The notes under the pieces are model-generated. The model had not been told where the DNA came from and ran no database searches. It worked only from the letters and a program-made list of their open reading frames with translations. The position numbers were made by a program, and so were the translations under genes. Shown here in pieces: positions 1 through 64,000 of a stretch of DNA of 64,000 nt. The stretch is from an uncultured Desulfatiglans sp. (GTDB lineage: Bacteria; Desulfobacterota; DSM-4660; Desulfatiglandales; Desulfatiglandaceae), in the NCBI GenBank assembly GCA_900498135.1, contig LR026961.1, positions 2,752,907 to 2,816,906 of the forward strand. The letters are read 5' to 3'. The number at the start of each line of letters is the position of its first letter. Position 1 is the stretch's first letter.

Positions 1-2
1 GG

Positions 3-197
3 TGTTCTTTAGAGCCGGAAATGGTCTTTTTTGCCAATCTCTGCGTCAATCTGCACGTTTGCTTGTGCGGCGACCTGGAGGTCGCCTCCGCGCAAGAACG
101 GGAACTCCTTGACATCAAACAAACGGAGACCGGCCCCTCTTCAAATCGCAGGCATAAAATATCTGTGGCGCAACGCCGGATGTGCTATGATAGCTGA
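3..197 (+). CDS. C-terminal end of an unidentified protein (cut by window edge)
   Basis: An open frame enters from the left edge and ends at TGA 195-197, giving about 64 residues. Codon use fits coding sequence in the first two thirds (GTC, CTC, CTG, GAC, GAG, GCC), with an aliphatic and Cys-rich stretch followed by a charged, basic tail. No start codon lies inside the window except an internal ATG at 21. I do not recognise the family. It could be a chance open frame; the only support is codon usage and its length at a window edge. Confidence 0.3.
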   Translation, partial: CSLEPEMVFFANLCVNLHVCLCGDLEVASAQERELLDIKQTETGPSSNRRHKISVAQRRMCYDS

Positions 198-220
198 TAA
201 TATTTTTGTATGGCACTGGG

Positions 221-250
221 TTGTTGCTGCTGGCGCCATGAACCTATAAT
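221..250 (+). promoter_or_regulatory. Candidate sigma-70 promoter of the CBM48-like gene
   Basis: TTGTTG (221-226), an 18-base spacer and a perfect TATAAT (245-250) lie 35 bases before the GTG start at 285. The -10 box is consensus; the -35 is four of six. Confidence 0.4.
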
Positions 251-284
251 GTTAGCGCTTTGAGTGGACGAGGGAGGTGCTACC

Positions 285-587
285 GTGGCGAAGGCGAGTG
301 TGAAAAAGAAGAGTACGGCGGGCCGGCGCCGGATCACCGTTTTTCTGGAGGCCCCTGACGCGCAAGAGGTGTTTTTGATCGGAGATTTCAACCAGTGGAA
401 CACCGCGAGTTACCCCATGAAACCGGATAAGGACGGGTTGTGGTCGCGTACGCTGATGCTCGAGCCCGGGACCTACGAGTACAAATTCATCGTAGACGGC
501 AAGTGGCAGAACGATCCGGCCAATGCTCAAACGTGCGAGAATTGCTTCGGCACCTTCAACAACCTATTGGCGGTATCTCCGAAATAG
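285..587 (+). CDS. Small CBM48/isoamylase-N-like (AMPK glycogen-binding-like) protein
   Basis: A 100-residue protein made almost wholly of one immunoglobulin-like carbohydrate-binding fold of the CBM48/E-set type. The diagnostic stretch is GDFNQW at residues 33-38, followed by a charged turn (PDKDGLW), the YEYKFIVDG strand and W-x-N-DP, which is the usual order of glycogen-binding residues in AMPK-beta and branching-enzyme N domains. A basic N-terminal tail (KKK, RRR) precedes it. I chose GTG 285 because AGGGAGG lies at 271-277; an in-frame GTG at 264 has no ribosome site. It has no catalytic domain, so it is probably a binding or regulatory protein for glycogen-like polymer. The polysaccharide partner is unknown. 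Confidence 0.75.
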   Translation: MAKASVKKKSTAGRRRITVFLEAPDAQEVFLIGDFNQWNTASYPMKPDKDGLWSRTLMLEPGTYEYKFIVDGKWQNDPANAQTCENCFGTFNNLLAVSPK

Positions 588-656
588 GCGCCGTCCTTGC
601 CGTTTTCAGCACTTGCGGCAGCTTCTGGGGCTGTTTCACCCGCCTTTGCGCCCGGT

Positions 657-1277
657 TCAGAAGGAGGATGCCTGAGAGGGTGTCAGGTGCCTCGGGGAGG
701 TCCAGTACATTTCTGAAAGGGCCTCCTTCAGGACGGTGTTGATGGGCAGCCTGCGAAATCCCCTGGCTGGATCGAGGACGGCGATACGGAAAAAGGCGTC
801 CTGGAAAACGGGAGGGAGGATCTCGTTCGCGATGGCTGTCTCCGCCCGCCTGATTTCATGGGGCGAGGATTCTCTGATCCGTCTGCAGGTCGAAAACTCG
901 AACTCCCCGGTTTTGCGGCGGCGGGCGGCAAAGCCGAAAAGCCTGCATACCAGGGCCCTGAACGGATAGTATCGGCAACGGCCCTGGGTCCCCGTATCGT
1001 TGTCCGCCTGGTAAAGGACGCAGCCGAACCGCCCTTCCTTTTCTTTTCCCTCGATCGCATCGGCGATGCGGTCTTCCTCCCCTCTGCGAAAGATCTCCTG
1101 GGCCAAAGGGAGGACTTCGAGGACCGTCGCCTCCACCGTCTGACTCCGGCAGCAGGCCCCGCACTTCGGGGGGCAGGAAAGTCTTGTGAGACTTCGAAAA
1201 CGAAGGGCTTCATCATCCAGCACCGCATAAGCGGCCAGGACATTCAGGGGAAGATCGCGCGGGCTCTCTTTTTTCAT
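657..1277 (-). CDS. YkgJ-family cysteine-cluster protein
   Basis: A 206-residue protein with the CxxxCxxCC cluster at residues 35-43 and two further cysteines in a C-R-Y-Y-P...C-R-L-F-G stretch near residues 100-112, the pattern of the YkgJ/UPF0153 family (zinc- or iron-sulfur-cluster proteins of unknown reaction). No signal peptide or membrane segment is seen, so it is probably cytoplasmic. It lies 48 bases downstream of the poly-Asp gene on the same strand and may be cotranscribed with it. The C-terminal 60 residues are family-variable. Family call is good; substrate and partner are unknown. Confidence 0.8.
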   Translation of the reverse strand: MKKESPRDLPLNVLAAYAVLDDEALRFRSLTRLSCPPKCGACCRSQTVEATVLEVLPLAQEIFRRGEEDRIADAIEGKEKEGRFGCVLYQADNDTGTQGRCRYYPFRALVCRLFGFAARRRKTGEFEFSTCRRIRESSPHEIRRAETAIANEILPPVFQDAFFRIAVLDPARGFRRLPINTVLKEALSEMYWTSPRHLTPSQASSF

Positions 1278-1325
1278 GCTAGGACAGGGTCGACAGAAGG
1301 GTCTGCATCTCTCCAGGAAAACGTT

Positions 1326-1706
1326 TTAGCGCATCTTCGGCCGATAATCGTCATCATCATCGTCATCATCGTCATCGGCATCCAGATCATCGTCGTCCCA
1401 CTCATAGGCCTCAGCCGCATCCAGCGCGTCTTCCTCGTCTTCATCGTCGAAGAGGTCATCGAGGAGCGCATAATTCGATACTCGAAGGTGGAAGACCCCC
1501 TTGGCATCCAATGTGACGACGCCGGTTACCTCCACATCCTCGTGCAGGTAATCGAGCAGTTCTTCGCCCAGGGTGTCCATGTCCACCAGGTATTCTTCTT
1601 CACCGGTCTGGATGATTACAGCGGTCACCTGGCCGTCCTCGTTCCACTTTGCCGGCGCGACGTATCCTTCGAGCGTCGTTTGTCTTGTCTTTCTCGACGT
1701 TGCCAT
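1326..1706 (-). CDS. Acidic protein with poly-aspartate tail
   Basis: A 126-residue protein. The first 80 residues look folded (alternating beta-type stretches such as VTAVIIQTGEEEYLVDMDTL and VEVTGVVTLDAKGVFHLRV, suggesting a small barrel), while the last 40 are extremely acidic and finish with an unbroken run of ten aspartates before YRPKMR. The poly-Asp is encoded by a GAT/GAC repeat (about 1340-1375), a site prone to slippage. ATG 1706 is chosen because AGGAAGGA lies a few bases before it. The frame stays open far upstream, but nothing there looks coding. I do not recognise the family; an RNA-polymerase-delta-like or metal-buffering role are only analogies from the acidic tail. Confidence 0.7.
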   Translation of the reverse strand: MATSRKTRQTTLEGYVAPAKWNEDGQVTAVIIQTGEEEYLVDMDTLGEELLDYLHEDVEVTGVVTLDAKGVFHLRVSNYALLDDLFDDEDEEDALDAAEAYEWDDDDLDADDDDDDDDDDYRPKMR

Positions 1707-2734
1707 CGTGGGGTCCTTCCTTTCTCCTGTCGGACGCAGGAGTTTATCTGTTGAACCGTCTGCGACCGGTCTCTCCCCTGCACCTTCAACCTGTCCGCTC
1801 TTCGGCAAGGCCTCCGCCGGGTACTCGAAACGCAAGCACAAATCGTGCCGCTGTCCAGCTCGATCCATCGGACCACGGCGGAAAGGATGGGCCGAAGACA
1901 TCCATCCGGAAACTCTCCCCAGCCGCATGGAAGCAGAAGATCTTTCCTGTACCCACTTGAAATTATATAAAATACACGTTCGGGTGCCAGATGGAAGAGC
2001 GCCCTCTGTGGATTCGTTGCCTCTTTGGGGCTGTGGCTTAAAGATGGATCGTGAGGAGGCTTTCTGTGCGTGTCGGCCAGTGCCCGTCCGGTTTATGGGT
2101 GTCTGCTCCAGGCCGATCTCGGGTGGGGCTTTCCATCTTTGCTGGCATGCTCGGGGTTCGGTGCAAAGGAAGGAATCCTCAGTTCCGAAAAGATGACGGC
2201 CCTGGCCCGTACGGTTCGGCCTCTCCGCTCCTTCCATGTGTCAGGGGCCTACGTTCCTGGCGGCTGAATGCCCTTCCTTCCTGACGCAGACGGGTGCGAT
2301 TCCACGGAAGGACAAGGCCTTCCGTGCGGCCACGATAGGGGCGCCTGGCTGCGGAAGCGGAACATCGGGTTCTCATTTGTGCAGATTGAAGCGGCTGGAA
2401 GGACGGGCCTGGCGGTCTTCCCGGATGGATTTTCCGCAAACAGGAGAACCTCGGGAACACGGATGACAGCCCGCCTCGATCGTGCTATGTAGACGATGGC
2501 CTGCGCCGGTGCAGGGGCGTCTGCGGGCGCGCCCCGAATCGCGGGGAGGACCCCGCTAGGAGTTGCCCAGCAGGGTTTCATCCTCTGCGCCGAATCTGTG
2601 CCCGCGAATCATGATGATTTGGCAAGGCTCCCTCTTCCCGTCCTGAAAAGAGCGGAGAAAGACTGCTGTCGTTTCGCCGCTGTTCCGGAAGATACAGGGG
2701 TCGGTTTGGACCGATGGACAGTCTTGTAGCCTCT
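1707..2734. other. Gene-poor interval
   Basis: About 1.0 kb in which I can support no gene. Open frames exist on both strands but none has a ribosome site together with protein-like composition or recognisable motifs. A TATAAT-like AT-rich patch near 1960-1970 faces the minus strand, about 260 bases before the poly-Asp gene, but has no convincing -35. Confidence 0.5.
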
Positions 2735-2836
2735 GAAAGGACCCTGAGTCTCAATCCTCTTGCGAGTCTATGAACTCCTGAATCTCCTCCTGGGTCTCCG
2801 TTCCGAAAGGACCCTGAGCTTGAATCCTCTTGCGAG
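2735..2836. repeat. Two 32-base direct repeats, 70-base period
   Basis: The 32 bases at 2735-2766 recur at 2805-2836 with three mismatches clustered in the middle (TCTC against CTTG). The shared ends are GAAAGGACCCTGAG and AATCCTCTTGCGAG. The second copy ends 17 bases before the permease ATG at 2853. No hairpin with a T-run is formed. They could be operator half-sites for the downstream cluster or remnants of a slippage duplication. Confidence 0.6.
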
Positions 2837-2852
2837 GGTGGAATAAACGGCC

Positions 2853-4067
2853 ATGGACGCGGGTGTGCTCATCGTTTTCGGACTGGTTTATGCGGGGATG
2901 ATGCTCGGCCGTGTGCCAGGCCTCGCCCTCGACCGGACGGGCATCGCGCTTCTCGGCGCCATCGCCCTGCTGGCCATGGGGCACCTGGATGCACAGCAGG
3001 CCTGGGATGCCGTGGATGTCCCGACCATCTCGCTCCTTCTGGGGCTCATGGTGGTGTCCGCGCAGTTCCGGTTGGGGGGTTTTTACGCCCACGCCACGCG
3101 CCGTCTTTCGGCATTGACGATTGGCCCGGGTCTCTTTCTCGGCGCCGTGATCGGACTGTCCGGCATCCTCTCGGCGCTGCTCGCGAACGACATCGTCTGC
3201 CTGGCCATGACGCCGGTCCTGGTGGAAGGCTGCGGACGCCGGCAGTGGGACCCGGTGCCCTTCCTGCTGGCGCTTGCCTGCGCCGCCAATGTCGGGTCGG
3301 CGGCGACCCTCATCGGAAACCCCCAGAACATGCTGATCGGACAGTCGCTCGGCCTCCCGTTCGGACGCTACGCCCTGGACGCGGCGGTGCCCGTGGCCTT
3401 TGGACTGGTCAGCGTGTGGCTGGTGATCGCCTGGATTTACAGGGGCCGATGGGGGAAGCCCGGTGCATCGAACTGGGAGGCGGAGGCCCCTCCCTTCAGC
3501 TTGTGGCAGACGGTCAAAGGCCTGGGCGTGCTCGGCTGCCTGGTGGCGGCCTTTCTTCTGGCCCTGTGGCCCCGGGATGTCATGGCCCTCGCTGCGGCCG
3601 GCATCCTTCTCACCAGCCGGCACATGGCCTCGCGCAAGGTCCTCGCCCTGGTGGACTGGCAACTGCTGGTGCTCTTCGCCGGACTGTTCGTGGTGAACGC
3701 CGCCTTCCAGTCATCCGGCCTTCTCGGCGGTCTGCTCCGGTTCCTGCAAAGTGCCGGCATCGATCCGTCACAGCCTGCCTGGCTCTTCGGCATCACCGTC
3801 GTCCTGTCGAACCTGGTGTCGAATGTCCCGGCGACGATGCTTCTCCTCCCCGTAGCCACCCATCCCGAGGCGGGCCTCATCCTCGCGCTCAGCAGCACGC
3901 TGGCCGGCAACCTGATTCTGGTGGGGAGCATTGCGAACCTGATCGTCGTCGGACAGGCCGAGCAGTGCGGCGTCCGGATCTCCTGGTGGACGCACGCCCG
4001 GGTCGGCGTCCCGGTGACCCTCCTGACGCTCGGCATCAGCGCTGTGTGGCTTTGGACGCGCGCGTAG
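2853..4067 (+). CDS. ArsB/CitM-superfamily anion permease
   Basis: A 404-residue inner-membrane protein with about ten hydrophobic segments, beginning at residue 4. Two inverted halves each carry the superfamily re-entrant motifs: LANDIVCLAMTP followed by NVGSAATLIGNPQN in the first half, and SNLVSNVPATMLLLP with a second G-N-L-I-L-V-GS-x-ANL stretch in the second. These mark the ion-transporter superfamily that includes arsenite, citrate and dicarboxylate permeases. No ars genes lie nearby. Its position ahead of four metabolic genes on the same strand suggests it imports or exports the compound they act on, perhaps a glutamate-like anion; that is inference. ATG 2853 has only a weak upstream GAGGGTGG. 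Confidence 0.8.
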   Translation: MDAGVLIVFGLVYAGMMLGRVPGLALDRTGIALLGAIALLAMGHLDAQQAWDAVDVPTISLLLGLMVVSAQFRLGGFYAHATRRLSALTIGPGLFLGAVIGLSGILSALLANDIVCLAMTPVLVEGCGRRQWDPVPFLLALACAANVGSAATLIGNPQNMLIGQSLGLPFGRYALDAAVPVAFGLVSVWLVIAWIYRGRWGKPGASNWEAEAPPFSLWQTVKGLGVLGCLVAAFLLALWPRDVMALAAAGILLTSRHMASRKVLALVDWQLLVLFAGLFVVNAAFQSSGLLGGLLRFLQSAGIDPSQPAWLFGITVVLSNLVSNVPATMLLLPVATHPEAGLILALSSTLAGNLILVGSIANLIVVGQAEQCGVRISWWTHARVGVPVTLLTLGISAVWLWTRA

Positions 4068-4198
4068 GTCCGCTCTCTGCCCCGGGGGTTGTCTTATCGG
4101 CCCGCTTACGGTATAACCGGGGGGAGCCTTTGATCGTGAAACGGACCTGCACCGGCGTCCCCTCTCTTTCGTGCCTGGCATGGGCGAGGCTGCATTCC

Positions 4199-5284
4199 AT
4201 GAATGAAGATGTGAAACCGGAGTTTTTCCTCCTTGACGGGGCGACGCCCCAATCTCCGATCATCCCCCCGGAACTCGACGTCCAGACCAGGATCGCCTCC
4301 GATCACGGCCGCCCGCTCCCGGAGCGCCTCGAGGCCTTCGAAGACATCATGGACAGCGAGATCGGGGACACCAACCTTTCGAGGGCGCGCAACATCGAAC
4401 GGGAGTACGGGCTGCGTCAGATCTACCTCAAGTTCGAGGGGGGCAATCCCACCGGCACCCAGAAGGACCGGATCGCCTTCGCCCAGGCGATGGATGCGCT
4501 TCGTAGACGGTTCGAGACCATTACAACGGCGACCTGTGGCAACTACGGCGTCGCTATAGCGCTGGCGGCCTCGGTGGTCGGCGTACGCTGCATCGTCTAC
4601 ATCCCCGAAGGCTATCACACCGGCAGGGTAAAGGAAATGGTCGACCATGGCGCTGAAATCGTCCGGGTCCCCGGGGACTACGAGGCGGCGGTCATGGCCT
4701 CGCGCCGCTTCGCGGAGGGGGACGACATCTATGACGCCAACCCGGGCGGGGCCAACTCGGGGCTCCAGATGCGGGCCTACGGGGAGATCGCCTACGAGAT
4801 CTACGACGAGCTGCGCGACGCGCCGGCCGCCGTGGCGGTGCCTGTGTCGAACGGCACGACCCTGGCCGGGCTCTACCGCGGGTTTCTGAGCCTTTACCGC
4901 CGGGGGAAGACCTCGCGGATGCCCCGGATGGTGGCGGGCTCATCGTTCGGCAAGAACCCGATCGTCAAGGCCTACATGAAAAACACGCCGAGATGCGAAG
5001 ACCTCTCGCCCGGGCGGATCCGCGAGACGGCGGTGAACGAGCCGCTCATCAACTGGCACGCGATCGACGGGGACGAGGCGCTTCTGGCCGTCCGGAAGAC
5101 GGGCGGATGGGCCGGCTACGCAAGCGACCGCGGGATGACCGCCTGCTCCGGCCTCCTGCGGCGGCGGGAGGGGTTGAATGTCCTGCCGGCCTCCACGGTC
5201 GGGTTGATCGTCCTTCTGGATCGGCACCAGAAAACGAAACTGCCGGGGGACCGCTACGTGGTCATTCTGACGGGGAGAAAATGA
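4199..5284 (+). CDS. Threonine-synthase-like PLP-dependent enzyme
   Basis: A 361-residue fold-type II PLP enzyme. The Schiff-base lysine is K89 in GGNPTGTQKDR, followed by the ATCGNYG asparagine loop that binds the PLP ring oxygen and by VSNGTT, the phosphate-binding loop. Layout and length match threonine synthase and the methanogen cysteate synthase branch better than cystathionine beta-synthase. The housekeeping threonine synthase usually sits with hom/thrB; here the neighbours are a DUF1611 protein and epimerases, so a special beta- or gamma-replacement reaction in that pathway is likelier. The stop overlaps the next start (ATGA, 5281-5284), so the two are translationally coupled. GTG 4136, with GGGGGGAG before it, is an alternative start. 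Confidence 0.75.
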   Translation: MNEDVKPEFFLLDGATPQSPIIPPELDVQTRIASDHGRPLPERLEAFEDIMDSEIGDTNLSRARNIEREYGLRQIYLKFEGGNPTGTQKDRIAFAQAMDALRRRFETITTATCGNYGVAIALAASVVGVRCIVYIPEGYHTGRVKEMVDHGAEIVRVPGDYEAAVMASRRFAEGDDIYDANPGGANSGLQMRAYGEIAYEIYDELRDAPAAVAVPVSNGTTLAGLYRGFLSLYRRGKTSRMPRMVAGSSFGKNPIVKAYMKNTPRCEDLSPGRIRETAVNEPLINWHAIDGDEALLAVRKTGGWAGYASDRGMTACSGLLRRREGLNVLPASTVGLIVLLDRHQKTKLPGDRYVVILTGRK

Positions 5285-6363
5285 TGGAGACCTTTCCGGA
5301 AGGCCGTGCCGTCGTCTACTGCCAGGGGGCCTTCAATACCCCGAACGGCAAGACGGCCCACGGGCTCGTGCGCAGGACCGAACGCTACCAGATCCTTTCG
5401 GTGGTGGACGCGCGCTTCGACGGGGGAGATGCGGGGCTGATCCTGGACGGCCGTCAGAACGGGGTGAAGGTCTTTGCCGGCCTCCCCGCGGCCGTGGCCG
5501 CCGCAACGGCCGATGGGAGGCCGGCGACGCATTGCGTCATGGGGCTCGCGCCCGACGGGGGGCGTTTGAGCGCGGAGGCGCGCCGGGACATGTTGACCGC
5601 CCTCGAACTCGGGCTCAACGTGGATTCGGGGCTGCACGACCTCCTGAGCGAAGACCCGGAGCTCGTGGCCGCCGCTGAGCGGGCGGGCGTCCGGATCCGG
5701 GATGTCCGAAAGACGCCCCCGCGCAGGAGCCTCCATTTCTTCAGCGGCCGCATCGAGGAGGTCGCATCCCTCAAGGTCGCCCTTCTGGGGACCGATTCGG
5801 CGGTCGGGAAACGGACGACCGCATGGATCCTGATCGACGCCTTGAGGGCGGCCGGCTACCGGTGCGAGCTGATCGGCACCGGCCAGACCGCCTGGATGCA
5901 GGGGGTGCGCTATGGGTTGATCATGGACGCCGTCATCAACGATTTCGTGGCCGGCGAGATCGAACACGCGGTGTTGTCGGCCTGGGACGAGGTTCGGCCG
6001 GACGTCATCGTGATCGAGGGCCAGGGTTCGCTCATGAACCCGGCCTATCCGGGAGGGCTCGAAATCCTGGCTGCGGGCCGGCCGGACGTGGTGGTGCTGC
6101 AGCATGCCCCGGCCCGGAAGGAGTACGACGGGTTTCCAGGGTACCCGATCCATCCCCTGAAGACGCAGATCCAGGCGGTGGAACTTTTGAGTTCGCGGCC
6201 CGTGGCGGCCGTGACCCTGAACCGCGAAGGGCTGGACGAGGCGGGAATACAGGCGGCTATCGAGACGGTCAACCGAGAGACCGGTCTGCCGGCGATGGAG
6301 GTGCTTTACCACCGGCCCGAACCTCTATTGGCGGCCTTGAGGCCTTATTTGCGCAAGGTGTGA
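5281..6363 (+). CDS. DUF1611 protein, DgcN-like (D-glutamate N-acetyltransferase family)
   Basis: A 360-residue DUF1611 protein. It has an N-terminal Rossmann-like part (VVYCQGAFNTPNGKTAHGLVR, with GLRxGLNVDSGLHDLL-type helix near 110-122) and a C-terminal P-loop domain whose loop GTDSAVGKRTT is at residues 170-180, then IEGQGSLMNPAYPGG. In the DgcN-DgcA pathway, DUF1611 proteins acetylate D-glutamate and an enolase-superfamily partner racemises the product. A DgcA-like gene sits two genes downstream here, which supports the assignment. Substrate is still uncertain because two unusual enzymes share the operon. It overlaps the PLP gene by four bases. A second ATG directly follows the first. 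Confidence 0.75.
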   Translation: MMETFPEGRAVVYCQGAFNTPNGKTAHGLVRRTERYQILSVVDARFDGGDAGLILDGRQNGVKVFAGLPAAVAAATADGRPATHCVMGLAPDGGRLSAEARRDMLTALELGLNVDSGLHDLLSEDPELVAAAERAGVRIRDVRKTPPRRSLHFFSGRIEEVASLKVALLGTDSAVGKRTTAWILIDALRAAGYRCELIGTGQTAWMQGVRYGLIMDAVINDFVAGEIEHAVLSAWDEVRPDVIVIEGQGSLMNPAYPGGLEILAAGRPDVVVLQHAPARKEYDGFPGYPIHPLKTQIQAVELLSSRPVAAVTLNREGLDEAGIQAAIETVNRETGLPAMEVLYHRPEPLLAALRPYLRKV

Positions 6364-6436
6364 GATCGGTGCGGCGAGGGGTACCTCCCGCGCTTGAATG
6401 GCTGTTTTTCCCTGAGCGACGTGAGGACGACACCCC

Positions 6437-8866
6437 GTGACCCGCAACAACCGAAAGCTTCCCGGCATGGAGCAGGGCGCCCGGATCGGCGACAAAAGCG
6501 ATTCCGGGCGGGAGGGCACCCTCGATGATCTGAAGGTGATCGAACGGCTGGAGATCGGGCCTGTGCGCATCGAGCCTCGCCGGGTCAGCGCCCCTTACAG
6601 GGTGGTGCGCGAGGGTGGGGAAGAGACGAACGAGCTGATCTACCGTTTTGAAGAGGACGTCTTCGAGAAGGACGAGGCCGCCTCCCTGAACCTGGGAAGC
6701 GTCATGTGCGCTCAGGTGGCCCTGAACTACGGGCTGTTCTGCGGAGAAATCGTCTTCAACGGCTGGTTCGACGATCACGACCGGCGGTTTCTCCAGCGTA
6801 TGTGCGCCAACACGGCGCGGGAGATCTATGTCAAGAAGCTGCTCGAGCCGAACCCGTTCCTGACCGGCGCGGCCGCCCGGATGGGGGTCGAAAGACGAGA
6901 GGATTACGGGCAGGCGGTTCTGCGTTTCGAGCTGCCGCCGACGGGCCATGCCCGGGAGAGTGGTCCACAGGCCCGCCCGCCCTGGAAGGTAAGCCCCGGC
7001 AGACACCTGGTGCTCTCGAGCGGCGGGAAGGACAGCCTGCTCAGCTATGGTCTACTGAAGGAGATCGGCTGCGAAGTCCACCCCGTCTTCGTGAACGAGT
7101 CGGGGAGGCATTGGTTTACGGCGCTCAACGCCTACCGGTATTTCTCCGCCGGGGTCCCGGCGACGGCCAGGGTGTGGACCAACGCCGATCGGATCTTCAA
7201 CTGGATGCTGCGCCATCTGCCCTTCGTGCGGGCCGATTTTGCGGATATCCGCTCCGATGAGTATCCGATCCGCCTCTGGACCGTGGCGGTCTTTCTGTTC
7301 GGTGTTCTTCCCCTGGCGCGAAAACGCGGCATCGGCCGGATCGTCGTCGGGGATGAGTACGACACGACGAGGCGCTACAGCCACCGCGGCATCACCCACT
7401 ACGACGGCCTGTACGACCAGAGCCGCTGGTTCGACAACGCGCTGACCCGCTACTATCACCGCAAGGGCTGGGGCCTTTGCCAGTTCTCCATCCTGCGTCC
7501 GCTCTCGGAGATCCTGATCCAGAAGACCCTGCTCGAGCGCTACCCGGAGCTGCAGGCCCGTCAGGTCTCCTGCCATGCGGCGCACAAGGACGGCGACCGG
7601 GTCCGCCCGTGCGGCCGCTGCGAGAAGTGCCGGCGGATCGTGGGTATGATCGAGGCGGTCGGAGGCGATCCGCACCGCTGCGGCTACACGGACGAGCAGG
7701 TGGCTTTCTGTCTCAAAGCTCTGGCCGAAAAGGGCGCCCACCAGGAGAGCGCCGGCGTGCAGCATCTTCTCTACCTGCTGCGCCGGAAGGGACACGAAGG
7801 CATCGCCGGCCCCTCCGGGATGCACGTCAGGCCCCGCCCGGAGGTGATGAAGATCCGTTTCGACCCGGAGCGGTCGCCCCCGGAGGAGATCCCGCGGGAT
7901 CTGCGGCTGCCGCTTTTGACGATCTACGGGGCGCATGCGGACGGAGCCGTGAAACGCAACGGCCGGCTGTGGATCCCCGTCGACCCGATGAGCGATCCGG
8001 TCCTATCGAGGCCCTATCCCTTCGAGCCCCCTGATCGCTTTGCGGTGGATGGCGCTGAGTCCGGCGGGGGGAGCGGCGATCCATCGAAGCATTTCCTGCT
8101 GGGGGATCTGACCTGGCCGGAGGCGAAGAAACGCTTCAGAGAGGTGGACGTGGCGCTGCTGCCCGTCGGGGCCATCGAACAGCACGGGCCGCATCTCCCC
8201 CTGGATACCGATGCCTTCGACGCGGAGTACTTGACCCACCAGGTGGCGCTCCGGTGCTCCGATCCGAGGCCGGTGGTCCTCCCCCTCATCCCGTACGGCG
8301 TCTCCTATCACCACGACGATTTCAGCGGCACCATCGGGGTCAGCCCCGACAGCCTTTCGCGGATCGTGTACGACGTCGGCATGAGTGCGGCCCGCAACGG
8401 CGTCACCAAGCTCGTGATCATCAACGGCCACGGGGGCAATATCCCGGCGCTCCATTTCGCGGCGCAGATGATCAACCGCGATGCGCACATCTTCACGTGC
8501 GTCGACACGGGCGAGAGCAGCGACGCGGACATCGAGGCGATCGCCGAGACCCCGAACGACGTCCACGCCGGAGAGATCGAGACCAGCACCTCCCTGGCGG
8601 TGCGTCCGGAAGGGGTGCGGATGCAGGCGGCCAGGAAGTTCGTTCCCCGTTTTTCGAGCCGTTACCTGGATTTTTCGTCCAAGCGCGGGGTGGGCTGGTA
8701 TGCTCACACCGCGAAGCTTTCCCCCTCCGGTGTCCTGGGGGACCCGACCAGGGCGACGGCGGAAAAGGGGCGTCGGATGTGGGAGCAGATGATCCGGAAC
8801 CTGGTGGAATTCGTCGAGCATTTGAAGGGCCTGACCCTGGACGAACTCTACCAGAGGCGCTATTGA
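6437..8866 (+). CDS. MurL-like PP-loop enzyme fused to creatininase-family amidohydrolase
   Basis: An 809-residue two-domain protein. Residues about 40-460 resemble MurL, the ATP-dependent epimerase of the terminal L-Glu of UDP-MurNAc-L-Ala-L-Glu: the PP-loop SGGKDS is at 195-200, followed by VFVNES, VVGDEYDTTRRYS, FSILRPLSEI and a CGRCEKC cysteine pair. Residues about 555-800 are a creatininase-family metal amidohydrolase: PVGAIEQHGPHLPLDTD gives metal ligands E581, H583 and D592, then NGHGGN at 663-668 and HAGEIETS. PP-loop enzymes adenylate a carboxylate; creatininase members open cyclic amides or cleave peptides. I know of no such fusion. Cytoplasmic. GTG 6437 is chosen; ATG 6467 is possible. 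It ends five bases before the epimerase gene. Confidence 0.75.
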   Translation: MTRNNRKLPGMEQGARIGDKSDSGREGTLDDLKVIERLEIGPVRIEPRRVSAPYRVVREGGEETNELIYRFEEDVFEKDEAASLNLGSVMCAQVALNYGLFCGEIVFNGWFDDHDRRFLQRMCANTAREIYVKKLLEPNPFLTGAAARMGVERREDYGQAVLRFELPPTGHARESGPQARPPWKVSPGRHLVLSSGGKDSLLSYGLLKEIGCEVHPVFVNESGRHWFTALNAYRYFSAGVPATARVWTNADRIFNWMLRHLPFVRADFADIRSDEYPIRLWTVAVFLFGVLPLARKRGIGRIVVGDEYDTTRRYSHRGITHYDGLYDQSRWFDNALTRYYHRKGWGLCQFSILRPLSEILIQKTLLERYPELQARQVSCHAAHKDGDRVRPCGRCEKCRRIVGMIEAVGGDPHRCGYTDEQVAFCLKALAEKGAHQESAGVQHLLYLLRRKGHEGIAGPSGMHVRPRPEVMKIRFDPERSPPEEIPRDLRLPLLTIYGAHADGAVKRNGRLWIPVDPMSDPVLSRPYPFEPPDRFAVDGAESGGGSGDPSKHFLLGDLTWPEAKKRFREVDVALLPVGAIEQHGPHLPLDTDAFDAEYLTHQVALRCSDPRPVVLPLIPYGVSYHHDDFSGTIGVSPDSLSRIVYDVGMSAARNGVTKLVIINGHGGNIPALHFAAQMINRDAHIFTCVDTGESSDADIEAIAETPNDVHAGEIETSTSLAVRPEGVRMQAARKFVPRFSSRYLDFSSKRGVGWYAHTAKLSPSGVLGDPTRATAEKGRRMWEQMIRNLVEFVEHLKGLTLDELYQRRY

Positions 8867-8871
8867 CGGCC

Positions 8872-9942
8872 ATGAGAATCGCGTCCATAGAGGCTTGGCC
8901 CGTCCACATGGACCTGTCGGAGCCCTATACGATCGCCTACGAGCGGGTCGAGTCGACGACGAACATCCTGCTGAGGGTCGAGACCGACCAGGGGATTACG
9001 GGCTGGGGCTGCGCGGCGCCCGACCTGCACGTGACAGGCGAATCCGTGGGGACGGCCCTCCGGGCGATCGACGATCTCGCTGCGCCGGTTCTGCGGGGGG
9101 CGGACCCCTTGAGGCCGGCGCTGGTGATGACGCGTTTGAGGCGGCGGATCACCGGCATGCCCTCCGTTCTTGCCGCGGTGGACATGGCCCTGTATGATGT
9201 CCTCGGGAAGCGGTGCCGGCTCCCCCTGTGGCGCCTGTTGGGCGGGTACCGGAGCCGGATGAAGACCAGCGTGACCATCGGGATCATGCCGCCCGCCGAG
9301 ACGCTCCTCGCCGCCCGGGATTTGACGGCGCGCGGGTTCAGGAGCATCAAGATCAAGGGCGGGCTGGACGTCGAAGGCGATATCGAACGGGTATGGAGGG
9401 TTCGTGAGGCGGTCGGCAAAGGGATCGAACTGCGCTTCGATGCGAACCAGGGGTTCACGGTGGAGCAGTCGCTCCGGTTCGTCGAGCGGACCCGGGAGGC
9501 CCGTCTCTCGCTCATCGAGCAGCCGACCCCGAGAGGCGAGCCGCAGATGCTCGCACGCGTGACCAGCAGCGCCGCAATCCCTGTCATGGCGGACGAGAGC
9601 CTGACGAGCCTGCGGGACGCCTTCCGCATCGCCCGCGGCGGTCTGGCCGACATGGTGAACATCAAGTTGATGAAGGTCGGGGGCATCTCGGAGGCTCTGC
9701 AGATCGACGCCGTGGCGCACTCCGCCGGCCTCGAGGCGATGGTCGGCTGCCTGGACGAGGCGGCCCTGGGCATTGCCGCGGGGCTGCATTTCGCGTTGGC
9801 GCGGCCCAACGTAATCTATGCCGACCTCGACGGCCATCTGGGGCTCATGGATGACCCCACGGCGGGGGCGGTCCGCTTGCGGGGCGGATTCCTCTACCCG
9901 AATCCGGAGCCGGGTCTGGGATTCAATGTGACGGTTCGATAG
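8872..9942 (+). CDS. Enolase-superfamily dipeptide epimerase / DgcA-like racemase
   Basis: A 356-residue member of the muconate-lactonizing/dipeptide-epimerase group. Catalytic residues are all present: KxK at K160/K162, metal ligands D190 (DANQG), E216 (EQP) and D241 (DES), and the opposite-face lysine K268 in NIKLMKVGG. An Asp-x-Asp pair (D318, D320 in YADLDG) matches the motif that binds the free amino group of L-Ala-D/L-Glu dipeptides. The alternative, N-acetyl-D-Glu racemase (DgcA), has the same fold and is favoured by the DUF1611 neighbour. Substrate therefore lies between Xaa-Glu dipeptides and N-acylglutamate. ATG 8872 follows the previous stop by five bases. Confidence 0.82.
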   Translation: MRIASIEAWPVHMDLSEPYTIAYERVESTTNILLRVETDQGITGWGCAAPDLHVTGESVGTALRAIDDLAAPVLRGADPLRPALVMTRLRRRITGMPSVLAAVDMALYDVLGKRCRLPLWRLLGGYRSRMKTSVTIGIMPPAETLLAARDLTARGFRSIKIKGGLDVEGDIERVWRVREAVGKGIELRFDANQGFTVEQSLRFVERTREARLSLIEQPTPRGEPQMLARVTSSAAIPVMADESLTSLRDAFRIARGGLADMVNIKLMKVGGISEALQIDAVAHSAGLEAMVGCLDEAALGIAAGLHFALARPNVIYADLDGHLGLMDDPTAGAVRLRGGFLYPNPEPGLGFNVTVR

Positions 9943-9958
9943 GAAGGTGGCGGGTGTG

Positions 9959-12340
9959 ATGTTTTACAGGAGAATTTTTCCCCTGCTTGTGATGGTGCCG
10001 GCCCTGTGGGTGGTTGCGGGGTTTGCAGCCTTGCCCGCCCCGGCCGCGTCCGCCGATACCGCCGAGCCGGATCTTCTTTCGCGGGTCTCCCGCCAGGATA
10101 TGGAGCGGATCGTCGAACTGCTGGAAGACCCGGCCAGGCGCGAGACGTTCGTCCAGGATCTGAAGACCCTGCTCGAGCTCGAGGCGGAGCGGAAAAAGGG
10201 GGTGAGCCCAAAAGGACGGGCACCGGAATCGGAGGGAGAGGAAGAGCTCGCTATTCTGGATCGGGCGGCGGCAAGGTTCGAATCGATTTCCACGCACATC
10301 ATACGGGCTGCAGAGGCGGCCTGGGGCCTTATCGTCCGCACACCCGAGGCGTTGCACGAGACCCTCGCCCTCGTGCGTCATTTGGAAAGCCGGAAGGACC
10401 TCGCCGTTCTAGGGGGTCACCTTCTGGCGGCGATTCTTCTGGCCCTGCTCGTCCGCTGGGCGCTGAACGGCGTCCTGGCCCGGACCAACGAGAGGATGAT
10501 CCGGAATCCAGGGCATCTCCATCTCGCCCTTGCGAGGGTATTCGTATCGGGCCTGCCCTGTGTGATGCTCCTGCTTGGTCTCTTCCTGCTTTTCCGATGG
10601 ATGCCCTCTCTCCCCAGGGCTCAGCTGTTTATCCTCTTCTTTTTCACGGTTCTGATCGGCTACCGATGGACGGTGGAACTGCTGAGGGTCCTCCTCGGGC
10701 CGGATCCGGATTTGCCCCGCATCCTGAGGATTTCGGACGAGGATGCCAACTATGCCTGGCTTTGGGGGATGCGGTTGGTTCGGTACGCCTTTTTTTACAT
10801 CGTTCTGAGCCAGTTTCTGCGTTTGCTGAGGATCCCAGCCGATGCCTATGCCTTTATCCGCGGCGCGCTCCTCCTGGGGTTCCCGGTCATGCTCAGCGCT
10901 TTCATCCTTCAGGCTGCGGCTGAAATCCAGACGCGCCTCGGGAAAAGAACGGCCGATACGGCAGAGCCCGAACCGGTGCTGCACAGGGGCCTCCGCCTGG
11001 CGACCCGTTACGGGCGGCTCCTGTTGATTGGATATGTATGGGCGTTTTTCCTTTTTTTGATCCTGCATCTCGATGGGGCCTTTGCCTACCTTTTGGCGGC
11101 CACGCTCAAGACAGGGGTGGTTGGGGTATGTCTCTGGCTGGCGTTTCGGGTGCTCGACGGATTCTTCGGGGTCCTGTTCCATGTCGAGGAGGCCATCAAG
11201 GCCAGATTTCCGGGGCTCGAAGCCAAGGCGAACCGCTATATCCACCTCTTCCGGAAGGGCCTGAGCGGTCTCCTGGTGATCATGGCCCTGGGGGTCGCAG
11301 GGCAGGTATGGGGGGTGCCGGTTCGGGACCTGGTCTTGTCGGACATCGGTTCCATGCTGATCTGGAGGGGATTCGGCATGGTGTTGACGGTTGCGCTCGC
11401 CCTGGTCGTGCTGGAGATCTGCCTGTTCCTGCGCAGGTATCTGCTCAGTGAGGACACTCAAAAGTGGTTCCAGGTGACCCAGAAGACCAGAACCTTGATC
11501 CCCATGCTGCATGCAGGGATCAAGGTTGGCGTCTGGTTCGTGGCGGGGGTGATCGTGCTGGATCGTGTGGGGGTGAGCGTCGGCCCCATCCTTGCCGGGG
11601 CGGGCATTCTCGGGCTGGCCGTCGGATTCGGTTCCCAGACCCTTGTAAAAGACCTGATCAACGGGCTTTTCATCCTCTTCGAGGACAGCATCCGGGTGGG
11701 GGACTGGATCAGTCTGGGAGACAAGGGGGGGAACGTCGAGGCCGTCAGCATCCGGACCATCCGGCTGCGTGATCTGGACGGCAATGTCCATGTCATTCCC
11801 AACAGCTCCGTCGATATACTGACCAATCTGAGCAAGGAGTATTCTCGGGCGGTGATGGATATCGGGGTGGCCTACCGTGAGGATGTCGACGAGGTCATGG
11901 AGATCCTGAAGGAGATCGGCGCGGAGATGTGTCAGGACCCCGACTACGCCCCGGACATCCTGGAGCCGTTGGAGGTCTTCGGGCTCGACCGTTTCGAGGA
12001 CTCGGCGGTGGTGATCCGCGCCCGATTCACCACGCGGCCTCTCAAACAATGGAGCATCCGCAGAGAGTTCAATCGCCGGTTGAAACGTGTCTTCGATGCC
12101 CGTGGGATCGAGATTCCGTTTCCGCATCAAACGCTTTATATGGGCGCTCTGAAGGATGGCGAGGCTCCGCCCCTGTTTTTGAAGATGAAGACGGATGGCG
12201 GCGGCGATTCGGGCGCCGTCGATGGGGGGGCCGGGCGAAAGGAAGAGTGGACCGGTGCATCGATGGATGGGAGCGGCCGCACCAGCGAGGGTGAGCGGCC
12301 CACGGATTCTGCGCCGGTCGAGAATCATTCTGTGAGGTGA
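9959..12340 (+). CDS. Large MscS-family mechanosensitive channel
   Basis: A 793-residue inner-membrane channel. It begins with a signal-like segment (about residues 1-30), then a helical charged periplasmic region (about 30-150), several membrane segments, and the conserved MscS core in the last 280 residues: the pore-lining helix AGAGILGLAVGFGSQTLVKD followed by the beta domain with GDWISLGDKGGNVEAVSIRTIRLRDLDG and the HVIPNSSV strand. Length places it with the MscK/MscM-type large members that release solutes on hypo-osmotic shock. AGGAAGG at 9941-9947 precedes it; GTG 9956 is an alternative start. The 16-base gap to the epimerase suggests cotranscription. The last 70 residues are low-complexity and polar. 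Confidence 0.9.
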   Translation: MFYRRIFPLLVMVPALWVVAGFAALPAPAASADTAEPDLLSRVSRQDMERIVELLEDPARRETFVQDLKTLLELEAERKKGVSPKGRAPESEGEEELAILDRAAARFESISTHIIRAAEAAWGLIVRTPEALHETLALVRHLESRKDLAVLGGHLLAAILLALLVRWALNGVLARTNERMIRNPGHLHLALARVFVSGLPCVMLLLGLFLLFRWMPSLPRAQLFILFFFTVLIGYRWTVELLRVLLGPDPDLPRILRISDEDANYAWLWGMRLVRYAFFYIVLSQFLRLLRIPADAYAFIRGALLLGFPVMLSAFILQAAAEIQTRLGKRTADTAEPEPVLHRGLRLATRYGRLLLIGYVWAFFLFLILHLDGAFAYLLAATLKTGVVGVCLWLAFRVLDGFFGVLFHVEEAIKARFPGLEAKANRYIHLFRKGLSGLLVIMALGVAGQVWGVPVRDLVLSDIGSMLIWRGFGMVLTVALALVVLEICLFLRRYLLSEDTQKWFQVTQKTRTLIPMLHAGIKVGVWFVAGVIVLDRVGVSVGPILAGAGILGLAVGFGSQTLVKDLINGLFILFEDSIRVGDWISLGDKGGNVEAVSIRTIRLRDLDGNVHVIPNSSVDILTNLSKEYSRAVMDIGVAYREDVDEVMEILKEIGAEMCQDPDYAPDILEPLEVFGLDRFEDSAVVIRARFTTRPLKQWSIRREFNRRLKRVFDARGIEIPFPHQTLYMGALKDGEAPPLFLKMKTDGGGDSGAVDGGAGRKEEWTGASMDGSGRTSEGERPTDSAPVENHSVR

Positions 12341-12349
12341 GATTGAACG

Positions 12350-13603
12350 ATGCCCTTCAACAAGGAATATATCTCTTTGCCCTTTGACGAGACCGGCTTC
12401 CGGGAAAGAAACCGTGATCTCTCGCTGCTGCTCGACCTGAGTTTTCTAGCGGCATCGACCATCGATCTGGCCGGGCTTCTGAGCCGGTCCATTGCAAAGA
12501 TCACCTCCCACTTTCAACTGGACGCGGCCAGGATCTATCTGATGGACGAAAAGGCGGAGTGCATGCACCTGGCCGCCAGCCTGGGCATCGAGACCGAGCA
12601 TCTGGAGATCGTTCGCCTGGAGGAGGGCTTTTCGGGAAAATCGGCCCGCACCCGTTCGTTCATCGCGCAACGGCTGAGCGAACTCGATGACCGGGAGAGG
12701 ATCAAGCTGCTCGCCGCCAGGGGGATCAAGATCATCATCTGTGTGCCCTTGATATTGATGGACAAGGTGGTGGGCGTCCTGAATCTGGCGGCCCGGCACG
12801 AGGTCGAGCTGCATCAAGGGATGGTGGACATCCTCAATCTCATCGGCAGCCAGATCGCCGTGGCCGTCACCAACATCCGCCTGCTCGAAGATATCCGGTC
12901 GAAGGCGGAAGAGATTGAAAAAAAGAACGAAACCATCAAGTTTTTCGCCTACTCCATTTCGCATGACCTCAAGGGCCCCGCGATCGCCATTTATGGTCTG
13001 CTGCGGCGCCTGGAGTCAATGATCGACGGCGGGCTCGACGAAAAGGCGAAGACGTGCCTGGAGCATATCTTCAAGGCTTCGACCCAGCTGCAGCGGCTGG
13101 TTGCGGATATCAACGCCTACATCAGCGCCAAGGAGGCCTCGCTGGATATCGAAAAGGTCCCGGTGAAGGAGGTGCTCGCCGAAATCCAAGAATCCCTGAG
13201 GGAAATCCTTTCCTGCCGCGGCATCGCATGGATCGTGCCCGAGGATTTGCCGGTGGTTTCTGCAGACCGGCTGTCCCTTGGCCGTGTGCTGCGGAATCTG
13301 ACGGAAAACGCCCTCAAATACGGCGGGCCCGGGATGACCGAGATTCGATTCGGGTACCGGGACGAAGGCGACTTCCACGTCTTCTCGGTCTCGGATAACG
13401 GGGTAGGGATCTCCAGAGAAGACGCCTCCCATCTGTTCGAGCTCTTCCGGCGCCACGCCAGCTCGAAGGGGACCGAGGGGTCCGGCATGGGGTTGGCGAT
13501 TGTCAAGGAGATCATCCAGCGGCACGAGGGTCGTGTTTGGCTGGCTGAGGGCGAAGGAAGCGGGGCGTCTTTCGTGTTCTCGATCAGGAAGGGCCTGGGC
13601 TGA
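12350..13603 (+). CDS. GAF-domain sensor histidine kinase
   Basis: A 417-residue soluble kinase with no membrane segment. An N-terminal GAF domain (about 20-175, including the conserved IICVPLILMDKVVGVLNLA strand) leads through a coiled coil (KAEEIEKKNETIK) to a HisKA dimerisation domain with the phospho-acceptor in SISHDLKGP (about residue 205) and a HATPase domain with N-box NLTENALKYGG, DNGVGI and GSGMGLAI. It starts nine bases after the MscS gene, so it probably belongs to the same transcript. No response regulator is adjacent; its partner is unknown. The ligand of the GAF domain cannot be told from the sequence. Confidence 0.9.
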   Translation: MPFNKEYISLPFDETGFRERNRDLSLLLDLSFLAASTIDLAGLLSRSIAKITSHFQLDAARIYLMDEKAECMHLAASLGIETEHLEIVRLEEGFSGKSARTRSFIAQRLSELDDRERIKLLAARGIKIIICVPLILMDKVVGVLNLAARHEVELHQGMVDILNLIGSQIAVAVTNIRLLEDIRSKAEEIEKKNETIKFFAYSISHDLKGPAIAIYGLLRRLESMIDGGLDEKAKTCLEHIFKASTQLQRLVADINAYISAKEASLDIEKVPVKEVLAEIQESLREILSCRGIAWIVPEDLPVVSADRLSLGRVLRNLTENALKYGGPGMTEIRFGYRDEGDFHVFSVSDNGVGISREDASHLFELFRRHASSKGTEGSGMGLAIVKEIIQRHEGRVWLAEGEGSGASFVFSIRKGLG

Positions 13604-13680
13604 AAAAGCTGCTCCCAAAAAGCGGGCAAAGCACGTCCGGGATGGCCTGGGGGATCCGAGCCGGGCAGGAGGTTTGCTTC

Positions 13681-14745
13681 ATGGGGACCTATCATAGAAA
13701 AGTGTCGTCCAAGGCGGGTCTGCCGCCCGGCACCCTGGTGCATGTCGGGGAAAGGAAGGCGGAAGAGGTTCAGATCGCCCTGATGCAGTACAACGATTCG
13801 GATCTTATCGAAAGAGAGGTTTCATCGGTTGAAGAGTGTGGCGCGGCGCTCTCTGATGAAAAGGTGTCATGGATCAATGTGAGCGGGGTTCACGAGGCCG
13901 GTGTCGTGGGGGCGTTCGGGCGGTTGTTCGGGCTTCATCCCCTGCTGTTGGAGGATGTCTTGCACACCGGACAGCGCCCCAAGCAGGAGGACTATGAGGC
14001 CTGCCTCTTCGTTGTCCTTCGGATGTTGACCTTCGATGAAGAGAGTGGAGAGATTCTGTCCGAGCAGATCAGCCTCGTCGTCGGGCCTCGCTATGTGCTC
14101 TCCTTCCAGGAGCGCGAGGGGGACGTATTCGGCATGCTCCGTGACCGGATCCGCAGCGGGAAGGGGCGCATCCGGAAAATGGGGGCGGATTATCTCGCTT
14201 ACGCCTTGATGGATGCGGTGGTGGATCAGTATTTCGTGATTCTCGAGAATTTCGGCGAGCAACTCGAGGAGCTTCAGGATCTGGTCCTTTCGGGTCCGAT
14301 GTCCGACACCCTGGAGAGCATTCAGACCATCAAACGGGAGATGCTGTGGATGAGGAAGTCGGTGTGGCCTCTGCGCGAGGTGCTTGGCGGCCTGCAGCGG
14401 GGGGAATCGCCGCTGATGGGGCCGGAGGTGCAGCCTTTTTTGCGGGATGTCTATGACCACACGATCCAGGTGGTGGATACCCTCGAGACCTTCCGGGATA
14501 TGGCGGCGGCCACGCTCGACGTGTATCTGTCGAGCCTCAGCAACCGCATGAACGAGGTGATGAAGGTGCTGACGATCATTGCGACCATTTTTATCCCGCT
14601 GACCTTTATCGCCGGCGTCTACGGGATGAATTTCAGGCATATGCCTGAACTGGAATGGCGCTGGGGCTATGCCGCGGTGTGGCTGGTGATGATCGTGGCC
14701 GGCGGACTCATGGTCCTGGCGTTCCGCCGTAAGAAATGGCTGTGA
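13681..14745 (+). CDS. corA: CorA-type magnesium/cobalt transporter
   Basis: A 354-residue CorA protein. It has the large cytoplasmic N domain, a long stalk helix and two C-terminal membrane helices; the signature YGMNF sits between them near residue 314, and the basic RRKKW tail closes the protein, as in the family. CorA forms a pentameric inner-membrane channel for Mg2+ (also Co2+ and Ni2+). AGGAGG at 13667-13672, eight bases before ATG 13681, fixes the start; an upstream in-frame ATG at 13642 lacks such a site. Cobalt uptake could matter for the B12 genes elsewhere in the window, but nothing links their regulation. Confidence 0.92.
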   Translation: MGTYHRKVSSKAGLPPGTLVHVGERKAEEVQIALMQYNDSDLIEREVSSVEECGAALSDEKVSWINVSGVHEAGVVGAFGRLFGLHPLLLEDVLHTGQRPKQEDYEACLFVVLRMLTFDEESGEILSEQISLVVGPRYVLSFQEREGDVFGMLRDRIRSGKGRIRKMGADYLAYALMDAVVDQYFVILENFGEQLEELQDLVLSGPMSDTLESIQTIKREMLWMRKSVWPLREVLGGLQRGESPLMGPEVQPFLRDVYDHTIQVVDTLETFRDMAAATLDVYLSSLSNRMNEVMKVLTIIATIFIPLTFIAGVYGMNFRHMPELEWRWGYAAVWLVMIVAGGLMVLAFRRKKWL

Positions 14746-14896
14746 CCCGCTTCTGCCTTCCGGCCCGGTTCTCCCGGGCCCCGTTCCGCTATCGCAGGTT
14801 TTCGGACGAACGTGCAACCAAGGACGCCCGGCGGCTGCAGATTGTGGACCGGCGCTCCACCGGATCCGGGCCGGGCGTGTTTCGCTCCGATCTCTA

Positions 14897-14924
14897 TTGA
14901 CCCTGTTGAACCCATTCTTATGAT
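14897..14924 (+). promoter_or_regulatory. Candidate sigma-70 promoter upstream of htpX
   Basis: TTGACC (14897-14902), a 16-base spacer and TATGAT (14919-14924) lie about 125 bases before the HtpX start, inside the only 300-base gap of this stretch. The rest of the gap (14746-15048) shows no gene. Confidence 0.5.
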
Positions 14925-15048
14925 ATACATAAACGTGCAGGACGGTTGAGCCCGAGGGTGATCTGCGGCCGCAGGAAACCGGCGCGGGCGGCCCTGTGCT
15001 GCATGCTCCAAACCTTTTGTCGTCTGAGGACGGGGAGGAAGAAGGACG

Positions 15049-15984
15049 ATGGGAAACTGGTTCAAAACGACGCTTCTGCTCGGGGCGTTGACGCTTCTGA
15101 TCATGTGGATCGGCCATCTTTTCGGAGGGAAGCAGGGGATGATCCTGGCCTTCATCCTGGCCATGGGCATGAATTTTTTCAGCTACTGGTATTCCGACAA
15201 GATCGTTCTGCGGATGTACCGGGCGCAGGAGGCTACGGCCGACCGGTATCCCGAGCTCTACGGGATCGTCTCGGAACTGGTGCAGCGGGCGGGGGTCCCG
15301 ATGCCCAGGCTTTACGTGATTCCGGAGCAGGCGCCGAACGCCTTCGCTACGGGAAGGGATCCTGAGCATGCCGTCGTGGCGGTTACGGAGGGGCTCCTGC
15401 GGCTGATGAATCGCGAGGAGATCAAAGGGGTCCTCGCCCACGAACTGGCGCACGTAAAACACCGCGATATTTTGATCGGCTCCATCGCCGCTACGTTGGC
15501 CGGTGCGATCATGATCCTGGCCAACATGGCCCGGTGGTCGGCCATCTTCGGCGGAGGGTCCAGCCATGACGAGGAAGGTGGGGGCCTCGGAGGCGTCGGG
15601 CTGATCGTCATGTCGATCCTGGCACCGGTGGCGGCGATGCTGATCCAGATGGCCATCTCACGTTCGAGGGAGTATCAGGCCGATGCGGGTGGAGCGTCGT
15701 TCGCGGGCAACCCCGAAGGTTTGGCCGGAGCGCTCGAAAAACTCGGAGCCTACTCCAGGCGGCTTCCCATGCAGGCCAACCCGTCCACAGCCCACATGTT
15801 CATCGTAAACCCGCTCTCAGGGCGGAGCCTGATGCAGCTGTTTTCGACCCACCCGCCGATCGAAGAGCGCATCGCAAGGCTGCGGGGCCAGCGGCCTCAG
15901 CAGCCGGCCGCGGGCGGGGACGGCGGCCCTGTTTCGGGTGAAGACCAGGCCAAGGCGGCCTGGAGGCATTTGTCGGGCTCCTGA
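15049..15984 (+). CDS. htpX: HtpX-type M48 membrane metalloprotease
   Basis: A 311-residue protein with two N-terminal membrane helices (about 7-23 and 30-47), the M48 zinc motif HELAH at 131-135 (H131, E132, H135), a second pair of hydrophobic segments (about 142-160 and 182-200) and the downstream [11 protein letters not shown] stretch holding the third zinc ligand. This is the HtpX layout; the enzyme degrades misfolded inner-membrane proteins with its active site on the cytoplasmic face. GGAAGAAGGA precedes ATG 15049. Transcription probably starts at the promoter near 14900 and ends at the hairpin at 16075. The C-terminal 30 residues are Gly/Gln/Pro-rich and variable. Confidence 0.93.
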
Positions 15985-16074
15985 GATTCCGGGGCCGATT
16001 GCCCCGGGGCGCCTGCGGCTCGCTGCGCGAGCGGCCCTGCCGATGGGCGCTGAGACCCGCCACGCAGCGTATCC

Positions 16075-16124
16075 CCCGATGGAAACCGATCAGTCTCGTC
16101 ATGCGGCTTCCATCGGGCTTTTTT
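16075..16124 (+). terminator. Rho-independent terminator after htpX
   Basis: CCCGATGGAA (16075-16084) pairs with TTCCATCGGG (16108-16117) across a 23-base loop, followed by C and six T residues. It lies 90 bases after the htpX stop. Confidence 0.7.
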
Positions 16125-16244
16125 GTTCCGGGGCCTGCCTGCCGGTTTCGCGGAACGGGAAAGCCGATCGCCTGCTCGATACCCATTCAGCGAAAAATCG
16201 CCCTTTTTTTGCCGTGGCACAGAGGGCGCGAACGGGGTGGGAGC

Positions 16245-16829
16245 TCAGGAAAGGTCGAGACCTTCGAAGATCCCTGTGGGGTTTTGCTGAATACCCCGTT
16301 TCATCTCGAGGACCTCAGGGGGGCGGATGCCGTCTCTCCAGCGGGGGTACCCCCCGAGCCAGACGTAGCGGACCAGCTCCTGAAAAGCGGGGCGATCGAA
16401 GCGGTAAACACCGATGGCGGCCTCCATGCCCTCCTTTTCGACCACGAATGGGATGGGCCGCCTCTGGGCGTATTTCTGGATCAGGGCTTGCATTTCCCGC
16501 CGGGTTTCATGCCCCTCGGGCTTCTGTTTGAAGGCCTCCGGCTGTGGTGGGAAAGGAAACCGGCGATAGACGTCGCCGAGAAACCCCGTGTAGCGGATGC
16601 CGTGAATGGCCCCCATGAGATCGCCGATGTCCTCGGGCCGGTCGATTCGATAAACATCCCAAGGGCTTCTGTGGCGGCGCGTTTCCTTCGCAACGGCGAT
16701 CCCGGTCAGGGAGCGGCAGAAAGTCGGCGCGAAAAAAAAGAGGCGGTCCAGAAGCAGCATGTCGGAGTCGATGTTGAAGAAGCCGAAGGCGATGGTCCCG
16801 TGGCTCAACGATTCAAAGGCTAACGGCAT
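16245..16829 (-). CDS. Uncharacterised 194-residue protein
   Basis: The protein opens with a phrase-like segment containing SHGTIAFGFFNIDSDMLLL, which suggests a conserved beta-hairpin, continues through an aromatic/basic middle (DVYRRFPFPPQP) and ends with a YVWLGGYPRWRDGI stretch. No signal peptide, membrane helix or metal motif is seen. Composition and codon use match the neighbouring genes, so it is very probably real. I do not recognise the family and cannot suggest a function. It is convergent with htpX and not obviously part of an operon. Confidence 0.65.
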   Translation of the reverse strand: MPLAFESLSHGTIAFGFFNIDSDMLLLDRLFFFAPTFCRSLTGIAVAKETRRHRSPWDVYRIDRPEDIGDLMGAIHGIRYTGFLGDVYRRFPFPPQPEAFKQKPEGHETRREMQALIQKYAQRRPIPFVVEKEGMEAAIGVYRFDRPAFQELVRYVWLGGYPRWRDGIRPPEVLEMKRGIQQNPTGIFEGLDLS

Positions 16830-16935
16830 ACGTAGGCCCTGCTTCTGGTTTGCAGACCCGCCCGGTCCCGAAAAGGCCGGGTGACCGGCATAGGGGGGAT
16901 CGGGGCGGGTTCACAGAGGGGTGATGCGGATCTGC

Positions 16936-17565
16936 CTAGTGCACATCCGCGGGTTTCTGGCCGAGCATCCCGACGCTTTTCGGCACGCCCTCGTGAGGAG
17001 TCCATTTCTTGCTCTTGAGGCTGCTTGCCGGTCTGCGGGCCTTCAGGATCTCGATGCTGTCTTTCAGGCCCTTGTACAGGCGCGACATCTCGAGTGCCAT
17101 CCCGGCTATCTGGGCGACCGCCTGGACGAAATTGACATCTTCCAGACTGGCTTCCCAGGGCTCGGCGGTGTAGACCCTGAGGGCGCCGATCGGATTTTCC
17201 CTCACAATGATGGGAACGGATAGGATGGAAGCGATCCCCTCCTTTTTGGCGGCCTCCGGATACTGGATGCGCGGGTCGTCGCTGACGTCATAGACGGCGA
17301 CCGGGCCATCGCGCAGGGAGGCTGCAATGGATTTGAGAGAGCTGAGGGGGCCTTTGTTCAGGTACTCGTCGCTCAGGCCCATGGAAGCGGCGACCTCCAG
17401 TTCGTTGGTTTTGCGATTGAAGAGGAACAGTGCGCAGGCCTTGGCGTTGAGTGCGCTCTTGACGCTTTCGACGATCAACAGGGCGACCTCTTCGGGATCT
17501 TTGGAGACAACGATGCCGTGGGTCACCTTCAGAAGCGTTTCGTAGTTGAGGATTTGTTTCTGCAT
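16936..17565 (-). CDS. Stand-alone GAF-domain protein
   Basis: A 209-residue protein consisting of one GAF domain (about residues 5-155) with the usual pattern: a first helix ending in HGIVVSKD, CALFLFNRKTNELEVAASMGLS, and SILSVPIIVRENPIGALRVYT. A coiled helix and a polar tail follow. No output domain is attached, so it probably binds a small molecule or acts as a partner of another signalling protein. AGGAGG before ATG 17565 supports the start. It runs opposite to the MoxR/VWA pair, whose promoter lies 730 bases away. Ligand unknown. Confidence 0.75.
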   Translation of the reverse strand: MQKQILNYETLLKVTHGIVVSKDPEEVALLIVESVKSALNAKACALFLFNRKTNELEVAASMGLSDEYLNKGPLSSLKSIAASLRDGPVAVYDVSDDPRIQYPEAAKKEGIASILSVPIIVRENPIGALRVYTAEPWEASLEDVNFVQAVAQIAGMALEMSRLYKGLKDSIEILKARRPASSLKSKKWTPHEGVPKSVGMLGQKPADVH

Positions 17566-18294
17566 GGGCGCCTCCTTCCCGGACAACGGGTAGCACATCT
17601 TCTGGTTGTGCACTCTCGCAGCGGAGCCTCCTAGGAAAACTTTCCGCCCCCTGGAGGCTCGGGCAAGGGCGGTTTGAGACAAGTCCAGGACACGATGCCG
17701 CTCCGGTTTTTCGGTGGATGTGCAGGGTGGAATCGATCGGAAAGATCTGCAATTCGCCCAAAGGTGAGGCTGTGAGTTTGGTGGACCCTTTACCATGCCG
17801 ACTGGAGCTGGGATCCTGCTGGATCCTGTTTGTCCGGTGCGTGCAACAGGGAGGCTGAACGTTCGATATCGATTATCATACATCGTTCGCTGCGCTACGT
17901 CCATACCTATAAAGAATCTGCCGGTCTCGACAGTCGCCTGAGGCTGGAAGTGGAAGCTCGGCCGGGTGGCGCCCCTGGTGTCCCGGCGCCGGCGGGTGCC
18001 GGTTGAATGCAGGGGCCCGGGCCGGGGTGAAGCGCCGGATCCGGGGGAACAGGGGGTGACGGAATCACCGTTCTCCGGGGCCGGCCAACCGGCGATTCCG
18101 GGGCAAGGCTCTCTGAGTGGGCATCCGGTTCGAAAGGCCGCCAGGCGGCTGTCTTCTGCCTGGAGCGAAGGCAGGTTCGCGGATGTGCGGTGCCGGGCCC
18201 GGGGATGCAGAGTCAGGCCAAGGGCGGAAAGAGAAACCCGACAGCCCCGGACGGTCATTCCCGGTTAGGTCCGAGACGGGCCGGGGTTCACGTG
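17566..18294. other. Intergenic region without a supported gene
   Basis: About 730 bases between the divergent GAF and MoxR genes. Very GC-rich with several GGC/CCGG inverted repeats around 17990-18110, but no frame has a ribosome site and protein-like composition, and no known riboswitch consensus could be matched. Confidence 0.4.
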
Positions 18295-18323
18295 TTGACA
18301 TGGGCTTGTCGAGTCTTTATACT
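18295..18323 (+). promoter_or_regulatory. Strong sigma-70 promoter of the MoxR/VWA operon
   Basis: A perfect TTGACA (18295-18300), a 17-base spacer and TATACT (18318-18323) lie 110 bases before the MoxR ATG. The surrounding sequence turns AT-rich, unlike the GC-rich DNA upstream. Confidence 0.8.
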
Positions 18324-18432
18324 AAAAAATTCGATTCATATTTGCACCGGTTTACATCCATGAAAACGAATGTGGCAGTTACTTTGTGAAAATATTCCGT
18401 TTCTAGCAAGGCGCAAAAAAAGGAGTCTAAAA

Positions 18433-19305
18433 ATGTCCAAGGTACCATCCCCATCGGCCGCCGGATCGGATGGCTGCGTTTTTACCGGGGCATCGAAGTA
18501 TGTCCTGGACGAGGAACTGGCCAACATCGTGAACATTTCGATGGCGCTCGAGATGCCCCTGCTTCTCAAGGGCGAACCCGGTACGGGAAAGACGATGCTT
18601 GCGCATGCCATCGCCGAATCGCTGAACATGCGGCTGATCGTTTTGAATGTCAAATCCAGCATGAAGCTGATTGAGGCCCTCTACCAGTACGACACGCTCA
18701 CCCGGTTGAACGACAGCCGCTTCGGCGATTCCCAGCGCGATGTCAGCAGCATCGAAGAGTACATCAAGATGGGAAAGATCGGACAGGCGTTTGCAGCGGA
18801 CCAGAAGGTGGTCCTGCTGATCGACGAGATCGACAAGGCGGACACCGACTTTCAGGATGACATGCTCGATGTGCTGGACCAGATGGAATTCGACATCATC
18901 GAGATCGACAAGACCGTCAAGGCCAAGAATCGTCCGGTCATCATCATCACCTCCAACGCCAAGAAGGACCTGTCGGATCCTTTCCTGGGCCGCTGCAATT
19001 TCCACCATATCGCCTTTCCGGAGCCGGATATGATGCAGAGGATCATCTCGGTGCACTTTCCGGATATCAGCCGGGAGCTTTTGGACCATGCGGTGCGGGC
19101 GTTCTATCAGCTGCGAGGCATCCGGGGGACGGAGAAGAAGCCCGCCACCCGGGAATTGATCAACTGGATAAGAGCCTTGAAGTCCGATCCGGAGTTCAAT
19201 GTCAAGGACCTCGTCAAGGGCGAACTCCCTTACCTGGGTGTCCTTTTCAAGAAAAGTCCGGATTTTGCCCTGGCCCGTAGCGCCGTCTCCCGCATGCGGA
19301 TCTGA
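18433..19305 (+). CDS. MoxR-type AAA+ ATPase
   Basis: A 290-residue single-domain AAA+ protein of the MoxR group. Walker A GEPGTGKT is at 47-54, Walker B is VVLLIDEIDKAD, sensor 1 is IIITSNAKKDLSDPFLGRCN, and the C-terminal helical lid follows. MoxR ATPases act as chaperones that activate or insert metal cofactors together with a VWA partner; that partner is the next gene, 139 bases downstream. AGGAG eight bases before ATG 18433 sets the start, and a consensus promoter lies upstream. The target complex is not encoded nearby. Confidence 0.9.
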   Translation: MSKVPSPSAAGSDGCVFTGASKYVLDEELANIVNISMALEMPLLLKGEPGTGKTMLAHAIAESLNMRLIVLNVKSSMKLIEALYQYDTLTRLNDSRFGDSQRDVSSIEEYIKMGKIGQAFAADQKVVLLIDEIDKADTDFQDDMLDVLDQMEFDIIEIDKTVKAKNRPVIIITSNAKKDLSDPFLGRCNFHHIAFPEPDMMQRIISVHFPDISRELLDHAVRAFYQLRGIRGTEKKPATRELINWIRALKSDPEFNVKDLVKGELPYLGVLFKKSPDFALARSAVSRMRI

Positions 19306-19444
19306 GAGGGCCGACACGACAAACCTGTCACCTCGAACCGGCGGGTGCCTGATGCGCCGGCGGAGGGGATGGCCTTCGCCCATCGGCCTCAGGCGATAGC
19401 GAGGCCCGGCGGCAGCCGAATCAATCCTGGACGGACAGGAGCGT

Positions 19445-20638
19445 ATGTTCACCCAATTTTTCTATTTGTTGCGACAGGTGGGGATCCCGGTATCCCCCAC
19501 GTCCTTTCTGCGGCTGCAGAAGGCCCTTTCAGAAGGGATGATCACCTCCCTCGGGGAGCTTTACACCGCTGCGCGCGCCATTCTGGTCAAGAGCGAGCGT
19601 TATTTCGACCTCTATGACCAGGTCTTCGCCCATCATTTCGAAGGGGCGGAGCTCAAGGCGCCGGAGGCGTTCGAACTGGAGGAAATGGCGCGGCTCATGC
19701 TCGAGGAGTGGCTCAAGGACCCGAAGGCCATCGCCGATGCACTCGGGGTCGATGAGTCGAAGCTGAACAAGCTCAGTCCGGAGGAGCTGCTGCAATATTT
19801 TCTGGACCGGTTGAAGGAGCAGACCGAGGAGCACCACGGCGGGAGCAAATGGATCGGGACGGGCGGGACCTCGCCGGTCGGCCACTCCGGATACCATCCG
19901 GGCGGTATGCGCGTTGGAGGCGTCTCCCGGAATAAATCAGCGATCAAGGTCGCCATGGACCGCCGCTACCGGGACTATTCCCAGGGAGGCCCGTTGACTC
20001 AGGCCCAGATCGGGGAGGCCCTGAAGCGGCTGCGCAATCTGATGCCGGCCGGTCCAAAGGACCAGGTGAACGTGGACAAGACGATCTATCAGACCATGCG
20101 CAACGCGGGGGAGATCGAAATCGTCTTCGACCGGAGCCTGAAAGACCGCCTCAAGGTCATCCTCGCCATCGACAACGGGGGCTGGTCGATGGACCCGTAC
20201 ATAGCGGTCGTGCAGACCCTCTTCAACTATGCGCGCTCCCAGTTCAAGGAGTTGAAGACCTTCTTCTTCCACAACACCATTTACGACAATCTCTGGGAGG
20301 ATCCCTCCCGCTACCGCAAACCGTTCCGGGTGGATGAACTGGTCAGGCTGGATCCCGATACCCGTTTCATCATCGTGGGGGACGCCAGCATGGCGCCCTA
20401 CGAACTCATGGCGACGGACGGTTCGATCCACGTCGAAGAGCGCTCCAACCGGCCGAGCATCGAACGGCTGCGGTTCATCGCCGAGACCTTCCGTTTTTCG
20501 GCCTGGCTCAACCCGAAGATGTCCGACGAATGGCCCTATACCCGCTCGATCCATGCCATACGCGAGATATTCCCCATGTTCGAGCTGACCATCGACGGGT
20601 TGGAAGAGGCGGTCACTCATCTGATGCGTAAAAACTGA
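19445..20638 (+). CDS. CoxE/VWA-domain partner of MoxR, MIDAS altered
   Basis: A 397-residue soluble protein. An N-terminal helical region (about 1-130) precedes a Gly-rich linker and a von Willebrand A-like domain (about 220-395) of the CoxE/YehP type. The first metal-site motif is DNGGWSM where DxSxS is normal, so one serine is replaced by glycine; the second half (IIVGDASMAPYEL) keeps an Asp-Ala-Ser. The pair MoxR plus CoxE-like VWA protein is a known module for maturing metalloenzymes such as CO dehydrogenase. The altered metal site may be normal for this subfamily; I cannot check that here. Confidence 0.8.
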   Translation: MFTQFFYLLRQVGIPVSPTSFLRLQKALSEGMITSLGELYTAARAILVKSERYFDLYDQVFAHHFEGAELKAPEAFELEEMARLMLEEWLKDPKAIADALGVDESKLNKLSPEELLQYFLDRLKEQTEEHHGGSKWIGTGGTSPVGHSGYHPGGMRVGGVSRNKSAIKVAMDRRYRDYSQGGPLTQAQIGEALKRLRNLMPAGPKDQVNVDKTIYQTMRNAGEIEIVFDRSLKDRLKVILAIDNGGWSMDPYIAVVQTLFNYARSQFKELKTFFFHNTIYDNLWEDPSRYRKPFRVDELVRLDPDTRFIIVGDASMAPYELMATDGSIHVEERSNRPSIERLRFIAETFRFSAWLNPKMSDEWPYTRSIHAIREIFPMFELTIDGLEEAVTHLMRKN

Positions 20639-20769
20639 CCGGCCCGGACGTCTGGCGCCCGCCTGGCGCGGCCGAAGCCGGCAGGGTCTTGCTCTGCAGG
20701 CGCTCGGCCGGGCGACGAATCCCCCCCTCCTCGATGATCGGCCTGTGAGACCGGGCGAACAGCGGCCGT

Positions 20770-21477
20770 CTACAGCCCTGTGCCGGATTCGGCCAGTTGT
20801 TGCAATGCGGCAAGGTCAAGGATCTCGATGCGCGGTCCGTTTGAGAGGATCAAACCCCGTTTGCTCATTCGTCCAAGGATGCGGGAAAGCGTCTCGGGGA
20901 TGGTGCCGAGCAGGGCAGCCAACTGGGATTTGGAGATATCGAGTTCGAGGTCGAGGCTCCCCTGGCTTCTCCGGCTGAGGTAGAGCAGATAGGCCGCCAG
21001 CCGGCCGGGGACTTCCTTGAGGGAGAGGTCTTCGATCAGTACGGTGAACACGCGGAGGCGTCTGGCGAGAACGGCCAGCATATCGAGGGCCAGATCGGGA
21101 TTGCGGCGGATGCAGTTGATGAAGGCCTCCCGTGGGAAAAAGAGGAGGGTGCTTTTTTCGATCGCTTCGGCATGGGCCGGGAAACGCTGCCCGGCGAAAA
21201 CCGGCACCTCCCCGAACGGTTCGCCGGGACCGAAGATGTGCAGGATCTGCTCCTTTCCGTCCCAGGAGATCTTATAGATCTTGACGCGCCCTTCGACCAG
21301 CACATAGAACCCCAGGCCCGGATCCCCCTCGGAAAAGATGACGCCGCCTTTTTCGAAGACGTCGATCCTCACGATCTGCGCCAATTCCTCCAACTGCCGC
21401 GCGGGCAATCCTTCGAACATCGGGATGTCCCCGACCGTCCGGGTCAGTTCTGCTGCAGGGGTTTCCATCGCTTGCAT
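20770..21477 (-). CDS. Crp/Fnr-family transcription regulator
   Basis: A 235-residue regulator with an N-terminal cyclic-nucleotide-binding fold (about 20-140: VIFSEGDPGLGFYVLVEGRVKIYK, GEPFGEVPVFAG) and a C-terminal winged helix (SKSQLAALLGTIPETLSRILGRM). No cluster of four cysteines is present, so it is not an oxygen-sensing FNR; whether it binds cAMP, haem or another ligand is not visible. The start is ATG 21477; ATG 21468 is equally possible. It is divergent from the small gene at 21544 and only 66 bases apart, so it may control that promoter and its own. Confidence 0.88.
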   Translation of the reverse strand: MQAMETPAAELTRTVGDIPMFEGLPARQLEELAQIVRIDVFEKGGVIFSEGDPGLGFYVLVEGRVKIYKISWDGKEQILHIFGPGEPFGEVPVFAGQRFPAHAEAIEKSTLLFFPREAFINCIRRNPDLALDMLAVLARRLRVFTVLIEDLSLKEVPGRLAAYLLYLSRRSQGSLDLELDISKSQLAALLGTIPETLSRILGRMSKRGLILSNGPRIEILDLAALQQLAESGTGL

Positions 21478-21487
21478 GCCGCCTTTG

Positions 21488-21516
21488 TTGACTTTGCGGG
21501 ACCGGGTTTCTATACT
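21488..21516 (+). promoter_or_regulatory. Sigma-70 promoter of the small gene at 21544
   Basis: TTGACT (21488-21493), a 17-base spacer and TATACT (21511-21516). Transcription would begin near 21523, which leaves too short a leader for ATG 21529 and favours ATG 21544. It fills the intergenic gap beside the Crp/Fnr gene. Confidence 0.7.
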
Positions 21517-21543
21517 CGAAGTGAAAGGATGGTCTTCGATTTC

Positions 21544-21858
21544 ATGGACGAAAAGGAATACCAGCGCAAATTCCTGAACCTCAAGATCCTCAAAGGCATT
21601 CAGGATTATCTCAAATCCGCCGAGGATTCGGACGCCGCCTTGGATTCGGACAGCGCCGTCTACCCGATCAAGGTGCCCCAGGAGCTGCTCTACCAACTGG
21701 TCAAATTGCAGGGTGCCGAAGGCGCCGATGAGGCCATCCACCGGATCTTCAGATTGGGCTTGACCTTTTGGAGCGAGCGTCTCTTCGAAGAGAGCTTCGG
21801 TACGGCCGAAAGTCTGAAAATATTTATCGAACTGGTGAAAAGCCGCAACAAGGACTGA
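21544..21858 (+). CDS. Uncharacterised 104-residue protein
   Basis: A small, mainly helical, acidic protein (MDEKEYQRKFLNLKILKG..., then VPQELLYQLVKLQGAEGADEAIHRIFRLGLTFWSE). It has no membrane segment or metal motif. ATG 21529 is in frame but sits almost on the predicted transcription start; 21544 is preferred, with AAAGGA 15 bases before it. A clear promoter and divergence from a Crp/Fnr regulator suggest a regulated gene. I do not recognise the family. Confidence 0.65.
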   Translation: MDEKEYQRKFLNLKILKGIQDYLKSAEDSDAALDSDSAVYPIKVPQELLYQLVKLQGAEGADEAIHRIFRLGLTFWSERLFEESFGTAESLKIFIELVKSRNKD

Positions 21859-21957
21859 CGTCGGCCTTTGCACCGCCTCTTGCCTGATGCTTGCCTTTCC
21901 GGCTCCTTCCAACTCACGGGAAAGCTTCCCTGCTCGAGGGCGTGATCCGGTTCGCCC

Positions 21958-23490
21958 TCATCGGTATTTCTTCGGATCGATCCCGTACTTCTTGATCTTG
22001 TAACCGAAGATCCTTTCAGTCGTCTGAAGGGCCTTGGCGGCCTGCCGCATGTTGCCGCGCGAACTTTTCAGGGCATCGATCAGAAGGTCCCGCTCGAACC
22101 GCTCGATGGCGTCCTGCAGCGAATCGGATTGCAGCGTCCCGGTGTCCCTGGCGGTCTGCAGGGTGGGCGGGAGGTGGTAGCTGTGCAGGACCTGGTCGTC
22201 GCAGAGAAGGACGGCCCGCTCGATGCAATTTTCGAGCTCCCGGACATTCCCAGGCCAGTGATACTGCGTCAGGGCCTCGATGGCGGGGGTCGAGATCCGC
22301 TTGATGTCTTTGCTGTATTCCCGGGCGTATTTTTCCAGAAAATAATCGGCCAGGAGCAGGATGTCCGCCTCCCGTTCGCGAAGGGCCGGGAGGTAGATAG
22401 GGTAGACGTTGAGGCGGTAGAAGAGATCCTCGCGGAAGGTTCCGGCCTCGACGGCGGTGGCGAGATTCTGGTTGGTGGCGGCGATCAGCCGGATGTTGAC
22501 CTTGATGACCTTGTTGCCCCCCAGCCTTTCGAGTTCTCTCTCCTGCAGGACGCGCAGGAGTTTTCCCTGGCTTTCGAGGGCCAGAGAGCCGATTTCGTCC
22601 AGGAAGATGGTCCCGCCGTGGGCCCGTTCGAACTTGCCCGCCTTCTGTTCGTTCGCCCCCGTAAACGCCCCTTTCTCGTATCCGAACAGCTCCGCCTCGA
22701 CAAGGTTGGCGGGCAGGGCGGCGCAGTTGACTTTGATCAACGGCTGCTCGGCTCGAAGACTGTTGTAATGGATGGCGTTGGCAACCAGTTCCTTCCCTGT
22801 GCCGCTCTCCCCCAGGAGCAGGACGTTCGCGTTGCTTTTGGCGACCTGGGTGATGAGGTAGAAGACCTCCTGCATCTTCCGGCTGTTGCCGATGATATTG
22901 GTGAAGCTGTATTTGCGGTTCAGTTCCTTCCTGAGGAGGATGTTCTCTTCACGCAGCTGATCGGTTTCCCGGGTGATCTTTTCGAGCAGGCTCACCTTCT
23001 GGGCGATCAGGCTGCTGATGATCGTCAGGAGCCGGACGTCTTCGTCGAGCGAGCTCCCTCCGTCCGGCATCCGGTCGACGCTCAGGGCCCCCAGGACCTT
23101 GGACCCGTCGATGACGGGCACGCAGAGAAACGCGATCTTGGACTTGTCGATCGCTCGCCTTGCGCCTGTCCGATCCAGGAAGAGGGGCTCTTCGTCCACC
23201 TGCGGGATGACCATGGGGCGCCCCGATTCGATCACGCGCCCGGTGATGCCTTCACCCAGGCGATACCGCCCGCGGTTCATCTCCGCCGACGAGATGCCAT
23301 GAGCGACTTCGATATGGATCTCGGAGGTCTCAGGGTTTAGAAGAGTGATCGAACCCCTGTTCATTCCTAGATACTCGGAAAGCAGATCCAGGACCTTATA
23401 GAGGCTCTTGCGCAGATCGAGCGAGGCGTGAATCGCCTTTGTGATTTCATAAAGACAGGTGATCTTATCCAGATGGGTCGCTTCGTCCAT
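21958..23490 (-). CDS. NifA-like sigma-54-dependent transcription activator
   Basis: A 510-residue enhancer-binding protein: GAF domain (about 5-175), AAA+ central domain (about 205-440) with Walker A GESGTGKE, the sigma-54 contact loop GAFTGA, Walker [11 protein letters not shown] and the R-finger region, then a Fis-type helix-turn-helix ending the protein ([26 protein letters not shown]). The order is that of NifA/FhlA. No nif gene is in view, so the target is unknown; the GAF domain probably senses a small metabolite. A consensus promoter precedes it at 23544-23572. No nearby gene shows a clear -24/-12 promoter. Confidence 0.9.
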
Positions 23491-23543
23491 GAAAGGAATG
23501 CCTCGCAGCGCAGTCAGGATATGCTGGACAGATAAAAATCTAA

Positions 23544-23572
23544 ATTATACAAAAATGTAGTCGCTGTGGCAA
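23544..23572 (-). promoter_or_regulatory. Sigma-70 promoter of the NifA-like gene
   Basis: On the minus strand TTGCCA (23572-23567), a 17-base spacer and a perfect TATAAT (23549-23544), about 55 bases before the ATG. The remaining part of the gap up to 23862 contains no supported gene. Confidence 0.7.
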
Positions 23573-23862
23573 ATGAAATCGGTGCACCTGCCGGCTTCGA
23601 CAGCGCCTGGTAATGGGCGTTTCGCCCGCCCGGCGACAGGCCTTCGACGATGCCGGTGGAACCCCGCAGCGCGTCGACTGCAGCCTGCTGCCCCGTTCGG
23701 AATCGGGGGGATTGGGCCGTTTGTTCGATTCATTCGCCCGTACCCGGGAGGCGGCCCTGAGGATTTGTCGGATGGGATTTCCTTGGAGGGTGAAGCGGAC
23801 CGGATAGGTGAGGCGCCGCGGAGCGGCGGCCGGTCACGCGGCCGGATTCTGCCTTGGATGGG

Positions 23863-24093
23863 CTATTGGCGGGGTATTTCGTAGGTGTCTACGTGCGTCT
23901 TCAACCACTCGGCAAGACGTTCATGGGTGTCGAGCGCGAGGTTTTTGTTCAGGATGGTGACATCCGTGCGACCCGCTTTCCGATCGTGAATAACCATGAC
24001 ACGGGTTGCCAACTGATCCGGCAGGCCGATCGCCGCCCAGTTTTCGAAGTCGAAGATCGATACGAACTTGTCCACTTCTCTTTCCGTGATCAT
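23863..24093 (-). CDS. Uncharacterised 76-residue protein
   Basis: A small soluble protein (MITEREVDKFVSIFDFENW..., with RVMVIHDRKAGRTDVTIL as a likely beta-hairpin). AAAGGAGG lies seven bases before ATG 24093, one of the best ribosome sites in the window, so the gene is probably real and well translated. No motif is recognised. It stands alone between the sigma-54 activator and the porin. Confidence 0.65.
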   Translation of the reverse strand: MITEREVDKFVSIFDFENWAAIGLPDQLATRVMVIHDRKAGRTDVTILNKNLALDTHERLAEWLKTHVDTYEIPRQ

Positions 24094-24310
24094 ATAGGGT
24101 CCTCCTTTCTGTAGGAATGATGGTTTCCGGCATGGATGCCGCTTTCAATCCCCGCCCCATCACGGCCGGCGTCCGGCGCACGGCCATCATGGGACGGGGC
24201 TCGCACATTTCAAGCCCGGGCGGCTGGTTCTACCCGGGGTGATGCGGATCGGGTCTGAAAGGCTCCTGGAGAGGCAGGATCGGGAACTCGACCTGCCTTC
24301 CAGGGCTCGG

Positions 24311-25591
24311 TTACCATTTGACGATGAGGTCGACCTGCAGAAGGTCCTGCTTTTTCACGGGGTCGACGGCATCGACGGGTTCGACATCGAAGTAGTAGTC
24401 CAGGCCGATCGTGACATTCTTCGCGAGACCGAAGACGAACTCGACCTCATGCCCCTCGGCATTGGTCGCTCCGCCGTAGAAATCGCTGTCCGGCAGGAAG
24501 TCCGGCCATGCATCCCTTTCCAGCTTGCGGTAATTGTACTTGAGCTGCCAATCGGCGAAGGATTTGACCTTTTTTGCGCCCATCTTGGCGCCGAACAGAT
24601 AACCGGTGTCATCCTTGTCGGCGTCCGATTGGACATACTGACCGAAGAGGGCCGCCATTTGGACCGGTCCCCCGAAATGGACACCCAATTCACCGTCCAC
24701 GGTCCAGGCATCGTAATCGTAGATCAATTTGCCGTTTTTATCGACCGAGTTGCTCTTCGCGCTGTGGACGAAATTGTTCCCCTTGAGGGCGTCGAATTTA
24801 TAGAAAGAGGGGGCGAGCTTTACATAGGCTGCCTCGGTGAAGCTGTACTGGGCGCCGGCCTGCAAGGCAAGCATCCACGGGTCGCTGGTGTCCGCCTTGT
24901 ATTCGTCGAGGATGAACCAGGCAGGGACGAAGAAGAGCTTCACACGGCCGTCCTGCATGCTGTGTTTGAGGGAAGCGGCAAAACCGTCCGGATTGATGTC
25001 CCCGTCCCACAGGAGGTCCTTGGCGCTCCAGAGCGGGTTCTTGAACTTGCCGCCCAGCAGATCGACCCATTCGGCCGGGGCGTACTTGACGAAGGCGTAG
25101 TCGATTCGTGCATCCGGGGTCTGGAAGGTGTCCTCGAAGGTCTGGTTGGTGGAGCGCGGGTCATCGCTGCCGGAGGCCAGTCCGAAGCCGGCCGTCCACT
25201 GCTCGTTCACCTCCGCCTCGAGGCCTACCCGCCAGCGGAAGCGCCAGCGGTCGCGGCTGGGGCTGTTGTCGTTGTCCATGTCCTCGCTCTGATAACGGAG
25301 GCGCAGGTCGCCCTTGAAGTTGATTTTTTCCACCCACTTGGGCAGTTCCACGAGCTTCCCCTTGGTTTCTTCCTTGGCGGCTTCCTGCGCCACCTGCTGG
25401 ATCTCGGCCTTCTGGCGTTCCGCCTCGCCCTGCATCTCCGAGATCAGTTGGCCCGCCTCGTCGCGTGTCAGCAGCCCTTTCTCGACGAGTTTGTTGACCA
25501 GGATATCCACTTCAGCCGTATACGCTGGTCCGGAAAATACCGAGGCCAAAAAGAACGTACAGACAGCCAATAAAAGGAATCGTTTTCTCAT
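24311..25591 (-). CDS. Outer-membrane beta-barrel porin
   Basis: A 426-residue exported protein. It has a signal peptide (MRKRFLLLAVCTFFLASVFSGPAYTA), a short helical segment rich in Glu/Gln (about 25-85, probably a trimeric coiled stalk) and then alternating amphipathic strands with many Trp/Tyr/Asp turns (GDLRLRYQSEDMDN...). It ends in an aromatic residue, ...LIVKW, the usual barrel-assembly signal. This resembles the putative porin families of deltaproteobacteria (Porin_5 type). Solute specificity cannot be told. ATG 25591 is chosen; a TTG two codons upstream is better spaced from AAGGAG. Confidence 0.82.
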   Translation of the reverse strand: MRKRFLLLAVCTFFLASVFSGPAYTAEVDILVNKLVEKGLLTRDEAGQLISEMQGEAERQKAEIQQVAQEAAKEETKGKLVELPKWVEKINFKGDLRLRYQSEDMDNDNSPSRDRWRFRWRVGLEAEVNEQWTAGFGLASGSDDPRSTNQTFEDTFQTPDARIDYAFVKYAPAEWVDLLGGKFKNPLWSAKDLLWDGDINPDGFAASLKHSMQDGRVKLFFVPAWFILDEYKADTSDPWMLALQAGAQYSFTEAAYVKLAPSFYKFDALKGNNFVHSAKSNSVDKNGKLIYDYDAWTVDGELGVHFGGPVQMAALFGQYVQSDADKDDTGYLFGAKMGAKKVKSFADWQLKYNYRKLERDAWPDFLPDSDFYGGATNAEGHEVEFVFGLAKNVTIGLDYYFDVEPVDAVDPVKKQDLLQVDLIVKW

Positions 25592-25995
25592 GTCCAATGC
25601 ATCTCCTTGATTTTAATGATAAAGTTCACAACCCTCTCCTCCTGTTTCTTCCTCCGCAGCCGATTCAGCCTTCACCTCCTCCCCCGGATGATTGTCTTTG
25701 GATAGGGCACTATCCCCCGGGGATATTTGGAAAGCATGATCAAAGCATGAGATTTTGATGAGCGGGAGGGCCTTGCCGGATTGAAGGCGGCGCACCGCGT
25801 TGCGGTCGTTGGACCCGGAAACGCCCTGCCAATTTTCGCGGAATATGCTATGATGTAAACGAATGAGCAGAGAGCGCCTGCGGCCGCTTTGCAAACGGCC
25901 ATATCTTTCTTTCGAACAGCGGAGGCCGGTCACGAAGGCGTGAAAACGCTAGAGGCGCTTCTGGGGTGTGTCCGGTTTGGAAGGTGCGGGCAGCG
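25592..25995. other. Divergent intergenic region, porin / Hfq-like gene
   Basis: About 400 bases with no supported gene. It holds a short palindrome GGGCACTATCCCCCGGGGATA near 25711-25730 split by an inner CCCCCGGGG, and a TATGAT box near 25850 facing the Hfq-like gene. Confidence 0.4.
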
Positions 25996-26574
25996 ATGGG
26001 ATATCTCAAAGGACTCCAACCTTATCTGGAGAAGAACTACGAGCGGTCAATCTTCGATGCGGCCGCGCAATCCCGCAAACCCTGGGAATTGTACATCCAT
26101 GGGCATCGCGTAATCGTATGCAAAATCTACAAGAACCTGAAATACGATATCCTCTCCTCCCAGCCCGGCGGGGGGGAGATGCACCTGTCCAAACTTCAGA
26201 TCAAGTTGCTCTATCCCCTCGAGGTCGCTTCCAGGGTCAGGGGCATGATCCGGATCGATGAGGAGATTCGGTCGATGAATCTCGATCCGATTCTGGCAGC
26301 GGGCGCCCGCCGTTTCGTCAAGAACAAGAGTCTGTTTCCCCTGATGATGGAGAGAGAAGTGGTGTTTTTCACCCTGCTCGAGGGCGAGGTGATCCGGGGG
26401 ATCATCGCCGGCTTCAGCCGTTACGACATCACGGTGCATTTGAAGGGCGGTGTTCCGATTGCGATTCTCCGGCACGCTATCTATGACCTGAAAAACAGGC
26501 GGGGTAGATCCTTTCTCAAGGATTTCCAAGAGGAGCAGCGGGATTGGGAGAAGAGCGATCTTTACGTGCCATAG
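25996..26574 (+). CDS. Protein with two Hfq/Sm-like domains
   Basis: A 192-residue protein in which two segments each follow the Hfq (Sm1-Sm2) pattern. Residues 28-74: RKPWELYIHGHRVIVCKI, then YDILSSQ and EMHLSKLQIKLLYP. Residues 116-168: REVVFFTLLEGEVIRGIIAGF, SRYDITVHLKGG and VPIAILRHAIYDLK, which lines up with Hfq's [27 protein letters not shown]. A helical linker (75-115) joins them. The canonical YKH motif is replaced (LRH), so RNA binding may differ. Hfq works as a hexamer of single domains, so a tandem form could make a trimer of pseudo-dimers. ATG 25996 is preceded by AAGGTG. The domain call comes from reading, not a profile search. Confidence 0.65.
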   Translation: MGYLKGLQPYLEKNYERSIFDAAAQSRKPWELYIHGHRVIVCKIYKNLKYDILSSQPGGGEMHLSKLQIKLLYPLEVASRVRGMIRIDEEIRSMNLDPILAAGARRFVKNKSLFPLMMEREVVFFTLLEGEVIRGIIAGFSRYDITVHLKGGVPIAILRHAIYDLKNRRGRSFLKDFQEEQRDWEKSDLYVP

Positions 26575-26647
26575 GGGCCCGGAGCGCCATCGTGCTTCGA
26601 AAACGGACAGGGCGCGGGCCTCGGGGCGAGGAGGTTTAAAGGCAGGG

Positions 26648-27463
26648 ATGAAGATCAGAGCCAACGATATAACGATCCGATACAGCCTCGAAGGGCCCCC
26701 CGAAGCGCCCTTGGTGACGATGAGCCATTCTTTGGGGACCAGCCTTGAACTCTGGGAGCCGCAGGTCCAGGCGCTGAAGAGCCGCTATCGGGTGCTGCGC
26801 TTCGATACACGGGGCCATGGCGGCACTGATGCCCCGCCGGGCCCTTACAGCTTGGAGATGCTGGCAAGCGACATCTTTGAACTGCTGGGTGCCCTGGGTT
26901 TGGGGCCAACGCACTTTATGGGGATCTCCATGGGGGGGATGATCGGCCAGACGCTGGCTTTGCTGCATCCGGAGGCGTTGAAAAGCCTGATCCTCTGTGA
27001 CACGACGAGCCGGGTTCCCCCCGAGGCCGCGCCCGTCTGGGAGGAGCGCATCGAGGCCACGCTTCGGGAAGGCATGGCTCAACACGTGGAGCCGACTTTG
27101 GAAAGATGGTTCACCCCACGCTTCCGTGAGGAGCACCCGGAGCTCGTGGAGCCCGTGCGCCGCATGATCCTGGATACGCCGCCGGAAGGGTACGCGGGCT
27201 GCTGTCATGCCATCCGGCGGCTCGATTTGACCGAGGCGTTGGGTCGGATCGCTCTTCCGGTGCTGATCGTCGTCGGCGAAGACGACCCCGGCACGCCGGT
27301 CTTCGAATCGAAGGTCCTGCATGAGCGGATACCAGATTCCCGGCTCGTGGTGTTGAAGTCCGCAGCCCATCTTTCCAACCGGGAGCAGCCGGCCGCCTTC
27401 AATCGGGCTGTCATGGAATTTCTGGGCGAGCTGGAGGGCGTCCGGCAGGGATTCGAGGGGTGA
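26648..27463 (+). CDS. Alpha/beta hydrolase, 3-oxoadipate enol-lactonase-like
   Basis: A 271-residue alpha/beta hydrolase. The nucleophile elbow GISMGGM places Ser at 94; the acid is in VVGEDDPGTP (about residue 217) and the base is in SAAHLSNREQP (His about 243). The oxyanion region SHSLGTSLELW and the cap region fit the PcaD/3-oxoadipate enol-lactonase-like subfamily, but these proteins are often general esterases or peroxidases in anaerobes, and no aromatic-degradation genes are nearby. AGGAGG lies 13 bases before ATG 26648, slightly far. Cytoplasmic. Confidence 0.85.
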   Translation: MKIRANDITIRYSLEGPPEAPLVTMSHSLGTSLELWEPQVQALKSRYRVLRFDTRGHGGTDAPPGPYSLEMLASDIFELLGALGLGPTHFMGISMGGMIGQTLALLHPEALKSLILCDTTSRVPPEAAPVWEERIEATLREGMAQHVEPTLERWFTPRFREEHPELVEPVRRMILDTPPEGYAGCCHAIRRLDLTEALGRIALPVLIVVGEDDPGTPVFESKVLHERIPDSRLVVLKSAAHLSNREQPAAFNRAVMEFLGELEGVRQGFEG

Positions 27464-27467
27464 TCGT

Positions 27468-27734
27468 ATGAACCGCTCGACGTCTGATGGGGGTTGCACC
27501 TCCGTGTCATCGACCATGCAGGAGACCTTGACGATCCATGTGGACGATGAAGCACTTCGGATCCGGGATCGCAGGGGCCGGGGGGTGGATTTGGAACCCC
27601 TGGAGGCCCTGATGCTTCTGGATATCCTAAGGGCCGAAGAGGCGCGTCTGAGGGCTGCTGCGGATGCGGCCTGTCCTTTGCCTTTCCGGGTCGCTGTTTC
27701 GGCAAAACCGGATGAACCGGGGCCTTCGCGCTGA
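27468..27734 (+). CDS. Possible small protein downstream of the hydrolase
   Basis: An 88-residue frame whose ATG overlaps the end of the hydrolase region by only a four-base gap. The middle (TLTIHVDDEALRIRDRRGRGVDLEPLEALMLLDILRAEEARL) has a plausible strand-helix-helix pattern, while the Ser/Thr-rich first 16 residues may not be translated (a second ATG is at 27516). No good ribosome site and no recognised motif, so it may be a chance frame. Confidence 0.4.
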   Translation: MNRSTSDGGCTSVSSTMQETLTIHVDDEALRIRDRRGRGVDLEPLEALMLLDILRAEEARLRAAADAACPLPFRVAVSAKPDEPGPSR

Positions 27735-27804
27735 CCTCCTTCTCCACGGAAGAGCTTTGGAAGAATCCGCCGGGATGGCCCGCCTGGAAGGGGCTTTCCA
27801 GGGA

Positions 27805-28485
27805 TCAGCAGGGGTTGTCACCCGGCTGGAAGTTGTTTCTCTGGTGGCGGGAGATCTCCCCCTCGATCATGTAGATGACCTCTTCAGCGATGTTCGTGGC
27901 ATGGTCCGCGATCCGCTCGAGATGACGCGCCACCAGAAGCATGTTGATCAGGTAGGCGACACGGTCGGGGTGAAGCATGATCGTGTCCTTGACCTTGTCA
28001 TAGATCCGCCGGTTCATTTCATCCACCTCATCGTCCATGAGGCACACCTTGTAAGCCAGATCAACGTCCATGTTGACCAGTGCGTCCAGGCTGCTCTTGA
28101 CCATACTCTCCGCCTTTTCGGTCATCCGGCTGTAGTCGAAGGGCACGTTCAGGGGCGGGCGCTTCGCGATATTGACCACCCGTTCCGCGATGTTGACCGC
28201 CTCGTCGCCGATCCTCTCGAGATCGTTGTTGATCTTGATGACCGCCGTGATGAAGCGCAGATCCACTGCGACCGGCTGGTGCAGGGCGAGGATCTTGAGG
28301 CATTCCTCCTCCACTTCGACCTCGATTTCGTCCACTTCCCGGTCTGCTTTGATGATCTCTCGCGCCAACTCCCCGTCCCGGGTTTCGATGGCCTGGATGG
28401 CCATGCGGACCCGGTCCTCCACGAGGGCCCCCAGGGTGAGGATCCGCTTTTTCAGATGTGCCAGTTCACGCTGAAAGTGCCTCAT
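27805..28485 (-). CDS. phoU: PhoU phosphate-signalling protein
   Basis: A 226-residue all-helical PhoU. Both three-helix repeats show the metal-binding ExxxD signatures (NDLERIGDEAVNIAE in the first, ARHLERIADHATNIAEEVIY in the second). PhoU links the PstSCAB transporter to the PhoR kinase and keeps the regulon off when phosphate is plentiful. It is the last gene of the pstSCAB-phoU unit, 170 bases after pstB. phoR and phoB are not in the window. Confidence 0.96.
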   Translation of the reverse strand: MRHFQRELAHLKKRILTLGALVEDRVRMAIQAIETRDGELAREIIKADREVDEIEVEVEEECLKILALHQPVAVDLRFITAVIKINNDLERIGDEAVNIAERVVNIAKRPPLNVPFDYSRMTEKAESMVKSSLDALVNMDVDLAYKVCLMDDEVDEMNRRIYDKVKDTIMLHPDRVAYLINMLLVARHLERIADHATNIAEEVIYMIEGEISRHQRNNFQPGDNPC

Positions 28486-28655
28486 CGCCCTTCCTTTCGA
28501 TCGGGTTGAATGGCCGCCGAAAAACGCCCTCCCGGTGCGTCTCGCTCATCCCTCAGCTGCCGTGCAGTCGAGCAAGCAGGGTTTCGGTGGATGCTGCGGG
28601 GTTCGAATCCAAACATTTTCCTCGGCCTGTGAGCGGTAAGTTTCTCGACGCCCTG

Positions 28656-29471
28656 TCAACCGAAACGGCCCGTGATGTAATCGGAGGTCTGTTTCAGTCT
28701 GGGACGGGTGAAGATGTTTTTGGTTTTGCCGGACTCGATCAGACGGCCCATGTAGAAGAAGGCGGTGCGGTCCGAGATCCTCGCGGCCTGCTGCATGTTG
28801 TGGGTGACGATGATGATCGTGTAGTCCCGCTTCAGTTCGTGGACCAGTTCCTCGATCTTCTGGGTCGCAATCGGGTCCAGGGCCGATGCCGGTTCGTCCA
28901 TGAGGAGGACCTCGGGTTCGACGGCCATGGCGCGCGCGATGCAGAGGCGCTGCTGTTGCCCGCCCGAAAGCCCCAGGGCGGATTCGTTCAGGCGGTCCTT
29001 GACCTCGTCCCAGAGCGCGGCCCCTTTGAGGCTTTTCTCCACCGCCTCCGAGATCATTATGCGGTTTTTGACGCCTTTGACCCGGAGGCCGTAGGCCACG
29101 TTTTCGAAGATCGTTTTCGGGAAGGGGTTCGGCTTCTGGAACACCATCCCGATGCGCCGGCGGAGGCTGACCACATCGAGATCCGGGTGGTAGATGTCCT
29201 GACGGTCGAGCAGAATCTCCCCTTCGACCCTCGAAGAGGGAATCAGGTCGTTCATGCGGTTCAGGCATCGCAGAAGGGTGCTTTTCCCGCACCCCGAGGG
29301 ACCGATCAGGGCGGCCACCTGATTGCTGAAAAAGTCCATGTCGATGTGTTGCAGGGCGTGGAACGGGCCGTAGTAAAAATCGAGGCCGCGAACCTGCATC
29401 TTGACCTCTTCCTCGATGCCGGCATCCGGATCGGCGTCGGTGTTCTCGTTCGCGGCGGGGATCGTGGACAT
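28656..29471 (-). CDS. pstB: Phosphate ABC transporter ATP-binding protein
   Basis: A 271-residue ABC ATPase with Walker [10 protein letters not shown], the PstB-typical [16 protein letters not shown] stretch, Q-loop VFQKPNPFP, signature LSGGQQQRL, Walker [14 protein letters not shown] and H-loop THNMQQA. About 20 extra acidic residues precede the usual start. ATG 29471 has AAGAGG before it; a GTG three codons upstream is less likely. It lies five bases after pstA. Confidence 0.97.
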
Positions 29472-29476
29472 TCGGG

Positions 29477-30376
29477 TCACCTCTTCTTTTGGAGTCTTGC
29501 GCGGTAGATGATCGCCACCAGGTTCAGGCCCAGGACGAGGATGATCAGGACGAGTGCCGTCCCATACTGAAGCGGGCGGGTCTGCTCGATGTCTGTCCCC
29601 GCGGTGGCCAGGACGTAGATGTGGTAGGGCAGGGCCATGATCTCGTCGAAGATCGAGGAAGGCATCGACGGAGTGAAAAAGACCGCCGCGGTGAACATGA
29701 TCGGGGCGGTTTCACCCGCAGCCCGGCTGAGGCCCAGGATGGCCCCGGTCAATATGCCCGGAAGGGCCGCCGGCAGCACGACCTTCGATATGGTCTGCCA
29801 CTTGGTGGCGCCGAGCCCCAGGGACGCCTCCCGGTAGGTCTGGGGAACGGCCTTGAGGGCTTCTTCCGCCGATCCGATGATGACCGGCAGGGTCAGGGCC
29901 GCCAGGGTCAGAGAGCCGGCCAGGATGCTGACGCCCATCTTGAGATAGACGACGAAAAAGGCGAGTCCGAAGAGCCCGAAGACGACTGACGGAACCCCGG
30001 CCAGGTTGTTGATTCCCAGGCGGATGATCCGCATCGCCCGTCCGGGTTTGGCGTATTCATGCAGGTAGATGGCCGAGGCGACGCCGATTGGAAGGGCGAT
30101 CACGATGGCGCCGATGCTGAGGCAGAGGGTGCCGACGATGCAGGGGAGGATGCCGCCCCGCGTCATCGAATCGATCGGCGGCTGCGTGAGGAAGGTCCAA
30201 TTGATGGCCTTCCAGCCGTTTTTGACCAGGAAGAAGACCACCACGAGCAGCGCGAGGCCGTTGATCAAGGCGGCGCCTCGAAAGAGCCAGAACATGGCGC
30301 TCTGGACGAATCGTCTCTTCAGGGACAGGCGGTTGTTGGCCCCGGGGTCCAAGGTCGTTCTGGGATGTTTATCCAT
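29477..30376 (-). CDS. pstA: Phosphate ABC transporter permease PstA
   Basis: A 299-residue permease with six membrane helices and the EAA loop ([26 protein letters not shown]) that contacts Pst[15 protein letters not shown] is the typical PstA segment. Its ATG overlaps the pstC stop by one base (TGATG at 30374-30378), so the two are translationally coupled. Confidence 0.96.
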
Positions 30377-31296
30377 CAAAGTGTCGCGGCTCCGGTCTGT
30401 TTGTAGCGATGGGCGACATGGTCGGCGATCAGGTTGAAAAGGAGCGTGAACAGGAAAAGGACGACGCCGGTCGCAAACAGGGCATAGTAATGGTCGCCCC
30501 GGAACGGGGCCTCGGCCATCTCGGCCGCGATGCTGGCGGGCATGGGCCGCACGGGGTCGAAGAGCGAGGTCGGGATCATGGCCGCCCCGCCGGCAACCAT
30601 CAGGACCACCATGGTTTCCCCGATCGCCCGCGACATTCCGAGGATCACCGCCGTGGATATCCCTGAGAGGGAGGCGGGGATGATCACCCGGGCGATGGTT
30701 TCCCAGCGGGTGGCCCCCAAGGCCAGGGAGGCCTCCTTGAGTTCACGGGGCACGCTGAAGATGGCGTCCTCCGAGATGCTGCAGATGGTCGGCACCGACA
30801 TGAAGGCCAGCATCAGGGAGGCATTGAACAGGTTGAGGCCTGTCGGGAGATTGAAAGTGTTCTGCAGGAATGGGGCGACGATCACCATCCCGAAAAAACC
30901 GATGACGACGGAGGGGAGCGCCGCGAGCAGTTCGACGATGGGCTTGACCCACTGTCTCAGACGGTGAGAGGCCGATTCGGCCAGATAGAGCGCCGTCATG
31001 ACACCTAGGGGAATGGAGATGACCGAGGCGACCAGGGTCACCGAAAGGGACGCGAGGATGAGGGGAAAGATTCCGAAATCCGGCGGGTCCGATGTCGGGT
31101 ACCAGTACCGCCCGAAAAGAAAATCGGACACCGGTACATCACGGAAAAGCGGTACGCCCTCGGCGAAGAGAAACAGCATGATGAAGGACAGCGTGGCGAT
31201 GGAGGCGAGCGCGGTCAGAAAGAAGAAGACACGGATCGCACGTTCTTTGCGCTGCCTGGCAGGGCCGGTGTGTTGGGCTTTGAGCTTTTTCGTCAT
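30376..31296 (-). CDS. pstC: Phosphate ABC transporter permease PstC
   Basis: A 306-residue permease with six membrane helices and the EAA loop EDAIFSVPRELKEASLALGATRWETI; SRAIGETMVVLMVAGG is the family segment before the last helices. ATG 31296 gives the normal length but has no purine-rich site before it (the upstream bases read TCTCCT); an in-frame GTG lies four codons earlier. A strong hairpin separates it from pstS, which probably lets pstS be made in excess. Confidence 0.95.
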   Translation of the reverse strand: MTKKLKAQHTGPARQRKERAIRVFFFLTALASIATLSFIMLFLFAEGVPLFRDVPVSDFLFGRYWYPTSDPPDFGIFPLILASLSVTLVASVISIPLGVMTALYLAESASHRLRQWVKPIVELLAALPSVVIGFFGMVIVAPFLQNTFNLPTGLNLFNASLMLAFMSVPTICSISEDAIFSVPRELKEASLALGATRWETIARVIIPASLSGISTAVILGMSRAIGETMVVLMVAGGAAMIPTSLFDPVRPMPASIAAEMAEAPFRGDHYYALFATGVVLFLFTLLFNLIADHVAHRYKQTGAATL

Positions 31297-31376
31297 AGGA
31301 GATATGTACACGCCGCAGGTCGAGGCGGCAGGGTTCTTTTCATCGGAGGCGCCGCCTCCCCCGCAGTCAAACGGCA

Positions 31377-31405
31377 CAGGACGCACGGTTCTATAGTGCG
31401 TCCTG
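31377..31405 (-). terminator. pstS-pstC intergenic hairpin
   Basis: CAGGACGCAC (31377-31386) pairs perfectly with GTGCGTCCTG (31396-31405) around a nine-base loop. There is no T-run, so it is more likely an mRNA-stabilising or partly terminating hairpin that favours pstS over the permease genes. Confidence 0.6.
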
Positions 31406-31438
31406 CCGCCGTGTCAGATAATCGTGCGTCCGAGCCGG

Positions 31439-32257
31439 TCAATAAAGCGGAACGAACCCGGCATCCTTGACATATTTCTGTCCCTTTTCGGGATGCAGGA
31501 CGAAATTGATGAAGTCGAGGGTATCCCCCACAGGCCATCCCTGGGTGAACATGTAGAGGGCGCGGCTGATCGGATAGGTCCCGTTCAGGGTGCTTTCGGG
31601 TGTGCCGGCGACGCGGTCGACCATCAAGGCCTTGACGCTTCCGTCGATGTACCCGATGCCGATGTAGCCGATGGCGTTCGGGTTTTTGGAGACCGCCTGG
31701 ACGATGGCGCCGTTCGAGGCCTGCAGCAGGGCGGCGGGAAAGACCCGCTCCTTTTGCATGACCTTTTCCTCCCAGACCTCGTAGGTGCCCGACGAGGTGT
31801 CGCGGGAGATGACGACGATCGGCCGGTCAGGGCCGCCGATTTCGCGCCAGTTCTTGATCTTGCCCATATAGATGTCCTTGAGCTGCATCAGGGTGACGTT
31901 GGCGATGGGGTTGCCGGGGTGCACCACGGGGACGATGCAGTCATAGGCCACCGCGAACGGGACCGGGTAGCGGCCCTTTTCCACGGCGAGCTTGACTTCC
32001 TTGTCCTTGATGAACCGGGAGCTGTTGGCGATGTCGGTGGACCCGTCGATCAGGGCCTTGATCCCGTTGCCGGATCCGCCCCCTGACAGGGAGATTTTCA
32101 CGTCCGGGAACTGCTGCATGTAGGCCTCGGACACCTTCTGGGCGATGGGCAGGACGGTGGTGGATCCCTTGATGGTGATGCTGCCGGCCCATGCGGATCC
32201 CGCTATGAGGCAAAAAACTGCCATGGAACTCAAAATGATCGCGATTTTCTGTCGCAT
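31439..32257 (-). CDS. pstS: Phosphate-binding protein PstS
   Basis: A 272-residue periplasmic protein with a signal peptide (MRQKIAIILSSMAVFCLIAGSAWA). The phosphate site is recognisable: KGSTTVLPIAQ near the mature N-terminus, SGGGSGNGIKAL, and SRDTSSGTYEVW. AGGAGG lies before ATG 32257. It is the first gene of the pstSCAB-phoU unit and follows a Pho box at 32523-32549. The short form (about 250 mature residues) is typical of non-enteric bacteria. Confidence 0.95.
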   Translation of the reverse strand: MRQKIAIILSSMAVFCLIAGSAWAGSITIKGSTTVLPIAQKVSEAYMQQFPDVKISLSGGGSGNGIKALIDGSTDIANSSRFIKDKEVKLAVEKGRYPVPFAVAYDCIVPVVHPGNPIANVTLMQLKDIYMGKIKNWREIGGPDRPIVVISRDTSSGTYEVWEEKVMQKERVFPAALLQASNGAIVQAVSKNPNAIGYIGIGYIDGSVKALMVDRVAGTPESTLNGTYPISRALYMFTQGWPVGDTLDFINFVLHPEKGQKYVKDAGFVPLY

Positions 32258-32522
32258 GGATAGTCCTCCTGAAATGGGATATCGTTCCTGTGTGCTCATC
32301 GACGGCGCGGCCTCTTTGCCGTTTCCGGGATCAGGGGGCCGGCCCGGGCATCCGCTGCCGCCCTCCGCCTCGAGGGGCGTCGGCCGGCACATTGGATATT
32401 CGTTCGGCTCGAAGGCCGCCGTTTCCTGAACCGCCGCCGGGGAGCATCTGTTGGTTTTCGAAACGCTTTGTGCCGGGAGCCTGTCCGCATCGGACAATCA
32501 CCCCCTATTCAAAGCCAGACAT

Positions 32523-32549
32523 GTTAGAATTTCGTTAGCATCGGGTTAG
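32523..32549 (-). promoter_or_regulatory. Pho box (three 11-base-spaced repeats)
   Basis: On the minus strand CTAAC occurs three times with an exact 11-base period (plus-strand GTTAG at 32523, 32534 and 32545). Direct repeats once per helical turn are the signature of PhoB binding sites. They lie about 270 bases before pstS, in an unusually AT-rich patch. The sequence between the box and pstS has no supported gene. Confidence 0.65.
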
Positions 32550-32984
32550 GATTTCGTGGACGGCCTGTTCCGTATCTTTCGCACCCCCTTTCAGTTTCGC
32601 TGCCTTCAACCGGTCGCAGAAATAAGGTTGGCCTGGGGGGAGCCCCAGGCCCTGTCCTTCCAGGGCGAGGTGTGTTGATTTGGGTGAACCCGGCCAGGAA
32701 AGAGTGATGATGTGAAAGACAATGCGCGGGCGGTGTTCGACCCGTGTTAGCCGAGGGTTAAAATTCGATGAAGGCGGTACATCATGGAGAAAAATGCGGA
32801 GGGCGGATAAATCTGGACGTTGCTCCGTCGAGTGGATGCCGCAAGGGCGGGAGCCGTCATTGGTCCGGGTCCGAAGGCTGGCAGGCTTGAACTCGAGGCC
32901 GTGCGTCTCTCTCCGGCCCGGAGAGAGATGCCCGTTTGCCGGACAGTGAAGGCCGAACTCCGCGGCGGGGTCCGCAAGAGACGG
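32550..32984. other. Intergenic region upstream of the Pho box
   Basis: About 430 bases between the Pho box and the end of pyk. I see no supported gene, known RNA motif or clear terminator. Confidence 0.4.
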
Positions 32985-34394
32985 CTAAAGGTATCGGACT
33001 TTGACCATATTGGTCGAACCGGGCACCCATACCGGATGACCGGCCGTGATGACCACCAGGTCCTTTTCCCTGACGTTGCCTGAATCGAGCGCCGCAGCGG
33101 CGGCCTTGTCGAACATGTCGTCGGTGTCGGAAGGCCTTGCGACCAGGATCGGAAGGCACCCCCAGCAGAGGGTGAGTCTCCTGACGGTCTCCTCGGAGGG
33201 GGAGACCGCGATCAGGTGGTTTCCGGGGCGGAAGCTCGAGATGAGGCGTGCGGTCTGACCGGACCGGGTAGGTGCGATGATGGCGGCGGCATGCAGACGT
33301 TCGGCCAGGGTGCAGGAGGCATGGGCCACCGCTTCCGGGATGTCGCCACCCACCGGGCGCTCCAGGTACCTGGCATGGGGAAAGTGGATTTCGGTCTGTT
33401 GAAGGATCTGCGCCATGAACCGGACCGCTTCCACAGGATATCGTCCGCTGGCCGTTTCCTCCGAGAGCATGACTGCATCCGTCCCGTCCAGCACCGCATT
33501 GGCCACATCCGTCGCTTCGGCCCGAGTTGGACGGGGCGAGTCGACCATGGACCGCAGCATCTGGGTGGCCGTGATGACCGGTTTTCCCAGACGGTTGGCC
33601 TTTTCGATGGTCTCTTTCTGGATCATGGGGACTTCATAGAGCGGGATTTCCACCCCCAAATCCCCGCGAGCCACCATGACCCCGTCGGCCGCCCGCAGGA
33701 TTTCGTCGATGTGCTGAACGGCCTCGTGCTTTTCGATCTTGGCGATTACAGGCGTATCCTTGCCGGCCTGGGCGATCATCTCCCTGATCTGGTCGATCTC
33801 CTGCCGGCTCCGGACGAAGGAAAGGGCGACACAGTCGACCTCCTGCTCCAGCCCGAAGCGGAGGTCATGCTTGTCCTTTGCGGTGATGGATGGCGTGCTG
33901 ATGGTTCGCGAGGGGAGGTTGACGCCCTTGTGCGAGGTCAGGATGCCTCCGGTGATGACCTCGCAGATGATTCGGGGGGGAATGACCTCCAGAACCTTGA
34001 GTTCGAGAAAGCCGTCGGCCAGGAGAATCCGGTCCCCGGGCTTCACTTCGTCGGGCAGGGTGGGGTAGGAGATGGACACCTGGACAACGGTTCCGTCGAT
34101 CTTTTCGGAGGTGAGGATGAAGCGCTGGCCGGCCTTCAGGGTGATGCCGGGGTCCGGGATCCTCCCGACGCGGATCTTCGGCCCGCCGAGGTCCTGCAGG
34201 ATTCCGACGGGCCTCTTTAGCTCGGCGGATAAAGCGCGGAGGGCCTTGATCTTGGCGGCATGGTCCCTGTGGGTTCCATGCGAGAAATTCAGCCTGGCGA
34301 CGCTCATGCCGTTCAGGATAAGGGCTCTCAGGGTCTCGGGCGATTCGCTGGCCGGACCGATGGTGCAGACGATCTTGGTCTTCGGAAAGGGCAT
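32985..34394 (-). CDS. pyk: Pyruvate kinase
   Basis: A 469-residue pyruvate kinase converting phosphoenolpyruvate and ADP to pyruvate and ATP. The N-terminal TKIVCTIGPAS, ARLNFSHG, LQDLGGPKIR, the catalytic-lysine/acid block VIAKIEKHEAV...MVARGDLGVEIP and the TATQMLRSM stretch all match; the C-terminal domain holds the usual effector site. AAAGGA precedes ATG 34394. It lies downstream of tRNA-His on the same strand, separated by a strong hairpin at 34463-34488. Confidence 0.97.
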   Translation of the reverse strand: MPFPKTKIVCTIGPASESPETLRALILNGMSVARLNFSHGTHRDHAAKIKALRALSAELKRPVGILQDLGGPKIRVGRIPDPGITLKAGQRFILTSEKIDGTVVQVSISYPTLPDEVKPGDRILLADGFLELKVLEVIPPRIICEVITGGILTSHKGVNLPSRTISTPSITAKDKHDLRFGLEQEVDCVALSFVRSRQEIDQIREMIAQAGKDTPVIAKIEKHEAVQHIDEILRAADGVMVARGDLGVEIPLYEVPMIQKETIEKANRLGKPVITATQMLRSMVDSPRPTRAEATDVANAVLDGTDAVMLSEETASGRYPVEAVRFMAQILQQTEIHFPHARYLERPVGGDIPEAVAHASCTLAERLHAAAIIAPTRSGQTARLISSFRPGNHLIAVSPSEETVRRLTLCWGCLPILVARPSDTDDMFDKAAAAALDSGNVREKDLVVITAGHPVWVPGSTNMVKVRYL

Positions 34395-34462
34395 CGTAGT
34401 TCCTTTCTTCGACGGATCACGCGGGCCGATGCTGCGGCTGAGGAAGCACGGATGGGAGACGA

Positions 34463-34488
34463 AAGAGGGGGAACGTATTCCCCCTCTT
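34463..34488 (-). terminator. Hairpin terminator after tRNA-His
   Basis: A perfect 11-base stem, AAGAGGGGGAA (34463-34473) with TTCCCCCTCTT (34478-34488), around a four-base loop. It is 20 bases past the tRNA 3' end. On the minus strand only a short T-run follows, so termination may be partial. Confidence 0.6.
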
Positions 34489-34506
34489 GGTGATCTGAGA
34501 ATATGA

Positions 34507-34583
34507 TGGGGTGAGTGAAGGGATTTGAACCCTCGACCGCTGGGGCCACAACCCAGTGCTCTGCCAGCTGAGCTACACTCACC
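34507..34583 (-). tRNA. tRNA-His (anticodon GTG)
   Basis: A complete cloverleaf on the minus strand: acceptor GTGAGTG/CACTCAC, D-arm GCTCAGCTGGCAGAGC, anticodon stem-loop CTGGG-TTGTGGC-CCCAG, and T-loop TTCAAAT. The extra 5' G at position -1 (34583) and discriminator C73 (34510), both diagnostic for tRNA-His, are encoded, and CCA is encoded at 34509-34507. Confidence 0.97.
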
Positions 34584-34729
34584 ATCGACCATCCTTCTAT
34601 CACAGATGCTGGGGCCGAGGCAAGCGCAAAGTTTGGTCCGGGCCTCCAGGGGTTGCCCCCTCTCTTTCCGGTGGATATCCGCCTTCCGGACTCCGGCTCC
34701 GCCAGAGGCCTTGGACGGAGGAATGGACA

Positions 34730-34758
34730 TTGACGGATCGGAGGAGGTCTTTTATAGT
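34730..34758 (+). promoter_or_regulatory. Sigma-70 promoter of selA
   Basis: TTGACG (34730-34735), a 17-base spacer and TATAGT (34753-34758) lie 34 bases before the selA GTG start. Confidence 0.7.
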
Positions 34759-34792
34759 TTTCATCGACACGATCCACGAAAGGAGTGTTTGA

Positions 34793-36211
34793 GTGGGCAA
34801 CGAAGACAGACAGCTTTTCTTGCGGAAGATCCCCGGCGTCGATCGGCTCCTCGGAAGCGAGGAGATACAGGACCTGGCGCGGATCCACCCCCGGGCGCTG
34901 ATTTTGAAGGCTATCCATCAAGTTCTGGAAGATCTCCGTGCCCGGATACTCGAGGGGGGGATCGAGGAGGCGAAGGATCTCGACCTCGCGGCCGTTCTGA
35001 CGAAGGTCCGGGGACGGGTCGAGGACCTTGCCCGGCCCAGCCTCCGGCCTGTCATCAATGCAACGGGCGTGGTGGCCCACACGAACCTCGGGCGGTCCAT
35101 CCTGGCCGAACGGGTGATCGATCGCTTCCGTTCCCTCGCCGGAGGGTACAGCAATCTCGAATACGATTTGAAGGAAGGCCGGCGCGGCAGCCGCTATGTG
35201 CATGTAGAGGGGATCCTCAGGGAGTTGACCTCGGCGGAAGCGGCCATGGTCGTGAACAACAACGCCGCGGCGGTGCTCATCGCCCTCGAGACGCTGGCCA
35301 AGGGCCGTGAAGTGATCGTCTCCCGCGGGCAGCTCGTCGAGATCGGCGGGTCGTTCCGGATCCCCGACGTCATGCGCAAGAGCGGCGCTACGATGATCGA
35401 AGTGGGAACCACCAACAAGACCCATCTGAAGGATTATGAAGAGGCGATCCGCCCCGAGACCGCGCTGCTGCTCAAGGTGCACACGAGCAATTTCCAGGTG
35501 GTCGGCTTCACCAAAGAGGTCCCCCTGGCTGAACTCGCTGAACTGGGACGCCGTTACGGGCTGCCGGTGATGGAGGACCTCGGGAGCGGCTGTTTCGTCG
35601 ACCTCGACGCATTCGGGCTCTCGCGGGAGCCCACCGTCCAGGAGGTGCTCGCCCAGGGTGCGGATCTGGTCACGTTCAGCGGGGACAAGCTGCTCGGGGG
35701 GCCTCAGGCCGGGATCATCCTGGGGCGGCGCGACCTGGTGGCGGCGATTCGGGGTAATCAGCTCAACCGGGCGCTGAGGATCGACAAACTGACCCTTCTG
35801 GCCCTGGAGGAGACGCTCAGGCTGTACCGCGATCCCAAAGAGGCCATCCAGGAGATCCCGACGCTCCGGATGATCCTGCAGCCGCTGGAAGAGCTGCGCT
35901 GGAAGGCTCGAAGCCTGATGGACATGATCGGTCTCGGGGAGGGGGCTGCATTCGGAGTGAGCCTGTGCGACGGGTCGTCCAAGGTGGGCGGGGGGGCGTT
36001 GCCCCTCCTCGAATTGCCGACTTGTCTGGTCTGCCTCGATCCAGGAAAGATGACGGCGCAGTCTCTGGAAAAGGCCCTTCGCGCCTCCGACCCTCCGGTG
36101 ATCGCAAGGGTGGAGCACGAGCGGGTCATGCTGGATGTGCGGACGATTCAGACGGGGGAGATGACGATCGTCGCCCAAACCATCCACCGGATAGCACGCG
36201 GGATGCAGTGA
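34793..36211 (+). CDS. selA: L-seryl-tRNA(Sec) selenium transferase
   Basis: A 472-residue SelA, the PLP enzyme that turns Ser-tRNA(Sec) into Sec-tRNA(Sec) with selenophosphate. The family blocks are clear: NATGVVAHTNLGRS, SNLEYDLKEGRRGSRY, VNNNAAAVLIAL, the Schiff-base lysine in FSGDKLLGGPQAG, and the N-terminal tRNA-binding domain before them. GTG 34793 has AAAGGAG before it and a promoter upstream. selB and the tRNA-Sec gene are not in the window. It shows that the organism makes selenoproteins. Confidence 0.97.
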   Translation: MGNEDRQLFLRKIPGVDRLLGSEEIQDLARIHPRALILKAIHQVLEDLRARILEGGIEEAKDLDLAAVLTKVRGRVEDLARPSLRPVINATGVVAHTNLGRSILAERVIDRFRSLAGGYSNLEYDLKEGRRGSRYVHVEGILRELTSAEAAMVVNNNAAAVLIALETLAKGREVIVSRGQLVEIGGSFRIPDVMRKSGATMIEVGTTNKTHLKDYEEAIRPETALLLKVHTSNFQVVGFTKEVPLAELAELGRRYGLPVMEDLGSGCFVDLDAFGLSREPTVQEVLAQGADLVTFSGDKLLGGPQAGIILGRRDLVAAIRGNQLNRALRIDKLTLLALEETLRLYRDPKEAIQEIPTLRMILQPLEELRWKARSLMDMIGLGEGAAFGVSLCDGSSKVGGGALPLLELPTCLVCLDPGKMTAQSLEKALRASDPPVIARVEHERVMLDVRTIQTGEMTIVAQTIHRIARGMQ

Positions 36212-36252
36212 GGGAGAAGAGGGCGCGGGTCTTTATCGAAAAGTGACCACCC

Positions 36253-36284
36253 AAAAAAAGCGGGTCTGAGAACCCGCTTTTTTT
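36253..36284. terminator. Bidirectional terminator between selA and HU
   Basis: Seven A residues, GCGGGT, a six-base loop, ACCCGC and seven T residues (36253-36284) form a hairpin with a U-run on both strands, between the convergent selA and HU genes. Confidence 0.9.
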
Positions 36285-36302
36285 CGAGATATGTCGATAT
36301 GT

Positions 36303-36572
36303 TTAAACGCTTTCTTTGAGGGCCTTTCCGGGTCGGAATTTAACCACATTCTTTGCCTTGATATTGATGGTTTTTCCTGTCTGGGGATTTCTGCCTTTCC
36401 GTGCTTTTCTCTTGGCGACCACAAAGGAACCAAACCCAGCGAGAGCCAGTTTCTTGTCTTTTTTGAGGGTCTTCTTGGCGACATCGATGAATGAGTTGAG
36501 TGCTTTTTCAGCGTCTGACTTCGATAGCTGGGAATTCTTGGCGATTTCTGCCACTAACTCGGCCTTTGTCAT
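36303..36572 (-). CDS. HU-family DNA-binding protein
   Basis: An 89-residue histone-like protein. MTKAELVAEIAKNSQLSKSDAEKALNSF forms the helical dimer body, GFGSF is the family turn, and RKGRNPQTGKTINI with the conserved Pro is the DNA-intercalating arm. Its genes are less GC-rich than the neighbours, as is common for highly expressed HU. It bends and compacts DNA as a dimer. The gene stands alone, with a shared terminator after it. Confidence 0.96.
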   Translation of the reverse strand: MTKAELVAEIAKNSQLSKSDAEKALNSFIDVAKKTLKKDKKLALAGFGSFVVAKRKARKGRNPQTGKTINIKAKNVVKFRPGKALKESV

Positions 36573-36994
36573 GGTGTCCCCCCTTCTGTGTCGCTGATCA
36601 GGTTTCGAAAGATCATTCTTCCTCAGTATAGCTTCTTCCTTTCTCTTTCCCCCCTTTCATCCCCAGAATGATAAACGGTCCATAAAGTGACGGATACCGC
36701 TTAAACCCACCCCAACCTCATGTTTCTGCAAAAATCGTCAGTAACAATGCTAATTTTGGCCTTTCTAGCACATGAAATACACCTTTTCAATAAAAAATAA
36801 TCAAAAAGTGCCGTGAGAACCCCTAAAAACAAGGAAAAAATCGCATCCACTCCGGGTGGAGGCTGCATGGAGCGGGTCCGGGGATGCAACGGAGTGCGCG
36901 GCGCCCTGCCGGCGGACCCCCCGAACAAGTCATTGTCGACTATCCCTGTCTTTCGATTCCATGAGCAAGGGGCCGGCCATCGGCTTCGCTCCGG
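36573..36994. other. AT-rich intergenic region between HU and gmhA
   Basis: About 420 bases, clearly more AT-rich than the rest of the window between 36650 and 36840. A TATACT box on the minus strand (36630-36625) may serve HU but lacks a good -35. No gene or known RNA recognised. Confidence 0.4.
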
Positions 36995-37023
36995 TTGACA
37001 TCGCGGGCGGCAGGTCATACATT
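36995..37023 (+). promoter_or_regulatory. Candidate promoter of the gmhA operon
   Basis: A perfect TTGACA (36995-37000), a 17-base spacer and TACATT (37018-37023), about 120 bases before gmhA. Confidence 0.6.
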
Positions 37024-37145
37024 ATCGGTCAAATCAACCGTTTTACGGCCTTGGAAACGGATTCCCGCGGAAGTGCCGATGCGAAGACGGGCAAGGCGTT
37101 TTCCGGCTCCTGTGAACTGAATCGAATCGAGGAAAGGGGACATCC

Positions 37146-37733
37146 TTGGAGCGTATCATCAAGGACATCCTGATGGAGAGCATCGAGGTCAAGGAGGCCT
37201 TCATCCGCGAACAGGGTGCGCAGATCGCGGCGCTCGCCGAGCAGATCGCCTCGGCCTTCACCCGGGACCGCAAGCTGCTGCTTTGCGGAAACGGCGGCAG
37301 CGCCGCAGATGCCCAGCATCTGGCCGCGGAGTTCGTCAACCGCTTTCAGCTGGAACGTCCTCCCCTGCCCGCGCTTGCGCTGACGACGGATACATCGGTT
37401 CTGACCAGCATCGCCAACGACTACGACTTCGATCAGGTTTTTTCAAAGCAGGTCGCAGCGCTGGGTGCAGCGGGGGATGTCCTCCTGGTGCTGACGACGA
37501 GCGGCCGTTCGAAGAACATCGTGAAGGCGGTCGAGGCGGCGCGCAAGGCCGGGCTCTATACGGCCGCGCTCCTCGGCGGAGACGGGGGGGAGGTCCGCCG
37601 GATGGCGGACCTGGCCATGGTGGTCAAGAGCAAGACCACCGCCAGGGTTCAGGAAGCCCATATTTTGGCTGGACATATGCTGTGCCATCTGGTTGATTAT
37701 ATCCTTTTCCAGAGACACTTGAACGAGAGTTGA
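37146..37733 (+). CDS. gmhA: Phosphoheptose isomerase
   Basis: A 195-residue SIS-domain enzyme that converts sedoheptulose 7-phosphate to D-glycero-D-manno-heptose 7-phosphate, the first step of LPS-core heptose synthesis. Family blocks: LLLCGNGGSAADAQHLAAEFVNRF, TTDTSVLTSIANDYDFDQVF, LTTSGRSKNI and the C-terminal VQEAHILAGHMLCHLVD with the zinc/active-site His. The start is TTG 37146, with AAAGGGG six bases before it; the next ATG (37173) would cut the conserved first helix. Confidence 0.93.
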   Translation: MERIIKDILMESIEVKEAFIREQGAQIAALAEQIASAFTRDRKLLLCGNGGSAADAQHLAAEFVNRFQLERPPLPALALTTDTSVLTSIANDYDFDQVFSKQVAALGAAGDVLLVLTTSGRSKNIVKAVEAARKAGLYTAALLGGDGGEVRRMADLAMVVKSKTTARVQEAHILAGHMLCHLVDYILFQRHLNES

Positions 37734-37741
37734 CCATTGTC

Positions 37742-38737
37742 ATGACGCTTTTTGAACCTATCGAGCTGGACGGCGTCCGCTCTTATCCCCTGTCGGAGCG
37801 CAAGAGCATCGTGTGCCGGGACGACTTCGCCCGGCCGTGGCGGGCCGGCGGTTCGGTCAAGGAATGGCTGGCCTCCCTGCCGCGCATCCTGGCGGCGAAG
37901 GATCTGCTGGAGATCGCCGCCGGCATCGTGGGTGCGATCAGACGAGACCGGCCTGTCATCCTCGCCATGGGGGCGCATGCCATCAAGGTGGGGCTCAACC
38001 CCGTCATCATCGATCTGATGCGCCGAGGGGCGATCAGCGCCCTTGCATTGAACGGGGCCGGAATCATCCACGACAGCGAACTGGCGATGGTGGGTTCCAC
38101 CTCCGAAGATGTCGCGGCCGAGCTCGGCTCCGGCCGTTTCGGGATGGCGGAGGAGACCGGTGCCTATCTCAACGGGGCCATCCGGGAGGGTGCGGACCAT
38201 GATCTGGGGCTTGGGCGGGCCGTCGGGGCCATGCTCGAGCGGGAACGTTTCCCCTACTGCGACCAGAGCCTGCTGGCACAGGCCTGCCGCCTGGATATCC
38301 CGGTCACGGTCCACGTGGCCCTGGGCACCGACATCATCCACTTCCACCCGAGCGTGGACGGAGCGGCCATCGGCAAGACATCCCACAGGGATTTCCGGGT
38401 CTTTGCGCGCGCGGTTTCGATGCTGGAAGGCGGAGTCTATATCAACCTCGGCTCGGCTGTCATCCTTCCGGAGGTCTTTTTGAAGGCGCTCAGCCTCGTC
38501 AGGAATCTGGGGCACCGCGTTCAGCATTTTACAACGGTGAATATGGATTTCATCCGCCACTATCGACCGGTGACCAATGTCGTCAACCGTCCGACGCTGG
38601 ACGGCGGAAAGGGCTATAACCTGGTCGGCCATCATGAAATCATGTTTCCGCTTCTGGCTGCAGCCGTGATCGAAGGGCTTGACGAGGCCGGGGGCGCAGG
38701 AAACGGACCGCCGCCGGACAGCCGGCGGGACATCTGA
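37742..38737 (+). CDS. Uncharacterised protein downstream of gmhA
   Basis: A 331-residue cytoplasmic protein with Rossmann-like stretches (PVILAMGAHAIKVGLNPVIIDLMRRG, ALALNGAGIIHDSELAMVGSTSEDV) and a conserved-looking block with several His (GTDIIHFHPSVDGAAIGKTS...GGVYINLGSAVILPEVFLKA). The pattern reminds me of deoxyhypusine-synthase-like NAD-binding folds, but I am not sure. It begins within eight bases of the gmhA stop, so it is probably cotranscribed and might act in heptose or nucleotide-sugar metabolism. ATG 37742 is used; TTG 37730 overlaps gmhA and is possible. The last 15 residues are low complexity. Confidence 0.75.
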   Translation: MTLFEPIELDGVRSYPLSERKSIVCRDDFARPWRAGGSVKEWLASLPRILAAKDLLEIAAGIVGAIRRDRPVILAMGAHAIKVGLNPVIIDLMRRGAISALALNGAGIIHDSELAMVGSTSEDVAAELGSGRFGMAEETGAYLNGAIREGADHDLGLGRAVGAMLERERFPYCDQSLLAQACRLDIPVTVHVALGTDIIHFHPSVDGAAIGKTSHRDFRVFARAVSMLEGGVYINLGSAVILPEVFLKALSLVRNLGHRVQHFTTVNMDFIRHYRPVTNVVNRPTLDGGKGYNLVGHHEIMFPLLAAAVIEGLDEAGGAGNGPPPDSRRDI

Positions 38738-38807
38738 CTACACATGTACCGGTGCTCATCGGGGGTTTGGCGATGGGCACGAATGATTTTTGAAAGGGAT
38801 CAATCAT

Positions 38808-39026
38808 ATGCCTATCTATGAATATCGATGCAAAGCATGCGACCGGGAGTTCGAAGCCCTGGTCTTTTCGGGCGACAGCCAGATCGCCTGCCCCCATTGT
38901 AAAGGGACCGATGTGACGCGCCTCATGTCCGCGTGCGGATTCAAGAGCGACAGCGGGTTTACGCCGTCCTCCGGGTCTTCGGGATGCGCCTCCTGTTCCG
39001 GAGGCAGCTGCAGCAGTTGTCATTGA
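38808..39026 (+). CDS. FmdB-family zinc-ribbon protein
   Basis: A 72-residue protein with the FmdB zinc ribbon: MPIYEYRCKACDREFE and CPHCKGTDVTRLMS supply two CxxC pairs. The tail is Ser/Gly/Cys-rich (CASCSGGSCSSCH) with additional cysteines. These proteins are small regulators or cofactor carriers of unknown role. AAAGGGA precedes ATG 38808. It lies 70 bases after the previous gene and 25 before ispF. Confidence 0.9.
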   Translation: MPIYEYRCKACDREFEALVFSGDSQIACPHCKGTDVTRLMSACGFKSDSGFTPSSGSSGCASCSGGSCSSCH

Positions 39027-39051
39027 GGCCGGCCGGGGGAAAACGGGTCCC

Positions 39052-39561
39052 GTGAATCAGGAGACGCCGCTCGTGCGCGTAGGGTTCGGGTACGATGTGC
39101 ATGCCCTTGCGCCGGACTGCGCTCTCATCCTGGGCGGGGTCCATGTCCCTTTCCCGGCGGGACTGGCAGGGCATTCGGATGCGGATGTCCTGATCCACGC
39201 CGTGATGGACGCCATCGTCGGGGCCCTGGGCCTGGGGGATATCGGACGCCACTTCCCGGACAGCGATCCGGCACTCGAGGGGATCTCCAGCCTGATTCTG
39301 CTGGATGAGGTCCATGACATGCTGATGCAGCAGGGCTGGTGCATCAACAACCTGGATGCCACGGTCGTGGCCGAGCGGCCGAAGCTTGCACCCTTTGTTC
39401 CCGAGATGCGGGAGCGGATCGCCCGCACCCTTCAAACGCCTGCCGAATGCATCAACATCAAGGCGACGACGACCGAAGGCCTCGGCTTCTGCGGCCGGGG
39501 GGAAGGGATCGCCGCCTATGCGATCGTGAGCCTGCGCCCGGCCGGGCCGGGAACGCCCTAG
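39052..39561 (+). CDS. ispF: 2-C-methyl-D-erythritol 2,4-cyclodiphosphate synthase
   Basis: A 169-residue IspF, the enzyme of the MEP isoprenoid pathway that closes the cyclic diphosphate. Zinc ligands lie in GFGYDVHAL (Asp, His) and in the AGHSDADVLIHA block; FPDSDP and the C-terminal KATTTEGLGFCGRGEGIAA are diagnostic. GTG 39052 is used, with GGGGGA upstream. It is followed by cysS after 41 bases, a common neighbour arrangement. Confidence 0.96.
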   Translation: MNQETPLVRVGFGYDVHALAPDCALILGGVHVPFPAGLAGHSDADVLIHAVMDAIVGALGLGDIGRHFPDSDPALEGISSLILLDEVHDMLMQQGWCINNLDATVVAERPKLAPFVPEMRERIARTLQTPAECINIKATTTEGLGFCGRGEGIAAYAIVSLRPAGPGTP

Positions 39562-39602
39562 AGCCGCCTGCCGGCGCAAGCCCTTCATAAAGGAGAAAAT
39601 CG

Positions 39603-41051
39603 TTGACGTTACAGCTTTACAACACCGCGACGCGGAGAAAAGAACCCTTCACGTCCCGCGAACCCGGCAAGGTCGGCCTGTATGTGTGCGGGGTTACGGT
39701 CTACGATCTTTGTCACATCGGACATGCGCGCTCCGCGATCGTCTTCGATGTGCTCGTGCGCTATCTCCGGGCCAAAGGGCTCGAAGTGACCTATGTCCGG
39801 AACTTCACCGACGTGGATGACAAGATCATCGATCGGGCCGCCCAGCTTGGGGAGGACCCGGGCGTTCTGGCGCAGCGCTTCATCGACGCATTTTACGAAG
39901 ACATGGGGCGGCTCGGCGTGCTCGAGGCCGACATCGAACCGCGGGCCACCGAACATGTCGAAGGGATGATCGCGATGATCGAGGCCCTTCTGGAAAAGGG
40001 GCTGGCTTATGCAGTCGACGGTGATGTGTTCTACTCGGTCGAGGCGTTTCAGGGGTACGGTGCGCTCTCAGGCCGGAAGTTGGAGGACATGAAGGCGGGC
40101 AGCCGGATCGCCGTGGACGAGAAGAAGCGGCACCCCATGGATTTCGCCCTCTGGAAGAGCGCCAAACCGGGGGAGCCGCAGTGGCCCAGCCCATGGGGGC
40201 CGGGGCGGCCGGGTTGGCACCTCGAGTGCTCGGTCATGAGCAACCGGTACCTGGGGCCGTCTTTCGACATTCACGGCGGGGGGCGCGATTTGCTGTTCCC
40301 CCACCACGAAAACGAGCGGGCCCAGTCCATCGGCGCCAACGGAGGCGAGTTCGCCCGCTTCTGGGTGCACAACGGTTTCGTGACGGTCGAAGGGGAAAAG
40401 ATGTCGAAGTCCCTGGGCAACTTCCTGACCATCCGCGATGCGGTCGAGCAGTACCACCCGCAGGTGTTGAGGTTGTTCCTGCTGTCCAAGCATTACCGGA
40501 GCCCCCTCGATTTCAGCAAAGGCGCGGTCCTCGGCCAGCAGTCCGGCCTGGTCCGCATCTACCGGACGCTGAAGCGCCTGGAGGAGGAGGCGGGTCCTCC
40601 GGAGGGCCTCCCCGATTTCGGGACCCTGGCAGAGGGGCAGCAGGACGATACGACCTTCCTGGGTGCGTTCTTGCACGCTATGGACGATGACTTGAACACC
40701 GCCGGAGCGATCGGAATCCTCTTCGAAAAGGTCCGGGACCTGAACCGCATCCTGGACGCCGGGCCGGCGGAAAACCGTGTGGAACAGCTGAAGACGGGCC
40801 GCGTCGAACTGCTTGCGGCCGCCTCCGTGCTCGGGCTGCTGGAGACGCCGCCGGATGTCTTTTTCGACGAGATGGCCGGCAGGGAGTTGTCTGCCGACCG
40901 GTCCGAAATCGATGCCCTGGTCGAGGAGCGCGTGCAGGCGCGGGGGGCCAAGGATTGGGCGAAGGCCGACAGGATCCGCGACCGGCTCAAAGAGATGGGG
41001 GTCGTCCTCGAAGACGGGCCAGGCGGGACGACCTGGAGGCTGGATGTTTGA
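39603..41051 (+). CDS. cysS: Cysteinyl-tRNA synthetase
   Basis: A 482-residue class I synthetase charging tRNA-Cys. [17 protein letters not shown] holds the first zinc cysteine and the HIGH motif, LECSVMS and the [14 protein letters not shown] block give the remaining zinc ligands, and KMSKSLGNF is the KMSKS loop. The start is TTG 39603, with AAGGAG seven bases before it. Its end overlaps the start of uvrB by eight bases. Confidence 0.97.
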
Positions 41052-41303
41052 GATCGTTACGGATCTCTCCCCTTGCGGCGATCAGCCTCAGGCGATCGAT
41101 GCGCTCGCGGGCGGGCTGGAAGAGGGGTTGACCCATCAGGTTCTCCTCGGGGTGACGGGCTCCGGGAAGACGTTCAGCATCGCGCAGGTGATCAACCGCG
41201 TGCAGAAGACGACGCTCGTCATCGCACCGAACAAGACGCTCGCGGGCCAGCTCTACGGGGAGCTCAAACACCTCTTCCCCCACAACGCCGTGGAGTATTT
41301 CGT

Positions 41304-41562
41304 CAGTTATTACGATTATTACCAGCCCGAGGCCTACATCCCCCAGTCAGATACCTATATCCAGAAGGATTCCTCAATAAACGAAAGCATAGACAAGATG
41401 AGGCATGCGGCCAAAAGTGACCTTGTGGCCGCATGCCTCATCTTGTCTATGCTTTCAGTTATTACGATTACTACCAGCCTGAGGCCTACATCCCCCAGTC
41501 CGATACCTACATCCAGAAAGATTCGCACATCAACGACCAGATCGACAAGATGCGCCACGCCG
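41304..41562 (+). repeat. Imperfect duplication inside uvrB
   Basis: About 107 bases from 41304 recur from 41456 (offset 152). Over 35 aligned codons there are 19 base differences but only three amino-acid changes, so most are synonymous. The first copy uses codons rare in this genome (TCA, ATA, ATA, AGG, CAT); the second uses ATC, CGC, CAC like the neighbours. This is not a fresh tandem duplication. Confidence 0.9.
41383..41456. repeat. Perfect 31-bp inverted repeat with 12-base loop
   Basis: Bases 41383-41413 are the exact reverse complement of 41426-41456. After two mismatches the complementarity resumes for five bases (AATAA at 41376 with TTATT at 41459). The left arm is the 3' end of the first uvrB copy; the right arm is its fold-back copy and joins directly to the second uvrB copy. 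No terminator-like T-run follows. Confidence 0.95.
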
Positions 41563-43272
41563 CCACCCGCTCGCTCCTCGATCGGGACGATGTCATCATC
41601 GTAGCCAGCGTCTCCTGCATCTACGGCCTCGGATCGCCCGAGGCTTACCAGGACATGCTGCTCTATGTGGAGCGGGGCGTGGAACTCTCCCGGGAAGCGG
41701 CGGTCAGGAAGCTGGTGGAGATCCAGTACGAAAGGGGCGATCTGGATTTTTACCGGGGGCGCTTCCGGGCGAGGGGCGATGTGCTGGACATCTACCCGGT
41801 GCACGAGGAGGAGCGGGCCGTTCGGATCTGCTTCTTCGGCGACGAAGTGGAGGCGATCCAGGAGATCGACCCGTTGACGGGAAAGACCCTCGGCCACATG
41901 AACCGGGTGACGATTTATCCAGCCAGTCATTACGTCACCAGCGTCGAGATCCGCGAGAAGGCGATCGAGGCGATCAAGATGGAACTGGGGGAGCGGGTGG
42001 TTGCGTTCCGGGAGCAGGGCAAGCTCCTCGAGGCCCAGCGGATCGAGGAGCGGACCCGGTTCGATCTCGAGATGATGATCGAGATGGGATACTGCCACGG
42101 GATCGAAAACTACTCCCGCCACCTGACGGGCCGCACGGCCGGCGAACCCCCTCCTACGCTGCTCGACTATTTTCCGAAGGATTTCCTGGTGGTCATCGAT
42201 GAGAGCCACATTACCGTTCCTCAGCTGAGGGGCATGTACAACGGAGACCGCTCTCGAAAAGAGACCCTGGTGGAGTACGGGTTCAGGCTGCCGTCGGCGC
42301 TGGACAACCGGCCGCTCCGGTTCCAGGAGTTCGAGCGCAAGATCAACCAGGCCATCTATGTCTCGGCGACGCCCGGTCCTTATGAGTTGGCGAAGGCGGA
42401 GCGGGTGGCGGAGCAGATCATCCGGCCGACCGGGCTGATGGACCCCGTGATCGAGGTGCGCCCGGCTGCCGAGCAGGTGGACGACCTGCTGGCGCGCATC
42501 CGGGAGCGGGTCGATCGGGGCGAGCGCGTGCTGGTGACGACCCTCACCAAGAAGATGGCCGAGGACCTGACGGACTACCTGGCGGACCTCGGTGTGCGGG
42601 TGCGCTACATGCATTCGGACATCAAGACCATCGAGCGGATGGATATCATCCGGGACCTTCGGCTGGGGGCGTTCGATGTGCTGGTCGGGATCAATCTGCT
42701 CAGGGAGGGGCTCGATCTGCCGGAGGTGTCCCTGGTGGCGATCCTGGATGCCGACAAGGAGGGGTTCCTCCGCTCTGAGCGTTCCCTGATCCAGACCTGT
42801 GGACGGGCCGCCCGCAATGTCAACGGCAAGGTCATCCTCTATGCGGACACCGTTACGGAGTCGATGGCCCGGGCCATAGAGGAGAGCACGCGGCGGCGAG
42901 AGATCCAGGAGGCCTACAACCGGGAGCATCACATCACGCCGGCGACGATCCGGAAGAACATCGACCACGGCCTGTGGAGCGAGGCCGAAGCCGATTACTT
43001 CACGGTCCCCGCCGTTGCGGAGGCAGCCGGCACCTTCCGGTCACCGGACGAGATCGAACAGGAGATCAAGGATTTGACGGACAAGATGATGGCTGCGGCG
43101 CAGGACCTCGCGTTCGAAGAGGCGGCGGGGTTTCGCGACCGCATCCGTGCCCTGGAGCAGCAGGCCATGGCCCAGATGGAGCCGGCCTGAAGCGGGGTAT
43201 CCCCGGGCGCCCGGGCAGGAGCGAGGTCGAGGCCGTGCTCGGCCGGCCCCGCACACGAGAGGTGAAAATCCC

Positions 43273-44997
<1,725 letters not shown>

Positions 44998-45150
44998 CCC
45001 GGAGGACGGACCCGACTGCAGCGGCCGCCGCGGCGCAGGCAGACCGGCCGAGACTGCATGCGGGCCCCATCAGGAGCGCTTGGGGTGCCGGCTTTTTATG
45101 GTGGAAGGTCCCTTGCATCGACGGGCTGCTCCTCCGCACCGGCGTCCGCT

Positions 45151-45984
45151 TCAGCCCGCCGCCTCGCAGAGGATCTGGCGGAGGCGCTCGCTCAGGAAGA
45201 TGATGGACTCGATGTCGAGGTGTTCGGTGACGGTGACGTCGAAGAGGAGCTTCGCCTTCGCCCCGAACGGCTCCCCCGGCAGCTCGTCCCAGAAGAGCAG
45301 CAGCACGGGGATGCGCGGCAAAGGCGTGAAGAGCACCGCCAGATCGGCATCTTGCGCCGAATCCCCGAGATCTTTTCCGCCCGCTTCGTGCGCTGCCCGC
45401 CGCAGGTCCTCCCTGCGGCCCCGGAAGTGCTCGACCAGCGGCATCTCCACCTGCTCCCGCATCGATACGATCTTGGAGACCGTGTTGGGGATCTCTTCGA
45501 GGGCCTTCCATATCCCCTTGGGCAGGGTCCGCCCGCCCTGGGCCATGTGGTTGTAAAGGAAGACCTGCTCCCAGCGCCCGAGCGGCGTGCCGTCGATCCT
45601 GGAGATGCCCCGCTCCGAGACATGGATGACATCGGTGAAATAGGGGATTTCCATGTACTGGCACCCGTTTTCCTCCGCGATTTTCCCCCCGATCCGCTCC
45701 GACACGTCCTCGAGGGTCATGGAAGAGGCCCGCTCGCGCGCCCACTTCAAGGCATCGGCGGCCAGATCCTTCTTGGTCCACTTGCCCTGGGCGTACTGTT
45801 CGTCCAGTTCGGCCTGGACCCTCTCGACCAGGTCGGGCGCGAGATGCGGGCAGTTGGCGATCGGGAGCTTCTCGGATACGACCATGCTGGCAAAGGCGAA
45901 ACAGGTCGGGAAACCGCAGTCGCGGCAGTTGGTTCGAGGAAGCACCTTGCGATAGAGATCCACGATCGATAAAGGCAAAGGCAT
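45151..45984 (-). CDS. DUF3786 protein with N-terminal Fe-S motif
   Basis: A 277-residue protein with an N-terminal four-cysteine motif (LPRTNCRDCGFPTCFAFA, then Cys in IANCPHL), the pattern of the 4Fe-4S domain found in corrinoid/Fe-S proteins, followed by a DUF3786 domain (about 75-270; FTDVIHVSERG, YNHMAQGG, LLFDVTVTEHLDIESIIFLSERL). Such proteins occur mostly in anaerobes with Wood-Ljungdahl genes. The corrinoid/Fe-S-like N-terminus and the metF-metV block in the same window hint at a role in one-carbon metabolism, but no reaction is known. Confidence 0.8.
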   Translation of the reverse strand: MPLPLSIVDLYRKVLPRTNCRDCGFPTCFAFASMVVSEKLPIANCPHLAPDLVERVQAELDEQYAQGKWTKKDLAADALKWARERASSMTLEDVSERIGGKIAEENGCQYMEIPYFTDVIHVSERGISRIDGTPLGRWEQVFLYNHMAQGGRTLPKGIWKALEEIPNTVSKIVSMREQVEMPLVEHFRGRREDLRRAAHEAGGKDLGDSAQDADLAVLFTPLPRIPVLLLFWDELPGEPFGAKAKLLFDVTVTEHLDIESIIFLSERLRQILCEAAG

Positions 45985-46060
45985 GACCTCCCAATGGATG
46001 CCGGACGCCCTTCAAGGGCTTGCGGCGGGCGGGTTTTGTGCGTGGTGGGGCGGACGGTCT

Positions 46061-46285
46061 TCAGTGCCCCGCCATAGCCCCTTTCAGTCTTTGGATGAAG
46101 CGTTCCCGGGCCCCCGGGTCGTTTCTGATCTGCTCCTTGACAGCCTTCCAGGCCGGGGAACAATCTTTGTAGGGGACGTCCACCAGGGAATGGACGATCC
46201 GGTCGACGCTCTGCTTGTTTTCGGCCGTGATGACGACACCGGCCTCTTCGAGGACATCCTTCATGTACCTGAAATAGCAGGACAT
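46061..46285 (-). CDS. Uncharacterised 74-residue protein
   Basis: A small protein, MSCYFRYMKDVLEEAGVVITAENKQSVDRIVHSL..., helical, with the phrase DCSPAWKAVKEQI in the middle. GGAG precedes ATG 46285. It lies 76 bases upstream of the DUF3786 gene on the same strand and is probably its operon partner. I have no function for it. Confidence 0.75.
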   Translation of the reverse strand: MSCYFRYMKDVLEEAGVVITAENKQSVDRIVHSLVDVPYKDCSPAWKAVKEQIRNDPGARERFIQRLKGAMAGH

Positions 46286-46358
46286 AGGGCATCTCCGTTC
46301 CGATGGGTGCAGGCCCCGGCGGCAAATTTCGAGCCCGCTTCCGGCGAGGGGTCTTCCC

Positions 46359-46973
46359 TCAAACGGGGGCCGGTCTTGAAAAGGATGTGTCGATCAGGCC
46401 GGCCAGCGCATCGGCGTCCGAGTCCGGAAAACAGGCGCGAAGCAAAACCCCGATGGGCGCTTTCAGTCCGGCCGGGAGGACGGTGGGCGGGGCGCTGCCG
46501 CCTGCCCGGCAGGATGCCTCGAAATGCAGAAAAAGGTACCGGGTCAGGTTTTCGAGGGCATCGGCTTCACGCACCCTGTCAGCCGCTGCGGCATCGCTTT
46601 CAAAAGGCGCCAGGGCGGCGATCTGCAGCTGCTCCATGTGCTCCGCGTCCAGTTCGGCGGCGATCAGCGCCCGGCGCAAGGGCTCCGTGAACTCCACCGG
46701 GAAGTCGCCGAAGCGGGGTTTGAGTTTCCGGCGGGCGGTCCATATAGGGCGGACGATCTCGTTCTGCCAGCCGCTCGAGCCTTCCATGATCCGCAGCAGA
46801 TCCTCCCTGCGGGCGGGGCCGCCGCCTGCGGCGCCTCTCCAGCAGCAGTAAAAGAGGATGTTGACGTCGAAGGCATGATCGACCTGCATGGCCAGACAGG
46901 CCTCGTGAACGCCGGCATGGCCATGCACCTGGATCGAAAAATCCCAGAACGGGTGCTCGGGAAAATCCATCAT
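46359..46973 (-). CDS. TIGR02444/DUF2390-family protein
   Basis: A 204-residue protein whose first half follows the TIGR02444 pattern: PFWDFSIQVHGHAGVHEACLAMQVDHAFDVNILFYCCW, then GWQNEIVRPIWTARRKLK. The second half is helical and variable. The family is widespread in proteobacteria with no known function. It is followed after 73 bases by the 74-residue gene, so the three may form one unit. Confidence 0.85.
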   Translation of the reverse strand: MMDFPEHPFWDFSIQVHGHAGVHEACLAMQVDHAFDVNILFYCCWRGAAGGGPARREDLLRIMEGSSGWQNEIVRPIWTARRKLKPRFGDFPVEFTEPLRRALIAAELDAEHMEQLQIAALAPFESDAAAADRVREADALENLTRYLFLHFEASCRAGGSAPPTVLPAGLKAPIGVLLRACFPDSDADALAGLIDTSFSRPAPV

Positions 46974-47039
46974 CCCTCCTTTTACGGGTGGCGGCCGACG
47001 GTTTGAAACGCGTCGGATTTTGTGCGTGGGACGGGCCTT

Positions 47040-47546
47040 TCAATGCCTCCTGGGTGAAGGAGGCGCATCCATGGCCTCTTCCTCGAGCGATTCGGGCGCC
47101 AGGATCTCATAGGCGACTCCGAGCCTGCGGGCAAGCTGCATGAAGGAGCCTGGCAAGGGAAGCTCCCGTTCCCTCAGCAGGAGGTTCAAGGCATCGGCCC
47201 GGGCCAGGACCTCTCCGCTGTCGACGCCCTCGTGGTTGTCGCAAAGGAATTGGATCCGCAGGGCGTCGGTAAGCGGGATGCGCATCTCGGGCATGGTTGC
47301 GGCAAAGAGGTGCAGTTCGGCCGTAATGCGCGGCTTTTGCTCTTCTCTGAAGGCCGTGAACGATGGGTCGGGGTTGGGCGTTCCGAAAAGCTCGTTGACC
47401 ATGGCACCGCACAGTTTGACCGTGAAATCCACGGACTGCAGCGGGTGCCGCTCGATCTGCCGGTTTCTCAGGTTTTTGTAGACAATGGCTTTGATGATCT
47501 CGACGCCTTGCCGCAGCGTGGCGACGAGCCCCGGTTCGATGTCCAT
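47040..47546 (-). CDS. Uncharacterised 168-residue protein
   Basis: A helical protein. Its first 60 residues (GVEIIKAIVYKNLRNRQIERHPLQSVDFTVKLCGAMVNELFG) look well conserved in character; the last 25 are Pro/acid-rich. AAGGAG lies seven bases before ATG 47546. It precedes the TIGR02444 gene by 66 bases on the same strand. No motif identifies it. Confidence 0.7.
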   Translation of the reverse strand: MDIEPGLVATLRQGVEIIKAIVYKNLRNRQIERHPLQSVDFTVKLCGAMVNELFGTPNPDPSFTAFREEQKPRITAELHLFAATMPEMRIPLTDALRIQFLCDNHEGVDSGEVLARADALNLLLRERELPLPGSFMQLARRLGVAYEILAPESLEEEAMDAPPSPRRH

Positions 47547-48072
47547 ATCCGACTCCTTCCGCACAACAGTGTTTTCGATTCCGGGGCGTTTTGTCAATGC
47601 CTTTCCATCGAGGGCAAACCCGCTCGCCGGATGCATGGCGACGATCCGGCTCACCGTCACGAAGAGCTCCCGACCGAGAACCCGTTCCCGACGTCCAACG
47701 CTCCTCCGGAGCGCTGCAGGTGCTTGAATCGATTGCAGGCCTCGGAAGGGTGCCTCTGGATGATAGGGTATCGAGGGAAGTGGGAGCGGCTGGAGGGCGC
47801 TGCTTGCCCGCGGCACCGATTTCTGTTATCAAACGGATAGAGGCGTAGAACCCGACGGCCTGGAGATATCGGGGTGCAGGACGAATGGTCGACGGATAAA
47901 GGGCCTGAAACGGCCCCTTCCGATATCCGGAGGGGCATTTGTTTTGCGTCGGGCGGGTGCCGCGCGGTCAGCGCGGCCGGCTCATGGTGGCTGGAAGCGG
48001 AGTGGCTCAGCCCTTTTTCGTGGCGATAGCCTGTCCGGCAGCCTGCGGTCGTAGACTGAAAAAGGAGGAAGA
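47547..48072. other. Intergenic region with a nested hairpin
   Basis: About 525 bases without a supported gene. GATATCGG (47865-47872) pairs with CCGATATC (47920-47927), enclosing a second hairpin (47899-47919). This two-level structure 145 bases before the gene at 48073 could be a structured leader; it matches no riboswitch consensus I know. Confidence 0.4.
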
Positions 48073-48393
48073 ATGGATCTCTATGTTCAGATTTATGAAT
48101 TTGCGTCCTCTGCCGGCGCGCTCGAAGGGTATGTCTACCGGCGGCAGGGCCTCGACCCGAAGTCCCTGGAGAACTGGATCGGCCACCTGGTCAAGGCCTA
48201 CGAACTGCTGCCGGCCGAGGAACGGCACCTGCTCCAGCCGTCCATCGACCAGACGATCGGCCGCGCCGTCCGTTCCCTGGAGGGCTTGTCCGGCCCCGAG
48301 GCGGAACGGCTCGCCTCCGTCCTGCGGGCGGTGGTGAAAGGTCCGATGCCGGCATCTCCGGATGATTTCCAGAAGCAGAAGTGGTTCGAGTAG
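48073..48393 (+). CDS. Uncharacterised 106-residue protein
   Basis: A small protein, MDLYVQIYEFASSAGALEGYVYRRQ..., helical after residue 30. AAAGGAGGAAG lies directly before ATG 48073, a strong ribosome site. It is 34 bases upstream of the riboflavin-kinase gene and probably in its operon. No recognised domain. Confidence 0.7.
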   Translation: MDLYVQIYEFASSAGALEGYVYRRQGLDPKSLENWIGHLVKAYELLPAEERHLLQPSIDQTIGRAVRSLEGLSGPEAERLASVLRAVVKGPMPASPDDFQKQKWFE

Positions 48394-48427
48394 TCTGTTC
48401 CGTCATTCCCATGTCGAAGGGGCGATC

Positions 48428-48859
48428 ATGGCAGCAATATGGACACTGACCGGCAGGATCGTGAGCGGAGTCGGCCAGGCGGCCTTTTTCACCCGGCTCG
48501 ACTGGGTGCAGGAGCAGTGTGAGGCCAAGCTCGGCTTCCGGCCGTATCCCGGCACCCTGAATATCGAATCGGACCAGGAGAGCGAGGCGCTTCTGGCGGC
48601 GATCATGGATGCCGAGGCGATCGTTCTCGAGCCGCCGGATCCACAATTCTGTGTCGGGCGGGTGCTGCCGGCGCACATCGGGGGGATCGAGGCGGCCTTG
48701 ATCATCCCGGAGGAGCGCGTGAACGTCCACGGCTCGCGGGTTTTCGAGATCATGGCGCCGGTGGGCATCAAGGACGCGCTGCACCTGGACGACGGAGACC
48801 GGGTCGAGGTAGTTGTCCGCGCGCCGCGGGATGACGATGCACGGGGCTCAGCTGTTTGA
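48428..48859 (+). CDS. ribK: CTP-dependent riboflavin kinase (DUF120, archaeal type)
   Basis: A 143-residue protein covering the full DUF120 fold: LTGRIVSGVGQAAFFTRLDWVQEQ, KLGFRPYPGTLNI, CVGRVLPAHIGGIEAALIIPE and DALHLDDGDRVEVVV. In archaea this enzyme makes FMN from riboflavin using CTP instead of ATP and is unrelated to bacterial RibF. The key TGRVVSG-G and PGTLN elements are kept, and the length equals the stand-alone domain. It overlaps the following HAD gene region at its stop. Start ATG 48428. Confidence 0.8.
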   Translation: MAAIWTLTGRIVSGVGQAAFFTRLDWVQEQCEAKLGFRPYPGTLNIESDQESEALLAAIMDAEAIVLEPPDPQFCVGRVLPAHIGGIEAALIIPEERVNVHGSRVFEIMAPVGIKDALHLDDGDRVEVVVRAPRDDDARGSAV

Positions 48860-48891
48860 ATCGTGGAAGGGTGTCGAGGGAGGGCCGGCGG

Positions 48892-49590
48892 GTGGAGAAA
48901 GAGCGCTTCAAGGGAAGGGTGGAGGCGGTGTCCTTCGATCTCGATGGGACGCTGATCGATTCCATCGGGACCTACATCACGATCGTCAATCAGGCGTTTC
49001 CTGCAGTCGGACTGCCGCCTGTCCCGAGGGAGGCCCTGCTGGATGCCATCCGCTACGGCGGGTTTGACTGGGAAAAGGTCCTCCCGCTGGACATCGGGGC
49101 TCAGAAGGAATCGACCATCGAAACGGCGCGGAAGGCTATTCTGGCGATTTACCGGGAAACCTTCCGGCGCGAGACGCGCATGTTCCCGGGGGCCGCCGAG
49201 ATCCTGCGCGAGGTGGCGCGCATGGGCTACCGGATCGGGTTGGTGACGGCCACCCAGCGGATCTTCCTCTCCGACAAACTCCACCCGCTGCGGATGGCCG
49301 GTGCCGAGAGACTGTTGGAGGTGATGATCACGACCGATGACGTGGAGCGGCAAAAGCCAGCGCCCGACCCCTTGATTCTCTGTGCGGAGCGACTCCAGAT
49401 CGAAACGAGCAGGATGGTCTACATCGGGGATTCCCGGGTGGATATCCAAGCCGGCAAGGCCGCCGGCAGCCTGACGGTCGGCGTTTTGTCCGGCGTGGAG
49501 GATCGGGACACGCTCGTCGCCGAAGAGGCCGATCATATTCTCGAAACCGTCGGGGATCTCCTGCCGCTCCTGGAGCAGTGGCGGCGGTAA
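48892..49590 (+). CDS. HAD-family phosphatase, phosphoglycolate-phosphatase-like
   Basis: A 232-residue HAD hydrolase. Motif I is SFDLDGTLIDS with nucleophile and general-acid Asp, motif II is the Thr in GLVTATQR, motif III is the Lys in RQKPAPDPL and motif IV is GDSRVDIQAGKAA. The helical cap lies between motifs I and II (type C1), as in Gph. The substrate could be phosphoglycolate or another small phosphate ester; coupling to a riboflavin kinase raises the possibility of a flavin-precursor phosphatase. GTG 48892 is preferred because GAGGGAGGG precedes it; TTG 48856 is an alternative. Confidence 0.85.
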   Translation: MEKERFKGRVEAVSFDLDGTLIDSIGTYITIVNQAFPAVGLPPVPREALLDAIRYGGFDWEKVLPLDIGAQKESTIETARKAILAIYRETFRRETRMFPGAAEILREVARMGYRIGLVTATQRIFLSDKLHPLRMAGAERLLEVMITTDDVERQKPAPDPLILCAERLQIETSRMVYIGDSRVDIQAGKAAGSLTVGVLSGVEDRDTLVAEEADHILETVGDLLPLLEQWRR

Positions 49591-49717
49591 AAACGGGCCG
49601 GCTCGGTTTTGTGCTGAAGTGGATCGGCCCGGCTTGAGAGAGGGGCTGATTTTTTTCGAACAGGCCTGGTTTTCAGGGTGGGATTGACCGGTAAACCGGA
49701 TGGTTTCCCGTGCACCG

Positions 49718-49745
49718 GGAACTTTTTGGCTCCAGGATGGTCCAA
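49718..49745 (+). promoter_or_regulatory. ECF-type promoter (autoregulation of the sigma gene)
   Basis: GGAACTT (49718-49724), a 16-base spacer and TCCAA (49741-49745), the RpoE-type pattern. The 16 bases ACCGGGAACTTTTTGG around the -35 recur exactly upstream of the VIT/VWA gene at 58717. Confidence 0.65.
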
Positions 49746-49769
49746 GAGATGGGGAGGGTGGAAGGGGGC

Positions 49770-50360
49770 GTGGACGGTCGGGACCAGGACGATGTGCAGG
49801 TGCGGGCAGCCCAGCGCGGAGACCGAAAGGCCTTCGAGGCCCTCGTGATCCGCTACCAGGACCGCATCTACAACGCCTGCTTCCGTGTCATGGGGGACGG
49901 CGAGGAGGCCCGTGACTGCGCCCAGGAGACGTTCATCAAGGCCTATCGATCTCTGAAGACCTTCCGTTTCGAGGCGGCCTTCGGGACCTGGCTCTATGCC
50001 ATCGCCGTCAATACCTGCCGAAACCGTCTGCAGTCAGCCGCATATCGCGTCAAGCGCAAAACCATCCCCCTGCATGCCCCTGCCGACGAAGACCCTGGGG
50101 GATGCATAGCCGAGTTGCAGGACCCTTCGCTCTCCCCGTTGGAGCAGTTGAGCCGAAAGGAGGGCGAGCGACGTCTGCAGCGCGCCATTGCCGCGCTGCC
50201 TGACGTGCCCCGCACCCTCATCGTGCTGCGGGACATCGAGGGCCTGAGCTATGAGGAGTTGGCGCAGGCCACCGGGTTGGAACTCGGGACGGTCAAATCG
50301 GGGCTCGCACGGGCACGGGCCCGGCTTCGAGAAAATTTCAAAGGGGAGGCAACGGGATGA
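49770..50360 (+). CDS. ECF RNA polymerase sigma factor (RpoE-like)
   Basis: A 196-residue sigma factor with region 2 (FEALVIRYQDRIYNACFRVMGDGEEARDCAQETFIKAYRSLKTFR, the DCAQETF core-binding motif) and region 4 (IAALPDVPRTLIVLRDIEGLSYEELAQATGLELGTVKSGLARARARL). The RpoE-type promoter at 49718-49745 would start transcription near 49752, downstream of ATG 49737, so GTG 49770 (after GGAAGGGGG) is preferred. The stop overlaps the anti-sigma start by ATGA. It directs RNA polymerase to genes such as its own and probably the one at 58717, in response to envelope stress. Confidence 0.93.
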   Translation: MDGRDQDDVQVRAAQRGDRKAFEALVIRYQDRIYNACFRVMGDGEEARDCAQETFIKAYRSLKTFRFEAAFGTWLYAIAVNTCRNRLQSAAYRVKRKTIPLHAPADEDPGGCIAELQDPSLSPLEQLSRKEGERRLQRAIAALPDVPRTLIVLRDIEGLSYEELAQATGLELGTVKSGLARARARLRENFKGEATG

Positions 50361-51346
50361 CCTGCCGGGAGATCCAGGAACAGCTGTCTCTCTATGTGGA
50401 TCATGAACTGGATGCCGAGGGCGAGGCGGCCGTCAGGGAGCATCTCGAGGGGTGCCCGGCCTGCCGCGAGGCCCTCCGGGATCTCGAGCTCTGCCTTCAG
50501 GCGATGCACGATTTGCCGCGGCATCCGGCGCCTCCCGGTTTTCTCCAAGGGGTGAGCGATCGTCTGGAAGCAGGGGGCCGTTGGAAGCGCCGGCTCGAAG
50601 GCGTTTGGGAACTGCTGCGCTCGAAGAGGCCCTTGGAGGTCGCGGGTGTCCTCGCGACGGCGGTGGTTGTGGTCTTGGCCTATCAGCTTTTCGACGGCCG
50701 CCAGGAGACGCTCCTGTCGCCGCCCGACGATGCCGCGGCCCCGCCCAGGGCGGCCTACGAACGTTCCCTCGAGCTTGCAGAGGCCCCCGTGGCGGAGCAG
50801 GTCACCCGGTTCAGGGATGCCCCGCCTCTCCTGCGCCTGCGGGTGGTGAAGGCCGTTGGACCTATGGCGGCCGGCGGCTCCGCGGAGCCGGGGGGCCGGG
50901 CGGACTCGCAGGCGGCCGGCGATGGTTTCGAGCGGCACACACGCGATAAGGCGGCACGCTCGGTCGGGGCACCGGAGCCCAGTGTTGCGGCTGACGGCCT
51001 CGAGCCGCTCAGACTCGAGAAGGTGCGTGAAAAACCGCTGGTTCTCTCACAGGCCGCCCCAGAGGAGAAGCTCGACTCCGCGGGAAAAAAGCCTGCGCTC
51101 ACCCCGGACGCACTCCTTTCGGCGATCGAGGCGGCGATCCTGGGGTGCGGCGGGACGCTGATCGGGGTTGAACCTGCACCGGATCATCCCGATTCGCGTG
51201 TGGTTTCCTTCCGTGTTCCCGCCGGGCGATACGATGCGCTCCTTCAGGAACTTTGTCCGCTCGGGCGTCTGGAAATCCAGGAGCCGGCCGGCCTCGCGCG
51301 CGGGGCGGACACGTCCTGGCAACTGGAACTCGTCGTAGGACCCTGA
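50357..51346 (+). CDS. Membrane anti-sigma factor with zinc-finger domain
   Basis: A 329-residue protein. The N-terminal zf-HC2 domain (MTCREIQEQLSLYVDHELD...VREHLEGCPACREAL) carries the HxxxCxxC zinc motif that binds ECF sigma factors. One membrane helix follows (about 97-112, VAGVLATAVVVVLAY), then a long, poorly ordered periplasmic region and a compact C-terminal domain (about 245-329, with VVSFRVPAGRYDALLQEL). It would hold the sigma factor at the membrane until a periplasmic signal releases it. It overlaps the sigma gene by four bases. Confidence 0.88.
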   Translation: MTCREIQEQLSLYVDHELDAEGEAAVREHLEGCPACREALRDLELCLQAMHDLPRHPAPPGFLQGVSDRLEAGGRWKRRLEGVWELLRSKRPLEVAGVLATAVVVVLAYQLFDGRQETLLSPPDDAAAPPRAAYERSLELAEAPVAEQVTRFRDAPPLLRLRVVKAVGPMAAGGSAEPGGRADSQAAGDGFERHTRDKAARSVGAPEPSVAADGLEPLRLEKVREKPLVLSQAAPEEKLDSAGKKPALTPDALLSAIEAAILGCGGTLIGVEPAPDHPDSRVVSFRVPAGRYDALLQELCPLGRLEIQEPAGLARGADTSWQLELVVGP

Positions 51347-51553
51347 TCGGGCCCCATCTTGCTCCGCACTCCAGTGACGATTTTGTAGGTTCCTTTCATG
51401 AGAACTGCAGGTGTGTTATATCGGCACTGCTTTAGGAGACAGGAGGGTTTCGGGCCTAAAAAGACATTATCTGCGTACAGGCCCTGCCAAGAGATTTCAA
51501 AAAGCAGACCAAGAGCTCGAGAACCGCTTACGGTGGCCTCCGGGAGGTGGTTC

Positions 51554-52507
51554 TTAAAACGCCCAGAGGATCATTCCGCGCACGACAGAAAACAATACGG
51601 CCCCGGCCAGGGTCGCTCCCATCATCAATCGGCAGGCCCGCGCGATGTCGTCGGGAGAAAGCGGATGACGCGGATCTCCAAACGTCGGCATTTCTTCCAG
51701 CCGGCCATGGCGGTAAACCGGTCCTCCGAGCTGGACACCCAGTGCGCCGGCGGTGGCGGCCTCCGCCAGTCCGGCATTGGGGCTGCTGTGCCGGGGGCCG
51801 TCCCGCCAGGCCACCCGCCAGGCGGCGCAGGAATCCTCTTTCAGCACCCGGGCGGCCAGGGCGGTGAGCAGGACGTTGATGCGAGCCGGCAGATAATTGA
51901 CCGCATCGTCGAGGCGGGCAGATGCCCAGCCGAAAAGAAGATAACGCTCGTTTCGATAACCGAAGGTCGAATCCAGCGTGCTCACGGCCTTATAGGCCAT
52001 GGCCGCCACCGGTCCGCCCAGGAAGGCGAAAAAGAGCGGCGCGATCACACCGTCCACGGTGTTCTCGCCCACGCTTTCCACCGTGGCCCGCGTCACCCCG
52101 TGCTCGTCCAACGGTTCGGTGTCGCGTCCGACCATGCGGGAAACCCGCCTCCGCGCCAGCGGCAGATCGCCCCGTTTCAGGGCCGCCTGCACCGATCGGC
52201 CGTGGCGGTCGAGGTCCCTGGCGGCGAAAGCGGTGTACAGCATGAGGACGGCCATGATGTGCCCCAGCCACGGCGCCGCGCCTTCAGCCAGAGCCAGGCC
52301 GGCCCAGGCGGCTAGAGCGGTGATGCCGATGACGGCCAGGGCCGTCACCAGACCGGCGATCCTCGCGGATGCGAAGCGGGCGCGCATAGGGGGCTCGAGC
52401 CGGATCGCCAAACCGCCGATCAGTCTTACCGGGTGGGGCAGCCAACGGGGATCGCCGAGAAGGTAATCCAGGACGAGGGCAACCCAGATGTAGAGGATCC
52501 ATTTCAC
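51554..52507 (-). CDS. cbiB: Adenosylcobinamide-phosphate synthase
   Basis: A 317-residue membrane protein (CbiB, also called CobD in aerobes) that attaches aminopropanol phosphate to adenosyl-cobyric acid. Family blocks: [71 protein letters not shown] and [29 protein letters not shown]. Length and all blocks look intact. The start is GTG 52507, overlapping the preceding stop (GTGA). It is downstream of cobD::cobQ in a riboswitch-led unit. Confidence 0.95.
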
Positions 52508-54456
52508 GGTAATCCCGCCGATCGATAGATTTTCTGGATATGCAGATTTTCCCGCACTACCACCGTCAGGCGTTCCAGGGCGGCGTCCACCTCATGAGGC
52601 GTGGCCACGCCTCCCTTTTCACCTTCGGCCTGGGATGCCGACTCGCAACCGGCCGGGTTTCCTTCGGGGAATGCGAAATCCTCCAGGAATGGCACCACGC
52701 CGAAGGTGGGAAGGCCGGTGTGACGTTCGGTGAAGGCGATCGCCTCATCGAGCAAGGCTTGCCTGCCGCGATAGCGGTTGATCACGAATCCCTCGATGAG
52801 GGACCGCTCAGTCTCCGACAGGAGGTCGAGGGTCCCGGCAAAGGCCGCGAATAGCCCGCCCCGGTCGATGTCCCCCACCAGCAGGGCTGTGGCTCGTGCA
52901 TGATCGGCCAAGGCCAGATTGGCGAGGTCATGCGTTTTCAAGTTGACCTCGGCCGGGCTTCCCGCGCCTTCGAGCACCATCACGTCCACCTCGGCCGCCA
53001 ATGAGTCGTAAGCTTCGCGGACCGTTTTCCACAAATCCTTCTTGCAGGCGATGTATTCGGAGGCCGACATGCTGCCGATCGGTCTTCCGAGGACGATCAC
53101 CTGAGATTGCGAGTCTGAAAGGGGCTTGAGCAGCACCGGGTTCATCCGCGCGTCGGGCGGCAGGCGGCAGGCCTGTGCCTGGACCAGCAGGGCCCGGCTT
53201 ATCTCCCCGCCTCCGGAGGCGGCGCAGGAGACGAGGGACATGCTCTGGGCTTTGAACGGGGCGACAGCATAACCGTCCTGGAGAAGGATGCGGCACAGGG
53301 CGGCGGTCAGGACGCTCTTGCCCGCGTGGGAGGAGGTGCCCAAAAACATGATGGCAGGGGTCTTTCGATGCCTGACGGCGCCGTTCTGCCGCGCCGGTTG
53401 GAATACCCTGGCCAGGGCGGCGATCAGACATCCGTTTTCCGCGGTTGTGCGCACCGCCACCCTGAAGTAGTCTCTCCCGAGGCCTGCGAAATTGGCGCAC
53501 ACTCGGATGGCGATCCCCTGGCGCAGCAGGTGTTCTTCCAGGGCGACCGCATCGATATCCGGGCGCACGATGCGAACCAGCAGATAATTTGCTGCACCGG
53601 GGTAGACCTTCAGGCCGGGCAGGGCGGACAATTCGTTCGTCAACATTTCCCTGCGGCGGGCCGCATCGGAACGGCTTTTTTCGGCGTAGGCCCGATCGGC
53701 CAAAACGCCTGTGCCAACCGTTTGGGCCACAGAACCCACGGACCAGGGAGGCAGGAACTCGCGCAGCCGGGCGGCCGGAACGGCATCCGCCACAGCATAG
53801 CCCAGACGTAGCCCCGGAATGGCATAAAGCTTGGTCATAGAGCGCACCACCACGATGTTGGGGCGCCCGGCATGGATGAGACTCCGGTAATTCGGTACGA
53901 AGTCCGCGAAGGCCTCGTCCACCACAAAAAAGGTGTCCCCATGCCGGTGGGCCAGATCCAGCAGCTGGCTGGTTTCGAAGAGCTTCCCGGTGGGATTGTT
54001 GGGCTGGCCCAGAACGACCATCTCCCCTCCCTCGAGCTTCTCTTCGAGTTCGCCCCAGGGGACGGAGAATCCGTCGCTTTCTGGGAGGATCACCTCCTCG
54101 ATGGACAGGCCTTCACGCAGCGCCGCAGTCCGGTAATCCAGGTAACTGGGGACGGGAAGCACCGCCCGCGATACGCCCAGCACCCGCGGCAGAGCGAACA
54201 GAATCTCCGTGGAGCCGTTGCCTACGACGATCCTTTCCGGCCGGATGCCGTGATGGGCACCCAATGCGGCGGCCAGCCCGGAGGCGTAGGGATCGGGGTA
54301 GTGGACCGCCTCGCTCAGGCCGCGGTTGACGAGGCTGCGCAGGAATGCGGGTGGACCCTCAGGGTTGATGGAGGCCGAAAAGTCGAGGATTTTATCCCTG
54401 GGCAAACCCGCCCGCGCCGCCAGCAGGCCGATATTTCCACCGTGTCCAGGATTCAT
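52504..54456 (-). CDS. CobD-type decarboxylase fused to a CobQ without glutaminase
   Basis: A 650-residue hybrid. Residues 1-355 are an L-threonine-O-3-phosphate decarboxylase (CobD of enterics): [45 protein letters not shown] and the PLP lysine in [16 protein letters not shown]. Residues 366-600 are the ATP-binding half of cobyric acid synthase: [56 protein letters not shown]. The CobQ glutaminase half is absent, yet the last 25 residues ([19 protein letters not shown]) look like the extreme CobQ C-terminus, as if about 200 residues were removed. AAGGAG before ATG 54456 sets the start. Confidence 0.75.
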
Positions 54457-54699
54457 CGGGCATCTCCTTGGTTTCCATTCGGAACGGGTCTTCTCGCCGA
54501 TCGCGGCGTCGAAGTGCACATCAGTTTGTGCGGCCTTCACTGCGCCGCCCTCTGGCGATGGACTGATTGATGCTCATGAGATCGGCGAAAAATCCTCATC
54601 TCCGGCGTCGCACCCTTGCCGTACCGGATCATTCGTTTCGGGTGGAGGCCCATCAGGAGTCCGAGCGAGCCGGTACCGCACGATGAAGGTCTCCGAAAC

Positions 54700-54734
54700 A
54701 AAAAATCCCGACCCTCCGTGTGCAGAGTCGGGAT
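54700..54734 (-). terminator. Terminator after the minus-strand cobalamin riboswitch
   Basis: On the minus strand ATCCCGAC (54734-54727) pairs with GTCGGGAT (54712-54705) and is followed by a run of T residues (54705-54700). It lies about 65 bases past the riboswitch and 240 bases before the cobD::cobQ start, as expected for transcription control. Confidence 0.8.
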
Positions 54735-54784
54735 GCCGTATTCCATCCGAACCGCAGCCGTTCCTTTTCCGCGGGAATCGAAGC

Positions 54785-54945
54785 TGCAACACCACCCGAG
54801 CAGGTCTTCCGGCTTCCGGATCATCCTACCGGCCGCGCCTTCCCATCCTATCGGACAGTGGCATTTCGCGGCTTTCGTTCCCGGTTACGGCGGCGGGTCC
54901 GCGACGGCTTCTCACCGTCTTCCCTCTGAAGCCATCGTAGATGGC
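54785..54945 (-). promoter_or_regulatory. Cobalamin riboswitch (minus strand)
   Basis: On the minus strand the B12-box GCCACTG is at 54862-54856. Before it come the GAAGACGGTGAGAAGCCGTC arm and GGACCCGCCGCCGTAA, after it GGGAAGGCGC and GGAAGCCGGAAGACC, the conserved order of adenosylcobalamin riboswitches. High B12 should fold it and favour the terminator at 54700-54734, switching off cobD::cobQ and cbiB. Confidence 0.88.
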
Positions 54946-55356
54946 CACTCGGTTGGTGAAATGTGGCACATCGATCCATCAGCGGTCAACTGGTTTTTCA
55001 ACTCGGCGGCTTGAAGGGTGATGCAACCGGTGCCGAACGATGCATAGGATCGCCGATAATCATTGGTTTTAACATGAAAAATTTTGGCTCAGCCCCGTGA
55101 GGGCGGGGCCTAGTATCCGAGGGGAGGTGCTCCGGGAACAGCGCTGATGGGTTGCGGCAGGGGGATTGGAAAGGAGAACCGGTCTTCTCGAAGAGAAGAA
55201 TGCTCATGGTTTACACCGGAACGTTGGGACAGATCTCGGGTGATGGTGATGGGAGAAAGATCGTCCGACCGGCAGCAGATGGTCCTGAACCGCCCACGTT
55301 GCACCCCGGACCGCTGGCTTTCCACCCGTGTCCGCCCGCTGAAGGATGTTTTTTTC
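54946..55356. other. Spacer between divergent riboswitch leaders
   Basis: About 410 bases with no supported gene. A short GC hairpin (GCCCCG...CGGGGC near 55096-55111) is present. The minus-strand promoter should be here but I could not fix it. Confidence 0.4.
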
Positions 55357-55385
55357 TTGACAGGTTTTATGGCGCCTGCTATCAA
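55357..55385 (+). promoter_or_regulatory. Promoter of the plus-strand B12 operon
   Basis: A perfect TTGACA (55357-55362), a 17-base spacer and TATCAA (55380-55385), just upstream of the riboswitch. Confidence 0.6.
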
Positions 55386-55394
55386 GCGCGCAGT

Positions 55395-55600
55395 TGTTCA
55401 GGTGCTCGTGAAGAGCCTAACAGGGAACCCCGTGCGAATCGGGGACGGACCCGCCGCTGTAACCCCTCCCTTTTCAGCTTGAGAAGGGAACTGCTTTGGC
55501 ACCAATGGCCACTGCCCGTCATAAGCCGGGTGGGAAGGCCGCCGGAGTGGGGGGGAAGTCAGAAGACCTGCCTGATCGCATGGCCCTCGTATCTCGTGGT
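55395..55600 (+). promoter_or_regulatory. Cobalamin riboswitch (plus strand)
   Basis: The conserved series GAAGAGCCTAACAGGGAA, CGGACCCGCCGCTGTAA, the B12-box GCCACTG (55508-55514), GGGAAGGCCGCCGG and AGTCAGAAGACC is complete and in order. A strong terminator follows at 55641-55678, so B12 should stop transcription before the cob genes. Confidence 0.93.
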
Positions 55601-55640
55601 ATGGGTAGGGGCTGAAGATTCTTGAGGGATAAAAATGGGG

Positions 55641-55678
55641 AATCCCCGGATCGACGTTGTCGACCGGGGATTTTTTTG
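55641..55678 (+). terminator. Riboswitch-controlled terminator
   Basis: AATCCCCGG, an A bulge and TCGAC pair with GTCGA and CCGGGGATT around a three-base loop, then a run of T residues. It is about 40 bases past the riboswitch core. Confidence 0.9.
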
Positions 55679-55983
55679 CTTTTGGCCCTGGATCAACTGG
55701 GGCGCAAGAAACCCTCTCCTGATCACGGGGGGTCCGGGTGCAGGGGGGAAACCCCCTCACCCGGCATCATCGAAAAGGGGTCATCCGGAAACCGGGTTGC
55801 ACCGGGGTGTCATTTCCGGATGGAGGATGGAGAGACCCTCCGGTGCCGGTCCTGGCGGATCTGCCGCTTTGGGGAAGGTGTGCCGGGGGTTGGTCCGCCC
55901 GCCCGGGATCAAGGGTTTCCATATTGAGGCGTGCAGGGAAGGGCCCTGTCTTCCGGTACGCCTCGAGGAGCGCAGAAAGACGG
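55679..55983. other. Leader between terminator and cobO::cbiK
   Basis: About 300 bases. The frame stays open through most of it but I recognise no B12 protein; a Cys-containing segment near 55920-55960 could be the tail of a lost gene. No ribosome site supports a separate gene. Confidence 0.35.
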
Positions 55984-56784
55984 ATGACCGCTATGACCGA
56001 AGACGAGCATCGGATTGCAGCACGCCCCCGGGAGTCCGGACTCCTGATCGTGCACACCGGCAACGGAAAAGGCAAAACGACGGCCGCGATGGGGTTGGCC
56101 CTGCGGGCCGTCGGCCAGGGCTTTCGGGTGCTGATGATCCAGTTTGTCAAGGGGAGCCGGCACTACGGGGAGTTGGAGGCGGCAAAGCACCTCCATCCCC
56201 GGTTTGAAATCCTCCCCCTTGGCCTGGGCATGATGCGGCCTTTCGGGCGGGAGCCCGGGGCCAAGGACAGGGAGGCGGCTAGGGAGGCGTGGGAAAAAGC
56301 CCGATCGGCCATAGTCTCGAGGGAGTACGGGATGGTCATCCTGGACGAGATTCATATCGCCCTGCACAGGGGATTGCTTCCGATCTGGTGCGCCTATCCG
56401 GCGCTCGAAGGGTTTTTCAGAGAGACGAGTCACCGGCGGGTCTTTGTCGGTGTCGTGGAAGGCGACGCGCCCCGGCAAAAGACCCTGGACGCCATCCGCA
56501 AAGCAGGGATCCGGCGCGTGATGCTGGTCCCATTCATGCTCGTCGCAGGTACCCATTTCCTCGAAGACCTGGCCGGGGAGGAGGATTCCTGGAGGCAGGC
56601 GCTCGAATCGGCGGGGCTGGAGGTGATCCTGCATGAAAAGGGCCTGGGCCTGAATCCGGCGGTCGTGGAGTGCTTCGCGGCCCATATCCGGGAGGCCCTG
56701 GATGTGATCCCAACGCAGGTGCAGATCGGCGGAGTGCAGCCGCCGGTCCGCCACCCGGTCTCGGCCGGAGAAAGGAGGCCCTGA
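55984..56784 (+). CDS. Hybrid of CobO adenosyltransferase and CbiK cobaltochelatase
   Basis: A 266-residue chimera. Residues 18-133 are CobO/BtuR, the corrinoid adenosyltransferase: Walker A GNGKGKTT at 26-33, VLMIQFVKG and VILDEIHIALHRGLLP. At about residue 135 the sequence changes to the C-terminal half of CbiK, the anaerobic cobalt chelatase: AYPALEGFF, VFVGVVEGD, LVPFMLVAGTHFLEDLAGEEDSW, with one metal-binding His at 191. Both partners are incomplete: CobO lacks its last 50 residues and CbiK its N-terminal half with the first catalytic His. The fusion is in frame, which looks like a deletion joining two adjacent genes. Neither activity should be taken as intact. Confidence 0.8.
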   Translation: MTAMTEDEHRIAARPRESGLLIVHTGNGKGKTTAAMGLALRAVGQGFRVLMIQFVKGSRHYGELEAAKHLHPRFEILPLGLGMMRPFGREPGAKDREAAREAWEKARSAIVSREYGMVILDEIHIALHRGLLPIWCAYPALEGFFRETSHRRVFVGVVEGDAPRQKTLDAIRKAGIRRVMLVPFMLVAGTHFLEDLAGEEDSWRQALESAGLEVILHEKGLGLNPAVVECFAAHIREALDVIPTQVQIGGVQPPVRHPVSAGERRP

Positions 56785-57776
56785 TGAACGAAGGAGAAAG
56801 GTGGCCGGATGGGGGATGCCGTGCGCTCATGTTCCTGGGCACGGGGAGCGATGTCGGCAAATCCGTCGTGACCGCCGCCTTCTGCCGGATCCTGAAGCGC
56901 CGGGGGTACCGCGTGGCCCCCTTCAAGGCCCAGAACATGTCCAACAACAGCTATGTCACCGTCGAAGGGGGGGAGATCGGCCGGGCGCAGGTGGTTCAGG
57001 CCGAGGCCGCCGGGCTTCTCCCATCGGTGGATATGAACCCGATCCTCCTCAAACCGTCGACCGGCATGGGCGCGCAGGTCGTGATGCACGGGCAGGTCTA
57101 TGGGCGGCTGGATGCCCTCGATTACCATCGGCTCAAGCCGCGCCTGCGGAAGGCCGTCCTGCAGGCTTATCGACGACTTGCATCGCATTACGAGGTGATC
57201 GTCCTAGAAGGCGCGGGCAGTTGCTGCGAGATGAACCTCAAACGGAACGATCTAGTCAATTTCGCCATGGCCAAGGCGGTGAGGGCCCCGTGCATCCTCG
57301 TGGCGGATATCGACCGGGGGGGAGTCTTCGCCCAGATCATCGGGTCCTGGCACCTCATGAGCCGCCGGGAGCGGGCGCTGACGGCCGGGTTTATCGTGAA
57401 CAAATTTCGTGGGGACGAACGGCTCTTCGCCTCCGGCGTGGAATATATCGAGAAGCGCACAGGGAGGCCGGTCCTCGGTGTGGTGCCCTTCTTCGAGGAT
57501 ATCGTCATTGACCAGGAAGACTCGGTGGTGCTCCAGGAAGATCGGCGCGCCATCGCGAGGACCGGGCCCGATACGGTGAACATCGCGGTGCTCCGGTTTC
57601 CGGTCATCTCCAATTTCACCGATCTCGAAGCGCTGGAGGGGGAGCCCGGCGTCGTCGTCAATTACCTTTCCCGGCCGGCGGAGGCGCTTTCACCAATACG
57701 ACCGGCTGGCGGATCACTTCGAGGCCCATTGCGATGTGCCGCGCATCCTGGGACTTGTGGAGGGGTGAAGCGATGA
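56784..57776 (+). pseudogene. cobQ: Cobyric acid synthase, glutaminase domain deleted
   Basis: The ATP-binding half of CobQ/CbiP is intact: MFLGTGSDVGKS, APFKAQNMSNNSYVT, PSVDMNPILLKP, LEGAGSCCEMNL, DIDRGGVFAQIIGS and FPVISNFTDLEALEGEPGVVV. After about residue 302 the frame breaks. The bases after the break, read in another frame, give FHQYDRLADHFEAHCDV and a stop at 57766-57768, which is the normal CobQ C-terminus. So about 200 residues of the glutaminase domain are missing and the join near 57685 also shifts the frame. Its ATG overlaps the previous stop (TGATG), with AAAGGAGG before it. Confidence 0.8.
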
Positions 57777-58237
57777 CGGCTGTCAGCCCGGGGTTCACCG
57801 CCTTCTGCATCGCCGGGACCCACAGCGGGTGCGGTAAGACCACCGTTTCGCTCGGCGTCATGGCGGCCTTGAGGGTGCGCGGCTGCAGGGTCCAGGCCTT
57901 CAAGGTGGGGCCGGATTTCATCGATCCGGGGCACCACCGCCGGGTCACCGGAAGGCCCTCTCACAATCTGGACGGGTGGATGCTCGATCGGGCGGCCAAT
58001 CGGCGCCTCTTCGACCGCTGCGCGGCGGATGCCGACGTCGCCGTGGTAGAGGGCGTCATGGGGCTTTTCGACGGCTTTTCGCGAATGGCTAAATGGCTCG
58101 GCCTGCCGGTCATCCTCGTGATCGATGCGCGGGCCGCGGCGCGCTCGGCGGCGGCCGTCGCCGGTCGAGTTGGTCGCTCCGGATGTCCTCAGAGGCGTGG
58201 ATGCGCCCCACCCGTCGGAGGTGTTGGCGCGGTGTAG
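57773..58237 (+). pseudogene. cbiA: Cobyrinate a,c-diamide synthase, 5' fragment
   Basis: The first 135 residues of CbiA: FCIAGTHSGCGKTTVSLGVM (P-loop), VQAFKVGPDFIDPGHH, NLDGWML, VVEGVMGLFDGF and MAKWLGLPVILVIDARAAARSAAAVA. Homologues have about ten more residues between GLFDG and MAKWLG, so a small in-frame deletion is likely there too. After residue 140 the sequence no longer resembles CbiA and stops at 58235-58237; two thirds of the enzyme, with the glutaminase domain, are missing. The ATG follows the ancestral cobQ stop by four bases. Confidence 0.75.
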
Positions 58238-58240
58238 TGG

Positions 58241-58510
58241 GTGCCAAGCGTATGCGAAGCGTTGGCGATAGAGGCCTCCCGTGGGGGGCGTATCCTGGAG
58301 ACCCTCGATCACTTGGACCTGACGCCGTTTTCCGTCCTCGTCTCCCGTTGCGGACTCGATAGTGAGGCGGTTCTGGAAGACCTGCAGGGGCTGAGGGGCC
58401 AGGACCCCCCCCATTACCTGTCGCTGCTGCTCGTGCGGAAAGACCCGGAAGGAGATCTTCCCGGATATCCTTTGCAGATCGGCGAATCCACCGGGACAGA
58501 TTCGTTCTGA
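58241..58510 (+). pseudogene. 3' fragment of a corrin C-methyltransferase (CbiL-like)
   Basis: A frame with no proper start whose protein ends like cobalt-precorrin-2 C20-methyltransferase: GGRILETLDHLDLTPFSVLVSRCGL, LEDLQGLRG and PHYLSLLLVRK. Only the last 70 or so residues of a protein of about 240 are present. It lies in the same frame as the cbiA fragment, one codon after that fragment's stop, as if everything between cbiA and the end of this gene had been removed. The exact methyltransferase is uncertain. Confidence 0.6.
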
Positions 58511-58645
58511 ATCCGAGGGTTCGGATTCCGGAAGGTGGCCTTCAAGCCCATCTGGCATGCCTTCAATGCCTTCGGGGAAAGGATTGACCAGCGTGCCCGG
58601 CTTCCCAGGCGAAAGAGGATATTTCCTCCCTGCTGCAAAAAACCG

Positions 58646-58673
58646 GGAACTTTTTGGTTGCTGTCCTGTCAAA
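58646..58673 (+). promoter_or_regulatory. ECF-type promoter of the VIT/VWA gene
   Basis: GGAACTT (58646-58652), a 16-base spacer and TCAAA (58669-58673). The core ACCGGGAACTTTTTGG is identical to that before the sigma-factor gene, and the spacer length is the same. Confidence 0.7.
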
Positions 58674-58716
58674 ACGGATAAAGGATGAAAAAACCCGGAC
58701 AAGGAGGAGGACAGCC

Positions 58717-61203
58717 ATGGAGCGAAACAGAGGTACGGTTTTGGGAGGCAGGGTCTGGTTGGGCGAGGGCAGTCGATCGGTCTGGTGCAAGGTGGTTGCC
58801 TTGATGTGCTTTGCTTTTGCAGCGCTTGGCGGTGCATTCCCGCTCGTGTCGGTCTGCGGGGCGGCGGAGGGCGGGGATGAGGCGGAGCACACCCTCTCGC
58901 CCTATTTCGTGGTGGTGAACGGGGACCCGGGGGTGGATGCCCTGCCGCTGAAGGAGACCCGGGCGGAGGTCGACATCGCCGGGGTCATCGCCGATGTCCG
59001 TGTGACGCAGATCTACCGGAACGAAGGGCGCCGGGCGATCGAGGCCCTCTATGTCTTTCCGGGCTCGACGCGCTCCGCGGTCTATGCGATGAAGATGACC
59101 ATCGGAGAGCGGGTGATCGAGGCCCGGATCGAGAAGCGCGAGGCCGCGCGCAAGGCGTACGAGCAGGCGCGCGACGAGGGCCGGACGGCCTCGCTCCTCG
59201 AGCAGCACCGCCCCAACGTCTTCCAGATGAATGTTGCGAACATCCTGCCCGGCGACGAGATCCGGGTCGAGATGTCCTATACGGAGATCCTGGTCCCGGA
59301 GGACCGGGTCTACACCTTCCTCTACCCGACCGTGGTGGGGCCGCGCTATCAGAGTCCGTCCGAGGCGGAGGGCGAAGGCGCGGAAGGGTGGGTCCAGAAC
59401 CCCTATCTCCATGAGGGCGAGCCGGCTCCCTATGATTTCGACATCCGGGTCGCCCTGAACGCGGGGATGCCGATCCGCGAGGCGAAGTGCGGCAAGCACC
59501 GGGTGGACATCCGCTACGAGGGCGATTCGCGCGCGCTCATCCGCCTGCATGACACCGAACGGCAGGGGGGCGACCGCGACTTCGTGCTCCGCTACCGGCT
59601 TGCCGGCGATGCCGTCCACTCCGGGCTCCTGCTCTACGAGGGCCCGGAGGAGAACTTCTTCCTCCTGATGGCGCAGCCCCCTGAACGGACAATCCTCGCA
59701 GAGGTCCCGCCGCGGGAGGTGATCTTCGTCGTGGACGTCTCGGGGTCGATGCACGGCTTTCCGCTGGACGTCTCCAAACGGATGCTTCGTGAGCTGATCT
59801 CCGGGCTGCGGCCGAGCGACTGCTTCAATGTCCTGCTCTTTGCGGGCGGCTCCATGGTCCTGGCGGAGCAATCCCTCCCCGCCAACGCTGAAAACATCCA
59901 GAAGGCCATCGCCCGGATCGAGGAGGAGCGCGGCGGAGGGGGGACCGAACTCCTGCCGGCCCTCGAGCGCGCCATGGCCCTGCCGCGCTCCGAAGGCTTT
60001 TCGAGGTCGATCCTCCTGGTGACGGACGGCTACGTCAGCGCGGAGCCCGAGGCCTTCGACCTCGTGCGGGGGGGCCTCGGGGAGGCCAACCTGTTCGTGT
60101 TCGGCATCGGTTCGAGCGTCAACCGGCACCTCGTGGAGGGGCTCGCCCGGGTCGGGATGGGTGAACCCTTCGTCGTCCTGCGGGAAGGCGAGGCCGCCGA
60201 GACGGCCGCGCGCTTCCGCCGGCTCGTGCAGTGGCCCGTGATGACCCGCGTGCGGGTGGCCTTTCCGGGGTTCGAGGCCTATGACGTGGAGCCTCCGGCG
60301 ATCCCGGACCTGATGGCGGACCGTCCCATCGTGGTGGTCGGCAAGTGGCGCGGGAAGGCCGAGGGTGCGGTGGCCCTCGAGGGGTTGACAGGCGCGGGGA
60401 AGCCGTATCGGGTGCGGATCCCCTTAGAAAAGGCCCGGACGGCGGCCTCGTGCAGGGCCCTGCGCTACCTGTGGGCGCGGCAGCGGGTGGCCCTCCTCTC
60501 CGACTATAACCGGCTGCAACCGTCTGACGAGCGGATCGAAGAGGTCACCCAACTCGGCCTCCGGTACCATTTGCTGACGGCCTACACCTCCTTTGTGGCT
60601 GTGGATTCCGTGATGCGGGAGGAAAGCGGGGAGCGGACGACCGTCAAACAGCCTCTGCCCCTCCCGGCGGGCGTATCGGACCTGGCCGTCGGCGGCATGG
60701 GACGGATGGGCTCGGCCAAGATGTTGAGCCTGGCGCCTACGGCGGACGGCCCGCAGGCGGCGCGCGAAGAAGCAGCCCCCGGGGTGGCGGGCGGACCCGA
60801 CCGGAACGGCGCGGCTGAGGGGCGGAACGATGAGGCGGTCGAACCGTCGACCGTCGGCGAAAAAAGGCCCGCAGAGCAGGCCCGATGGGCCATCGGAGCG
60901 ATCACGGCCCCGGATGGGCTCGATGAGGCCGAGGTGCGGCGCGTGGTGGCCGGGCAGATCGAGGCCTGGGCTGCCTGCCTGGATGGAAAAGGGGTTGCGG
61001 CCCGCAAGGGGGACCGCGTCACGGTCCGGTTCCGCATCGATCCGTCCGGGCGGGTGAAGGACGTGTCCTGGAGCGGGTTGTCGGGGGAGACGGAGGCGTT
61101 CCGCCGCTGCTTCGAGCAGGCGGTGGAGGCCTGCCGCTTCGCGGCGCGGCCGGGCGGGGAGTCGCTGAAGGTTGAGGTCATCCTCGAGCGGATGAACGGA
61201 TAA
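58717..61203 (+). CDS. Exported VIT/VWA-domain protein with AgmX-like C-terminus
   Basis: An 828-residue envelope protein. A signal or anchor helix (about 25-48) precedes a VIT domain (about 60-200; EVDIAGVIADVRVTQIYRNEG, RRAIEALYVFPGS), as in inter-alpha-trypsin inhibitors, and a VWA domain (about 345-520) with an intact metal site DVSGSMHG. A disordered Ala/Gly/Glu-rich stretch (about 660-740) leads to a C-terminal AgmX/TonB-like domain (about 755-828; VTVRFRIDPSGRVKDVSWSG). No LPXTG signal. AAGGAGGAGG lies before ATG 58717. The ECF promoter upstream puts it under the sigma factor at 49770, so it is likely an envelope-stress surface protein. Confidence 0.85.
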   Translation: MERNRGTVLGGRVWLGEGSRSVWCKVVALMCFAFAALGGAFPLVSVCGAAEGGDEAEHTLSPYFVVVNGDPGVDALPLKETRAEVDIAGVIADVRVTQIYRNEGRRAIEALYVFPGSTRSAVYAMKMTIGERVIEARIEKREAARKAYEQARDEGRTASLLEQHRPNVFQMNVANILPGDEIRVEMSYTEILVPEDRVYTFLYPTVVGPRYQSPSEAEGEGAEGWVQNPYLHEGEPAPYDFDIRVALNAGMPIREAKCGKHRVDIRYEGDSRALIRLHDTERQGGDRDFVLRYRLAGDAVHSGLLLYEGPEENFFLLMAQPPERTILAEVPPREVIFVVDVSGSMHGFPLDVSKRMLRELISGLRPSDCFNVLLFAGGSMVLAEQSLPANAENIQKAIARIEEERGGGGTELLPALERAMALPRSEGFSRSILLVTDGYVSAEPEAFDLVRGGLGEANLFVFGIGSSVNRHLVEGLARVGMGEPFVVLREGEAAETAARFRRLVQWPVMTRVRVAFPGFEAYDVEPPAIPDLMADRPIVVVGKWRGKAEGAVALEGLTGAGKPYRVRIPLEKARTAASCRALRYLWARQRVALLSDYNRLQPSDERIEEVTQLGLRYHLLTAYTSFVAVDSVMREESGERTTVKQPLPLPAGVSDLAVGGMGRMGSAKMLSLAPTADGPQAAREEAAPGVAGGPDRNGAAEGRNDEAVEPSTVGEKRPAEQARWAIGAITAPDGLDEAEVRRVVAGQIEAWAACLDGKGVAARKGDRVTVRFRIDPSGRVKDVSWSGLSGETEAFRRCFEQAVEACRFAARPGGESLKVEVILERMNG

Positions 61204-61230
61204 GCGACAGACAGGCCCAGTGGCGGGAAT

Positions 61231-61271
61231 CGGCCGCCTGCGGCGGGGGTGTCACACCTCGCAGGCGGCCG
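61231..61271. terminator. Hairpin between convergent genes
   Basis: A 12-base stem, CGGCCGCCTGCG (61231-61242) with CGCAGGCGGCCG (61260-61271), lies between the convergent VIT/VWA and SIMPL genes. There is no T-run, so it may block exonucleases more than it terminates. Confidence 0.5.
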
Positions 61272-61274
61272 GTC

Positions 61275-62027
61275 TCATTTCTGGATGGCGTACTGGATGG
61301 TCACGACGGCCTTGACGCTCTTTTCGATGGAGCTGGTGTCGTACATCCCGTAGCTGGAGATCTCGGTCGAGTGGACGGGGGTGACCTGAAAGACGCCCTG
61401 GGAGGCCGACTTCAAGTCGCCGACGCGGATCCCGCTGCTCCCGGCGAACTGCTCGGCCCTGAGACGGGCGTTGCTCGTGGCTTCCCAGAGGAGATCGATC
61501 TTGATCCGATCGAACTCCGAGGTGTAGTACTCGGGCGGGAATGAGGTGAACGCGATCCCCTCGCTGATGAGGGAGGTGGCGTCCTTCGAGAGCTGCGCGA
61601 TTTTCCGGACATCTGCGGAGTTGACGGTCAGGGACTGCTCGAGGACGTAGCCGGCGATCTCGTGGGTCTGGTATCCCTTTTCGTTCTGACGGTACTGCGT
61701 CATGGTGTTGACGGAGGACAGCTCGATCTGTCCGGGCTCGAGCCCGTTCTGGACGAGATAGGCCCGCGCCCGCTCCATGTCCCTCGAAAGGGTCTCGTAG
61801 CATGCCCTCAGGTCCTCGCCCCGGGCGGTCACCTGACCTCTCCAGACGGCGATGTCCGAGGTGACCCGCCGTTCGGCGAACCCCTTGACGGTGATCGTTT
61901 CATTCGAGCGCTTCAGCCGCTCCAGGGTCGTCGTCACCAGGAAGGCCGTGGCGATCATGCCGAAGGCCAGCGACAGGCCGAGCAGCAGCAGGCCTAAACG
62001 GTCGTAAGGACGGTGAATATCGTTCAT
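61275..62027 (-). CDS. SIMPL-domain (DUF541) protein
   Basis: A 250-residue protein with one N-terminal membrane helix (about 11-34), which anchors a periplasmic SIMPL domain (about 40-248: ITVKGFAERRVTSDIAVWRGQVTARGEDL, SSVNTMTQY, YVLEQSLTV, KSVKAVVTIQYAI). SIMPL proteins such as BP26/YggE form ring-like or channel-like oligomers and are linked to oxidative and envelope stress. GGAGG is weak before ATG 62027. It lies 150 bases downstream of metF but is separated by a terminator. Confidence 0.88.
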   Translation of the reverse strand: MNDIHRPYDRLGLLLLGLSLAFGMIATAFLVTTTLERLKRSNETITVKGFAERRVTSDIAVWRGQVTARGEDLRACYETLSRDMERARAYLVQNGLEPGQIELSSVNTMTQYRQNEKGYQTHEIAGYVLEQSLTVNSADVRKIAQLSKDATSLISEGIAFTSFPPEYYTSEFDRIKIDLLWEATSNARLRAEQFAGSSGIRVGDLKSASQGVFQVTPVHSTEISSYGMYDTSSIEKSVKAVVTIQYAIQK

Positions 62028-62113
62028 CCGGGGCCTCCGTGCGAAAGGGTTCGACCATTGCGTGGGGCCAGGCGTGGTGCGGTGAAGGGCGGAAAAGGCC
62101 GATCGTCGAAAAG

Positions 62114-62152
62114 CCCCCGGCGATGCCGTCGGAAATCCGGCATCCCCGGGGG
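62114..62152 (-). terminator. Terminator after metF
   Basis: On the minus strand CCCCGGGGATGCCG pairs imperfectly with CGGCATCGCCGGGG around a nine-base loop and is followed by CTTTTCG. It lies just downstream of the metF stop. Confidence 0.6.
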
Positions 62153-62174
62153 TTCGATCTCGATCCGGCGGGGT

Positions 62175-63107
62175 TTAAACCTGAGGCCTTGGAAGCATGC
62201 CGGCCCTTTCGGCGATTTCGGGCACGCGGTGCTCCCACTCGATCGCCATCAGGTGCACGCCCGCGACGCCTTCCATCTGCTTGAACTCCTCGATCTGCTC
62301 GAGGGCGAAGCGGATGCCCTCCTCGGCGACTTTCCCTTTGCCGGCGCCGCGCAGGCGCTTGAGCAGGGAGTCCGGGACATCCATGCCGGGGACCTGTTTC
62401 GCCATGTACGTCGCCATACCGACGCTTTTCATCGGGGTGACGCCGGCCAGGATGTAGCACTTCTCGTGCAGGCCCATGTCGACCACCTGCTTCATGAAGG
62501 CGCGGAATTTATCCATGTTGTAGATGCACTGGGTCTGGATGAAATCCGCTCCGGCGGCGATCTTTTTGGCGAGCCGGTAGACCCGGAACTCGAAGGGGTC
62601 GGCGAAGGGGTTGGAGGCCGCTCCGATAAAGAGCTTCGGGGGTACGTCGACGTCCTGGCCGTTCAGGAACTTGCCGTCGTCCCGCATGGTCTTGACCAGG
62701 TTGATCAGCTGCATGGAATCGATGTCGAAGACGTTCTTCGATTCAGGATGGTTGCCGAACTTCTGGTGGTCCCCGGACAGGCAGAGCATGTTGCGGATTC
62801 CGTGGCTGTAAACGCCCAGGATGTCGCTCTGCATGGCGAGGCGGTTGCGGTCGCGGCAGACCATCTGGAAGTTCGGTTCGATCCCTTCCTGCAGCAGGAT
62901 CAGCGACGCGGCCCAGCTGGACATCCGCACGACAGCGGTCTGGTTGTCCGTGACGTTGACGGCGTCGACGACGCCTTTCAGATGATGGGCCTTTTCCTTC
63001 AGGTGCTCGACATTGGCCCCCATGGGAGGTCCACACTCACCGGTAAAGGCGAAATGTCCCGCTTTCAGTACCTTTTCAAGATTGCTGCCTGATTTGTATT
63101 CGCTCAT
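62175..63107 (-). CDS. metF: Methylenetetrahydrofolate reductase
   Basis: A 310-residue MetF TIM barrel that reduces methylene-H4folate to methyl-H4folate in the Wood-Ljungdahl pathway. Motifs: FAFTGECGPPMGANVEHL, DAVNVTDNQTAVVRMSS, CRDRNRLAMQSDILG, LCLSGDHQKFG, AGADFIQTQCIYN and ILAGVTPMKS. It overlaps metV by ATGA (63104-63107), typical for the MetFV complex of acetogens and sulfate reducers. FMN and electrons come from partner subunits rather than NADH alone. Confidence 0.95.
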   Translation of the reverse strand: MSEYKSGSNLEKVLKAGHFAFTGECGPPMGANVEHLKEKAHHLKGVVDAVNVTDNQTAVVRMSSWAASLILLQEGIEPNFQMVCRDRNRLAMQSDILGVYSHGIRNMLCLSGDHQKFGNHPESKNVFDIDSMQLINLVKTMRDDGKFLNGQDVDVPPKLFIGAASNPFADPFEFRVYRLAKKIAAGADFIQTQCIYNMDKFRAFMKQVVDMGLHEKCYILAGVTPMKSVGMATYMAKQVPGMDVPDSLLKRLRGAGKGKVAEEGIRFALEQIEEFKQMEGVAGVHLMAIEWEHRVPEIAERAGMLPRPQV

Positions 63108-63772
63108 TTTACCAGCTCCTCCCTGAACAGTTTGCGCGGGCCTCCGTCCCGGGCCGTGGTCCAACTCTTGGGCGGTCTGAATTGGAGGAGATCTTCAAGG
63201 CGCCCCTGAGCCATCAGCTTTCGGACGATCAGATCCCACACGCAGTCGACGTCCTTGGCGATCTCGCACTTGCCTTTGGCGGACCCGCCGCAGGGGCCGT
63301 TCATCAGACTCTTGGAACAGCGTGCGATCGGACACATCCCGCCGAAAAAGTGGATGACGCAGGTGCCGCAGCCGGCGCAGCGCTCTTCCCAGATGCCGTG
63401 CTGGACCGCGCCGCCCATAAACCGTGTGTTGACCCCGGGGAAGATCCGCTTTTCCGGGTAGCGCTCCGAGAGAAACTGGGGGCCGACGCCGCACGCGAGG
63501 GAGACCACTCCGTCATAGCCCTCGATTATGTCTTTGACTTCTTCGATATATTCCGGATCGCACTGCCGCTCGAGCGTGTGCTCGCCGACCTCGATCCGAC
63601 GTCCCGCTTTGGCGGCGGCGATTCTGAGCGCGGAGGCCAGGATGCCCACCTCTTTCGAGCCTCCGACGTTGCAGACCGTGACACAGCCTTTGCACCCGAT
63701 GACCAGGACCCTGCTGCAGTCCTTGACCATCTCGACCACTTCTTTGATGGGCTTTGGTTCAGCGACTATCAT
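63104..63772 (-). CDS. metV: MetV, zinc/Fe-S partner of MetF
   Basis: A 222-residue MetV protein (methylene-tetrahydrofolate reductase C-terminal-domain family). It is cysteine-rich: CKGCVTVC near residues 27-34, SLACGVGPQFL, ERCAGCGTCVIHFFGGMCPIARCSKSLMNGPCGG and CEIAKDVDC. These bind zinc and Fe-S clusters and pass electrons to MetF. The neighbouring mvhD fragment suggests the electrons come from a heterodisulfide-reductase-like complex. Start ATG 63772. Confidence 0.93.
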   Translation of the reverse strand: MIVAEPKPIKEVVEMVKDCSRVLVIGCKGCVTVCNVGGSKEVGILASALRIAAAKAGRRIEVGEHTLERQCDPEYIEEVKDIIEGYDGVVSLACGVGPQFLSERYPEKRIFPGVNTRFMGGAVQHGIWEERCAGCGTCVIHFFGGMCPIARCSKSLMNGPCGGSAKGKCEIAKDVDCVWDLIVRKLMAQGRLEDLLQFRPPKSWTTARDGGPRKLFREELVK

Positions 63773-63793
63773 TACTTGTACCTCGCAGAGTAT

Positions 63794-64000
63794 CTAGGGT
63801 TTCACGCGTACTGGGTTGGGACCGAGCTCCTTGATCCGGTTCAGCATCTCATGGGCGACGTCCACGAAACGCCGTCCCCTTCCGGCGGAGAGATTGTAGA
63901 TCTCGATACGTTCCGGCTCCATGTCCAGTTCCTCCAGCACCTTTTTGACCTGGGCGACCCGCTTGGCCGCCTGCGAGATGCCGGAGATGTATTGGCAGCT
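63794..64000 (-). CDS. mvhD: MvhD-type hydrogenase/HdrA-linked iron-sulfur subunit, C-terminal part
   Basis: The last 68 residues of a gene that continues beyond the window. SCQYISGISQAAKRVAQVKKVLEELDMEPERIEIYNLSAGRGRRF and IKELGPNP are the end of the MvhD/FlpD family, which carries a 2Fe-2S cluster and joins electron donors to heterodisulfide reductase HdrA. The stop is at 63796-63794, 22 bases before the metV start, so the order mvhD-metV-metF is one operon. It may be fused to HdrA upstream; that part is outside the window. Confidence 0.85.
   Translation of the reverse strand, partial: SCQYISGISQAAKRVAQVKKVLEELDMEPERIEIYNLSAGRGRRFVDVAHEMLNRIKELGPNPVRVKP

Follow-up and report, generated by a model that had tools for sequence, protein, structure and literature searches.

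Within the window analysed here, a 64,000-nucleotide stretch of DNA from an uncultured Desulfatiglans sp., one gene encodes a 192-residue protein that, judging from structure models, is almost certainly a tandem of two Hfq-like folds. We propose that it is a diverged two-Sm-domain Hfq, which probably binds RNA on its proximal face and acts like Hfq, the main bacterial small-RNA chaperone. The initial annotation had pictured an unusual tandem Hfq/Sm-like protein; fold models, Foldseek matches and profile scores now speak for such an architecture, and RNA chaperoning is a function that we infer.

The gene (Table 1) opens with an ATG at 25996 and closes with a stop codon at 26572-26574, giving 192 codons on the + strand. 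This ATG is preferred over an in-frame GTG at 25966 because relatives mostly begin at the same MG in the family alignment, and overlapping ORFs on the opposite strand (26047-26664) were taken as ORF-finder noise. General family models pass the protein by: NCBIfam returned no family at E 10, the Pfam Hfq model (PF17209) scored 11.7-13.5 bits (E 0.2 at 11.7; cut-off 27), and normal annotation would presumably label the product hypothetical. A single-protein phmmer search of the PDB gave VP24 as its sole match, which was judged to be chance.

Table 1. Position of the tandem gene and its parts in the window.
Feature	Coordinates	Strand	Description	Basis
Tandem Hfq-like protein gene	25996..26574	+	192 aa, complete ORF with stop	34 aligned family sequences across the phylum
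Shine-Dalgarno-like GGAAGG	25979..25984	+	5' of the ATG	Read off the sequence
Predicted N-terminal Hfq-like domain	26035..26223	+	Residues ~14-76	AlphaFold2 model of the N-half alone, PDB match, conservation
Predicted linker	26224..26319	+	Residues 77-108, two short helices	AlphaFold2 model
Predicted C-terminal Hfq-like domain	26320..26499	+	Residues 109-168, with KNK, RY and RH proximal-pocket motifs	Foldseek, VIA-align, invariant residues
Conserved C-terminal tail	26500..26571	+	Residues 169-192, G-R-x-F-L-K-x-F-Q...DWEKS	Alignment; helical in the AlphaFold2 model

The case for two Hfq-like domains rests mainly on predicted structure. AlphaFold2, given family members only as input, returned a full-length model (pLDDT 90.4, pTM 0.87) of two successive alpha-beta1..beta5 barrels, with confidence lowest in the linker region around residues 91-110. 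Each half is predicted to have the N-terminal helix and the bent, five-stranded barrel of an Sm fold, with elements at H19-26, E29-34, E38-47, E51-55, E61-65 and E69-74 in the N-half and at H110-118, E122-127, E131-140, E144-148, E154-158 and E162-167 in the C-half. Hfq accounts for 49 of the first 50 Foldseek rows against the PDB for the full model; the C-half superposes on Listeria Hfq at 0.6 Å over 56-57 residues, and VIA-align places S. aureus Hfq on the whole two-domain model at 0.6 Å over 58 residues (Z 6.7). When the N-half was modelled alone from 34 sequences (pLDDT 85.7, pTM 0.68), its best PDB match was Hfq of Synechocystis (3hfo; Z 9.7, 1.4 Å over 64 residues), followed by Hfq of Caulobacter, M. 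jannaschii and E. coli, and the sole unrelated row of similar Z was a designed SH3-like small beta-barrel. Barrels of 60 residues can be expected to give only modest Foldseek E-values, and single hits here stand at 2e-3, so the evidence lies in the consistency with which Hfq recurs across the match list. The Hfq strand pattern that had been read in both halves is thus borne out in the AlphaFold2 model, and the sequence contains the motif just as it was quoted, G..I..FSRYDITV.LK ... ILRHAI. The lack of an Sm fold in either half, which had been named as the result that would tell against the reading, was not observed: structure models yielded Hfq-like barrels in both halves with Hfq as the best structural match; the proposed first domain (residues 28-74) stands as a predicted fold, and its boundary has to be moved outward to take in the helix that begins at residue 19.

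Profile comparisons point the same way for the C-half. The family profile searched against the PDB gave its three best matches to Hfq, one sequence from S. aureus and two from M. jannaschii (E 0.14-0.24), and hhalign scored the C-half against eight Desulfobacterota Hfq at 32.6, where shuffled columns averaged 10.8 (sd 2.3) and none of 150 scored as high. The N-half profile was not significant against Hfq directly (75 of 150 shuffles as high). The two halves do resemble each other, since their profiles align at 20.4 to 24.6 and beat all 150 shuffles in each direction; together with the match of each half to Hfq structures, this supports a predicted pair of Hfq domains. Within the family, the best Pfam Hfq match has E 0.0014, below the gathering score, and the best PF17209 score of a class member is 20.4 bits, in its own C-half and short of the cut-off.

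Sm and S1 domains are both small beta-barrels, and sequence alone does not separate them here because the C-half scores alike for both: hhalign against one NusA S1 domain gave 33.8, about equal to the Hfq value, and Pfam S1 (PF00575) matches as many family members as Pfam Hfq (10 of 30, best E 0.0029), with scores below cut-off where shown. NusA S1 regions also appear in the PDB profile list, and NusA is one weak genome match of the family profile. Were the C-half an S1/OB domain rather than Sm, the protein would be an S1-type RNA binder, a reading that we consider very improbable. The S1 similarity is short, spanning 36-38 positions around beta2-beta4, whereas the Hfq similarity covers 52-60 positions and takes in both the N-terminal helix and the R-H motif; S1 is an OB fold that lacks the Hfq helix, and the Sm-like AlphaFold2 model superposes on Hfq across the whole C domain. 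In neither structure search does an S1 protein rank among the first 50 rows, an absence that by itself does not exclude S1. The structure models favour Sm because the Hfq match spans the entire domain, helix and R-H turn included.

The proximal uridine pocket of Hfq is formed by Gln8, Phe42, Lys56 and His57 (PMC5379935). In the register given by structural alignment (109 = Hfq 8, 159 = Hfq 56), the C-half equivalents K109, Y143 (F once), R159 and H160 are retained in all 34 sequences, as are N110, K111 and R142. H57 is identical and the other positions are swapped for similar or related residues (Q8 to K, D9 to N), such that the C-half shares with canonical Hfq the pocket pattern Q/K8, D/N9, Q/K/R41, F/Y42, K/R56 and H57. 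The altered YKH motif of the initial annotation is LRH in the C-half (L in 33 of 34, R-H in all), and the N-half keeps only its lysine: K66 (= K56) is invariant there and position 50 (= F42) is always aromatic, while the H57 equivalent is T, V, L or I, with one H among the 34 sequences. The distal A-site of E. coli Hfq (Y25, G29, K31, Q33, Q52, T61) corresponds in the C-half to T126, G130, I/V132, K/R134, V155 and D164, of which only G29 is kept. This site also differs between Gram-positive and Gram-negative Hfq.

Homologues were found by protein and profile searches in 31 of the 85 genomes of the same class (in one, the gene is split over two contigs), among them 13 of the 30 best-quality class genomes, and in five further carriers from three other families of the phylum. 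The patchy distribution means that the tandem protein is not indispensable to the lineage. Family members align nearly without gaps across about 190 residues, at identities to the window protein as low as 34%, and the C-half motifs persist even in the most distant of them; members resemble one another more in the C-half (mean pairwise identity 0.69) than in the N-half (0.43). Within the C-terminal tail, G170, L174, K175, Q178, W184 and K186 are invariant in a 30-sequence alignment. Two weak profile matches, L053 (NusA) and L054 (where neither a NusA-like nor an Hfq-like gene was recognised), were not counted as members. No relatives were found in viral contigs, phages or plasmids, and the gene therefore bears no sign of phage or plasmid origin.

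Canonical Hfq appears to be missing wherever the tandem form occurs. The search for an hfq gene elsewhere in the genome, which the initial annotation had suggested, found none in the single contig (4.80 Mb, 98% complete) that makes up the window genome. PF17209 reached its cut-off in none of the 85 class genomes, and no canonical Hfq was found in any carrier, including the five outside the class. The search itself works, because the same model detects Hfq in 96 of 395 phylum genomes and 5 of 14 control genomes. Across phyla the classic neighbours of hfq are miaA and mutL (PMC11607428). The miaA of the window genome adjoins mutL 1.8 Mb from the tandem gene, with no hfq there, and the tandem gene lacks the miaA/mutL/hflX adjacency of the classic Hfq clade. 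These absences are consistent with replacement of canonical Hfq by the tandem form; they are no statistical proof of it, as related genomes within a lineage do not count as independent observations, and many class genomes have neither form. Phylum-wide, roughly three in four of the 395 genomes lack a recognisable canonical Hfq, and the tandem form too is absent from most of those; further cryptic Hfq forms may exist in the phylum.

In the window, the tandem gene lies by itself, flanked by a divergent porin gene on one side and, 73 bp downstream, by an alpha/beta-hydrolase gene. Two minus-strand genes lie upstream, one for a GAF-sigma54 activator (21958-23490) and one for a Porin_5 outer-membrane protein (24311-25597); shortly downstream of the hydrolase gene is a minus-strand phoU-pstB-pstA-pstC-like phosphate uptake cluster (27805-31386), whose PhoU and ABC ATPase were confirmed by Pfam. 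The description of the gene as standing alone holds for this genome and a minority of relatives and fails for 23 of the 31 class genomes, in which, counted from locus coordinates, a receiver-only response regulator sits directly upstream on the same strand (for example L064:5440-5940, and 22 other loci). All 23 of these genomes belong to the family of the window genome. This regulator has 166 residues with a conserved tail, KRFGPDWKE..FF.EFE, and lies about 6-165 bp from the tandem gene; other neighbours vary among the linked genomes. Its kept linkage suggests co-expression, perhaps interaction. Exclusive pairing was ruled out: a class genome can carry as many as 20 members of the regulator family, and only the linkage of one copy stands out. 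Nor is the linkage obligatory, since none of the 18 copies in the window genome (e.g. G000:C1:3582205-3582693) adjoins the tandem gene. In two carriers from another class of the phylum (loci L067 and L074, genomes G213 and G185), the tandem gene is preceded by genes resembling adenosylhomocysteinase and plsY (glycerol-3-phosphate acyltransferase), a neighbourhood shared by both and different from that of the window's class.

The two-domain architecture is not new, because a tandem Hfq has already been described in Sphingomonadales. The initial annotation took bacterial Hfq to be always single-domain, a premise contradicted by the published two-Sm Hfq of Zymomonas mobilis (ZMO0347) and six other Sphingomonadales, for which a three-chain ring was proposed and whose Zymomonas mutant is stress-sensitive (PMC2877685). 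The Zymomonas protein likewise has two Hfq domains per chain and is a recognised Hfq, with 60% identity to E. coli Hfq by BlastP (PMC2877685); in contrast to these alphaproteobacterial proteins, the deltaproteobacterial halves have diverged strongly from Hfq and from each other, and their distribution suggests an independent origin. The novelty here is that a lineage otherwise lacking recognisable Hfq has a separate family, deeply diverged, unequal in its two halves and below family-model detection. Our search of the open-access literature found no paper describing a deltaproteobacterial tandem Hfq.

Relative to canonical bacterial Hfq (PF17209; E. coli, S. aureus), the predicted Sm fold with its N-terminal helix is shared, whereas the fusion of two domains, the score under the Pfam cut-off, the loss of the distal A-site residues and Y55, and the position away from miaA are not. 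Archaeal and cyanobacterial Hfq come close in part, M. jannaschii MJ1435 being among the best profile matches of the C-half and Synechocystis 3hfo among the best structure matches of the N-half; unlike the window protein, both are single-domain. BB0268/FlgV of Borrelia, once called Hfq, was disproved as such by structure prediction and by co-immunoprecipitation without RNA (PMC11607428); on the structural test, where BB0268 failed, the tandem protein as modelled here succeeds.

We propose that three chains would close into a pseudo-hexameric ring in which N and C domains alternate. The proximal face of such a ring would bind the U-rich 3' ends of RNAs through K109/N110/K111, R142/Y143 and R159/H160 of the C domains, with K66 and Y50 of the N domains assisting, so that the C domain may have retained the U-binding face and the N domain become its partner, closing the ring and supplying half of each site. 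Alternatively, six chains could form two stacked hexameric rings, C domains in one and N domains in the other, twelve domains in all. The strong difference between the halves (identity 0.43 and 0.69) could be expected of separate rings, and stacked Hfq rings have been seen in crystals (PMC5379935), but the three-chain ring is the simplest geometry for a fused dimer, as proposed for Zymomonas Hfq (PMC2877685), and we regard the stacked form as unlikely.

A rival account of function accepts the Hfq-like fold and gives up the chaperone: the protein, Sm-like and either monomeric or ring-forming, would bind something else, such as a small nucleotide, a protein partner (e.g. the linked regulator) or one particular RNA. 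It would accommodate the missing distal-face residues, the patchy distribution, the regulator linked in 23 of 31 class genomes, and a conserved C-tail and linker that have no Hfq counterpart. Its difficulties are the invariant proximal-pocket positions, hard to explain without RNA or a nucleotide as ligand there, and the absence of a canonical Hfq that could fill the chaperone role; we judge it rather improbable. On the preferred reading as an Hfq-like RNA binder, small RNAs would be stabilised or annealed by the tandem protein in a lineage without standard Hfq. Many relatives would probably co-express it with the receiver-only response regulator, which may couple how much of it is made, or how active it is, to a two-component signal. 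We advance only tentatively, as a doubtful extension, that the protein is a cryptic Hfq replacement across the whole deltaproteobacterial lineage: an asymmetric three-chain pseudo-hexamer with three full and three half uridine pockets in alternation, no A-binding distal face, and regulator-coupled expression in most carriers.

Overall, whether a bacterium has Hfq serves as a guide to whether it employs Hfq-dependent small RNAs, and as Pfam and NCBIfam miss the diverged tandem form, some groups regarded as Hfq-less may have one. A natural ring of two domain kinds would also test which faces of Hfq serve which function, and could be compared with the hetero-oligomeric Sm/LSm rings of eukaryotes.
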